Shown here in pieces: positions 1 through 64,000 of a stretch of 64,000 nt of DNA. The notes beneath the pieces were generated by a model. That model saw only the letters and a list, made by a program, of their open reading frames with translations, made no database searches and was not told the DNA's origin. Location of the stretch: NCBI RefSeq assembly GCF_000002985.6, contig NC_003280.10, forward strand, positions 9,730,501 through 9,794,500, read 5' to 3'. The position numbers were made by a program, and so were the translations under genes. The stretch comes from Caenorhabditis elegans. Taxonomy: Eukaryota; Nematoda; Chromadorea; Rhabditida; Rhabditidae. The first letter of the stretch is position 1. Each line of letters opens with the position of its first letter.

Positions 1-2921
1 AAAAGAGCAAACCCTCGAAATAGGCTCCACTTACGCAACAAATCGTTCTCTTATTTCGCTTCGATCGACCACCAGTATTTAAAAGATGGGTGGTCTAGAT
101 CTCACAGAAACCTGCACTATTTCAACAAGATAAACACGACGGAATGTTCGTTCACTCTCACACTTCAGCCGTTTTTTTCCTACGAGCGAAACAATCAGCG
201 GGGCGGGTAGTGAGCGAGTTGAGACTGTCTAGACTCGATGTGGTGATCTCTTTGGAGTACAGAGAATGTTCAGAGTAAATACAGTCCATTCGGCAACATT
301 TGAAAACAAGAATTTAGTCAAAATTTATCAGCAATTCCTTTAGAAAGTTGGTTCTCAAACCTAAAATTTTTTAACGACATTTATAAAGTGGAACTGGAAA
401 TATCTTTGGTTCGGGAAAATTTGAGAAATTTAAATTACTGAAACTTTAAAAGTCATATTGAAAATTGTTATCCATTGCAGGTCAATAATTTTTGACTGAA
501 ACTTCAAATCTTGGTAATTGAAAAACGGTTTGACTAAATAGTGAGTCACTAGAACTTTGACAGTTGGTAAGACAGTTTTCAACAAAACTATTACTTTTCA
601 AAGTTTTTGGTAGCTTCTCTCGAAAACATTCCTAATATATTTTCAGGTCCAAATCAACCTTTACCAAAAATGTTTCCTCTGTAATTTTCTTGTCAATCCC
701 ACTTTGTTTCTACCGCTTCTTCTCCTTTCCATTTCGAGGACACAGTCGAGATCAAATGTGTGCGTTGAAACTGCCAATTTTCATTCTCTCTCTGCTAACT
801 GAACACAAGACCTGAAGGTGCTCATTAGGCGAAATTGAGAAATATTGGATTACTGTAGGCTTAGATATGTAATCAATCTGAAACTGGTGACGCGGGTGTT
901 CAGAAAAAAAATTGTGGTTGGGTTGGGGGGTTAAGATTCAAATGAAGAAATGAAAAAAGCTAGTAAAAGCTGAAAGAAAGTACTTAGCTTATGAATATTA
1001 ATTAGGTCACATGGGAGCAGTTATGAATTTCCAGTCCTAATTTTTTCTACAGCCCGGTGCCGGGATCTTGGCCCTATGGACTGAAAAAAAGCTCAAGAAT
1101 TGTATTTTTCCTCGAAAAAAAAATATAATTAAGCTTTCTATATAGGCTCCAAGGTTCCAACTTGTGGATCCATAATTCTAGACATAGTTTCAATTTCCTT
1201 TAAAGCAAGGTAGGTCACATTCCAGGAATGTTTAATAGTTTTCTAAAATACAGAAAAGTCTAGAAAAGCCTACCCAACGAATGATAATAAAAGTTCGAAC
1301 AAAACCTATAAAAATTGAGTTACAGGAAATAAAATAAAAAACTAAAAGTTTGCAATTTTCTCTCGTCTCTTCTCTTTCCATGATCACACGTACTTACAGG
1401 TGTCCCCAAAAAACGCAGAGATCACACGATTCGCGGAGTGTCAGCCAGAGAAAAAATATGTCGTCGCGAGAACTGATAGCGGTGTCCCCCTCCACCGCCA
1501 TAGTCTCGGGGCGCCGCTCCCTCCCGATATATGTTTGTCTGGCGTCTCTTACCAGGTTTTCTCACGTTCGGCGTTCTCTAATTATCGTCGTGTGAGGTCT
1601 TCTATCCAATCGCGGGTGGCATCAGTCGCCAAAAAAGAGGCGGCGCTTCGTCGCCGCGACTCTTTCTTGCTGGGACCCGCCCCGTTTCACAGGAGGGGAG
1701 TGCCTATTACTCCCTCTTTTCCTTTTCTTTTCGATATTTGAATGCTATCGGTGCTCTAGGAGCTCGATCTTGACCCCTTGTTGGAGGAAATTGTACTTTT
1801 GGGTAGGTGCTTCCAGTCGATTCAGAATAATTTTTTGGGGTTTTTGAAAACAGTAAAATTATGTGAAAATGTTTCCATCTTTGCGTCTACAATTTGTGGC
1901 TGACTTTCCTAACAGTCTACTCTTTGAAATTTTTGAGAAAATGGCTTAACAAAAACTTGAACATTTGATCTGATGTACATTGTAGAAATACTGTAGCTCC
2001 TGACTTGTCTGTTTGTCTTGGTTTTAGTCTCTACAAAAAATTATTTCTTGATAAAAACCTCTAATTGATTAAAAATTGAACCTTTTGTAACACGATCAAA
2101 TGTTGCCAGTTGCAATTAATCGATTTTTGTGATTTTATAAAGTTTGCAGTTAGGTTTGAAAAACTTCAAACGTATTTTATTTAGAAATTTATTTGCTCTT
2201 TTTTTCCTTCAAGTCAAATAAGCAATACGGTTCTGTAAATTAATAAAACTTTGTTGCCATTAAATATTGAAATTCCATGTATATCCGTTCTGAAAAATTC
2301 TTTATAAGAAAAAATTTCAAACTGGTTTTTAACATTTTTAACTATTGCAGGTTTAAAAACATACAGTAGCCCAACTTTATTCCACATTTAAAGTCACAGA
2401 ATGAGCCCAACGTTGAATTGAACATTTAGATTATAAAAACGTATTTTATATATGTTTGAGCTATCTGTAATTTTTGAAGAAAAAAAAACTGGTTTCAAAG
2501 CTCTCTAAATTTTCTGTTTTAAATTCTCAAAATTCTTAACATTATAGGAAAAGAAAATTTTTTTACTTTACTTTGAAAATTTTTTTAATCCGAAAGATAT
2601 ACACTGGAAACTAGAAAAGATACAGTATTACAAAAAAAATTCGCATTACCAGCTGCTCCTTTAAAAAATTGAAAATTTGTTCCGATGCAAAGAACAATAT
2701 TTTTGGCGAAAAAATGTTCTTTCTCACAAAAATCAGTCTTGAAAATTTGACTTTTCCACGACATTTTCAAAATTTCGTAATTATTTTATAAGTCAAGATT
2801 AGAGTATAGCAGTTTCATATAATGCTTATAGATCCCTCTTTTTAATTCCCTAATTAAAAATAAAAATTTCAACAAAAACAACTAAATTCATAATCTGAAA
2901 AAATTTTGCAGAGGAGCTCTA
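1..2921. other. mab-3 upstream region, no gene called
   Basis: No convincing coding exon. A TRA-1/GLI-like site lies at 67-95. A GC-richer tract at about 1400-1740 follows a good splice acceptor (ACTTACAG near 1399) and carries a 113-codon open frame whose composition does not look like worm coding sequence. It also holds a hairpin at about 1630-1665 with stem halves GCGGCG and CGCCGC. The tract may be a promoter or untranslated first exon of mab-3. The rest is AT-rich with no recognisable structure. Confidence 0.5.
67..95 (+). promoter_or_regulatory. candidate TRA-1 (GLI-family) binding site
   Basis: TGGGTGGTC at 87-95 matches the core of the TRA-1A/GLI recognition sequence exactly. A near-inverted half site, GACCACC, starts at 67, so the pair forms an imperfect palindrome around an AT-rich spacer. 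mab-3, whose coding start is about 2.8 kb downstream, is an established direct TRA-1 target. That this is the functional site is an inference. Confidence 0.6.
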
Positions 2922-5900
2922 ATGCTCACCGAGGATCCCGTATCGGAGATTTGTGAGGCGAAAGCAGTCGATGAGCTCGCCGAGCAAGAAAAAAATTATT
3001 ATTGTCAGAGATGTTTAAATCATGGGGAGTTGAAGCCAAGGAAAGGTCACAAGCCGGATTGTAGGTGAGCAATGGTTTTTTTTGCATTTTTAAACTACAT
3101 TTCATCTGAAAACTATTTTGTCATTCCATGTTTCTCCCTCATTCACCCTTAATTATATACATCACGTTTTAATGCTTAAACTCTTGAATTTTTTGATAAT
3201 TTTGGGTCTTGCAACGATAAAAAGTTAACAACTGTTTAATGAACTTTTTGTAACTTTTGTTGTGCCGAAAAAGTATGTAGTTTATCCATAAATACTCCAA
3301 ATTCCAAATTTTATCTCAAAATTGTCGCGTCACCGACCTTATTCACCCACCATCAGTTTTTTTTTTCGCGAAGCCCTCCGACAAAGACACCCGTAAAATT
3401 TGAGATGTTCGTCTACCGATTACGATCGGGCAAGAAAAGACGCAAAGCAAGAAAAAACAGCTGACCTTGTCGATTTAAAGCGAAAAATACCACCCATACA
3501 GGTGAAATTGTTATTATATGAGTGAGGGGGGTCAAAAACGAATTATTATATGGACGCGAAAAACGGAGGAGAAGAATGGGAAAATGCAAAGAGGCAAAAA
3601 GTTATGTTTTATACATTAACCTAAACCATTTTGAAGGTGGTCTAGGGATACTGTAGATGTTTCACCAAGGTGAAAGATGACTCAAAAAGATCTTGCAATG
3701 ACGACAATTATCACTAAGCTAAATTGAAGATGGATTAGCGAAATCTGGGAAACATTTTAAAATGACTACAAGAGTTTTTTGAATACCTATGTGAAATTTT
3801 TTTAATTCCCTGATTTCGCTACTACACATTTAATAATATGTATATCAAGGTGTGTTACTCTTTTTAGGTTTTTTTAAACGCTCGTTTAAAGAATTTGTAC
3901 TTCTCTGGTTTAAATATCCAAAACTCGCCCGAAACGACCGAATTTCATTATTAGGCTTTACAAAAATAATATCTATCCGGTTAAAAATTAAAAAAAAAAC
4001 TAGTGAAATTCTGCCAGCTTCTTCTTCGGTCGATCATTTTTTCCAATGTTTAGATAAATTCAAAAAAGCGCTTCTTTTTTTTCGAGATATGTTTGGGAAG
4101 TTACATCATGAATTTTGGTTGTTTGGGATCAGTTTGAGACAATTCAAGCAACTAAAAATTTTTCAGCCTTTTTTATTATTTTTTTTGGAACCGAAAATTA
4201 TTAAAAAATTATGTTTGCTTTTCATTCAAAAATCTTCATTCATTTTTTGACATCCAATCACACAGATACACTCACTTTTCAAACAAACCATTCCACAATG
4301 ACCTATACAGTCGTAAAATTCCTCACCCAATTTTTTTTTTCTCCCAATTTTTTCAGTTCATATAATTTTTAACAAAAGATAGGGCCTATCTCTATTGTGA
4401 AAAGTCTAATAAAATATTTGAATGGGTGGGCGGGTTACTGTACAACTACAAAATTCTCCCGTCGATGACACCAAGTGGCACTGAAAAATAAACAAGACGA
4501 ACATTTTACAGATATCTAAAATGTCCATGTCGAGAATGCACGATGGTCGAGCAGCGAAGACAGTTGAACAATTTGCTAAGCAAAAAGAAGGTGAGTATTC
4601 TATAGGGATTCTATGGTAGGTGTGGCTGTAGGTGGCTGTGCCTTACCTCATTCCTGTCTGCCTACATTTCTGTTTCGCGGTGTAGGCGGTCTTGAAGGTT
4701 GTATGTGCGTTCTCACGCACTTAAATACCACATCTTATCAGTTCACCAAAAAATCGCAACTTCAGATCAAATCTGACATTTTCAAAATGAAAAGTGGGTT
4801 GACGTCTTGGCTTTTTTCTCTTTTTGTAAGAAAAACAATTGAAGATACGAATAGATAGAGTGTGAAAAGCAAAGAAAAAGTGAGAAAAAGATTGATTTTA
4901 TCGGATTTTTTTAAGGGTAGGTATATTTTTCATGAAGTTGTTCTTTTTCAAAAGGGGCTCTTGTTGTGGCAAGTCACATATAGGTCATTGCCTGGCCATC
5001 TATAGGCGTACCTACCTTATTGTTTTATTTCAGTTATTTGTTGAAAGTGTATTTTTAAATGAGAAAAATGCTCACTTTGGACCATGGGTATGCGTGTAGG
5101 TATGAGGCAATTGTAGGCTGCATTGACTGCAAGCATTCTTGAGCCTACTGAAAGTTTATACCGAATTTCTTGGTTATTGTTTTTGTGATTGCATTAACTC
5201 CTATAATATTACTGTGAAAATAAAACACTTTTTAGCGGGACCCCTTATAAACCTTTCCAAATTTCCAGATCCACTGCACACCGGCAACTCAAACCCGTGA
5301 TGGGAAGCGTGTCCGTGACCCACACTGTGCTCGGTGCTCGGCTCACGGAGTCCTAGTCCCATTGCGGGGACACAAGCGGACAATGTGCCAATTTGTGACA
5401 TGCGAGTGTACATTGGTAAGTGTAATTATACTGTCATCATCGGCAGTCAGGCGCCCTTGACAACATTGCAGTTTTTATGCTTTTCAATGTCACCTGCGCG
5501 AAGAAATTATAGGATTATAAAAGTACTGTAGGGAAATGGGGGAGTGGCTTGCCAATGAGATTTGAGAATGTGACTTTTTGAAACATTTTGATAAGTTTCA
5601 ACTATTTCGAAGTATTTTTAATGCAACAGTGCTACGAATTGACTTTTTAAAAATTGTTGTGGAGCAGGCAACTTGGAGCATGCTCTTGGACTGACAGAGA
5701 AAGTTGCCACATTAATTTGTGTGAGATTTTTGAAAACGCGTAAACAGAACTACGATTTTCGAGTTTAAAAATATTATTTTTCAGTGTACTCTTGTGGAAC
5801 ACCGTCGAAATCTTATGGCGGCTCAAATCAAATTACGCAGATCACAACAGAAATCCCGAGATGGTAAAGAACCAAAAAGGAACTCTCGTAGAAAATCGAA

Positions 5901-6793
5901 AGATATGGATATGGAGATGATGGTTGTCACAGCTACAGATGGTCAAAAGATAATTGGTAAGCTATGGGATTTTGTAGAAGTGTGTAAATTGAGCTTTAAG
6001 TCAGAATCACAAAAATTGGAGTCTAAACCTGAAATCCAGTCGGAAGTAATTCTAGAGTTGACGGTACGTATTAACGTTATCAGAAACATAGATTTTACCA
6101 TCAACTCATAGATTATATAAAATGGCTACTTGTTATTTCCAATTTTTCGTACCGAAACAATCAAATACGGGAATATCCAAACGCATCAATAAACAATTAC
6201 GAAAGTTAAGAGGTTAATTTCAAATATGTCTAGAATCTCAAATTGGTACAACTTCTCAGTTATAGAATATGTCTTTCTGCTTACCTATCAGGCGGGCCCT
6301 GCCCTGAAAGTTACTTTGCCTTAAAGATAATTACCACTTAAGCCAATGTATTTTCAAAATTCAGGGGAAGACAAAAAAGTGGTAATTTTGATGCAAATAT
6401 CAACGCAGACAGTTAAAATTTATATTGTAGCTTCAAAGAAATTAAATCTATAATATTCCAGGAACATCAGCAAGTCCATCTCCATCCTCAACCACTGATA
6501 CAATGTCCCCATCCCTTTCAATGTCTCCACCATGCTCTCCATCTCCACTTCTGGCTCAATACACTCTGACGCTGGCTGCTCCGATTCCAATCTATCCGCC
6601 GATCCCAATGAATCAACAATTGATAAGCTTGCAACAACAACAGTTCCTGATGAGCATTATTCAAAATATGGCTCCATCAATCGGACAACAGGCTCCACTC
6701 CTTCCAGGCATTTCTGCAGGTTCTGTCTCATCGGCAGCAATTTTGAATGAGTTCTGGAGTATGTATCTGAAAAATTATGGTCTGCAAGCCTAA
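2922..6793 (+). CDS. mab-3: MAB-3, DM-domain (DMRT-family) transcription factor
   Basis: Exons 2922-3064, 4512-4590, 5269-5415, 5785-5956 and 6462-6793 join in phase to 290 codons. Two DM zinc-binding domains are visible. The first is at about residues 26-73, starting YYCQRCLNHG and ending with a CPCREC cluster. The second is at about 93-140, starting HCARCSAHG and ending CECTLCTLVEHRR. A basic stretch and a Ser/Pro- and Gln-rich tail follow. The family binds DNA in the minor groove. MAB-3 promotes male development and represses yolk genes in males. The start follows an acceptor (TTTTGCAG, exon from 2912), which fits trans-splicing or an upstream untranslated exon. Intron 1 is 1447 bp and has a second near-match to the TRA-1 core at 4423-4431 (TGGGTGGGC). 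The long open frame at 3852-4250 lies in this intron and is not coding. Confidence 0.97.
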
Positions 6794-7517
6794 GATCTAT
6801 AATTTTGACCAATTATTGATTTTTAGAAAAATTGTATGTTTCCCTTCTTTGCTTAATTTTCCACACAATCTCTTTTTATCTTTGGTTTCAAACTCAATGA
6901 TTTTTTCATATTTTCTTGAATTTTCACTTTTTACCAATTTTGTTATATTTTCTAATTTTTTCATTCATTTTTCACCAAGTGAACCAACCAATTTACCGAT
7001 TTTTTTCTCGTCTTCAAGACCGCTTGTGTTATTCCAAAAATCCCCATTTTTTTTAAATTCAAATAATCTTTTCGTCTCTCACCAAACCACATACTATCTT
7101 TCTATGTCTCTTCGCCACCTAATCATGTCATCAATTTCTTCGAAAATTCCCAAATTTCACCGATATTCTTCCGTTTGCATCGATTTCCCACTGTCCCCGC
7201 CCAAATTGAGCTGAGCTCCGCCCACACTTTCCCAGGATTACTGTATTGTTTCTCGCTCTGCGTCTCTCATTCTCGTTCCCTCTCTCTTTGTTTTATCTCG
7301 GAAAATAGGATCAAATCCTAAACAGTTAACCGGTCCGTTTTAGACACCCCCGGTGGTAATAATTTTGAAAAAAAGTGAAATCATGTTTTTTAATGTTTTG
7401 GTTTTAAAAAACCAAACATTTTTTGGAGAGAAAAATGTATAGAACTTCCAAACATACAAACACACGACGCATCGAGTCTAATAATTATTGATTTATTTTT
7501 ATTATTTTTGATTTTTC

Positions 7518-7523
7518 AATAAA
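7518..7523 (+). terminator. poly(A) signal candidate for mab-3
   Basis: AATAAA about 725 bp after the mab-3 stop codon. This is long for a worm 3' UTR, but it is the first canonical hexamer I see. Confidence 0.45.
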
Positions 7524-7860
7524 CTTTTCATTTTTAAATCGTCTTGGTTCTGTATGCAAACTTGATCGTACAGCAATTTCCAGAAAAAAAGTTGGCGGCC
7601 GAGCTTTCTCTTCCGCGGCCATGTAGAAACCCATAGACAAGGTCTTAGCACGAATGAAACTTTTCCGTTACCGTACCATAGGGTATTTCCCAATTTCTCC
7701 TGTTTCAGAAAACATATTTTTTTTAAATTTAAACTTTCGTTGCTTCTGAGTTTTTAAAAAGTTTTATTTTCAGTTCTCCCAATAAAAATGTATTTATTTA
7801 TTTAAAAAATTTAACAACGAAAAAAAAGCTATACCGCTCAACACCGAAAAGTTTGCGAAT

Positions 7861-7930
7861 ACAGTACTCCTTAAAGGCGCACACTCTTTTGTCCTCTGAA
7901 AAATTGATCGTGTCAAGACCCGGTACCGTA
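7861..7930 (+). repeat. dispersed repeat copy (CTTTAAAG / GTACCGTA family)
   Basis: Carries the paired motifs CCTTAAAGGCGCACAC and AAGACCCGGTACCGTA about 35 nt apart, shared with five other sites in this window. Confidence 0.65.
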
Positions 7931-8878
7931 TTTGTTGTCTAAAATTTTAAAATGTCCGTAATTTCCATCCATTTCTGTCTCATTTACCAAGAAAAAAACA
8001 TCACTAAACCACATGAATAAGAGGGCTTTAACCTCCCGATGAGATGGATCGGGGGTCTCAACGCGAAACAAAGGTACATCCCAGTCAACAGCAGCCTCAG
8101 CAGCACCAAAAAAACGGTCATAAAATGGAGATTGCCGACCGACCGACCAATTCGAATCGGTTTTGCGACGAGGACGATGCCATTCGGAAAACGCAACGCA
8201 AACGAACACATTAAACCGAAAAAAAAACATTTGGAAAGGTCGGATTCATTCTGTGAGAATCCACGTAGCTTTTCAGGGGGACTTTGTGCTGAAATTCTTT
8301 TGAAGCTTGAAAATTTCCTCCATTTTGTGATTGATCATTCTGTTATCAATTTCTTTTCCGACTGCTGCCGCCTGATTGCATTCCTTGAAAATGTTGCGAA
8401 AATCTTGAAAAAGTGCAAACGTAGTCAAAAAAAAAGTCGCAACATTTTTCTTGTTCACAATCTTCAACCAAAGTCAGTACACATTGGGGGTTTTGTTTGA
8501 TTGGCAGTTTGTCAACTTACTGATAAGACGAACGTCGGCGGCTCGCGACGCGAACGACATTAAAACGTCTAAAACTGCATGTGCTGAAATGTACGAAAAA
8601 GGGCGGAGATCGGTGGGATGGTGGTGCTGGGAGGTGCTCGTGGCACGAGATGAGCACAATGAGCACGTCTAGACTGAATGGGTGAAGGGGCACTATATTG
8701 GGAAGGTTCCGAAAACTAGCAGATTCCAAGTATAAGTTCATAAATCATCTCAACAAACTCAACAATTGAGATATAGAAACAAGCATTATTGGTGTGGTAA
8801 CATAACAATTAAAAAAGAAACGAACAAGGAATACGATGAACAAAAACAAAAAAAAGACAGAAAAAATGTAATTGTTGA

Positions 8879-11800
8879 TTAGAGACGTTCTGCTCCACGC
8901 GATGCCATGTTGCGAAGACTTCCGTACACTTTTGATGGGTTCGAACCTGAAATTTCGTTTTTAAATAGTTTTAAGTTTGATTTTTGATATTTTTAAATAT
9001 CTAAATTTAGGGGCATATATCTTTCGATAGTTTTGCAATGTTTAATAAAAATGCACTGTAATATTTGGAAGAATATGTGTTTGTGAGACCACAACACCTC
9101 AAACTGTCCATCATCATTTCAGCAATAGAAACCGAGTGCAACGACCTTTCTCTTTCTCCTTCAGGAATGCAACCACGATGTGTTCGTGCGCAGAGAAAAC
9201 CCCATCCCGAATGGCATTTCTTCGCTTTTTTTCTATATTCTTCATCTTCATGTGCGCACTGAATTTGTGTACAAACACACATTTTCATGGCGTCCCATCA
9301 AATGTGACACGGTGGTATTGGAAAGTGTATGTATACGTATGAATGTGTTGCCGTCCCCCTACTCTTCTGATATTTCTGCCGCCTATTGCGTGACTGAACC
9401 AGGTCCTGTCCAGACGGCACAAAAAGTGACAGACAGACAAAAGTAGAATAATGGCAAATTAATTTGGAAAAAGCTACCAAAAAAAACATATCTGCATTGA
9501 CACCATGTAATTTGGATGTTTCTCATATACGCACAAAAGGCTTTTGTGTCAACGGCGAACGCGAAAAGTGCAAAAAAAACGGCGCAGACAATTAAATTGG
9601 CAGCATTTTTCGGAAACCAATGAATCAGGAATCAAATTTACAAAAAAAATTTTTTAATGTTTCAAAATCATGATTAACATTTAAAATCCAATCTTCTTGA
9701 AATTTCTCACCTAGAATCAAACTGCAAACAGCATTTCTGGCGAGTTTCAAGTTCTGATAGGCTCCAAGGATGTGAATTTTGGTGTTGGCGACAACTGAAA
9801 AATTTCAATTTTTGCAATTTCCTAGATCACTGACATTTTTCCTACCAATTCTCGTCTTGGTTGTGTTCTCAATGACCAGTTTGGTACGTCCGTCTTTTCC
9901 TGCAATACGTCCGATGGCACGGCTCACATGATCGCCCTTCAGCGAGTGTTTCACATCTGCGACCTGGAATTTTGTGATTTTTGGAATAAATAGTTTAACT
10001 GTAAGACCAGTGGTGTCTTATCAATAATTGTTTCGTAAAAACAACAAAATATTGTTTATATTATCAAATAAATATGTCTTGTCAAATACAGCTTTTGATC
10101 ATTTGTTAAGGTCTGTTATTAGAATAACAAATATTCATTTTAATTTTTTTTTGGCCCAAAATGTCTAACTCCTCTACTTTCTTCTAGTTTTTGATAATTT
10201 CTTATCAGTTGATTACAGCGAACGTACATAAATGCTGCGAGCATTTCCCGTCCCAAAAACTACCGTAATCCGGCTTCATTCGCGTCTGCGACAAAAAAGA
10301 GGCGGAGTGGCGACTGAACGAGGAAGGGAGAAGCATAGATGAATAGAGGAAAAAGACACGCTTATTTGGCCGGGTGTTTGGCGTCAAAAAGGTTGAAATG
10401 GGGTTGCGAAGGATGAATTGGAAGCATGATAATAATGGGACATTTGTGTAAGAGTGGGACACACACATGGCTCCTTCTCTATACACCGTTTCAAGGTTAG
10501 TGAGCTTTTCGATGAGACATTCAGAAATGAAAAAAAGGGCAGAAGGTAGGATTGAAGGCGCCAAATCCTGATTTTCTGTTTTGGATGGAAGAAAATTTTG
10601 CGCTACAGTACCCGGTTTCGACATGTGCCTTTGAAGAGTACTGCAATTTCAATTTGCCCAATTTTGTAACGAATTTTTTAGAAAAATCTCATGTGTTTAC
10701 ATCGTTATTTTTGAATTTTTAAGAAATACATAATATTTTCTTGAAAACTCCACAATTTCGATGAAAAATCTACAGAAATGAGAGTTTGAAAATACACTAC
10801 ACTTTAAAGGAGCACAACTTTTCTCATTTAACAAAAAATTGTCGTGACGAGACCGGATACAGTAGTTTCAGCAAAAAAAAAAAGTGTTGTGATTTAAAAA
10901 AAAAAAGCAAAATCGCGTCTGGACTATACAAAAAATTGACACAAAATTCAGATTATTCTTTTCCCACTCTACAAAAATATCTTCTCCGTTCTGAAAATAT
11001 TTTCCGATGTACAGCTTTTTTCTTAAAAATGCTTTTGCTCTTTCTTCTTTTTACGACCTGTCTTTCAGCGTCATGCCAATCTCAGCGCTCGAACCATTTT
11101 TGACATTTATTGAATAGATATCAGAACATTTTCAAAAACTCAAAGTTTCATTTTCCGTCACTCGTCGTCTAATAAATAAATTTTCAAAGTGTCAATCTGG
11201 TGGAATCACCCGATAGAAGAAGAAAAAATTTGCGTTTCTTTTCAATTTTTCAGAAATTTAGAAATAAGTTTACCTCAAAAGTCTCCAAAAACAGGTGATC
11301 AAGTCGAATAAGAGCAATAGCGTCATTGACTTCAAAACCGAGAATGAATGCCCGAACAAAGTCTGTGGCCTGAAATAAAAGTTAAAATTAAATGTAAAAA
11401 TAAGAAAATAAAATAACCTTTTGCAAATCTGTAGTGTCTTCTCGATCCACTGGATTTCTAATCTCGACTTGTCGCTTCTTCAAGTTGAAACGCACCTGTA
11501 GTCCCAAATTTTTGACGATCGGTGTGAAAATGTTGACCCAGTTATCCTTGAGAGGTGTATAACGATGCTTTGGTACCGGAACTACACGAGACTCTCCTTT
11601 CACTCCTTTTGTACGTTTCGACGATTTTGGTCCAGTGGAGTCATCTGCAGTGTCTGCGGTGGCGTCTTCGTCGACTTGTGATACGTCTTCCATGACGACG
11701 TCAATCGCATTTCCAGACTTTCTCTTACGTTTTACCTGAAAATTATGGAATTTGGAATTGTTTTTATTTTTTTTAAAAATTCAGCTTTAATTTTTAAAAA

Positions 11801-12373
11801 CTAACAAAAAAAATTATACGTTCTGTTCAGTGTTTGTTCTGAATCATACTCGTTCCAACGTCATCAAAAACACTCATAATGTTTCCATATTCTCGTTCTA
11901 GACGTTTAGGCGACCGCCGCAGCCACAAACGACAATAAACTTGCAGCAGAATGAGGAAAGACGTTAAAAGTAGAAGAATTTTTGGGCAAGAAAAAAACTG
12001 TCCTTTTGTAGTCGGCCAGGTCGTTTTCTTCGTGTGTTAAAGTACCGCCGTCGTATTATAAAATCAAAATAAAAACCATTATGACTGATTCTTTGATTTG
12101 AGATATTTTAATTTTAATCAAGAAACTCCACAGAAAATTTTCTTGACAACTTACCAATTTGAATTCATCCCCCTTTGGAGCAGTGTCCAAATTTTGCTCG
12201 AGAAGTGATGGAAGTGTGCTTGGGACATCCTCGTCATCGAGAAGTTCCGGCATTCCTGAAAAAAATACTATTTTATTTTTTATTAATTTTTCAATTTAAA
12301 AAATCCATTAAATCAAATTCTTACCTTCCTCCATTGGGAGCTCATCGTCGAAAGCGGAGCTGCTAGTGGCCAT
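8879..12373 (-). CDS. pno-1: PNO1 homologue, KH-domain 40S ribosome assembly factor
   Basis: Seven exons on the minus strand (12325-12373, 12155-12255, 11418-11735, 11274-11369, 9846-9963, 9711-9794, 8879-8946) give 277 codons in consistent phase. An acidic/basic N-terminal tail precedes the conserved body, with [20 protein letters not shown] then [20 protein letters not shown] (KH-like RNA-binding core) and the C-terminal [19 protein letters not shown], closely like the end of vertebrate PNO1. PNO1 (Dim2) binds the 3' end of pre-18S rRNA with NOB1 during late 40S maturation. The last 68-nt exon is separated by a 764-bp intron, and another intron (9964-11273) carries two dispersed repeats. 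The start ATG lies 257 bp behind the stop of the same-strand UTP13-like gene, suggesting an operon. Confidence 0.93.
10602..10645 (-). repeat. short dispersed repeat copy in pno-1 intron
   Basis: Reverse orientation: CTACAGTACCCGGTTTCGAC next to TGTGCCTTTGAAGAGTACTG. The spacer is shorter than in other copies. Confidence 0.5.
10797..10871 (+). repeat. dispersed repeat copy in pno-1 intron
   Basis: CTTTAAAGGAGCACAAC followed by GTCGTGACGAGACCGGATAC; same family as 7861-7930. Confidence 0.6.
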
Positions 12374-12630
12374 GTTTCCTCTGTCTGAAAATAAATGTTA
12401 AGGTTGAGATTTAACTGAAAAAAATGTTTAAAATATTAAAATCCGTGATAAACGAATTAAGTTAGGCTGAGCGAAAAGGAGAAAAGGAAACAAATTTTAT
12501 AAAAATTATTGAGCTATAACAAAAAAAAAACAACAAATAACTTTAAAAATAAAAAAGATAACTATAGAGATCCGATGAGCTTGAAAATTCAACAAAAACC
12601 AACAACAATAACAAAAAAAGTTTTAACGTT
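12374..12630 (-). other. intercistronic gap of a probable operon
   Basis: The 257 bp between the stop of the UTP13-like gene and the start of pno-1 on the same strand is in the range for worm operon spacers, where an SL2 acceptor and a U-rich element are expected. I see A/T-rich runs but no strong AATAAA. A TATAAA variant on the minus strand lies near 12495. Confidence 0.55.
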
Positions 12631-15567
12631 TCAGACAGAGCTTCTCATTTGTCTCCAAACAAAATCGAATAGGCTAACATCTTGCTTTGCCCGATCCAAT
12701 CGATCCATGTGCCGTTGGGTGTACGGTAGGAATGATTCAATATATCCATATGCACCGGGCATTGACACTAACTCCTCTGGATCCACGATATGAACAATTT
12801 CGTACAAAACTCGTTGTGCAACTGACGATGTTCGACTATTCGTGTTCCATTTCACTGTGAATTGCAGTAGAATCTCAATTTGACGGGTGTCAAGGCGGCG
12901 AATTGCGGAACCGAGTTCTTCTGGTGTCTCCTCAGCCATCAGAGCATTTATAACCTGGAAAGAAAGTTTAAAATGGATAATTCAAAACTCATTTAATAGA
13001 ATTTAACTAATCACCTTAAAAGCACAAAACGGTTTGGCTAGAGTCAGTGCAAACACGAGAGCTTCCGAATATCTCTTCTGACTCAATAAATTTGTCAAAG
13101 TCTGATCTTGTTCAATAGCCTCTCTTCTCTTATTATCCTCGGCTTTTTGTTTCTCCTCTGTAACATCCTTCCAGACAACAATCCGCCCATCAGTTCCAGC
13201 AGTCACAAACTCTGACTCGTTATGATTTTTCGAAAGCGACCAAATTTTGTCAGTATGCGCATCAATGGAACATTCACAATCAGCAGTTTTGATTGTCCAA
13301 ATCTTGATGATTCCAGCACTGTCTGCAGAGATCAACTGAGAATCGTTGCGAGCGAATATCACTCGGAATACAGCACAAGAATGTCCGGAAATGGTTTGAA
13401 GACAAGATTTTTCCGAGATGTTCCAGATTTTAATGGTCATATCTCCACTGCAAGATGCAAGTTTGTGAGAATTCTTTGCAAATTTAACATCTCCAACTCC
13501 ACGACGATGTCCTGATAGAGTTCCAGCGATTCCCAATTGCATTTTGTGAGTATCCACTTGCCATAATTTTACTAGTTTATCCATTCCTCCAGTGGCAATA
13601 AGAGCATCCGATTCGGAAATATCAACACAATTCACATCTTTTCCATGTGCAACCATTGTTGAACTGCATGTCAGTTTTGGGCTGGAAAGTGAATTATTTT
13701 CGCAATAAAAATGTTTTCAAACTTACAGCTGTTCGACAAAATCTTTTTCTGCATCAATTTTGACTTCTTTTAGTTTTGTAGAAACTCCCAATCCCCACAA
13801 TTTGATAGTACAATCCGTTGATACTGATGCCAGGAAAGGAGCTCGTCCGGTATTGGAAATCGCTAGAGCAGTTACTGTATTTGCATGTCCTGTAGCTGCC
13901 GCAACTGGGACCAGAGTGGAGCAAGAGTCATTTTCAGGAGATGTTACAAGTCTCCAAAAGATAATCGAATTATCTTTAGAACATGATGCCAGTAGAGATG
14001 TGTCCCAGGTAGGAGATACTACGGAAAGAACTGATTCTGTGTGACCACGAATTAATTGACAATCCAGGGTTTTAGTGTTGTAGAGTCGGATTTCAGAAGT
14101 ATTGGAAGCGACAGCCATGTGAGATTCATCTTTTCCAAGAAGACAGCACGAATAGATCTGAAGATAGGGAATAATAATTAAGAAGGTTCTTAAATCCAAT
14201 TATTACTATTCGTAGAAATATTACTTGGCAATTTGAGAGCATATTAAAAGTGGTAATATTCAAAGAAAAAATTATTAAAAAAATGATAAAATCAAATATT
14301 TTCGTTTTTCGGTGTTTTTTTACGAATTTTGTATAAAAGATTTACATTCGAAAAATTATACATTAAAGCAACTTGATATGACAAAAATGATATCAACAAA
14401 TGGTTTTCAATTCCAATTTGCAATCATTGTTTTTCTTTCAAGGTCAACTATAAAACTCACTTCGTCATGGAATCCAACAATTTGTCTTGCAATTTTCAGA
14501 TTTTCAAAATCCAAAATTATAAGATTTTGTTCGGCGGAAATTGCCAAAAAGCGATTAGAAACAACATCGTAGGCCAAGTGATCGAGATTCGAGCTGGCAA
14601 TCCTTTTCTTTCTGACCAACTTCGCAGTTTCAATCACAAATTCCTTAACAACACCCTCTTCTCCAACAGTGAAAAGATTTCCGTTATGTCCGATTGCTCC
14701 GCCTTCAATTGATTCGTAGAGTGGAAGAACTCGGAGTGTTTCTTGAGTTTCTGTTTCATGAATACTCATCGTCTGATCTCGCGAAAGAGCCACAACAACT
14801 CGTGAATCCGGAACTTGAAGCAGTGCGGTAATATGAGAATTATGACTTTTCCATGTGTTTACAAGTTTTTTCGGAGCACCTCTCATTATATTATAGAGGT
14901 TCAATTGTCCTTCAATGTATCCAACGACAAGCTTTTCATGTTTTCCGAACAGAATTGCTGAAACTACCGAGGGTCCTTTTAATGTGTGTGTACATTGTTG
15001 CTCTGTCAGATTCCAGACTTTCACGATGTGATCGGCACTTCCAGTCGCCAGTAAATGGCCCTCCTCATTGAATTCCATAACGAGAATAGGAGCAGTGTGT
15101 ATGGTTTTCCATGTTCTGGCCAACTCTGGTTTAGTTGTCGACGGATCCAAAGGAATTGAGTATTCACGAATTATTTGATTGTTATAGGCGACCAAAAGGC
15201 GATTTCTGTTCTTGTCGACAGCTGTGCACGTAATGCGTAGCTCATCTTCAGGGTCGCCGATGGTATAGCTGCAAAAGATTTGATGCATTTCAAATTTAAT
15301 TTATTTTATTAAACTTCAAAATTATTCATATTCAATTTTTCAAATAATCATAATCAATCTACTTCTAGTTTTGTGGGTGAAACTTGTTTTAAAGTTCTGT
15401 CGCAACATCACATACCTTGCAGTATTGTCAGCCAGATCAATCACTTTCACAACATTTGTGCATGTAGAAAAAAGTTTCTGACCATTTGCACTCCATCTGA
15501 CAGTTCCTCCGGTGTAAACTGCTTCGACACTTCTTTTCGCGGCAATTTCCTTGATAGGTTCAGTCAT
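12631..15567 (-). CDS. UTP13/TBL3-like WD40 protein of the SSU processome
   Basis: Exons 15416-15567, 14461-15268, 13727-14157, 13015-13681 and 12631-12954 join in phase to 793 codons, close to vertebrate TBL3 (about 800). WD40 blades run through most of the protein, for example GSADHIVKVWNL, SCSKDNSIIFW, SGDMTIKIWN and GTDGRIVVWKD. After the propellers comes a helical C-terminal domain (about the last 130 residues, with RLDTRQIEILLQF and ALVFALTLAKP), typical of UTP13. The family member belongs to the UTP-B subcomplex that assembles on the 5' ETS of pre-rRNA in the nucleolus. It is the likely first gene of an operon with pno-1. An acceptor-like TTTTAAG lies just ahead of the ATG. Confidence 0.92.
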
Positions 15568-16233
15568 TTCACCTTAAAATGTTTTAGTAACGCAGTTATT
15601 TGAGGGATCAAGAGTTAAAAATAAGAATAACATAATTTAAACTGTAAAGGTTGATGAAAAGAATAGAAAATAGGTGAAATTTACTTAAAATCTATCAAAT
15701 GATCTAAAAAAACGACTCCGTAAATCGACACTAATGCCGAAACAAGTGTCACCGTACTTATTCGCTGCGAGACCCACTTCCCGTTTAATTCTACGCGCCT
15801 TTAAGTGCCCACCCATTTCGGCATTTTATCGATGAATTTATTAGCGTTCGCCGACGCTTTTTATAGATTTCTAACCTTTTTGTTCTCTTATTACCTTGCC
15901 GCCTTCAAATAAGAGTTATCTTAAACTAGTAACATTATCATTTTGCAATATAAACTCTGGAAAAATATGCAATTATTACATTTCTACACACAAAGTGTTC
16001 CGAGTATGTTTTTTTCTGTTATTTCCACTCAACTGAGAACTAAAAACTAGTTTTACCAAAATCACATGTTCCTTTTTCAATTTCTCATTTTCTTTGATAC
16101 TCTTTGCCAATTGAGCTCCTTATTTTTGAAAACATAGATTCCGATAAAATTTTGCTGATTCTCTTTTTCTAAACATATTGCATATTTTAAAACACTTCGA
16201 TAGTCAACATTTACAGTCAACGTTCACTTGGTA
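15568..16233. promoter_or_regulatory. shared promoter region, UTP13-like gene (-) and nos-3 (+)
   Basis: About 670 bp between divergent starts. A degenerate copy of the dispersed repeat (GAGACC ... GCGCCTTTAA) is visible near 15750-15812. A splice acceptor (TTTACAG) lies at about 16210-16216, just before the nos-3 ATG. No clear TATA box seen. Confidence 0.5.
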
Positions 16234-19200
16234 ATGTCTGGACAGCAGTTCCAGCAACATTCACAGCAGCAACAACAACGTGCCCCAACCGTCTATAATA
16301 ATAACAACAAGAAAAACGGCGGCAGCGCTGCAAACTCAAACCAAAACAACAACAACCCCCATCATACCTCAACGACTGATTCGGTGCCGAACTCGACTGC
16401 CAACGTGTCGTCAGCAATTTCGTTTGAGTATTCAGAGCCGCCAGGAAACACCACTAGGACAACACCAGATTCTGGGCTAGGGACTGACGACCAAAAGGGC
16501 ACACCTCAACAGACACGTGCTCCGCCAGGATTTGTAAGTAGGAAACTATTGAAAATCCTATCGAAAAAAGATAAGTCAGAAAAAGAACACTTTTGAGGTG
16601 CGCAAGGTTTTAAGAGAATTGAGAGATTTTTCAAATCAGTGAAATATCAAACATGTAATTTATCTCATTCATTTTCAGCATCGAGCAGCTTATCATCGGA
16701 ACAGCGGTCAACAGCAATTCTCTCAAATGCGCCCACAGCCGCCACATACTGGACCACCAAATGGTATGACATATTACGGAGGAACCGTCGGCGCGCCCGG
16801 CTATCAGCAACAACAACCACCACCACAAGAAGGATATGATCAACAGCAGCAGTTTGGAGGTGGATCCGATGGTGGACAATACCAAAGAGGACCACCAGGA
16901 GGCTATCGGGTATGGAGAATTACGGGCTCCTCAATTATTTCTAGCTCATAATAATTTTTTAATGAGCGTTATGATTTGGAAATTATATCTACAGGAAAAT
17001 AATGAGAAGAGTTGATAGACATTTTGCAAATTCTTTATTTTCAGCAGTATCAACAAATGGAAAGCGGTGGTCCGCCAAGTGGATACGCGGATGACAACAA
17101 CGGTGGAAACAATAATTTTGTCATTCATGGCCCCAACGATAATTTCGATGGTCGGCCACAATATAGTTGGTGCAAACTTACTGTGTTCTGTTCAAAAGCA
17201 TAATTTTAGATCCTCAAGCAGGGCCACCACCACAAAATCAGCAGCAAATGATGAACAGTGGCAACTATGAAATTGATCAGTACCGTGGACAAGGACCTCC
17301 TCCAGGAAATACCTATCAACAGCAGGGACATAGTGGACAAGCTCAATATTATGCTGGACCAGTAATCCAGCAACGGCCACCACCGCCACACAATGCTCAA
17401 TCTTATGGACAGTATAGGGGTCCACAAGGCCCGCAAGGCCAAATTATTCAAATGATGCCTCACAATCCACAGAATCAACAGCAGCAGCAACAACATCCAA
17501 TGCTGTATCCAATGGTGTATGTTCCTGTGCCAGCACCACGAGTGTTCCGGCAAGAGCCAGCTGGTGGAGCTAGCAGTTTGGAAAAAGACGGAGGAAATGC
17601 TCGCAAAAGTAAACGAAACAGTCAAAATGAGGACGATGGTCAGCAACATCAACATCAGAATGAACAACAACCTCAACAAGGCTACCATCAACAGGATTTT
17701 GTATCGAACCCACTCTGGAATCAGATGCCTGTCGGTTACGCTCCACCAGGAAACTTCACGCAGCCTCAGCAACAACATCAACAAATGGATCAACAACAAG
17801 CCGTCCAAATGCAACATCAGATGCAGGTACAACTTTAAAAAAATTAGGGGAAGATTTTATATTATATTTTGACAATTTCACAGAGTTACACTTTTTTTAA
17901 AAAGAACAAACAACAATTCCTCAGATGTTTCAGCAAATGCAACCATACGGAATGCCACAAGGAGGCCCACCACCACCTCATGCTGCTGCTTCTATGATGA
18001 ATCATCCCCATCAGCAAAATCATCCTCATATGAATGCACAAATGACCCAACAACAGCATCCAGGACAATATCTACCGCAACAATATATGCAAATGGTTCC
18101 GCCGCCTCACCATCAAATGCAACAAATGCAACAGCAAGGTAGACGTCCAGGAGGTGTTGAGCCGCTCATGGGAGGCCCGCCGTATCAAATGAGTGGACAA
18201 ATTAATCAAATGGGAGGACCAATACGTGGAGGTTTTGGAATGCAACAGCAACAGCCGATGGGCTACTTCAATTCTGGAAGAGGTGGAAATGCTGGATCAG
18301 GAAGAGGAAGAGGTGGTTCACGAGGTCACGGATACCAACATTCTCGTCAAAATTCTAATCAAAGCTACAATTCTTCTCAAAGTTATCCACAAAATCGAGG
18401 AAATTTTGATTCATCAAGTCAATATCAATCCGACAGTCAACAAGTGGATGAATCAGTTACACAGCTTACCAATAGAATTGAACATCTTCAACCAGTTAGC
18501 TCACGTGCAGGATCACCAAGTAAACAGATCCTTCAGTTAGTCGAATCGAAAGATGATCAAACTTCGACTGAAAATTCTGAATCACCAAGTCGGTCAAGCA
18601 CTCCTAAACATCGGAAGAAGACCCCAAAGAAAGATTTTAAAGTTGATCAAGAAGCATCTATCGAAGCGACAAAAACTGAAATAAGCGAGGAAAATCCGAA
18701 AACGGATGATATTCAGTCTAAAGATGATGTTACTTCGAAATCTGAACTACACTGTTATCGATGTGAACATTACCAGTTGCCTGCTGAAGAAGTGTCTTCC
18801 CATAAGTAAGATTAAAAATTCTAATTTATAAAAATTAAAAATTTAATTTCAGTATTCGCAAGGATAATGGTGATTTGTGGTGTGAGCATATGAAAAAGAT
18901 CAAATGCGGGCATTGTGAGGCGACTGGAGAACAAGGTCATCACCCTCTAATTTGTCCAAAAAAGAAAGAAGAAGAACGTGTGGCAAAATCTCGAGAGTCT
19001 TCGCAGAAGCCGATCGATCCGCAGGAAATAAGTGATGATCAGGATGATACTGTACCGGATGTTCCCGATCAAATAGTCGAACAAGACAATCAGTCACATA
19101 AATCTCGTCACAATTCAGAAAATCGCAGTGGCGGTAGAGGATACGGTCAGAACTATAGCCATAGTTATGGCGGAAATTCTACTGGTAGCTATCGTGGACG

Positions 19201-19370
19201 ATCGTCTGGAGGAAGTGGAGGCAGTGGACGTGGTGGTGGTCGTGGAGGTTACTCACGTGGACATGGTGGAGGATCAGGAGGAGGACAACGTGGAAACTAT
19301 CAGGTTTGTATTTTAATAAATTGAAAAAAAAAACTAATTCCCATCAAGTTTCCAGAATAAACGTAAGTAA
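16234..19370 (+). CDS. nos-3: NOS-3, Nanos-family RNA-binding translational regulator
   Basis: Exons 16234-16533, 16679-16909, 17045-17165, 17210-17826, 17925-18805, 18853-19303 and 19356-19370 give 871 codons. The N-terminal two thirds are low-complexity, rich in Gln, Pro, Gly, Asn and Met. The Nanos zinc finger spans the exon 5-6 junction, with ligands in CYRC, then H, then CEH and CGHCEATGEQGHHPLICP, the two CCHC-like fingers of the family. An RGG/Gly-Ser-rich tail and NKRK end the protein. Nanos proteins act with Pumilio/FBF proteins on target mRNAs; NOS-3 acts in the sperm-to-oocyte switch and germ-line development. Intron 3 (17166-17209) is only 44 nt with a weak donor (A|GTTGGT). The exon 3 acceptor is a tandem TTTTCAGCAG, so one glutamine may be optional. 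Confidence 0.95.
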
Positions 19371-20010
19371 AATCGTTGGATTTTGATTGGCACCGATGTC
19401 CAACGACAACAAAAACTTCCTCCGATTTTCAAGAATCTTTCAAATATCCCGCTCGCCCAAACAAAATTCACTTCGATCTCTATTCATTCCATCCCATGCT
19501 AATACCACCATCCCACCGAATTCCAACTGCGAAAGCTTTAAAAGAAACCCCCTCATGTCTATCCCGATTTGTTGTTGAAACGTTTTGTTGTTTTTCTTTT
19601 CTTTTTTGTTGTTTTTTTTGCTAAAGAATTCCCCCAATCCTACAAGGATTCCGTAACTCGAGTTCCATCCTTTGGTCTGTTCGAATTCAATTCGTCATCC
19701 CTTTTCTGTCATGATTTTGTTGAAAATTGAAATTTTTGGCAGAAAATCCTGATTTTTTAAAATTGTGTCACCGTTCTTTCTTTCTTATACTATCTCCCTT
19801 CTCCCCCACTTTCTAAAGTATCTCTATAATCCCGCCCGTTTTCCTCTTTTTCTCTATCCCCTTTCTCTTCCCCATCAAACAATGCATAATACTGATGATG
19901 TTGGTTCGAAAAACGATCTTCAAATATTTATGTTTCCGATAAATCTCAAAATTCAAACAGAAGTGTCCCGTATTGTTGTTGTTGATCAATTAGAGAAAAC
20001 AAGAACATCT
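19371..20010 (+). other. nos-3 3' flank
   Basis: AT-rich sequence with a strong U-run cluster at about 19575-19620 on the plus strand. It probably holds the nos-3 3' UTR. I do not see a canonical AATAAA, so the cleavage site is unknown. It ends at the stop codon of the convergent small gene. Confidence 0.5.
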
Positions 20011-21804
20011 TCATCCACTCCATCCACTTCGCCTTCTCCGTTTTTTAGCGATGCCACCGATTTCCTTGGCCCATTTGAGGATTTTGTGTTCACGCGCCAA
20101 CGCTTTCAGCTTCTGATGATGTGACGAAGATTCTGCAGACGTGGCAAAGTGTTCGTGGTAAGGCAGCAATGGAATTGGAACACTGAAATCCACTTTTATT
20201 AATATTTTTCATCACCAAGACGTGAAGTTTTTCAATTTTTGTGCAAAAAATACAGCACCAGGTCTCGTCACGACAATTGTTTGTAAAATACATGCGGGTG
20301 GGCGCCTTTAAAGGTTACTGTATTCTCAAAACTTCGGTACTGTGAAATTTTAATTGTTTTCCAACAGTTTTTCTTACGATTTGCTAAAATTTACTTATTC
20401 TATTTTAGTGTTTAATAATAAATAAATAAGTTTTAAATAAAAAACTAGGAAAAATCGATGAAAACTCCGCGCAGCAACTAAAGTTTGAAACTACAGTAAC
20501 CTTTAAAGACGCACACATGTTTGTATTTCACAAAGAAAAAGCGTGTTGAGACCGAGTACCGTAGTTTTGGAGCGGAAATCGCAAAAACTCGCGTATGGGT
20601 AGTAATTTCCTTTTTTCTTAATTTTTAAAATCATCTCCAATTTTAAACTCACCCATTATCGTCTATAAAAGCATGGTGTTGACGTGTTTTTATCGGTTGG
20701 CCCCGGAATGAGCCAATAAAATGAGCCTGAAATTTTCAAAAATTTAACTGAAAATCTTAGTCAAAAACTAACCGATCTCATTCCAACGTCGGCGTCGGAA
20801 GTTCGAAAATCGGGAATACTCGTTCGAATATCTTTTCCATTTACTCTATCAAGTAGACTGAATGAGCATATTTCTGAAATGAAACGTTTTTTGTAATGAA
20901 AACTTTATTTTCACTCTTCAATTTAATTATTTTAAAAGTAATTTTTATTCAAACTTTACAGGAGACCGAACCTGCGGAAATTCTCGAAATATCTCAAAAA
21001 GTCTAAGTTTTTTTTATTGAAAAACTTGGCAGTTCACCAATTTTTTCTGGAAAATGTGGTTTTTAGGTTTTCTTAACATCTAAGGAAATACATTTGTAGC
21101 TCAAACAAATCGAAAATCGAATTTTGTTTGATTTTTGATCCGAACAATTTTTTCTCCCGACTCGGAAAGTGCGATATTCATTCTGATATCATATTATCTA
21201 ATTTGTTCTCTAATAACTTGTTTTCATAACATTTTAATACTCGTTTTAGAGGTCACGTTTACTATCAATGAACCACTAAAAAGTCAAATTAAGTCAACTA
21301 CTTGCCAGACGCGGCGAGAAGTGGAAGGTACCGTACTCTTTAAAGGCGTATACTCCTTATTACTGTATTTATTTACTAAACATTGAATCGTATCGAGACC
21401 GGGTACCGTAGCCTTGAGATATAAATTGCTAAATTTTGTAAAAGATACGTGCATCTTTAAATTGGAATAGTGATATACTTTCTGTTTTGTATAGCGTATG
21501 TTTTCTAACAGACATGCGCCCGACTACTTTACTTCGAAAACTTATATCTTGGTTCATTTTGAAGATAACAATGAATATTTAACTACAAAACTATAGAAAA
21601 AGAAATAATAAATATTTTGTCAGTTGAAAATTTTTTAATAAAACAAACGACATCTGAGATATAAACTGACAAAGTTGAACAATTAGGTGCAAAATAAGGC
21701 AAAAGCTTTTGAGTTTTCATTTGATGATATTAACTGATGCTTATCTCACCTGGTACGAAAGAATACAATACGACGAAAATATTTAGTGTTGACAGGGGTC
21801 GCAT
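20011..21804 (-). CDS. small secreted protein, basic C-terminus, function unknown
   Basis: Four exons (21750-21804, 20773-20873, 20653-20726, 20011-20182) splice in phase to 133 codons. Exon 1 encodes a signal peptide (MRPLSTLNIFVVLYSFVPEI). The mature part has AHFIGSFRGQPIKTR and PIPLLPYHEHFATS, then a Lys/Arg-rich end (AKKRRRRSGWSG) that could be a furin-type site releasing a short tail. Apart from one Cys near the signal-peptide boundary there are no cysteines. Every junction has good donor and acceptor bases. A TATATAAATAG box lies 100 bp upstream of the ATG. Intron 1 (876 bp) and intron 3 (470 bp) hold three dispersed repeats. No family recognised. A peptide precursor is possible but unproven. 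Confidence 0.75.
20244..20325 (-). repeat. dispersed repeat copy
   Basis: Reverse orientation: GGTCTCGTCACGAC then GGCGCCTTTAAAGGTTACTG. In intron 3 of the small secreted gene, facing the copy at 20493-20575 in inverted orientation. Confidence 0.65.
20493..20575 (+). repeat. dispersed repeat copy
   Basis: CTACAGTAACCTTTAAAG then GTTGAGACCGAGTACCGTAG; same family as 7861-7930, in the same intron as the previous copy. Confidence 0.65.
21327..21414 (+). repeat. dispersed repeat copy
   Basis: GTACCGTACTCTTTAAAGGC then TCGAGACCGGGTACCGTAG. It lies in intron 1 of the small secreted gene and has the longest spacer of the set. Confidence 0.65.
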
Positions 21805-21903
21805 TTCTGTTTGAATTCTGCAAAATCGAAAATATTGTGGAAATAAAAAAATAAACATTCGCAAAAAATAATCACATCAACGAATATAGTAGCGTCTTCC
21901 ATT

Positions 21904-21914
21904 CTATTTATATA
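21904..21914 (-). promoter_or_regulatory. TATA box of the small secreted gene
   Basis: Minus strand TATATAAATAG, 100 bp upstream of the ATG at 21804. It is the same form of box seen before two of the P450 genes. Confidence 0.6.
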
Positions 21915-22086
21915 CCACTACTGACCCCCAGACCATTTTCTATAAGAGATCACATATGATAGAGAGACGCAGAGAAGTAGGAGTGAAAGATTTATAGAAA
22001 TTTGATAAGGGGAACGAAAAGACACGAGGTTTTTAACGATGAGATCGTGCAGAATCAAACGGAATCAGTTTTATGAAAATTGTGAG

Positions 22087-22598
22087 ATATAAAGTTGAAA
22101 GAATTTTTTAAAATAAAATGATTTGTCACCTTAAAAGTTGACATCATATTTTTATTATTTAATCTTTAAAAGGTAAAAGTAGACATTCTTGAAGTCGGAG
22201 AGGAATCTATAGACTACAAACTAAACAACATACCGTATCTAGTTTCTTATTATTGCATTGGTATTTAGATGTTTTCGTATAATCCAACTAGATAAAACCC
22301 TTTGAACCTAAAAATCAAACCGCTCAAAAACCGTATCATCAATTCAAAGAGTCGTTTCTCTCAGACTCTATTTTTAGGTTCAAAGGGTTTTATCTAGTTG
22401 GATTATACGAAAACATCTAAATACCAATGCAATAATAAGAAACTAGATACGGTATGTTGTTTAGTTTGTAGTCTATAGATTCCTCTCCGACTTCAAGAAT
22501 GTCTACTTTTACCTTTTAAAGATTAAATAATAAAAATATGATGTCAACTTTTAAGGTGACAAATCATTTTATTTTAAAAAATTCTTTCAACTTTATAT
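22087..22598. repeat. perfect inverted repeat, two 229-bp arms with 54-bp loop
   Basis: Left arm 22087-22315 and right arm 22370-22598 are reverse complements over their full length as far as I can read, with no mismatch. Outer ends are ATATAAAG / CTTTATAT and inner ends CCTAAAAAT / ATTTTTAGG. The loop is unrelated sequence. No protein-coding capacity and no obvious target-site duplication. It could be a recent fold-back element or an inverted duplication, able to form long dsRNA if transcribed. Confidence 0.9.
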
Positions 22599-23529
22599 GA
22601 ACTAAAGACGATGTTTGATTTTCGGAAATTAGTTTTCTTTATTATGAAAAACAAAAAAAGATATAAAATAACGGACTACATACCACATGGTGACCATATT
22701 TCAACGTTCGAAAGATGAAAAGAGTGTAATAAAATTTGGCGCAAAAAATGAAAAAAGGAGAAGAGTATATCTTTGTTGATCACGTTTTTGGTTGATGATA
22801 AGAACTATTTGATACGGAAATGAAGATATTCTGTAGGAATTTGGTATGGGGTTTTATTTTTTTGAATAGAACGGAAAAATGGAAAACTTCATATTAGGAA
22901 TAGTGGTTCAGAGCACAGTGATTACACAGAGCTGGCTCAAATATTTCAAAATGTAAATCTTACTCAAAAATATCATTTTCGGTTTGTGGATGCTTTAAAC
23001 TAGTGCTTAAATTTTTATGATAAGTCCTGGCTTTCTCTGATCTTAGCTCTTTAGAATTTGGGAGCTTATGAACTTCGTTTTCAATTGAAAGAGCCTGTAA
23101 AAATTGGTATCTGTAACAATCAATATAACTGAGATCGTGGCAAGACATATTTGTGCCGTTAAACTGACACTTCAAATGACAATACCACAGTTTTGCCAAA
23201 GTTTGAAACCAGCAATACAACAAGTGTCTAACAATCTGAAATTCTAATAAACATGTCGAGTTTTTTTTTGAAAAATAATTTCATGCACTTTTTTAGAATT
23301 AAAATTTTGAAAATACTCACACAAATCAACAAACCGAAAAATAAATATTAGGATTCATATTCTTTATGCCAGTTTTTGTTTCCACTTGAAATCCTTTCTT
23401 TCATGCATCAAAACGTTCAATGACCATTGTTCGAAATTTCAAGTGTTTTTGGTTCAAAAAAGTAAAAATTAAAAGCAAAGCAAAAAGCAAAAAAAATATA
23501 CGTTCATTCAATCAGTTTTACATTTTCAG

Positions 23530-24423
23530 ATGCAGTTCTCACTTTCATACCTGATCTCTATTTTCTACATAATATTGATAACTTCTGAAACTACAGCGTT
23601 CTCACCTAAAAGGCCTAACCTATACATTTGGCTAGCACAGAATAGTTATATTTGTGAGTTTTTTTGATTTCAGGTTTTTGAATTCCATAAAATTCCATAT
23701 TCGAATAGCAGAACATTTATATGTGCGTAATTTTTTTTTCAAAGTTTTGATTTTTGAAAGTATATGGAATTTTTGAAATGTGCATATATATTTTTGGAGC
23801 CCAATTTTTTTTGGATTACATATTCGCGAAATTATTCTAGTTGCCAACTTTAAACTTCTATATGAGATTTTTTAAATATGAGTTTAAATGATTTACAAAT
23901 GTACGTTCTTCAGGTGATCCGACTCTGCTCAACAAGCGAACTCATCGATTTCTGACACCTTGGGAATCTGTCAGATTACGGTGTTCATGTGGTGATCCAT
24001 TGGCGACCAAATCAGCGTGTGGCAGGAAACATGGAAATTCAAACCAGAAGCTTGCTTGTTTTCGATGTAAGCACTCACGTTTTGTGATCACAAATATAAA
24101 ATGTATATGTTTTAGTACCTGATCCATGTCTACGCGAGTATGCAGTGATTTTCGAGCATGGCGGTAATCGATTATCTGGTATCTGAACCTCCTCGCTCCA
24201 ATGAAGTATAAATCCAAATTTCAGTGCCTCTGCCACCCTCAAAACCTCATCGAATTGTAACAGCCGTACGAAAGACAGTGACAACGTGAGAACGAACAAA
24301 GTTTTTTGTTTTAAGATAAAAAACACGATTTCTAGGAAACATTCTCAAAGAACTCCAAAAATAGTGTCTACGATTCCAGTCGGGGCTGTCTTGCGAGTGA
24401 AGAAAGTGAAAGAAAAATTATAA
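23530..24423 (+). CDS. small secreted six-cysteine protein, function unknown
   Basis: Exons 23530-23653, 23914-24066, 24116-24178, 24225-24285 and 24336-24423 give 162 codons in phase. The N-terminus is a clear signal peptide (MQFSLSYLISIFYIILITS). The mature protein has six cysteines, several in RLRCSCGDPLATKSACGRKH, and a Pro/Lys-rich C-terminus (VKKVKEKL). The ATG follows directly on TTTTCAG, leaving no leader beyond a spliced leader if trans-spliced. AATAAA lies 21 bp past the stop. Three disulphides are plausible. No known family recognised. Confidence 0.85.
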
Positions 24424-26305
24424 ATTCGGATATATTATTTGTGAATAAAGTGCCATGTCTTGAAAAAGTATTACTATTAAAGTGATTTTATTCCTGAAAA
24501 TGTTCTTCAAAATGAAACCAAATGAATCGAAAATTTCAGTTCCTTCACATGCCGTAAAATTTTTGAAACATAAATTATTTTTCAGTTCTCGAAATAGTTA
24601 TATTCCCATTTTGGATATGAACATAATTTTTTTCAATTTACATCGAAAGAGATTTCATTTAAAAACATGCTTTTGAACACTTTAGTACTGATAACCTGCA
24701 AATGAAGGTCATAATTTCAGACAAACAAAAATCAGTTTTACTGAGGATTTCCAATTTTAAAATTTTGAAACTCGAGTTTCCAACGTTATAGGATAATTTA
24801 AAGATTTCATGATTGTTTGATTTCTTTAAAAGTTCAAAATCCTTTCCATTTCTTGATTGAAATATCAAAACTCGTTAGTTCAAACATCTCAAAAATTCAT
24901 ATCTGAATCGAAAATAAAAATGACTACCTTCCAATCCAATCACCAAAGCGATAAAAAATTCAGACGAGCAAAAAATGTTGCGCGTGCTCAATCTTCATTC
25001 ATCATTTTATTCTCTTTTCTTCCTTCGTTCCAAATGTATCTGCGTCTTTTCGTCAACGTCATGTCTTCTTAAGGTAATTGGATTAATGTTATGCAAATGT
25101 GAGCTCTTTTTATTCCTCGAAGAGTGTGTGCTCACTTGTGCTCACTTGAAAGAATTACATCTTGTTTCTTTGTTTTCCTAGAAGTTCTAGATGTTTCGAT
25201 ATGTTTTCCTGTCTAGGTGTAATCCTCAAGTGATTTATTATTTAGTAGATAAAAATGTATATATGAGGAAGTGAAATAGACTGCCGAGTACATTTTGAAT
25301 ATTCCAGTTGAACGAGAAATTTTTTTCAGACCCAAAAGATTCTGAAAATTCAGAATATATTGAATTGGCACATTTAATTGCTATAGGAAATGTATGATAT
25401 CAAAATTCAAGTTGAAAAAAGGCCCCTGCCACATACTAGCTCTTTCTCTTGTTGAAAAAAAGGGACAACTTTTTGATTTTTTTGTTGAAAAGAAAATGCC
25501 CATTACCCGTCATAACATTTCCCCAGACCCAATTATCACTTCCGTAAATCCTTCTCATTTTATGCTTGTTTTTTTTCGAAACCTTCTTCAATTCAGAAAA
25601 GTTTATTATGATTGACATCCGTTCCTTTTCCCTTATTTTTCAAGTATTTTTCATTATTTATTTCACTGAATGCATATGCTCAATCTTCATCAATTTGTCA
25701 ATTTTTTTATTTGGAATATTTAATAATTTTGTCAAATGAGTACTTAAAATTGGGCCAAAGTAAATGATTAAATGTCATAGATTCTCTGTCTCATCAGATT
25801 AAGGAAAATATATTAGGGAAACTGTTTTTGATCGAAATATCACAAGTCTTATCAGAAGTTATTAAAAAAGTTTAAAACCTTTAAGTTTCTCTCGTTCACT
25901 TTATTAAATAAATTGAACAAATTCAAGTATCCCCTGCATCTTGTAAGACCGTATAAGTTAAATTTCTGAAATATTTGGCAACTTTATGCAAACAAAAAAA
26001 ATTAGAAAAATGATTTTGCTCTCCCAAAAAAAAACGAAAAATGAATACATGTGTCTTCTTGAATTACACATGGTCATGACTTCCCTTTCACTTTCCTCCA
26101 CCTTCTTAGCCATCTTTGTTTTCAAGTATTCATATTTTTTGGAAGATTTTTGATTTCATACTTTTTTTTACATTTTTTAAAAACAATTTTCAGAAAATTC
26201 TAGTTAATTGGACATAGAAATAAAAAAATCATGATAAACTGGACCATTTTCTGATTGCCTAGAAATTCTGGAATTGCTACAAAAAATTGAGCTCAGAGGA
26301 AGAAA
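24424..26305. other. gene-free upstream region of shk-1
   Basis: AT-rich. Apart from scattered homopolymer runs and a direct repeat GTGCTCACTTG near 25128-25148, I see nothing. It ends at the first candidate coding exon of shk-1. Confidence 0.5.
24444..24449 (+). terminator. poly(A) signal
   Basis: AATAAA 21 bp after the stop of the six-cysteine secreted gene. Confidence 0.75.
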
Positions 26306-26331
26306 ATGTTCAGATTCAAGAGACAGGAAAG
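26306..26331 (+). other. shk-1: shk-1 alternative first coding exon A
   Basis: ATG followed by FRFKRQE and a GTGAGT donor, leaving two bases (AG). It is in phase with the exon at 31451 or 34929, both of which begin with A (completing Arg), but out of frame with the exon at 27754. It resembles exon E. Confidence 0.55.
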
Positions 26332-29300
26332 GTGAGTGATTCTCGTAACTTAATTCTTGAAAGGCTTCTTGGTAGGCCCACACAGTCCTGTTTAGGACTG
26401 CAGTTTTTCGTTTACCGTTTTCAGTTTTTTGAATCCAATCTTGTTACTGAGTATGTGCTTATATACATGGCTACTTCATGCCTGCATACAGCTCAAATTT
26501 TGTGTGTTCGCATGTGAAAAAAATAGCCACCCTGTGAAGTTTCAGGCCGATCTAGGTATTATATATAACTGCTGTAGTGCGGTTACCTGATTAAAACCTT
26601 GTTCCTTGCCCGAAACAGATTTCACAAGATCCGGAGTTTCGTCCAATCAAGTTGTTGAAGCCTAATTCCTATTTCCCTCCATTCACAAATATTTTGGAAT
26701 AGTTATTTTCTCAATGAAAAAATGACGTCTTTTCCATAAGATTATCATCTTTAACCGATCATCTCTAAAAGTAGATCATCAAATGACTTATTCACGTCAC
26801 GAACTCTTGATTTTCGTGTTATTCAGTATACCGTAGAAGGTGGATGATCTCTGAAAGTCATTTAAGAACGTGCAAGGTCTACTGAAATGCGAATAATAGA
26901 ATGATGTCTTAGAAATTCGAATCTTGGACTTTGAAACTACTAGCTCATTCTGTCCAGAGAACGGGCGTGGGTTTTGGAAATTTTTAAAAATAAGAAAAGT
27001 AGGCACACATGTATGAAGCAGGCAGGCGTTTTTGTGACTACTTGTAAAACGTAGTGCAAACATAAATGAGTTAAGGGAAGAATAGTTGTTTCGGCAAAAT
27101 TTTTTTGATAAGAAATGAAGGTAAGTTGACATTTTTTTCGGTTTTCAATATTCATATTTCAAAACAAAATAGCAAAATTGATTCTAAAAACTACTATTAA
27201 AAATAACGAGAATTTGAAACCGGAAATTGAAAAATGCTGGAACATTTTTCCTCTCCCACCCACACATGTGACAATAGATCATCGGCGATTCTTTCAAATT
27301 TATTGAGAGTGAGGGAAATAAAGATGAAGAAGAAGGAAGGGAAACGAAAAAGAGAGATTGTGTGCAAAAATGATAACACGGGCTCCACACGAAGCAGCTG
27401 TCAGGATCACAGGTCCGGCAAAAAAATGGAGAAATATCGGGGTAACGGGGGGATACGCAGAACAAAATGGCATGGAAAAAGGTCGGCGCGGGCCGCGGGC
27501 TCCACGGAGCCGAAGGTTTTTAGAAACTTGGTGGTGAGCTGATGTTCTTGAGCTGATGATCTGAGCCACGTTTTTGATCCACTTTTTGAAAATTTTTTCA
27601 TTATGTGAATGCTAGAAATGCTAGAAATTTTGCAGTAAATTCAACACAGCTAGTACAGTTTTATCATTATCTCAAACGTTATCTCTTCATTTTTCTGCTT
27701 TTCAACTTACTGTTTTCACAAAAATTGTTGTAGCAGGCGGTCATTACGACCCGATGCGATTCGGTGGTCAACGACGCTGCATCGAAAGCAGCGATGACAA
27801 CGATTCAATTGATTCGATGTCAATTCAACAAAAAAATAAGGAAAAAGAAGAGTGGAAATGGGCACAGTCACTAGCAAGGTAATCGGTCAACTGAACAAGC
27901 TTTGTGTGATATAACGCATGTTCTAACTAAAAGTTAATTATGGTATATTCCCGATTCGATTAAGTGCGAACTCTATATTGTTCCACTTTGACAGACCATA
28001 TCTTAGCTATAAGAATGCATGACTACTGACGAAGTTATATTACTATTTTCTGCTTTAAAATCTTGGACCAAAAGAAAAATGAAACCCCTCCGGTTCCGTC
28101 ATATCCTCGTTTTAAATTTATGAAATTTTCCTTTCCTTTAAATAACAACCCTAGCTGTAAACAAACTACTTTCTTCGTGCCACTTCCTGCCCAAATTTTT
28201 CTTGGCTTTTCATATTCAACAATGAGGCACATAATGGTTGACTTCGATAGTCGTCGGAGTTATCGGTAGGTAGAAATATATAATAGGCCTTGATGATGGT
28301 TTTAGGCAGCTTTGATTAATAGTAGTTAATTTGGCGGAATAGTTTATCTAACGCCAGCCTACACCTATTTCAAAGTAGGCCATGCAAGGCGTAGGCACAG
28401 TTTGGCATTTTTATACGTGCCTAGGAGACTTGTATGACTGGTGCTGTAATTCTATTGAACAAAAAAAAAACGCAATTACTGACATTTTTATGTTCGTGGT
28501 ACCTATTTTCAGAGCATTCAATTGTTTTAAGTGAATTAAGTGAAAACCACAAATTGCCCTAAACTTCCAAAAATATTTATTTTCTCTTCCGGGACTGAAA
28601 AAAACTAAATGATAAACAAAAATTCGAGTTATTAACATTTTCTTGATTCGATATGTTTTTATTGAATAACTTGCTATCAACTTATGAGGCTTGGATGTTT
28701 GTTTCTTCAATTTTCTCGTAACTTAATATTCTAGGGCCTTTGACACCCCTCATAAATCCAGGTGATTTTTTTTTGGAAAAAATGCATCTGCTTCGCTCTT
28801 AAATTATTTCACATAACACTTAATATTTGTTATTCTTAAAATGGGAGAATAAAGAACAATTCCAAAAACGAATTATATATTTTTCATTTCCTGGTATTTG
28901 ACTATCAGTCTTCCCAAAATTTGGTCTAGATTTTTAATTTTATCTTCAAAATCCCTCTGTTTACTGATTTTCCGTCGTCTATTCCTCCAGTCTTTTCACA
29001 CCTGAGATTCATTTTTCCAGATCATGTTTCGTCAAAAAAATTTGCAACTTTTTTGTTTCATCTCCCTTTAAATTTCATATCACATTCCACAAATTACGTC
29101 ATCATTGCTCTTGCGTGTCAACTATCTATTGGATCATCTGTGCAAGAAAATGTTGAGAGAAACATCATAGGTTCAAAGATCTTTTGAGCTTATGAATTGG
29201 AAATTAATTGGACATTTTCAGCCATTCGAGCTTTTACCTATCATAAAATTTAATTGAAATTGGAAACTTGGTAGGTACACAGTTACAAGTTCATGCTTCA

Positions 29301-32300
29301 ACACCCCATATACTCTTTAATTTTTAATTCAGTAAACCTGGGGTTACCATGGTAATCAGATTAGCCTCATGCCGACGGGCCTACTTAATACCTATCTGCG
29401 TGCCGATGTACCTACCTACCTATTTTGGTGACAGTCAGGCGTACGTAGGTTACCTTAAAGCAGGTAGGTAGGCGTAGGTTGCCTAGGAGGCGATAGGTAG
29501 ATATGAGGCGCCATGAACAACAACTCGCGATTTTTTGGGCTTTTCTTACTTTACCATGATTACAACTTCATTATTCCAGTCAATTTCACAAAAACGGAAA
29601 AATTGAACTTTTTTCAAAGTACTCAAAGATCTTGTGACTACCCGTAATATGCTCTCTGAGCCATGCAAAAAGCAGTCAAGAAGGTGTCAATGACTGAGTA
29701 CGTCATGTCCGAAGGAGAGCATTCAAATGTGCTCTTTTTGAACAAAATTGCATTACTTTTTATTAATATCTCAGTAATTCATCCTCGTCCCTGACGTCAG
29801 CGTTTTCTGGTGTAGAAATTGGAGAAAAATTTGAAAATTCGAATGAAAAATGGTTGAAAATTTATTGTTTTAGATTACTAAAAGCTTTTCATTTCACTTG
29901 TTTTTGTTTCTATTTTCTGAATTTTCAGAAAATTTTTAAATAATATATCTAGTTAAATTTAGAATAGGACAATTATTCTTCATTAAAAAGTGTACTTATC
30001 CTATACTTTTTCATTCTATCATCCTATCCAACATTTATTCCATGGTCACTCATTTTCATGAGCTCAGCGAGCCCATCCTTCTGTCCAGTTTCAATTATTT
30101 CTATCAAACTCTCTGCATCTCTCATCCAGCCGTTCTCCGTCTCCAAGTCCCGCCCATTCATCTGACTCGTCAAAAGCTTCTCCGTCGCTCCGGTGGACAC
30201 TCTCACACACATACACATACACCTCATTATTAAAATTCTCGCATTTTGAGTGTTTGGTGTTTGATGGGAGAACTACAAAGATTATTATTACATTACGTTT
30301 GATTTATTACTGCTTTGTCTGGAACTCTTATGCTTTTGGGATGAGCCTCACAATTGATGAATTTGGAATTTTTGAACTATGATCGACAGTTTGATAAGGT
30401 AAGAACTTAATTAACAGTAAAATACCTTTCCGGAAATTTCAACGGTTATTGTATTCCCCTTTCGGCTAGGTTTCAACAGTAATTCCGGTTTTCTGTATTT
30501 GGCATTCCTTCTTCCTGTTAACTTTCGCTACTTCAGCTATATTCTAATAGGACAAATCCAATATCGTATTCTTTTGTTTAGGAGAAGTATGCTAGGTAGG
30601 TGCGCCTTTAGGCCTATTTCAGGCCTACCAAAGTGCCTACTTACCGCCCCGTTCTCACAGTTCAATTAAGAAATGTTTTAAAAAATTCATTCATATTTTG
30701 GCATATGCTTGAAGACATCCAGGCGAACATTTTCGAAATTACTTAAAATATTCATTTTATATATGTATAAATGGATTTAAAAATTTCCAATGTTTCGTAG
30801 ATCAACATTTTCCAATCGACATTCGCTGAGCAGAACAGAAATTCAATTTATTTGTTCCATTTTATTGATGCTTCTAGAATAATTAGACCGAATTGAAATT
30901 CTAAAGCATTCTGCTTTTTCTTTTCATTTCCTCCATTTTGTTATTTTTGTCCAGGTTTTTATGTTTGATTTTCGAACTGGAATGATGAGTCTATTATAAA
31001 AAAAAAACATACTACGTAAATAATCTGAAAATCTTTTTCAAAAACCTGAAAATCCCAACGTCACCAGATCATCTCCTTATGGTGTCATACATTTTCAAAA
31101 AAAAAGATGAGAAAACACATGTGCTAGTTTCCGATGCGCTAATCTGAACTGAAAAAGCGATATGGACGGTGCAAAAAAGTAAATTTATTGAACAATTAGG
31201 CTGAAAATGAGTAAGCTATTCGTCAATCGTTTTGGTATTATTTGGGCTTTTAAGGTAGACAGGCGCAGAACGCGGTGAGACCCATCAAATGTACTATTGT
31301 GGTAGTTTTCAAAAAATTTAATATCATTAGCGTAGTGTACAAATTCAAAATTCGCTGCTCAAAACTGCATAGAAATTGGAAACTTGTGCAGTGGCTCACA
31401 TCTCCAAAAATCAAAATCCCCCTTTCCATTCAAATCTTGATTATTTTTAGACGTCTGGAACAAGTACTAAACGTCCATCCTGAAAAATATCAAAATGGAT
31501 GCAGCAGTCAACGTCCGAGTCGTCAGCCATCACCGGTTGAGCAACTTGCCCCGATTCGGAGTCATAGTGCCGATTTTGGGTTGGTTTTTTGAAAATTTGT
31601 AGAACCATGCTTAGTTTTTTTTGAAAAAAGAAAACAGCCATTTATCAGACTTCAATTGAGAATTGGATATGAAAAAATAGGAAATTCAAACTCTCTGCTT
31701 TGAAGCTATCTGAAATCTGAGGCCGTAACACATGTACTATCAAAAACTTTCTAACAACTACAGTATCCTTGCTTAATCAATGTTCAAGTCTAAGTACATA
31801 AACATGCTCCCCCAACTAGCTCACACAAATCATGAATTATATATTATTCAAAAAGTTCAGTGATGAAACGAGAACCGAGTAAGTCGAATGACCAAGTAGA
31901 ATACACGATAAACTTGTTATTTTCTACTTTGTAAAAAAAGTAAAGAAAACACCTGTAACAAACTTGTACTTTTAAACACTGAAAACTGAATAGAATTATA
32001 CTACGAAGGAACATGAAAATTGGCACGCACTTTTAATTGTTGAATGAGAAAGGAAAATAATTAATGTGCACTTTTCATTTTCTGCAACAGTAAAAAGTTA
32101 AAGAACACTACTTTTAATTATTGGAAATTGGGTTGCCAATAATGCCAATAATAATTTTGTAAAAAAAGGAAATAAAAAATTACATTAATAATATAATAAT
32201 AGTACCATATACATTCGTTTATAATTAATTATCACCTGAAAAATATGGAATCGGGGAATTCGAAGAATATGAAAAAAATATAATGAAGATAAAAGTGTCT

Positions 32301-35300
32301 GATCTTTAAATATTGTTACCAGAAACTCAAAAAAAAAGATTCAACTTTTTTTTTCTAAAATTGACCACACCAACAAAATATTTAATTTCTTCTCACATCT
32401 TTTAACTAACTTTTAACTAAGTAACATCAAGTTATTCAGCATATAAAATGTGACTTTTCCATCTAGAGAAAACTCAAAAAAAAACATAATTTCCAAGTCT
32501 TATTAGCCATTCCAGCTGTTTGTTACGGCTCCTCGGACCCAATTAAAAAGACACTCATTTTTTGTGTTTCGTTCGTTTTCCCTCCTTTTTTGGTGTCTTC
32601 ACTGTGTGCTCACCGAGCACTCCTCATTATTCTTCTCTTCGTCACTTCACTCCAAGAAGAATTGAGCATAAATTCGATCAGATTTTCGGTGTTTTCACAT
32701 TTGAATGCACTCGGATACCCGTCTGGGGACTGAAAATTTCCGGAAGTTATTCGAATTTTCTCCTACTTTTTATTTTTCTTCAAGTTTTCCCGAATAATCA
32801 GGACTGGTAATATTTCTGAAAATATTCTGCACTTTTGTTTCTGAAGAACTGAAAATGTGGCGGTTTAATCGAATTAAAAGGTATGAAAAAGTTTGGTGTA
32901 ACTAAATTTTTTATATAACAGAGGATAGTTGGGAAAAAGACATATGAAATTATTTATAAGAAAATATGCGAAAAAACCTCTGAGTTTTCACAGTTTTGGC
33001 TGTTTTTTGGCTTCTATTTTTTGTTTGAAATCCATTAGTGAATATTCCCGGTTGTCAAATGTGTTTAGAATTTCAAAATTATAGGAAAAAAGGCTTGAAC
33101 TTATATCCTTCGAGAGAAAAACTTGAATAAAATTGAAACATTATTTTCGGAATTCGGAAATTCTGTACGACCCATCTTCAAGAAACAAGTAAAATAGTTT
33201 TGAAATTAAAAAATAAATTTCTCCCCTTGAAAAAATTTATTTCGCTAAAAAATAATAGCATTCAAGATACTCCTTAAGGGAATTTCCACACGAATTTGTG
33301 GTTCTTATCGAGTATTTTTGTTCGTTTATATGAGAAAGGATTATGTGAAAAGACATGAGAATGTACTAGGCAAAAAGGGGATTATACAGAGAATCTTGGG
33401 AAGAATTTTATTTTTCACTTCAGTTTTGTACATGTTTTTTGAGGTTTTTTTCGGTTAGATTTTTGATGCTGAAATCTAAAATTTAAAATTCAGACAAAGT
33501 TTTAAAAGTGATGTGTATAGTTGCCATGTATCTATGGAAATTTGTCAAATTTATTGAGAAGTGCCATAAAAAAGGATGGGAGCATTTTCCAAATATTTGG
33601 GGTTTTATAAACAAACATTTAAAGTTTTTGAAACATAAATTTGTTTGCTAGCCAGTTCTAACTCGATTTTTTTGAAAATTTAGATATTCCATATTTTATG
33701 GCAGCTCTGTTTGTTTTGAAATAGCTACAAATTTTTATAAGAAAAAAAATATTTGGGCCAAATTTGGACACCCTGATAGGAAATTTAGCGTTTAAAACAT
33801 TTCGTGTTTTTAACTGAAATGCCAATTTTTTTTGCAAAGTGAAGTTTCTAAAAGTCTGCAAAAAATCTTAACAAAACAGAAAGAAATCCGATAAAAAGGT
33901 GTCAGTCTCAAAAAATGAGCACTTTCCCTTTGTTCTTCACTTCAGATCCAATTACCAAGGTGGAACAAACATGAAAAAGGAAGGAAACCAAAACATTTAT
34001 TCTTGATTTTTCTCAATTTCTGGCTGAGAGTTTACTATTTTCCCCAAGAAAATGATAAGGACCTTTCTAACAACCTTGCTGTTAAGGAACGATTTTATAT
34101 TCGAATTTGACTATAACACATAAGTTCAAATTATCAACTTCTCCAAGGTACAATCAATCATTTTGACAATTAAGCTCCCAACCTTCTAGTAGAAACTTCT
34201 CAATAGCAACTAGAGAGAAAAAGGTATGAGATTATGCAAACGGACCTCAAAATTTCTCAATTGCGACTATTACGACATGCGAATTAGAAGAAGATATACA
34301 AAGTGATATAGAGAGGCTTAGAAAGTCAGAGAAACAAAATGTCACCTGTTCATTCATGACTTCTACTCTCGTTCCTCCTTCGTAACTGCTCCCACATCCA
34401 TTCGGTTTTCCTCTCTTACATCAATTCTCAGGTGCAATTTTTGAATTTTTCAAAAACGTTCTTTTTTTTCCAGAAAATTTCCAGTAATTTCTTAAATAGT
34501 CTAAAAATGTTGCCTGTCTCCACCAGACCCTACACCATGAGTATTTCGGCCATTCTTACCCGCAAAAAGTGAGATAATGTAGTTAAAAAACGCAATTTTA
34601 TATCCTGCCGACCCCTCAACCAGATGTCGTTCGAATGCTTCTGCCACACGTCGTTTGAGAAGAGAGTTTTCGGAAATTTTTTATGATTTCAAAGTGAAAT
34701 GGAAACTACTCTCGTGAAAAGATAAATATATTTATGTTTTTGCTTGTTCACAACGGTTCTTGATTTTTTGAACTCGAACATTTTATTGTAAGCAGTTAAT
34801 TTGTTGTGCACTTCAAATTTAAGATTTTCTTTGACTTTAAAACTTCCTGTTTCTACATGTGTTGATAACAGCAAGCAATCTGAAATTTCATGCATTTCTT
34901 AATACGATATATTTTTTATTTTAAGCAGAGCCGCTGAAATGGCATCTGGCAACAGTGAAGAAGGAAAAGGAATGCTATTGAGGAACGGGGACGACCGGAT
35001 TCGGCTCCCAAGTCCGCAACGTGGAACTCCTGATACTTCGAGCACGTGAGTTTTTAAAATGAACCTTATTAGTGTTGCACCCCGTCTATGGTTGTATTAG
35101 GTCATATCAAAAACGTAAGTTTAGTTTAACAGTTTCTGATTGTCTTTGAAAATCAAAGTAAAGACACTTCCAAATTTGAATTTCAGGCAGGGACATCCTT
35201 ACACGGATCAAATTGTCACAATAAATGTGTCCGGGATGCGGTTTCAAACTTTTGAGAGCACATTGTCAAGGTATGGTTCAGTATTAAAAAAAAACCAAAA

Positions 35301-37487
35301 AAATAATTTTCCAGGTACCCAAACTCGTTGCTAGGTGATCGGAATAAACGGCAACACTTTTTCGTGTCGGATACTAACGAATTTTTCTTTGATCGGCACA
35401 GGACCACGTAAGTTTTTTAGTTGCAATTTTTAGAGATCATACAATAATGCCAAAATGTTCTGCATTTAAAAATAATACCTTGAAATTGGAAATCGAGAAT
35501 TTTGAATCAGTGGAAAACTATTATTATCCAATGTTATTTAAATTAATTTTTAAAGAAGTTCCTCGTTCACCTTCGAGATTCGAAATTATCTGTGAGCCAA
35601 AAATGCTAATATTTCAAATATTTTACCTTTTAAACTATAACAAAATTTTATTCCCAGTATTATGGTGTTTTTCTCGCTTTTGTTTGGCTTTTTCTTGTCA
35701 ATATCCTATTGTCATACATAACTGGAAAAGCGCCGTCTAATATTGAAAATGTCCTACCTAGCTTTTAAAATCTAGCGGCTATGAATATTTTTTTACTATT
35801 TACCTTATTTGCAAAAACATTCGCATTTTGGAAGAACCAAGCTACTTTCAGTTTTGAATCAATTCTCTACATATATCAAAGTGGCGGAAGAGTGAAACGA
35901 CCTGAAATTGTGCCGATTGACATATTTTTGAAAGAAATGCGATTTTTCCAAGTAAGTTCTTTTTTCAAAAATCTATATACTATGACTTGGTTTTCCATCT
36001 ACCTGACTTTAGGTTGGCGTAGATTGCCTCAAAGACAAGTAGGCCTGCATTTTTAAATCTACATGAAATCCCTAATATCACCGCAAAGCTTAATGTATTT
36101 TTACAGATGGGTGATGATCTTCTGGAAGAATTCTGGATAGCTGAGGGTTATGAAAAACCAAAAGAAGTGATGATGCCAAATAATAAAACCCAAAGAAAAA
36201 TATGGGAACTAATGGAATATCCGGATAGTTCACTTTCCGCGAGAATTATTGCATTCATTTCAATTGCTGTTATTGCATTGTACGTTTTTTTTCAGAAACT
36301 GAAATTCACATATTAATTATGATCTTTAGATCCATCATCTCATTCTGCTGGGAAACAGTACCATCTGACATCGAAGAAAAACCAATCAATAATTCAGCAA
36401 CTGCGGAACTATTGGATGAAATGGACGAAAAACATTATTCCCCATTTTTCTGGATTGAGCTCATGTGTATTTTGTGGTTTACTATTGGTAAGTTGTCATT
36501 TTAGATCTGAAAAATATAAATAAATTTTCAGAATTAATTCTTCGGTTTATTTCATGTCCTTGTAAAGTGACATTTGCCACGTCTGTGTTGAATATTATTG
36601 ACTTTGTGGCAATTGCTCCGTTTTTTGTTAACTTTTTCTTGTAAGTAACCTGTAAAAGTTGAAGCTCTTAATATGTTAAATTTCAGCGCGGACACAAGCA
36701 AATCCAATTCATCGATGTCGTTTGCAGTGCTCCGTGTGCTCCGATTGGTTCGAGTATTCAGAGTTTTCAAACTTAGTCGGTATGTTTTGATTTGGCACAA
36801 ATGATAAAACTCTAAATATATTTTCAGACATTCCGTTGGTCTTCAAATTCTTGGAAAAACTTTCCGATCCTCTGTCCAAGAGTTTTGTCTTCTCATTTTC
36901 TTCATGGCAATTGCTCTGGTTCTCTTTGCATCAGGAATGTATTTTGCGGAGCAAGGGGAGCCAAACTCAAAGTTCACTTCAATTCCAGCAAGCTTCTGGT
37001 TTGTACTGGTAAGTGATAAAAACGCTTTGACTTGAATCTTTAGAAAATATTAATTTCAAAAAGGAAACAATTTAAAATTTCTAAATTTTCCAGGTCACAA
37101 TGACAACAGTCGGGTGAGTAGAAAATCTGATAAATGTTGTTTTTTGTGAAATTGTTTACGTGGTTTCTTGTGATTGTGATTTTTTGATATTGAAACCGGA
37201 CTGAAATAATTCAATTTTTTCAGATATGGAGATTTGGTTCCGCTGAGTCCATTTGGAAAAGTTGTGGGCGGTATGTGCGCAATGATTGGTGTCTTGACAT
37301 TGGCACTTCCAGTTCCTATTATTGTAGGTTTTTATTTTTCTCAGTCGCTTTTTATTCTGAAAAACATAACTCTTCGAATTAACATTCAAACTTTCAGGTT
37401 GCAAATTTCAAACACTTCTACCGACAAGAAAACCGTCTTGCCTCGATGAAATCAAAGGGTGACGATGCAGACGACGACATCGCATGA
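26306..37487 (+). CDS. shk-1: SHK-1, Shaker-type voltage-gated potassium channel
   Basis: Common exons: 34929-35045, 35187-35270, 35315-35407, 35852-35951, 36107-36279, 36330-36487, 36532-36640, 36687-36779, 36828-37008, 37094-37113, 37224-37323, 37398-37487. From the internal ATG at 34939 this is 435 codons. Order: T1 tetramerisation domain (about 39-135, with [11 protein letters not shown] and YPNSLLGD), S1 to S3, S4 with regularly spaced Arg ([17 protein letters not shown]), pore signature TTVGYGD near 369-375, and S6 with the PVP kink ([11 protein letters not shown]). It is a tetrameric plasma-membrane delayed-rectifier-type channel of nerve and muscle. The C-terminus is short and acidic (DDADDDIA). 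Upstream lie a cassette exon (31451-31579) and five candidate first exons, described separately; all are phase-compatible. The 20-nt exon 37094-37113 codes part of the selectivity filter. Confidence 0.95.
27754..27878 (+). other. shk-1: shk-1 alternative first coding exon B
   Basis: Follows acceptor TAGCAG at 27731-27736. Open frame from [23 protein letters not shown] to [12 protein letters not shown], ending in phase 2 before GTAATC. A GC-rich block about 200 bp upstream (27480-27532, GGTG|GTGAGC donor) may be its untranslated leader. Confidence 0.6.
28351..28400. repeat. CCTAC/GTAGG-rich dispersed segment
   Basis: GCCTACACCT and AAGTAGGCCATG form a loose inverted pair. Part of a set also seen at 29375-29513, 30591-30650, 36009-36050, 39197-39230 and 44534-44575. 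Confidence 0.5.
29375..29513. repeat. CCTACC/GGTAGG inverted segment
   Basis: CCTACCTACCTATTTTGG and CAGGTAGGTAGGCGTAGG face each other. It is the largest of the CCTACC segments in the window and lies in a shk-1 intron. Confidence 0.6.
29792..29799. promoter_or_regulatory. CRE palindrome in shk-1 intron
   Basis: TGACGTCA, the full CREB/ATF palindrome, about 590 bp before candidate first exon C of shk-1. Confidence 0.4.
30379..30398 (+). other. shk-1: shk-1 alternative first coding exon C
   Basis: ATG with IDSLI then AG|GTAAG, phase 2. A second upstream ATG (30357) in the same exon would end in phase 0 and not fit. The short length makes this the least certain of the set. Confidence 0.4.
30591..30650. 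repeat. CCTAC/GTAGG-rich dispersed segment
   Basis: GCTAGGTAGGTGCGCCTT, then GGCCTACCAAAGTGCCTACT; same set as 29375-29513. Confidence 0.5.
31451..31579 (+). other. shk-1: shk-1 cassette exon D
   Basis: Acceptor ATTTTTAG and donor GG|GTTGG. It codes [20 protein letters not shown] and on to SHSADF. It begins with one base and ends with two, so it fits between any phase-2 first exon and the common exon at 34929. Confidence 0.65.
32855..32880 (+). other. shk-1: shk-1 alternative first coding exon E
   Basis: ATG followed by WRFNRIK and AG|GTATG, phase 2, able to join directly to the common exon at 34929. It is similar to exon A in length and pattern (Met-aromatic-Arg-Phe-x-Arg). Confidence 0.55.
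34507..34568 (+). other. shk-1: shk-1 alternative first coding exon F
   Basis: ATG then [19 protein letters not shown] and AA|GTGAG, phase 2. A hydrophobic head followed by basic residues recalls an inactivation-ball peptide. That reading is an inference. Confidence 0.65.
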
Positions 37488-37757
37488 CGGTGTGAAGGCC
37501 TTGAGACGAGTTGTGAACCAGAAGTACGCAGTTGCTCCGAGAGCTCGTCATCACGTGGTGGATCTTCTGCATTGTTAGCTCCATCAAGCACTTCAGCACT
37601 CAGCAGTCGAAGGCCATCGACATTGTTTTCAATTTGACAGTTTTATTGTCAACCATTTTCCAATATTTTTCTTAAAATGCGGGTACTCTTGTCATCGATT
37701 CTCCCCTCTCAATATCTTCTTCCTCTCTGATTTGGAATTCCGGTGATTGCGTTTTTC

Positions 37758-37763
37758 AATAAA
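37758..37763 (+). terminator. poly(A) signal of shk-1
   Basis: AATAAA about 270 bp after the shk-1 stop codon. Confidence 0.7.
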
Positions 37764-37967
37764 TAATGCACATTTTTGTTTAAAAAGTTATTTATTCTGA
37801 AGCTAAGAATTTCGTTCTCATAAAAATCTGCTTCACATTTTTTTGAACAGAAATTATTCCATGTCATTCAGAGACACGCTTCAAAATAAAATGAGTAAAC
37901 ATAGAAATGTATATTTAACTGCCAAGGAAATATTCAGAAATTCGCATTTCGAATGATATGAAATAAT

Positions 37968-37973
37968 TTTATT
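37968..37973 (-). terminator. poly(A) signal of aqp-10
   Basis: Minus-strand AATAAA about 120 bp past the aqp-10 stop. The convergent shk-1 signal is about 200 bp away, so little DNA separates the two 3' ends. Confidence 0.65.
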
Positions 37974-38091
37974 AAACACGTTTTAATCATAACAAGTAAA
38001 AGGTAATTTTTGGAATTTTTGCATATAATTTACAATGGCAGGAACTTTGATAACTGATTTAGAAAGTTAATCTTCAACAATAAATTATCTA

Positions 38092-39341
38092 TCAATCTGA
38101 TTTTTTGGCAGCAGCCTTGGCTTTCTTTTCGGCTTTAACATCTTTCGCGCTCTTTTTCGATGGAGATTTCTGCCCGACGACGTAAGCTCCGGTCAACCAT
38201 CCCAGGACTGGGCAGAACTGTAAAATTGGAAATTTTATTTGAAATTTTAAATAATTAACTTACCCAATACAAAATGAAGAATGAAGAATTGTCGATTCCT
38301 CGGCAACCATAAAGACGGGCAGTGGCCACAATTGGATTCAATCCAGGAACTCCGACAACATACAGAGCTGGAAATCAATTCGTTTTTGCAAAAAAAAAAA
38401 ATATTTTTTGTAGATTTCTGTTTACCCAATGACAAATAAGCAGAGATTGCAAATGGAATGAGCTTGATCAATGCTGGACGAGCAAGAAGTTGAGCAACAA
38501 CAATACGAACAACAAATGCACCAACGATCTCGAATCCAATAACGATTCCGGCGGTTTGCTGCAAATTTTTCTGGTAAATTCTCGAGATTGGGAACTGGGG
38601 GTTTTTGTCATAAAAATAAATAATTTTCCAAAAATGCTATGACTGAAAAAACATTTACCTTGTAATGCAAAATGCATTCCAAGTTGCTAGCATTCTCCAA
38701 ATGAGCAGTTGAATACGGAGCAGTAATATTCCAGATCAAATATGCGAATTTCGATGCAAAAGTTGCTCCGATGAGTTGAGCACTGAGAATAGTCAAGAAC
38801 TTTGATGAACCAAGGTTTCCAAAAACGAATTGCTCAAAAATTGGAGCACAGTTTGTCATGGCACCACGATTAAAAATATTTCCAGCGGTGAGGAGAAGAG
38901 CGACGCAGATGAAAATCGCCGGGAATCCGTAGTTTTTGAAAATTATTCCTGGAAAATTTAAATGTTTCCATCTTTTTTTTAATGAATTTTTTAAATTAAG
39001 ACGTAAGTTTTAAAGAAAAAGTAAAAAATTTATCACCATTTTCATAAACACAAGTGCACATTTGAATTGTTCCAATCAGCTCGTAGAGGAAAAGCTGCGA
39101 GTTTCCACGTGGTGACACATATTTGGCAGTGATCTAAAATTGTTCAAATTCAATTTTGATGAAAATAGGACTTCCGTACATAATAAGCAAGTTTTCAGGC
39201 GTGCCTACCTGCCTGCCTACCGCCTATTTTTTACATTTAAAAACTCACGATTCTAGCAATTTCTCCAATTCCAAAAACCAGTGCAAAATACCCGAGAGCC
39301 GAATACAATGGGAAGTAGTACTCACTGGAAACTGCTTCCAT
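38092..39341 (-). CDS. aqp-10: AQP-10, unorthodox (AQP11/12-like) aquaporin
   Basis: Exons 39249-39341, 39037-39133, 38659-38948, 38426-38558, 38264-38367 and 38092-38217 give 280 codons. Six hydrophobic segments are visible, plus two half-helix loops with degenerate NPA boxes: Asn-Cys-Ala in GAMTNCAPIF and Asn-Pro-Ile in GVPGLNPIVATARLYG. The tail is Lys/Ala-rich (AKKSD). Altered first boxes are typical of the superaquaporin branch, which often sits in internal membranes. The gene name is from recalled genome order (next to shk-1) and family. The ATG sits 6 nt behind a TCAG acceptor. Confidence 0.88.
39197..39230. repeat. CCTACC segment in aqp-10 intron 1
   Basis: AGGCGTGCCTACCTGCCTGC followed by CTACCGCC; same set as 29375-29513. 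Confidence 0.5.
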
Positions 39342-40459
39342 TTTTGGCTGAAAATTGAACACTTAAAAAAAATACCGTGGTTTTTGGATACAAAGAAAAC
39401 AAAAAAGAGCACTAAAATTTAGAGGGAATTTTCCACGAAAATGTGTGTTTTTTTACGTTAGGCACTTTCAAAGTTAATGCTTATGAGGGTTATATTTGAA
39501 TCACTAAATGAAAAAATTGATGAGGTATTTTATTATTTTTTCAATGCAGGGGTATAGTATACAATTGCAAAATACAAATCTCTCAACCGTGAAAAAACTG
39601 AATATGAAAAAATATTGCACTCTAAAATCCAAAAAAAAAAACATTTGAAAAACAAATAAAATAAGAAGAAAAACCGCAAAAATAATGCACAATCGAATAT
39701 CTTATCAACACATTATTTCAGTTCCAACTATACATTCAATAGTACAGAGGCCACGTCAGTCACATTAATAAAACGTACGTACACACAAGACATCAGTTGC
39801 AATGTAAATTGTGCGTAAGGTCAGGTGTTGTGTACGTGATTGCACAGACGGTGACGTCACACGTCTCACAGGGATGGACAGTCGGGGAGATGGTCTAGGG
39901 AGAGAGATGTGCTAGCAGGCGTTTGGTTTTTATTTCTGGGGGAGTTTTGGAAAAATATAAAACCTATTTTGAACGCATTGTAAGAGAATGAAATATTTAA
40001 CTTTATTCCCTGTAACGCCATATTGAACGTAATAACTATCAAAATGTCAGATTAAAATTTTTTTAATATTTGGCATATTAAGAAAATGAAATTTGAATAA
40101 CCAGGATATTCTGACAAACATTAAGAGTTATGAAGAATTTTTTTTTCTTTCCTAATTGCAAGGTTTTCTAATTGAATTGCAACTTTCATAAATTCAATTC
40201 TTGGTCAAGGCCAAGTTTACTATTAGATCACGCTTACAAAAACAATTCGTAATTAAGAAATAGTTCAATAGCTTTATTTGAAAAATAAATCTCATTACGC
40301 TTTTAAAAAAGTAAATACTCCAGATGTTTCAAAGATTGTACCAAACAGAATTGCAAAAAAGGGGCAAGGATCGCACAAATAAATCATATAAAAGGCAGAG
40401 GAATAAAATCAAAAATCTAGCGATTTTGAAAATATGGCAAAATATCATTCGAAATGCAA
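39342..40459. other. aqp-10 upstream / PDZ gene 3' region
   Basis: About 1.1 kb without a gene. It holds a small purine/pyrimidine-balanced tract at 39730-39940 with a TGACGTCA palindrome at 39852-39859, which is the likely aqp-10 promoter side. The rest is AT-rich. Confidence 0.5.
39852..39859. promoter_or_regulatory. CRE palindrome upstream of aqp-10
   Basis: TGACGTCA, 511 bp upstream of the aqp-10 ATG; a candidate CREB/ATF site. Confidence 0.4.
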
Positions 40460-43377
40460 TTAGTGATCTGCTCCAACAGCGTGACTAATTCGTTTGAAGC
40501 ATGACGATTGACTGGATGGCGACTTTCCACGTTGGAATCGGCCACGAGCTTCTTCTTCAATCAACTGAAAATAGTTAATTACAGATATTTGATAAAAAAC
40601 TAAGGACGGTCTAGATTATGTTGCTAGGAACATATGTATTAAAAATATACGTAGAGAACAATTACAGTTTAGCACAAATTACCTTTCTTGTCTCAGATGT
40701 CAAATAGGCTGGTGACTTATCGTGTGGCACAGGCCCTCTGGAAATTGACATAAGATAAATATTAACTTTTTTAAAGAAAAAAAAAACAAGGTTGACTGAT
40801 AAACCCACTCAGGCACCGCTCCAGTTTGTTGGTAGAGTTGCTCGGCGGTGGCTTCAGAGGAATAAAGATTCATTGGCGAGTTGTATTGCAAATGGTGAAC
40901 CGCCGCACCGGGTGACAGCTCATTTCGGCTACGTCCTGATGGAGAATGGTAAAAGACTTTCGATGGAGAAAGTCCGCATTGAGCTCCGTAAGCTCCGTTG
41001 GCTCCTGGAGCTGGAGAGGTGTTGATGAATGTCATCTGGTTCAATGGTGTTCCTCCGGATCCCGCACCGTATGGTTGAGACGTGGCGCCATTGTTGTAAC
41101 TAGAAAGTTCTTGATTTTAAACGAATGATAATCTTATCCACCTACCTATAAGAAGTTGGTGGTGCTTGAGCAGGAATGGCACTTCCATTGGAATGTCCCT
41201 TGAATCCACCGGATCCTCCATATCCACCAGATGATGCTCCAAATCCAGTTGGAACAGAGTTGTAATTCGATGAATTATTTGGATTATAATTTGCACTTCC
41301 CGGCAGGATAGTGTTATCTGTTGACTTTTTGATGTTATTGTAAGATGAGTTCGAGGTGGTGAATGGTGGAGCTGGAGAATGACGGATTGGGATGTTGTGG
41401 TGGGATGATGGAGAGAAGCCGCCGCTACCGTAGTTTCCAGATGATTGGTGGGAGGACGAGTGGAATGTTGAGCTGAAAAGTGAGAATTCTTTTTGAATAT
41501 GTTTTGATCCGAAATATCTGGAACAAGTCATTTCATTGGTTGAAATTCAACAATCCAAATCAATCCAAAGCTATTCATTCATTATTCAAACAATCAATTA
41601 TTACATACACTATACAAACTATACTACAATTCATCAATCAAACAATTAAAATCACGTATTCATGTTAAAGAAATTAGTATCTATGCGGAAATTAAAACAA
41701 TTTAAAACCCAACGGCGTCCTCCCACCTTTGATGGTTACTGCTGCTTGTGTTTGTGTTTGTGATATTACGTTGATTGACTCCAGAGCCGGTGCCAAAGTG
41801 AGAACCAAAGTTGTTCTGAAAAAAAAACAGTGGCATCTAGGATTTTATGGATTTGGTATTTTTCAAGCTGTGGGTTTCATTTTTCAACGTGTTCTATTGT
41901 CATTTTGCGAACAAAATAATCTTCTGGAAAATTACTATAGTTTTTTGAAAATAAAGTATTATAAACTGGCAAAATACGTTCAAAATATAAGATAAGAAGA
42001 TATCTAGTAATCGGATGAACGAATGACCGTAAAAATTTGATAATATCCATACTTAACCCATTTTCTCTAACTTACTTGATTTTGGTTAAAGGAAGAATTT
42101 ACAAAGTTTGATGATCCGAATCCTGATCCAAATCCAGTTCCGAATCCTGGCTTCATCTCCTCCACAACCATTTTGTTGTCTTTCTCATTCAGAGTCCATG
42201 GAAGAGTTGTGTGAGAAGTGACGAACCTATAATATAATTTGTGAATGTTTTTGGATATCTTTTTAAAAGAGTAAAGACTTTTTGAAAGTGAAAAGGGTCT
42301 TTAAGGCTAAAAGTAGATTAAACATTAAATAATATACGTTTAAAATAGCCTCAAAAAATTTACCTTTGAAGAGAAAGTCGGACCTCGTTGAAAGAGTCAT
42401 CAATTAGTCGATTAGCTGAAGCTGCATCCAATCCACGTGTTGATCGCCCATTGATCTTTAAATTGCCACTTTTAATATCTTCAAACTACTGTGGAACTAT
42501 AGTACCTGATCAACTTTGTCATTGTGTTTTACTCCGGCTTTGTCTGATAGGGATTCGGCTTCAACCTGAAATTCAAAGCTAACGTCAATATTTATGTCTG
42601 AAGCTCCACCCAAAAATCAATCAGTATGATTATATTCAACGCTGTCTTAATAAAAGTTCCGTAACCAATAATCTTTGCTCATCTCTTATCTTATCATCTC
42701 TTTAACGTCTTGGTCCATCCGTTCATCAATCGACAGAACAGGTGCGTGGGAGGAAAACTACTGAGAAATAGTGCAGAAATAGAGAAAATGAAGTGATTTG
42801 GAGGTTGGTGTATTTTTTAAATGAATGATGGGTCTCGCCACGAACAATAAGGTTTTGGTGCTATTACGTAGAAGTCTAAAGATGAGCATATTCGCCATAT
42901 CTTACTCCCAAAGGTCTCGCCACGCGGGCAACGAATTACTGTAACTCGTGCCGATTAACGAGCAGCTATTTTTCAACTGAAATGTTTGACTAGCTGAAGA
43001 AATTAAATAAAGTGAAAAGTCCTTGAACCGTCGTCAAACACTACTTTCACACAAAATCAAAAAGTTTAGACAATGGGGTACTCCGTTTCGCTGTCCTACT
43101 TTTCTCTCACAGCAATGCATTTCTGTATACACGCGATAGCAGTTGCCACCGCCGCCCGGTTAGCTCAGTCTACCGACTGCACCAGACTCTTAATCTGGTT
43201 GTCGTGGGTTCGAGTCCCGCATTGGGCTTAGTTTTTTGTTTTTTTAGGCAAAAAATTATAGTTTTTAGAACTTGCCCGATCAATAATTAATCCATCAGCT
43301 TGTTGTCGAACAGAGAACCCCCAGCGGATATTTCTGTCAGATCGGTTCATCCGAACCGAAATCGTTTCGTACGTCAT
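40460..43377 (-). CDS. PDZ-domain protein with Gly/Ser/Asn-rich linker, PDLIM/ZASP-like
   Basis: Exons 43276-43377, 42506-42565, 42364-42455, 42076-42226, 41727-41815, 41146-41472, 40809-41099, 40683-40737 and 40460-40564 give 423 codons. The N-terminal PDZ domain (about residues 1-95) shows the carboxylate loop region NIRWGFSVRQQADG, then AGVKHNDKVDQINGRS and LIDDSFNEVRLSLQRF. The middle is low-complexity with GFGTGFGSGFGS. The C-terminus has AVPEGPVPHDKSPAYLTSET and KLIEEEARGRF. This layout recalls ALP/Enigma/ZASP proteins at actin or Z-disc sites, but no LIM domain follows, so function is inferred. Intron 1 starts with GC (CGG|GCAAGT) instead of GT and contains a tRNA-like gene on the other strand. 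The penultimate-exon junction uses donor GA|GTGGGT, chosen to keep phase. Confidence 0.88.
43154..43228 (+). tRNA. tRNA-Lys (anticodon CTT), altered D arm; possible pseudogene
   Basis: The acceptor stem GCCCGGT / ATTGGGC, anticodon stem CCAGA / TCTGG with loop CTCTTAA, and T arm GTGGG-TTCGAGT-CCCGC all pair. A T6 terminator follows. The D arm does not: GCTC is followed by AGTCTACCGACT instead of the usual GGTAGAGC part, so box A is damaged and an alternative AGTC/GACT stem forms. It lies inside intron 1 of the PDZ gene on the opposite strand. Confidence 0.7.
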
Positions 43378-44329
43378 TCTGAGGTGGCTGAAATTTAATG
43401 ATCTAGAATACATTTTGGAAATCAAGACACTAACAGAGACATCCTTCAAATTGAGAAATATAGAAAAATTGTGAAGTTCGATAGCGGAAAAAAGGAGAAA
43501 AAATTGGGTTTAAGTAAAACATGTGTGATTTTGTGCAGTTGGTGTGATTTATGTGTTGGAAAAATACATAAAAATAGCAATTTGATACAGATGTTTTGAT
43601 GTTTTTCATCCAAAAGTTCAGGAAGTTTGGCAGCGAAAATGCGCTGGAAAATCACATAAAGGAACCACGTGGCGATCAGAAAACTCTAATTTTGACGAAA
43701 TGCCAAAAATTTGGCACACTTTCCAATTACAATCTAAGTCTATTGAAAATTAGAGTGAAACTTGACAAAAATCTCAAAAACGACGCAAAAATGTCTTGAG
43801 CTTATCGAATGGCAAACGATACTAAGACACTTGGCAGAAGGCGGGTTATCACACGACACATGACATTTGTTGTGGAAAAAACGGAAAACTGCACAAAAAA
43901 GTTGGGGATATGCCGGAGAGATAAGGTTGAAGGTGGAGGTGTAGGAGATCTCTTCTTGTTTTTCATTTTTCCAACCTTTTTTCCGTTTTTCTTTCCGCGT
44001 CACAACAAAAAGTCTTTTTTTTTCTCTATTCCTCACCATTCCTTCGTCTCAGGACAACTTATCATCTTATTTTTAGACTCTTTCTCTAGAGAAGACTTGA
44101 GGGGATTTTTCTGTTAAGTGAGATGACGTAATTTTGAGCCAAACGTATTTAATTTATTTTCACAACTCATATTGAAACATACGATTTTCAATTGGGGAAC
44201 ATTTTGAAAATTTGAAAACTTTATAGAAACGAGAAAACAAAATAAAAATTACAAAATAGGACTGACTCAGACAAGGAGCATTGTTTTTGCAAACACGAAA
44301 TGGTTCAGAGACTCTAGGTTATCCTATCA

Positions 44330-44402
44330 TTGTCGTCCAGGCGTCGAACACGACCAGCGCAAACCGCCAGTCAACAGCGTTACCCACTGCGCCACCGAGG
44401 TC
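44330..44402 (-). pseudogene. tRNA-derived sequence with intact boxes A and B
   Basis: Minus strand: TGGCGCAGTGG matches box A and TGTTCGACGCC is close to box B, with normal tRNA spacing. The anticodon and acceptor stems do not pair, so this is a tRNA pseudogene or a SINE-like head rather than a working tRNA. Confidence 0.55.
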
Positions 44403-44533
44403 GGCAGAAATCGCACTCTCAATGAGTAGATATAGAACAAAAGTTAGGCGGAGTGCGCAGATGATATGATGTATGTAGATGTATACATATTTTTTTGAAA
44501 ATCAATTGTCTTTCTGAGTCATTTTCATTCAAA

Positions 44534-44575
44534 GCCCGTAGGCATGACGATGTGCCTACCTACCTTCGTGCTACC
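44534..44575. repeat. CCTACC dispersed segment
   Basis: CCCGTAGGCATGACG and TGTGCCTACCTACCTTCG; same set as 29375-29513. Confidence 0.45.
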
Positions 44576-44627
44576 ATGAAAAGCCAACCAAGACAGAAAA
44601 TTCACTAAACATTTACTTTTTTTGGAG

Positions 44628-44633
44628 TTTATT
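44628..44633 (-). terminator. poly(A) signal
   Basis: Minus-strand AATAAA about 105 bp past the stop of the small secreted gene at 44738. Confidence 0.6.
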
Positions 44634-44737
44634 TCAAAAACACATCTCGTTTGATATATCACTGTTTTCTTTGTTTGAACAAATTGTTATTAGTATAATT
44701 ATAATTATAATTGTAATTCATGTTTGACATCATCTGA

Positions 44738-45376
44738 TTATCTCCTCCTTCTTTCTCCGAATAGTCTCTTCGTGGTCCCTGATCGCAAAAGTTTTGCCGT
44801 TTGCAATCGTCTATCGAATAGGCAATGAATCGGTGAGAAGATGCATCGACGATCGGATCGTTGGCGGATTTCCTGTTGCTTTTCTGCGTCACACGATACT
44901 TCGCGACCTGGAATTAAAAGTAGCTGAATCAAACTGTAAACCTGTCACGGTCTGCACTTATGATTTTTTTTTTCATTTTTTATAAAGCTTTCAAAAAATT
45001 GATTTTTTGGAATCCTAAAAGTTTAACCAACCTCGATCATCAAAAAGACGCATTTGGCTTCCGATATAAGTGACGTATGTCCGTTGACCACTGAAAATTG
45101 ATACATTTGAAATTGAAGAAACTTGAGATTTTTAAAGAATTTCTTAACCTCGTGACAAAAACAACGATGGGATTTTAAAAGTTCGATGGTCCTTTAAATG
45201 AATACGGTTTTGAAATTTCTGAAATCTTACCTCTCTTTCAAATCTTTGAAACACCTCAACACCTCCACCAAATTCTCCAACTCTTTTGACTTTGAAACTT
45301 CTGTTGATGACGTCATCACAACTTCCAGAAGAATCAATGACGAGGCGATCATCAGAAGTACAGATGATGTGCCCAT
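44738..45376 (-). CDS. small secreted four-cysteine protein, function unknown
   Basis: Exons 45231-45376, 45032-45090 and 44738-44907 give 124 codons in phase. Signal peptide MGTSSVLLMIASSLILLEVV; mature part with TYVTYIGSQMRLFDDRG, cysteines in EVSCDAE, RRCIFSPIHC and an earlier LRCF, then a strongly basic end (GERRRR). The donor after exon 2 (G|GTTGG) is weaker than the rest. An acceptor (TTTTCAG) lies 7 nt before the ATG. I do not recognise the family. Confidence 0.75.
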
Positions 45377-46872
45377 GTTTTACCTGAAAATTTTAGAATT
45401 TTTTAACCTGATTTAAAAATATATTTTTGGAAAATCTTGGAATGTTATAATATTTCAACAATGTTAAGGCCAGACAGGTGTAAATAAATTTTAGTTTTAG
45501 TGTTCCAAACTGATCATTAACTAGCCGATTAAGAAATGGCAACGAGCCAGGCCAGCTAAAAATGATGTGTGTTTTCTTTTCTTTTGATTCTGAATAATTA
45601 TTGTTTGTCTAGATTTCACATGTCTCGAATATTTGAATAATTTCACTTGGGAATTCGAAAAATAAGTAAAACGGAAGAGGAAATCAGATGCTCTGCGGGG
45701 GTTGTGTATAGAGAAGAGGAAAGTGTTTGAAAACAGAAAATAAGTATGAAAAATGAGGGCGAAAATGGGAATTAATGTGAAACGGTTCGATTTACTGTAA
45801 CTGTTTTAGACAACTATGGATTCAGAAAAATAATACAAAAAAAACTATATAAACCGATTGTGAACAATTAACATCTAGAGCATAGAAATAAAGCTTCCAT
45901 GGTGATACTTTCGGAGCTCCTAATTCACTGATAAGTTTCAGCCAACAAATTCAAATGTCTGAAAATTTCCTAGAGACCTTTTTTTAACATTTCAAATCCC
46001 AAAACTCCCCTGTTAACGGCACAATTTCAAAAATATGTGATTAAAAAAATCAGATAAATGAGTCAGTGATTATTTAAAAGATGATAATTAATCAGTGATG
46101 AAATGATCATACAATTGCAAATTAAAAGTTCATATTTCAAAATTTTTGTTTATAGTTTCAACCTATAATCAATTGAAATTAAAAATTTTAGATCCTGATT
46201 CTCAAATCCACGTTTAAGGATTTGCAGATGTTTTGTTTTTTAGAATATGATCAAACTAAAATATGATCAATTTCGAACCAAAACTTAAAATTTCGTAGTT
46301 ATTCTTAAAATAAGACTACAAAACTCAAAGGCGTTCAACAATTGAAAACACCAAGATCAAATGTATTTATGTACTCAAAAAAGTGGTGTGCAGATTTCAA
46401 AAAAGACATGAAAACTAAGAAAAAGCACGGCATTGACAAAGCCTCCCACCATTATTCCACCCACCACCCTCATCTACTCAACAATTCTCCCCCATTTTTC
46501 GTAGTCATTCAATTCCATTAAGCAGATCATATTACTAACTTTAGGACAAAATAGAGTGGATTTTATAAGTGTACTTGCACAAAAGTGCCCAATTAAACGT
46601 GCAAAAATGAATGGGAAAATGAAAAACATTTTTTCTTTGCAAGAAAAACCTCCAAAAAAAGTAGCGTACCATGAAAATAGAACATTTCGTAAAGTTTCAC
46701 AATTAATTCGCGATGTGCGCATAATGTCTTTTTGGGCACAATGGACTCATCTCCACCAGGCACGAATATTGTACTTTATTTCGTTTAATATGTTGCGGCA
46801 AAGCTCCTGATAGTCATACTGCGAAGAAAGTTCGAAAACACTATTTGAAACTTAATATACTAGATATTTAAT

Positions 46873-46957
46873 GGGGTTATTTAGTAATGTCGCGAAATGT
46901 CGCAAAACTTTTCGAAATACATTTCGCGACATTTCGCGACATTACTGAAATAACCCC
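46873..46957. repeat. 85-bp imperfect palindrome (GTCGCGAAAT units)
   Basis: GGGGTTATTT and AAATAACCCC bound arms of about 37 bp built from TGTCGCGAAATGTCGC. The arms differ by one indel and a few bases. It resembles a small fold-back repeat. Confidence 0.75.
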
Positions 46958-48695
46958 ATAACTATTCGACGAGATTTTATTAACTTGATTCAGAAGCTTT
47001 GGCAAATCAAAGCTCATTCTAGCAACTTTTCATTTTTAGTGTTTGACACCTGAAACAAAAACCACCAAGTTCATTGTGAATATTCTAAAATAAAAAACGA
47101 CATAAAATGATATTTAAAAATGAAAAGCATCCCAGTCATAATGAAAGACAAACAGACATTTGATATCCGTTTGAAATACTTGATTACTCTAGTGACTATG
47201 AGTCAATCATGCAATTTGTGACGTGAAACAAAAATGCAAAGTAAAACGAAATTTAATTTTAAGTAAGAGGGTGGAGGTGGCGATTTTTGTGCTATGCGAC
47301 TAATTTGTGGTTGGAAAATTAGACGCTTCGGAATACTGTGAACTTTTTTGCATGGAAAGGGTGGAAGCAAATATATGAAAAAAACGAACCCTTTATGCAA
47401 AAGTGAAAATTAATTTAAACTAAGATGGATCCAAAAGTAATTTCCATTTAATCCATTTTCAAACAAGATGTTACTTTCAATAGGCTTTAAGGATGATATA
47501 TGGTTCATTGCAGATAATTGAACTCCGCCCTTATTTCATAGATCTCTTAGACTGAAAAAAATTTTAGGAATAGATACGAGCGATCAAAAACCATTTTTTC
47601 TAATAAAATTTGACGTTGCCCTCAAAAAACTATAATTTTATTTTCATGTTGACAGACTGTAAGGGTGCACCTGATTGTACCTTTAATGAATAAAGTGTTT
47701 CAAGTGGAGCTATAGAATGAAGTGTTACAACACTATCATAAAATATTACTGTTTTGCAATACTTTTGAAATAAAATTTGGATGTTCTGCACGACAGAGCT
47801 TCGTTAAAGTTGAACTTGAAATATGAAAGTTGGTGACGCAAAAATCATGCAACCTAAACTTGCAACTGCTTTCAGACGTAAAAATTGGGTAATGACCTTC
47901 ATGGTCAGAAAGAATATCAGTTGAACTTTAATTTTAGCTCAAGTGTGACTAGTGAGTTATCGAAACAATTTCAGTTTCATTAGTGGATAAGTTACGTTCT
48001 ACTGCTAGTGCATATGCTACAGATACAGTAACTTTAGTCTTCGCTCTACTACCTTTTTCATGATGACAGGACTGGAAACCATAGTTTCAACAACCTAAAA
48101 TTTCAGAACTTTTGATTCCTCTAGTCCTTAGTGACGTGTATTGACTTTGGAATTCATGAGAAAAATGTATAATTATTTAGAAAACCACAATGCTCTTTCG
48201 GTTCAATGAGCTGCCCCACGCTGCATCTCGTACGAAACGGAAATACGAAGAATGTGACGTTTGTGTAGAGATTATACAAAGAGCATGTGGTTTTTGGGAA
48301 GTAGTCGTACTAGTTTAATTATATATTTATTAGGAATATCAAAAAAAAATTCAGAGACGCAAAAACATGGAAATTTGATAATTGTTCCGAAGAATCAACA
48401 AAAATCGTACAGTGAAAAAAACCTACCAAACGTTCAAGAAATGTTTTAACGCTTAAAAACAGGCTCGATTAGAAGTTTTTATTGCTGAAAATCGTATTAA
48501 AATAATTTGAACATTCTCTACACAAGTTTTCCCAAGAAGGAAGTACCTAAAGAAGTTTTTGGAAAATACTAAGAGATCCATATGTATTCACTATGTCCAA
48601 AAATGCCCTCAAGTTATTCCTGACTCGATTGCTAACTTCTAGAATGCTGAAATAAATAAAACAACAACTTTACACATAAAAACTTCTATATAAAA

Positions 48696-48701
48696 TTTAT
48701 T
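48696..48701 (-). terminator. poly(A) signal of first P450 gene
   Basis: Minus-strand AATAAA about 145 bp after the stop at 48845. Confidence 0.6.
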
Positions 48702-48844
48702 CAGCGTAACAATAAATATCATGTTTGCAGCTGAAAATTGAATAATCAATTAGCTGTACACGTTTGCAGACAGCTGCAATATGTACACGATTTTTGGACA
48801 CACTATTTTCACAATCATACCTTTTAGAGGTAAAACCAAAAGAA

Positions 48845-51450
48845 TTAGTTTCTTGGATTCAAATGCATCCAAACACTTTCCGGTTGAGTGGTGGCTCTTC
48901 CAATTAGTTTCAACGGGATTTCTGTTTTGGCGCCAGTTTCAAATGTGAATTTTCTGAGAATATGAACCAACAGAATTTTCTCCTCCATATAAGCCAAACG
49001 CATTCCAATACACTGACGGGGTCCTAATCCAAATGGAATATATCCGCTCTTTTGGTAAATTTGATCAGAATTTGGAGTTTGCCATCTGGAAATAGAAAAA
49101 AACAAAAATAACTGGAAATTAACTGGAAAAACATTACCTCTCGGGTTTAAAATCTTCAGCATCATCTCCCCAAATGTTTGGATCAGTATGAAGTGTCCAA
49201 GTATCAACCTATAAATCTTCAGTTATTGTAGATCAATTCTTTTAATTTGAATACATTAAAACAACAAATTTACAATCTTTCGGGCGATTTTAGTGCATTT
49301 CAAGTAAGTATTCTGTGACAAACCTGAATCATGGTTCCAACTTCTACTTTCATATTACCAAGTTTAGTATTTCTCATACATCGTCTTGAGTTGGCACTGA
49401 AAAATCCTTAATTTGAAAAATCCCTTTTTTTTAACACTTGCTCGGAAAACGAGCACAGTTGAATTCAAAATTAAACTTACAACGCTCCAAGTGGATACAA
49501 TCTGAGAGCTTCTTTGAATACACATTCCATGTACTTTAATTTTGATAGCTGATCAATAGTAACTTCAGGATTTGGACATTCTCTGTTCACTTCTTCTTGT
49601 AATTTCTTCTGAATCTCTGGATGAGTTGCCAGGAGATACGTGGCATATGAAAGAGATAAGGCGGTTGTATCAAATCCAGCAATAAGAAAAACTGTACACT
49701 GTCCAACAATTTCTTCTGTTGTAAGCTGGCGATTTGTCTGAAATTCGTTAGTTGAAATTATTTTATTGGCCGCTGAGTTTTGTCAACTTACGTAGGTTGT
49801 ACTTTTTGAAAAATCTCCATTATTTTCTCCGAAATGCTCAACGTCTTCAGCTTTAGCATCCAAAAATAGATCAATAAAATCAGCTGGTTCTCCAATTTCA
49901 ATCCCATTTTTCTGATCTTCTTCTCTTTGTTTTATTCTGTTATGTATAGCATCTAATGTGATCTCATTTATTTTTCGAAAAGATCCGACTTTCAAGTTTT
50001 TCAGAAGAATTTGTCGAATTATCTCAACAAGAAACGTTGGAAATATTCCACCAATCAGAAACAATTTAGCGAAATTTCCTTGGAATAACTGGAACAAAAA
50101 TGACTTGTTAACTTTTCAAAGTGTTTTTTTCCAAACCTTTGAAACAATAGGCATAATTGGATTTTTGAACATTTGAGAATCAGTTTGACCCATTGCAATT
50201 CGACCAATGACGTCTAGTGTGAACTCTTGGTAGAACCTGAATTTTTTCAAGGAAATTATTCAACTGAAACAATTTAAAATTAACTTGAAAAATTACAGTA
50301 GATCTTAATATTAGATTACGAAGTGTGGAAACGTACTTCAACATATCAATTTGCTTTCCTCCGGCTGACTGCTTTTCAATATGCCTCAACAACTCCAATG
50401 CGCTATCTTCAACAGTTTGGTAAAGTTTTCTGGAAATCACTAAGTATATTATTATTATTATTAGAAAAAAGGGCCTACCTCAGACTACTGTTTGAAAAAG
50501 TCGGGCTCGAAATTGCTCGCAATCTCTTCCATCGAAAACCTTGCGCAGCAAACAAATTAGTTCTTTTTTCTTTTTCAGAGTCTCCTTGAATAGGATTCCG
50601 TTTTCTCCCGTAAAAATTGTCGTATTGTGTAACAAATACTTCATGCACCAATTCTGGATCCGAGATTACCAATGTTTTCAATGTCCCTTCGGTAAAGCCA
50701 TAGATTTTTCCGAATTTCTGAAAAGAATTCAAAATTGTTTCAAGGTCATTTTTTTGTACTTTTAAATTATGTTCCTGGGCAAGTTTTTTTTGAGTCGGAA
50801 GGCACGTCATTCTTTGGATAGCTACGGATAGTCTTAGGATAGCTAGTGATGTTTCCAGGTTTACAATTTTTATCAGTTGATAAATATTGCTTGCATTTAC
50901 AAAGACTCTAGAAATTGCGAAATATTCGAGATCAAAAATTGAAAAAAAAACAACTTAATAAAAGTTATACTAGATTTCACGTCACTCTGCAACTCATGAC
51001 CAACTTTTTGAAAATTGAGTTTTTCCATTTAAAAATTGGCGATTTGCAGACCCTAATATTTAACTGTAAAAAATAACCTTGGTCCATTCCCTACACTGTA
51101 GCGGGAATGGAAAATTATTATCCAAACTGTTGAGAAACACTCCTAAAACAGGAAAACCCATTGGTCCAACAACACCACGTCGTCGCCAAAACGTCCATTG
51201 CCAAATGTAGTAGCTGAAAAATGTTACAAAAAAATTAATTAAAATTTTGAAAAAAAAAATGTCAGAAAGTTGATTATCGCTCAAATTTGTGAATTTATTT
51301 CAAAATCGATTCAATAAAAACGCTATGCAACATTGATAAAATATGCAGCAAGTTCAACGAATTTCAAAAAATAGAATTAAAAATAAAAATCCCTTACCTG
51401 AAAACCGCCACAAAAATTGCAGAAAACCAAGGAAACCAAAAGTAGCCCAT
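48845..51450 (-). CDS. cytochrome P450, CYP13A-type (cluster member 1)
   Basis: Ten exons (51398-51450, 51078-51213, 50479-50717, 50337-50429, 50137-50236, 49792-50088, 49481-49737, 49324-49396, 49138-49208, 48845-49085) give 519 codons. N-terminal membrane anchor (MGYFWFPWFSAIFVAVFS), I-helix AGFDTT, K-helix KEALR, KPERW, and the heme loop FGLGPRQCIG with the cysteine ligand. It is an ER monooxygenase that oxidises lipophilic substrates with P450 reductase. It has more introns than its neighbours, so it is probably the oldest-diverged copy here. Assignment to CYP13A rests on family likeness and recalled gene order; I do not assign the member number. Confidence 0.93.
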
Positions 51451-51683
51451 ACTTTTTAGTCTGACTAATTTCGCTTATCACCTCTTCTCATAACCATAGA
51501 TTCTATTTTTGTGTACTCTATTTTTCTCTAAACCTCCATTCAAATAGAAATCACAATAATGCACTGCTGAGGTGTTTGAGGTCATATTTTTGGTCTATGA
51601 TGCGGGTTTTCCTGTGAATTGAGTTTGGTCTTGATCTTACAGTGAAAATTTTCTGAAACATTAGGGTTGTATAGCTTAACAAA

Positions 51684-51689
51684 TTTATT
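51684..51689 (-). terminator. poly(A) signal of the 63-codon gene
   Basis: Minus-strand AATAAA beginning 17 bp past the stop at 51706; supports the gene call. Confidence 0.6.
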
Positions 51690-51705
51690 AATTAGGAACA
51701 TTTAA

Positions 51706-52389
51706 TTAACATTCATCCTCAATATTTTTGGCCTGAACAATTTTGAATTCGGGGCTCGTCTTTCTAAAATTAATAAGAATAAAAGCAATAATTTTAAACA
51801 TTCATTTTCAGCTCACTATTGTTTTTACATACGTCGAAGAAACATTCAGCATATGTGTTTGTTTTTCAGTGTGTCTCGGATTCTGGAAATAAATTTATTT
51901 AAATGTTTCATCATTAAAAGTTCACCTTAAACACCATGTAATGAACAGATGGTGCGTCTTTTAATCGAGGAACTTTGAAAACAGAACTTTCAGACTGAAA
52001 TAATACATAATTTTTATTTTGTGCCGACCTCGAATCCGAATGAACTTCTGAATTAATTTTTGAAATATTTCAATCAGGCTTTCAATCAATTTACTCCATT
52101 TTTTTATAATAGTAAATGGTAAAAAAACATGACTTGTAGAACCCGAAGATTCAGACAACTCGCTAATTAAACAATTGGCAAATATTAATTTCAGAAATTC
52201 TAAAATCTGAACAGCGAACTTTCGAGGAAAAAAAAAATTAGCACGGTAAGAGTGCTTTTTATAGTTTTAATTTAATATGCTCAAGAATTCCTAGTTCCTA
52301 TAAGAAATCCATTTATATTGAAACTAAAATTTTGTTCATTTTTATCCTTAATACTGTTAAACTCGGAAACTTACTGTTGTCTTACTCAT
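51706..52389 (-). CDS. 63-codon, four-exon gene, function unknown
   Basis: Exons 52375-52389, 51926-51994, 51833-51882 and 51706-51763 splice in consistent phase. Donors are GTAAG, GTGAA and GTATG and acceptors TTTCAG, TTCCAG and TTTTAG, with no internal stop. The protein starts MSKTTSESSVFKVPRLKDAP, is hydrophilic, and ends KNIEDEC; no signal peptide or membrane segment. No single exon is long enough for ordinary ORF finding, which makes the consistent splicing the main evidence. It sits between two P450 genes on the same strand. The first coding exon is only 15 nt, so a different 5' end is possible. Confidence 0.65.
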
Positions 52390-53317
52390 TCTTCTCACTA
52401 TTTAAAGAAATTCTGTGACGCTGAAAACTTCAATTAAACTTGACAAAAATAGGAGTTTTTGTATTTAGATTTTGTGCACGCATATGTGTTCCCCTTTTCT
52501 ATATAATTTAGAATTTTCTTAACGACAATGTGAAGTAGTTTCTGGAAACCAAGGGCAACACATGAATGCATATTTCGTGATTTTTTTGAAAAGTTTCTCG
52601 GAAACGTTAAAATAATAAAACCCAGAGAGAATTGGGAATGGACTGTGTTGGAATACTTTGGATTCAGAAAACTTGTATCTGAATTAGTTTTAGAATTTTT
52701 TTTCGGCATGTTTAAACATAGCGCAGATCAAATATCAAATCGTACAAAAATCTTGAAATTTATTTTATGTTTTAATGTTTTCAGTAACACATATCAAAAT
52801 ACAATAAATCCAAAAATGTTGTTTTCACTGTAAATTGCTTTCACTAAGATTTTTCTTGTAAACTTCTAAAATCCCCATAATAAACTTTCATATATAATTT
52901 TAACATTTATCAACGTTAAAAATAGAACCAAAATTAACTTCAAAAAATAATTTTTTACAACCATGTTTTTCATTATTTTCTATCATCAAATCAAATGAAA
53001 ACAAAGCGAGGTAGGCCTATAATAAATTGGTGCAGATCGGGGAAAAAACAAACACATAAAAAGTGGATGGAGTCAACCGGTGAAAAATGTGTGAACAAGG
53101 AAACAATCATTGAACAAAAAAAAACGAATAACAATGAAAAAATGAAATGAAAAGTTACCATCAAACACCCAAGTTTTAAAAATCAAAGAAAATATTTTAC
53201 AAAATAGAAATAAAAAATTTAACTAAAATATTTTTACAATTAGTCTGATCTTGTAATATCTGAGAAATTGATAGAACGGGTTCCAAAATTAAAGTAAATA
53301 GACAATAATACTGAAAT
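52390..53317. other. intergenic between small gene and second P450
   Basis: About 930 bp of AT-rich sequence. A minus-strand open frame at 52434-52709 has no supporting signals. I see no repeat or RNA gene. Confidence 0.45.
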
Positions 53318-56300
53318 TTACCAAATTCTCGGTCTCAAGTGCACGAAAACATCTTCAGGCGATGTAGTAGCACTTCCCACCAGTTTCAAAGGAATTCTAG
53401 TCTTATTTCCTGTCTCAAATGTATAATTTTTTAATAAATGAGTCAGTAGAATCTTCTGCTCCATAATAGCCAGCCTCATTCCAATACACTGACGTGGTCC
53501 AAGTCCAAATGGAAGATATGCTCCTTTGTGCTCTAATGGCTCGTCGGTGGACCATCGTTCTGGCTTGAATTCTTTGACATCTTCTCCCCATAATTCTGGA
53601 TCATAATGAAGAGACCAAGTGTCCATTTGAACGTATACACCAGCTTCAATCTTTACACCATTCACAGTTGTTGTTTTCATACACTTTCGGGAATTTGAAC
53701 TGAAAATGTTGAATTATTTTCATATAAGGGTCATTGATTAAGGTGTTTTTTGGTAACTTTATAACAAACTTTTAGGAATGTTTCAGATATCAGAAAAACA
53801 GTACTTGGCTCTTTTCTATTTTCAAGACGTCAAAGATAAATTTTCTGTCAATTGCCAAGATTGCTGAAATTATCAAATTCCCAATTTCCAGATATTTCCG
53901 GATATATATATTTTTTCATATTTTAATTTGCAATTTTGCCCAACAAGACATTGAATAATCTTTTTTTGTACCTACACAGTATTTTGCATGCAAGTGCAAC
54001 AAATAGACATTTTTTCTCTCAAATCTACCTAGTTTTGCAGACATAGACAACATTTTTCTTATCGCTAATCACGGTCTATGGTAGTTTAATAAATAATTTC
54101 TGCAAAAATTTTCACATGAGGTTTTTGTCATGGAAACTAAAATGCAATAGAATTTGGTGCAACATTTTACACATAGTTCATCAAAAAACTCACATAGAAG
54201 CTAATGGATACAGACGGAGAGCTTCCTTGATCACACAATCCATATATTTCAGCCTCCCAAGCTTCTCAAATTCTACTTCTGAAGTTCCGAATTCACGAGC
54301 AATTTCTTCAATTACTTTTTCTTGAATTTTTGGATTAACAGCTAATAGGTAAGTAACATATGATAGTGATAATGCAGTTGTATCAAATCCACCAATTAAA
54401 AATAGAAAACATTGTCCCACTACTTCATCGGCACTCAATTCCTTTGTAATTTTCAAGTTCCTTTTTGAAAAATCTTCTCTCGCTTCCGCACTGAAATCTA
54501 CATCATCTGATCTGGCATCCAGGAATAAATCGATAAAATCTTGAGGCTCTCCAGACTCCGCCCCCTTCTCTCGTTCTCTTTGAGCAATTCGAGCAGCTAC
54601 TACATCTTGCATGATACTGTAGAGTTTGAAAGCGGGAATTCTGGGGAATTTGAATGTTAGGTCACGAATGAATTGACCAATTGGTGGGAAGACTTGGCAG
54701 ATTAACATCAAGTTTTTTCGACTGCCACAAAAAATCTGAAAGTTTTTAGCTAATGGTATGAAATGAAATAGATGAATAAATTCAAAAAAAAAACGAACTT
54801 CTCTGACAACATTGACAATTGGGTTCTTGAACATCATAGAATCCGTCTGACCCATCGCAAATCTACCAATGACGTCCATGGTGTATTCTTGGTAGAATCT
54901 GGAAACTGATTTCAGAATATAGAGCTTAAAAGGTTTTTTGGAAGATTAGAAAAAATAGAAATTAGAAAAAATAGAAATTTCGATAATATTTGCAAATACT
55001 GGAAATGTTAGGGAATATGAAGTTATCATTTTAAAGCAAAACTGTCAAAAACCCAAAGACCTAGAAAAATCAGATTTGCAAATACAGTGAAACAAAAAAA
55101 AATTTCACGGGTTTATAGGCTGCCTTGAAGGTATCATGATATTTTTCATATACATAGGCTCAAGCTTGCTTCGTATCCTTTTTTAAAGCTTAAATTTTTT
55201 CTATAAAATTAAAAACTAACCTTAACATATCAATTTGTTCTCCTCCAGCTGTCTGCTTTTCAATATGTCTCAACAACTCTAGAGCACTATCCTCTACAGT
55301 TCTCTTCATTTTCTTCAAACTTGCATTCGAAAAACTTTGTGATGAAATAGTCCTCAACCTCTTCCATCTGTATCCTTGAGCAGCCAACAAGTGAACTCGT
55401 TGTTCTTTTTCCGGATTTCCTTGAATTGGATTCAACTTCCTGCCGTAGAAATTATCAAATTGTTTCACAAATATTTCATGGACCATTGCAGGGTCAGCAA
55501 CTACTAATGTTCGCTGAGTGCCATCTGTGTATCCATACACTTTGCCATATTTCTGTAAAATGTTAGGATTGTAGATAGAAGTTATTTTCCAACTACATAG
55601 GTCTTTAAATTTTCGAAAAATCTAATTTTCCATTTCTTTCAACTACATATAACCCACACAAAATTTGCCCTTTCCGTACAAAGTGGACGAGGACTACACA
55701 CTGTTTACCCAATACTCATGATGTTCTTAAAAATAATTTACTATTTTTGTTTACCCCTCTGCAAATTTAAACTCCAAGTACCTTTGCCCTACCTACTAAA
55801 ATCCATCATTTATACGTGAAAAGCAAAAACTTTTGACAGTGATGCGTTTAGAAGGAACTTCTGTTCAGTGAATAAACATGTCAAGGGCAGTCACTTTTCG
55901 CAAAAGTGCAGTAAATCTTAGGAAATTTTTTTGTCCTGCACTGGAAGTGGCCATGAAACAAAACTTTACCAATTGTACATGTGACTTTTTATCTACTAGG
56001 AAGAAATTTGACAAGAGTAAGTTGAAACCGATAAGTAGAACGAGTTTTTATGTCAAGTTATCTGGCAATAACTCACAAAAACTGTGATTCTATTGAGAAA
56101 AATGATTTTGGAAGTAGGATGAAAAATTAATAATTAAAATTGCAAATTTTGGGAACAATTAGAGGAATTTCACATGTTTTTTTTAATATTGCCTACTAGA
56201 ATAATTTTCACAATTTGACTGGTCTAAACAGAAATGCGCTAAATATTCGGCTTTTCTAAAATAAACTCAAAACTGTTCAAAAACATAAATTTATCTTTAA

Positions 56301-56853
56301 AAAATACTTTCAAAAAAAGTGATTCAGATTTTTCAAAACTTCTAGCCAGTTTGCCCAAATTTTTCAAATAGTTAAAATGTGAACCTCGTGGAGAAAACAT
56401 TTTTTGTTCAGTTTCCCAAACTATAATAATTGAAGATTGAGGAATTGCCAAGTTTTGATTGTAGATAAAACATTTAAACTTATTTTGAAAATGTTTACTT
56501 TATAGTATTCAATCATTTTAATAGCATTGGAATAATTTTTAAAATGTTCCCCATTAGAGCTTCTCCTCATTTAAAAACATTTACCACGTTTTCCCTGATT
56601 CAGCTTTTAAAGTTTTTTTTCCAAAAAAGCTTATTCACCATGTGAACTCTCTTGCACCAACCTTTGTCCACTCTCCTAATTTGATTAATCCAGGTGTTTC
56701 ATGCTCCAAGAGCACATCCAAAACTCCTACAAATGGTCGACCACGTGGTCCTTTAACTCCTTTTCTCATCCAATATGTCCATATCCAGAGGTAGTATGTA
56801 AGTATTCCAAGAAATATTGAAAAAGTTACGGCGAGCACAAACCCTAGGCTCAT
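53318..56853 (-). CDS. cytochrome P450, CYP13A-type (cluster member 2)
   Basis: Five exons (56662-56853, 55221-55552, 54799-54898, 54194-54735, 53318-53699) give 515 codons. Membrane anchor MSLGFVLAVTFSIFLGILTY followed by the basic Pro-rich hinge GVKGPRGRP; I-helix GGFDTT; KEALRLYPLAS; KPERW; heme loop FGLGPRQCIG. All key residues are present. Intron 1 is long (1.1 kb). A TATATAAA box lies about 70 bp upstream of the ATG. Role as for cluster member 1. Confidence 0.94.
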
Positions 56854-56920
56854 TGTGTTTGTAGAAGCAGAAAACGAAAAAAAAAATGGAAGAGCCGTTC
56901 AATAAAACCAACTGTCTGTA

Positions 56921-56928
56921 TTTATATA
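56921..56928 (-). promoter_or_regulatory. TATA box of second P450
   Basis: Minus-strand TATATAAA, 68-75 bp before the ATG at 56853. Confidence 0.65.
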
Positions 56929-57544
56929 AGACGCTCCACCCACTTTGAAAACTTTTTTCTCTTTTTCTATCGCCAGCTCTCCGTCTCTCTAATCACGGTA
57001 TACCAATAAAAAGACACGCTTCTCCTCCTGCGTCTACAGAATTAATCACACTCTGTCCACAATTTGGGTGCCGAGAAATCAAAGAAAACGAAAAGAGATA
57101 ACGATCTAGACACAAATTTTACCTGAAACGAGCGAGTGTGAACAATTAGAGAAAAAAAGAGAAAAGAGGAGCTCTCAAGGACGGAAGAGAAGGTTGTCTA
57201 CCGATGGTCTGTCTACCCATTAATCTTCTAGTACTTGTGTTTAGACATGGACCGAACACCTAGTTCAAGGTCGGACCAACTATTTTGAAAACATTGAACA
57301 TTTAAAGATTGCAGTTTTTGAACAGGTTGCTCTGATATATGATTTCGTTCTGAAGATTAGTTAAAGTCTTGAGATACCCTGTTTCTTTCAGAAAAAGAAA
57401 AAATTCACTATTATTCGCATTATTCATATATAAACCAAACAAAGTGAAACAATTTAGCGGCCGACAGTTTTTCGGGTTCCGCCACACACCGTGAAACACG
57501 TGACGTAAACCCCGCCTTCTTTTCTTTTGTCAATTTTTGGGAAA

Positions 57545-58120
57545 GCAAAAGTCCGATTTAGTTTTTCAGAGCGAAAGACGATTTTGGAGATTAGCAGGGC
57601 TTTTCGGAAGATTTTTTAGGACATTGTAGAGACCTCAAAAAAGTGATCGTTTTTCAAAATTTCAAGTCGATACGTTGGATATAAAGAGTTTTATGGTTGA
57701 AAATGATTTTTTTTGAAAAACGGTCTGTAACTTAGCTGAAAACTAAGATATCAAAAAAGTTATAACATGAAAATTTCAAATAAGTATTTATGAATTACAA
57801 ATTTACAGGTTTTTATATTGAAACCAAATGGGTGTTGTAGTGTGACTCTTCTTGCAAAGAAGGTTCGAATTTTTTTGGCAAATTTTGGTTAAATTGCTTT
57901 CCTCCCGTGTAACTCAGCGAATAATTGATAGACTAACATGAAAAGTAATGGAAAATGAAGAAAAAGTATTTTTGATCATTTTGTTAGTTGATTCTTTGTT
58001 TTCTAGACGCATAGTTTTCATGCTACGCCAATTTGAAGATGAGGAGTTTTAAGATATTTAGATCTGATTTTGATCAGCCCTTCTATAATGTGCCTTGAAA
58101 CTATTTTCCCGGCCAATATG
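57545..58120 (+). repeat. half-copy of a fold-back element
   Basis: Close match in direct orientation to about 60000-60560, including GTCGATACGTTGGATAT, ACCAAATGGGTGTTGTAGTG and TTGAAGATGAGGAGTTTT, with scattered substitutions. Both edges are approximate. Confidence 0.75.
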
Positions 58121-58397
58121 ATTGGTTTATTACAAATTTTGTTTACTGAAGTAAAGTTTAAGAAGTTTTTTTTCAAAATAAACCACTTTAGCCTCACTCA
58201 TTAGTGGAAAAAATATTCTACTTTGCCAACAAAATATAACTTTCTTCGATCAGTCGCAGTAGCTATGTTGCAGAAATGTTGATTATCAGAACAAACTTCT
58301 CAATTCATCACATTTTTATCAAACAGAACACAAACTGTGTCAAGAACAAGACACAAAATGGGGGGAAGAATTGGCAAAAAGAAATGATAAAGCCAAG

Positions 58398-61300
58398 TTA
58401 ATCGGAATGTCTGGGCTTCAATTTTAGGTGAACATTTGTTGGCGCAGTTGTGGCGATTCCAACCAGTTTCAATGGAATATGGGTTTCAAAAGTTGTTTCC
58501 AGAGAATATTTCTTCAGAATTTGTGCCAGAAGCATCTTTTCTTCCATATAGGCCAAACGCATTCCAATGCAAATTCGGGGTCCAAGTCCGAAAGGAAGGT
58601 AAGCTCCCTTTGCAACAGCTTGTTCGTCTCCAGATTCCCATCTGAAAATGAAGAAAGTTGTGTTGCCTGATATTTCCCCTTCATCTAGCCTTCAGTTTTG
58701 ATTTTAAAAAATATGTGTCAACAATGGGCAGTCATTATGATAGGGCAAACCCTCATTTACTAGCGTGCTCATTCACTTGAACGCTCAATCCCTAACGATG
58801 GCTCATCCCTTTGACGCTCATTTACTAATGTTTTCGTCACAAAACGTCATAAAGGTTGGAGATGGCATTATTGTAGACTTCCCAACTATGCTGCTAAATC
58901 AGCATACTTGGTACATCGTTATGCTACTTACATCCATTTCTCTTTCAGTACGGAGATGTAGGGCCTCGCATGGACACACTACTTTTTTCATTGCCTACTC
59001 GTTTCAATTGTTGTTCATGGCAACCTTGAAAAAATGAAAGTATAGGGAAAGACGTTCAGCGGACCAAATAACTTCCAAAACTCGCTAAACTACGTATCTT
59101 CAAACTGACGTATCTCGAAAAATACACGTCTGGAAAACAAATGTTCAACTAACAAAATGATCAGAAATATTTTTTCTTTTTAATAAATTAATTTTTATTC
59201 CGATACGCCAACTATTTGTAGAGTTACACAGAGTCAAAGCCATTATTCCAAAAATCACGAAAACTTTTGAGAACTCTTTTGCTGTACCCGCCACAATTCA
59301 ACATCCATTGAATTTCAGAAGATAAAATTTGTTGAATTGTGAGTGAAAAATATTTCTCCATGTTTTATCAGTTTTAAGTTTTTTGATATTTTCATGTTCC
59401 GCCAAGTTATAGACCGTTTTCTGAAAAAATCCAATTTCCGCCATAAAACACTTCATATCCAACGTATCGACTTGAAATTTTGAAAAATGATCACTTTTTT
59501 GAGGTTTCTACAATGTCCTAAAAATCTTTCAAAAGTGTTGGCTCATCTACAAAATCGTCCTCCGCTCCAAAATAAGAAATGGGACTTTTGCTTTTCGAAA
59601 AATGGGCGAAAAAATTAAAATTGCGATTTTTGGGTCGAAAAATATATTTTTAGAAAGCTGAGAACACGCTATTTACGAATTTCATATTCATTTTATGTTA
59701 TTCCTTCTTTGAAATGACATAAAAATTAAACAAAAAGAACATAATTTTAATTCTCGCGTGTAATTTTTTAATTTGCATTAAAACAATTGAAACACTGAGC
59801 AAATTATCAAATAATTACACGTGAGAATTAAAAATATGTTATTTTTGTTTAATTTTTAGTTCATTTCAGAGAAGAAATCACTTAAAATGAACATGAAATT
59901 CGTAAATAACATGTTCTCAGCTTTCTAAAAATATATTTTTCGACCCAAAAATCGCAATTTGATTTTTTCGCCCATTCTTCGAAAAGCAAAAGTCCCATTT
60001 CTTATTTTGGAGAGGAGGACGATTTTTTAGATGAGCCAACATTTTTGAAAGATTTTTTAGGACATTGTAGAAACCTCAAAAAAATGATCATTTTTCAAAA
60101 TTTCAAGTCGATACGTTGGATATGAAGGGTTTTATGGCGGAAATTGGATTTTTTCAGAAAACGGTCTGTAACTTAGCTGAAAACTAAGATATCAAAAAAG
60201 TTATAGCAGGAAAATTTCAAATAAGTATTTATAAATTACAAATTTACAGGTTTTTATGTTGAAACCAAATGGGTGTTGTAGTGTGACTCTTCTTGCAAAG
60301 AAGGTTCGAATTTTTTGACAAATTTTGGTTAAATTGCTTTCCTCCCGTGTAACTCAGCGAATAATTGATAGATTAACATGAAAAGTAATGAAAAATGTAG
60401 ACAAAGCCTTTTTGATTATTTTGTTAGTTGATCATCTCTTTTCTAGACGCATAGTTTTCAGGCTACGCCAATTTGAAGATGAGGAGTTTTAAGATATTTA
60501 GCTATGCTTTTGATCCACTGACACTGCAATGTATCTTGGAACTGTTTTTCCCGGCCAATATGCCTGATTTTTGTGAATTTTATTTATTAAAGTTAAAGTT
60601 GCTTATTAAGTTTAAAGTTATTGAAAAAAAAATCAGAACCTACCTTTCAGGCTTGAACTCATTTGCATTTTCACCCCAAAATTTTGGATCATAGTGTAGA
60701 GTCCATGTATCTGCTTGAACATTTGTTCCTTCTTCGATTTTCATTCCGAGTACTGTAGTTGATTTCATGCATTTCCGATTGTGAACTCTGTATTTTGATT
60801 CATTGTACTCGTCATTGGAAAATTGGAATATGCATAGTTAGGCACTTCTCTTGACATTCCTTATCAGTATTTGATTTTCATGTGATCAGTCTTATCATTT
60901 CACCTTAATCTTCTGGGTTACACGTTCTCTACCGATGTACTGGTCACCGGCATACACATGCTGGTGATTTGGTGATATGATCACAGATTCTAGATGCACT
61001 TATTTTGGACTTTTAAGCCAGATCTGTGTGAGCGAAATGTTGTATTTTCAAAACTTTGAATGCACCATGTGCTTGGGGGAGTTAATTTTTGAAAACAATC
61101 CGAACAAAATTTAGTCATCGTCTGGAATAAATTGGAAAAAAATTTGTCAAAAAGGTACCACGGAATTGCCTAGGTGTTGCAGAATTAATACTGGTATTCG
61201 AAAATAACTTCTTACAATTAGTTAGAATATTTTTCTTTTCAAAACATTTTGACAAGTTTTTTTCTAGAGAATAGTCAACAATGGCGCAACTTGGAAACTC

Positions 61301-62784
61301 ATTAGGAGATTTGCAATATACATATGTTCATCAATTTTCGAGACATAAAATTTAAAGAAATTTGCCTTCATAATACTCTTTTACGGAATAAAACTTACAT
61401 TGAAGCTAATGGGTACAATCTCAAAGTTTCTTTGATCACACATTCCATGTACTTTAATTTCGACAGCTGATCAAAAGTGACTTCAGGGTCTGGACATTCT
61501 CTATCCACTTCTTCTTGTAATTTCTTCTGAATCTCTGGATGTCTTGCCAGGAGATATGAGGAATATGAGAGGGAAAGGGCAGTTGTATCATATCCAGCTA
61601 ACAAGAAAACAAACAGTTGGCCAATGATCTCATCAAATGTTAGATGTTTATCCACTTTTACGATTTGGCTTCTAGCAAATCCATTTTTTGTTTCATCTTC
61701 TAAAAAGTCCGTATCGGCCTGAACATCCAGAAATAGATCAATGAAATCTTGGGGTTCTCCAGATGACTCAATTCCAGCTTTTTCATCAGCTGCCCTTTGC
61801 TCTACTCGTTTCGTCAATGCAATTTCCAAAGTGTGCATTAGAGAAGTGACAGTTTGAGCTGTTGGAACTTTTGAGAAGAACCATCGGAAAATTGATCCAG
61901 TAAAAGGAACGATTCCACAAATTATAAAGATTATATTGCCTCGAGTATTGAAAATCTAGAAACTTAATTAAAAATTGTTTTTTAATGCGCAATTCACCGC
62001 CCTAATTTTGTCTAGCCATGGATTTTCAAACATCATGGATCCAGATTGCCCCATTGCGATTTTCCCAATAATGTCCATTGTGAATTCTTGGTAATATCTA
62101 AAATTGGGAAAGAATGAAAAATTCAATGAGTACATTAACTTTTCAAAAAATGACCTACTCTAAAATATCAATAGTTTTTCCTCCAGCGGTTCCCTTTTCC
62201 AAATGCCTCATCATCTCAGCAACACTTTCCTCGACAGTACTAAAAATTTTCCTCAAACTTTTATTCGAAAAAGTTGGAGATGCCAATGTCCTAAGACGCT
62301 TCCAACGGTGTCCCTGTGATGTTACAAGATGGATTCGTGGATCTTTATCCGGATCTCCTTGAAGTGGATTTTGCTTTCTAGCATAAAAGTTATCAAATTG
62401 TTTCACGAAAACTTCATGGACAAATTCTGGATCAGATACCACTAGTGTCTTCTCAACTCCGTCAGTAAACCCATACATTGGTCCATATTCCTGAAAATGG
62501 CAATACAAACACATTGTTTCCTATTTTTTCAGAATTTTTTGAAAATAAAAGTAGCCATGTTTAGTAGTAGCCATGTTAGTAATAAAATAACAACTCACCT
62601 TTGTCCAGTCTCCGAGCCGTAATATCCACGGTTTTTCGTAACTTTGAAAAGCATTAATTATTCCAAAAAATGGCAGACCTCTAGGCCCTTTGATCCCTTT
62701 TCTCATCCAAAACGACCAAATCCATAGATAATATGTGAAAACTCCAATGAATAAGGCAATAGCAATAAGTATACTTAAACTCAT
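58398..62784 (-). CDS. cytochrome P450, CYP13A-type (cluster member 3)
   Basis: Six exons (62599-62784, 62159-62490, 61998-62097, 61399-61955, 60644-60787, 58398-58641) give 520 codons. Anchor MSLSILIAIALFIGVFTYYL, hinge GIKGPRGLP, I-helix AGYDTT, KETLRLYPLAS, NEFKPER and heme loop FGLGPRICIG. The reading frame is intact although the last intron is 2 kb and carries a large palindromic element. A TATATAAA box lies about 50 bp upstream of the ATG. The exon plan matches cluster member 2 except for an extra intron before the heme-loop exon. Confidence 0.94.
59402..60177. repeat. fold-back element in last intron of third P450
   Basis: Arms of about 365 bp (59402-59768 and 59811-60177) are inverted copies, with inner ends TAATTCTCGCGTG / CACGTGAGAATTA and outer ends around TATAGACCGTTTTC / GAAAACGGTCTGTAA. 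Weaker inverted similarity extends to about 59080 and 60510. No transposase frame is seen, so it is non-autonomous if mobile. Confidence 0.85.
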
Positions 62785-63253
62785 TTTCTATAATTTTTGC
62801 TAGTTTGTCATGAAAAATGTACAAGCGATGATGATTTATATACCACGTTGTTCAATCCGCAAGATTTGAAAATCATAGAGTGTGACAGTTTCGTGTTTTC
62901 TGCCCAGAAAGATCATCGTGGTCTTTGCAAACTAGAAAAATTTTATTTGGAAATAAGAGAGTGGAGACAAAAATCAAAAGACTAGATAAGACAAACAAGA
63001 TAAATAGAGTGTTTTCAAATAGAAACAATTAGTTTGGCAAACTTTTTGGTACGTAAAACATTTAAATCGACTATATAATTTTAAATTTGTAAACTGTCAG
63101 TTTTTTTTTCTTTTTTTTAAACTTGTATTCCCAGGATTGAATTTCCTGTTAAGTATATGTCTTATTCTGAAACTATTTTGTCATCAATATTCGTTTAATT
63201 TGCAGCAACCCAAAAAACCGGGTTTTTGCTGAAACAACTTTGAGAAAAAATAT
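62785..63253. other. intergenic between P450 genes 3 and 4
   Basis: Holds the TATA box of the third P450 at the left and the 3' flank of the fourth at the right; otherwise AT-rich with nothing further seen. Confidence 0.5.
62835..62842 (-). promoter_or_regulatory. TATA box of third P450
   Basis: Minus-strand TATATAAA, about 50 bp before the ATG at 62784. Confidence 0.65.
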
Positions 63254-64000
63254 TTATTGATCTCTCGACATCTTGGGTTTCAAAGTTAAGATGACACTTG
63301 TTGGTGCTATAGTTGACAATCCAACTAATTTCAATGGAACTTCTGTTTCCGAGCAAGTTTTAAAAGTGTACTGTTTCAGAACTGGAACCAATAACATTTT
63401 TTTTTCCATCATTGCCAATCGCATTCCAATACAAATTCTGGGGCCGATGCCAAATGGAATATATCCTCCTTTTGCATAAAATAGTTCGTCCCCGGTTTCC
63501 CACCTGTAGATTGATATTCTCCCAAGTCCGCCAATTTTTTGATCTCTTAACATACCTCTCTGGTTTAAACTCATTTGCATCATCTCCCCAAACCTTTGGA
63601 TCATAATGAAGTGACCACGTATCCACTTGAACATTTGTTCCTTTCTCTATATCAACTCCACGAATATTTATGGATTTCATACATTTCCGATTATGCGCTC
63701 TGAATTTTTTCTGGTTTAAATCGGTGGTGTTAGTTCATTCCTCACGCCGTTGCAAGTGGATACATCCGTAGAGATTCTTTTATCACACATTCCATGTACC
63801 TCAATTTTGATATTTGATCAAAAGTGATTTCAGGGTCTGGGCATTCTCTATCCACTCTTCTTGTAATTTCTTCTGAATCTCTGGATGAGTTGCCAGGAGA
63901 TATGAAGAATATGAGAGGGAAAGGGCAGTTGTATCATATCCAGCTAAAAAGAAAACAAACAATTGACCAATGATCTCATCAAAAGTCAGTTGTTTCTCAA
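63254..64000 (-). pseudogene. CYP13A-type P450, 3' part, with 1-nt frameshift
   Basis: Exons 63746 to beyond the window edge, 63556-63699 and 63254-63503. I-helix AGYDTT, NEFKPER and heme loop FGIGPRICIG are present, and splice sites are good. In the first visible exon the run coding LQEE has one base fewer than the third P450 (about position 63856), which shifts the frame into an early stop. After the gap the correct frame resumes (DRECPDPEITFDQ). It is a recent pseudogene, or the shift is an assembly or sequencing error. The 5' part lies outside the window. Confidence 0.75.

What the first reader, a model, noticed from the sequence alone, without database searches (positions are those of the whole stretch)
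22087..22598. Perfect 229-bp inverted repeat in a divergent promoter region
Arms appear identical over 229 bp, far better than old repeats, with a unique 54-bp loop. It is either very recent, held identical by gene conversion, or selected as a hairpin. A transcript would be a strong Dicer or ADAR substrate next to two unknown secreted-protein genes.
Basis: seen in the sequence. Interest (0 to 1): 0.7.

Follow-up and report, generated by a model that had tools for sequence, protein, structure and literature searches.

The report
Young perfect inverted duplication, worm genome
A 229-base stretch of worm DNA sits beside an exact mirror copy of itself and was found nowhere else in the genome; it looks like a recent local duplication by accident, and whether its hairpin RNA is ever made is unknown.

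Summary
The repeat is real: arms 22087-22315 and 22370-22598 are complementary at 229 of 229 positions around a 54-base loop. The genome has the size of C. elegans N2 (recalled). Genome searches returned only the two arms themselves. In a 264 kb sample it is the only perfect one of 24 inverted repeats; I searched three of the five others with 94% identity or more, and each has copies elsewhere. Pairing stops at the arm ends (39 of 200 outer positions). At published worm mutation rates, zero differences is compatible with ages up to about 2.6 million generations (95% bound), so neither gene conversion nor selection is needed. I found no divergent promoter and no second secreted-protein gene. 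A transcript would fold almost perfectly (-365.6 kcal/mol), but no expression, small-RNA or editing data were available. Verdict: new member of a known kind, a young unique inverted duplication. Function untested.

The parts
22087..22315 (+). left arm, 229 bp, 25.3% GC, single-copy sequence
22316..22369 (.). 54-nt loop without relatives in the genome search; the fold places a 6-bp hairpin in it next to the right arm
22370..22598 (-). right arm, exact reverse complement of the left arm
21963..21973 (-). exact ESRE motif TCTGCGTCTCT, 113 bp left of the repeat; possible promoter element (inferred)
   Evidence: motif quoted in PMC7322875 (one passage)
23530..24423 (+). right neighbour: five-exon gene model made by hand (23530-23653, 23914-24066, 24116-24178, 24225-24285, 24336-24423), 162 aa with an N-terminus that looks hydrophobic by eye; ATG directly after ACATTTTCAG, as in a trans-splice acceptor (recalled)
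   Evidence: no Pfam match at E 0.1 or better
16204..19370 (+). left neighbour nos-3: open frames from about 16204 on (start not determined), Q-rich, Nanos zinc finger, last exon 19356-19370

Best explanation
A recent, local inverted duplication. During replication or break repair, a strand copied about 229 bp of AT-rich intergenic DNA and placed it in reverse orientation 54 bp away, by template switching or fold-back synthesis. The sequence shows two identical arms, abrupt ends and single-copy status. The copying mechanism is inferred, and which arm is the original is unknown. It is most likely neutral. If a transcript runs through it, for example a long outron of the right-hand gene, that RNA would form a 229-bp double strand open to ADR-2 editing and DCR-1 cleavage; this step is predicted from structure only.
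For: Arms identical at 229 of 229 positions. No other genomic match of arm or loop. Pairing falls to chance at once outside the arms: 4 of 20, 10 of 50, 21 of 100, 39 of 200; a gapped comparison of the 300-bp outer flanks scores 16.0 against a shuffle mean of 15.7, with 88 of 200 shuffles as good. There is thus no decayed shoulder. Zero differences fits an age with median 0.6 million and 95% upper bound 2.6 million generations, using the wild-type rates of 1.84e-9 substitutions and 0.68e-9 indels per site per generation in Table 1 of PMC8727991.
Against: No strain or species lacking one arm could be examined, so the ancestral single-arm state is not shown. The junctions give no clear mechanistic mark: read by eye, 0-1 bp of microhomology if nothing was deleted. 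Identity alone cannot separate 'recent' from 'recently homogenised'. Inside the loop 10 of 27 positions pair, a little above the 27% expected from composition, too few to judge.
Confidence: 0.7

Rival explanations
1. An older inverted repeat whose arms are kept identical by arm-to-arm gene conversion, as proposed by Zhao et al. 2007 for some C. elegans intergenic inverted repeats.
For: PMC1803023 (parts 1-3 of 4 of the text read) reports intergenic arms up to 100% identical whose inverted structure is conserved between species while the sequence is not. It adds that long high-identity repeats are recombination-prone, so that persistence would call for an explanation.
Against: In that paper the genes flanking the repeats were always paralogs, divergent or convergent; here the neighbours differ by Pfam and both read on the + strand. 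There is no decayed shoulder outside the arms.
Confidence: 0.12
2. A functional hairpin RNA locus: a transcript is made and processed into siRNAs or edited, with selection keeping the arms paired.
For: RNA fold -365.6 kcal/mol against a shuffle mean of -81.4. An exact ESRE motif lies 113 bp to the left, and the right gene has a trans-splice-like acceptor 931 bp downstream, so the repeat could lie in an outron. [quoted passage not shown]
Against: No Rfam family at gathering score; the sub-threshold miRNA hits are what any perfect stem may give. The arm has no other genomic match, so no long trans target is visible; exact 20-23-mers elsewhere were not searched genome-wide. A young duplication explains the identity without selection.
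Confidence: 0.1
3. A single surviving copy of a fold-back or MITE-like transposon; the palindromic ATAT (or TA) at both outer ends would be its target-site duplication.
For: Outer ends read GAG-ATATAAAG and CTTTATAT-GAAC, compatible with a TA or ATAT target site. The three sampled near-perfect repeats that I searched have copies elsewhere.
Against: No other copy of arm or loop. The terminal 24-mer with up to 3 mismatches has 9 hits besides the two arms against 6 for the reversed control. ATAT is its own reverse complement, so it is no evidence of a duplicated site.
Confidence: 0.07
4. An assembly or cloning artefact: one arm is false.
For: PMC1803023 states that replicons with inverted repeats over 150 bp cannot be propagated in E. 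coli, so clones of such DNA may be faulty.
Against: Different sequence lies directly outside the two arms and in the loop. The contig length equals that of the finished reference chromosome II (comparison recalled).
Confidence: 0.03

Closest known systems
Long nearly perfect intergenic inverted repeats of C. elegans (Zhao et al. 2007, PMC1803023)
   Same: intergenic, arms near 100% identical, short spacer
   Different: those lie between paralogous divergent or convergent genes and keep their structure across species; here the genes differ by Pfam and are co-oriented, and conservation could not be tested
Palindromic repeat families of C. elegans (MITE-like; label recalled)
   Same: long palindromic arms around a short loop
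   Different: three sampled examples have 77 (lower bound), 25 and 5 genomic matches, their own arms included; this one has only its own two arms
Inverted-repeat RNAs edited in C. elegans (PMC4282642, passages)
   Same: would form long intramolecular dsRNA if transcribed
   Different: no evidence here of a transcript or of editing

Membership tests
Recent local inverted duplication | two arms (near-)identical with abrupt ends and no relatives elsewhere | tested here: met
Recent local inverted duplication | relatives or strains with a single arm (ancestral state) | not testable with these tools
   says this genome has no relatives held; a 30-mer of the arm gives 0 matches in genome contigs and in viral contigs, which are not collections of worm DNA
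MITE / fold-back transposon family | multiple dispersed copies | tested here: not met
   2 matches, both its own arms; the same search found relatives down to 69% for the right flank, more distant ones could be missed
MITE / fold-back transposon family | target-site duplication | tested here: inconclusive
   only a self-complementary ATAT/TA at the ends
Zhao 2007 conserved inverted repeats | flanked by divergent or convergent paralogous genes | tested here: not met
   both neighbours on + strand; different by Pfam, not compared with each other directly
Zhao 2007 conserved inverted repeats | structure conserved in C. briggsae / C. remanei | not testable with these tools
   genomes not held
Hairpin siRNA / ADAR substrate locus | long near-perfect RNA stem | tested here: met
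Hairpin siRNA / ADAR substrate locus | transcribed, with siRNAs or A-to-I sites | not testable with these tools
   no expression data held

The most novel reading that the evidence does not exclude
The repeat lies in a long outron of the right-hand secreted-protein gene, transcribed from an ESRE-bearing promoter at about 21.97 kb. Each firing would then release a 229-bp dsRNA hairpin when trans-splicing removes the outron: a stress-linked, self-made dsRNA that could silence or mark its own gene.
Probability: 0.04. Interest if true: 0.55.

Novelty: new member of a known kind. Interest (0 to 1): 0.25.

Why it matters
If young, it is a clean natural example of a fresh inverted duplication in unique sequence. 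Its fate across wild strains would show how such hairpins arise, mutate and meet RNAi or ADAR. It also offers a single-copy test site for whether a perfect intergenic hairpin is tolerated and silent. Without transcription it is an ordinary structural feature of one genome.

Tried and rejected
Transposon family: arm, loop, right flank and terminal 24-mer were searched in the whole genome. No family was found for arm, loop or ends. The right flank has two weak relatives elsewhere (76% and 69%, both at flank positions 405-548, outside the repeat). The left flank holds a dispersed repeat (window about 21476-21699): 39 other places among the 40 of 387 candidates that were scored, plus 4 weaker pieces. 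It ends about 390 bp before the arm.

Known RNA gene: the Rfam gathering scan of the window has 3 hits, none in the repeat. A permissive scan of 21900-22800 gives 10 hits, all below their gathering scores; I regard them as noise, nine of them from the perfect stem.

Divergent promoter: rejected on the two gene models. The codon scan is weak support: it shows nothing above its cut-off between 19,306 and 30,121 on either strand, and so also misses the right gene.

Census: the first one by BLAST mixed loops into self-palindromic alignments and was replaced by the ungapped census, which misses gapped repeats. Of the five other rows at 94% identity or more, I did not search two (L033:3872-4069 and window 59520-60057) for genomic copies.

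Literature: ten searches, open-licence papers only. ZK1321 gene names listed 3 papers, none opened; Y53C12B listed 5 papers, of which I saw passages of two. The three passages of PMC3213143 that I saw do not name this locus. No listing or passage that I saw mentions this repeat; supplementary tables could not be read.

Full report
Observation. The arms are at 22087-22315 and 22370-22598, complementary at all 229 positions, with 54 nt between them. The arm is 25.3% GC in a 34.8% GC window. Chance is excluded (expected about 10^-121).

Where it is. The window is contig C2:9730501-9794500 of a genome of 100,286,401 bases in 7 contigs, and C2 is 15,279,421 bases. I recall these as the sizes of the C. 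elegans N2 reference and of its chromosome II. Published nos-3 primers, labelled Y53C12B (PMC12457629, one passage), fall in the left-hand gene: the first 11 of 20 bases of one primer at 16898-16908, and 18 of the 20 bases of the other at 17210-17227. The untested remainders lie across splice junctions by my reading. A Nanos zinc finger (PF05741, 43.1 bits, cut-off 27) is read there too, one of 2 places found in the genome. The gene ends with a short last exon at 19356-19370. That nos-3 is Y53C12B.3 is recalled; PMC3564989 (one passage) lists Y53C12B.3 among RNA-binding proteins without the name nos-3.

Neighbours. nos-3 runs on the + strand and stops about 2.7 kb left of the repeat. On the right, a hand-made + strand gene model of five exons starts at 23530, directly after ACATTTTCAG, and encodes 162 aa with a hydrophobic-looking start and no Pfam match. 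The arrangement is therefore tandem, not divergent, as far as these models show. An exact ESRE motif (TCTGCGTCTCT; PMC7322875, one passage) lies on the - strand at 21963-21973, one of two exact copies in the window. If it marks a promoter and if the right gene is trans-spliced, the repeat would lie in its outron; both are inferences.

Copy number. The arm has 2 matches in the genome, both its own. The loop with inner arm end, right arm and flank gives only itself and the left arm. The terminal 24-mer with up to 3 mismatches has 11 hits including the two arms, against 6 for a reversed control. Very distant relatives could escape the first look of that tool, although it did find relatives at 69-76% for the right flank.

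Comparison set. Over 264 kb (window and 20 stretches of contig C2), 24 rows of ungapped inverted repeats reached the score cut-off, some overlapping. This one is the only one without a mismatch. Five others have at least 94% identity: two at 99.0% (103-bp arms), and 96.8% (95 bp), 95.0% (100 bp) and 94.5% (127 bp). I searched three of the five in the genome: the two at 99.0% have 77 (a lower bound: 40 of 90 candidates scored) and 25 matches, and the one at 94.5% has 5, own arms included. So, unlike these three, this repeat is made of sequence with no other copy.

Age and origin. Wild-type rates from Table 1 of PMC8727991 (passages and section 11 seen) give, for zero differences, a median age of 0.6 million and a 95% upper age of about 2.6 million generations. 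With substitutions alone the figures are 0.8 and 3.6 million. Pairing drops to chance immediately outside the arms, with 39 of 200 pairs and a local flank score typical of shuffles. I take this as the mark of one recent event rather than of a long-lived repeat under conversion, whose edges would be expected to decay gradually (inference). The alternative in print for worms is active maintenance (PMC1803023, parts 1-3 of 4 read). That paper argues that such structures are unstable, so that lasting ones need an explanation; its examples lie between paralogous divergent or convergent genes, which is not the case here.

Function. As RNA the 512 nt fold at -365.6 kcal/mol (z -50). Worm inverted repeats are known editing targets (PMC4282642, passages). 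Whether this one is transcribed could not be tested. No Rfam family reaches its gathering score in the repeat.

Verdict. Observation confirmed; setting partly wrong. Most likely a young, neutral, unique inverted duplication, a new member of a known kind.

Noticed in passing
window about 21476-21699: A dispersed repeat, 76-86% identical to 39 other scored places on six contigs, ends about 390 bp left of the inverted repeat.
   Followed up: partly
window 7257-7267 and 21963-21973: Two exact ESRE motifs, with seven matches at up to one mismatch against 0.56 expected in shuffles.
   Followed up: partly
window 59375-60203: A large imperfect inverted repeat (ungapped arms of 395 bp, 80.5% identical, 39-nt loop) among ORFs that look like cytochrome P450 by eye.
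   Followed up: no
window 37219-37332: Rfam potassium channel RNA editing signal (RF00485, 56.1 bits, cut-off 51) on the + strand; by recall the worm Shaker gene shk-1 may lie here. Whether worms edit this site would be worth a look.
   Followed up: no
window 44262-44335 and 43154-43228: snoRNA ceN44 and a tRNA.
   Followed up: no
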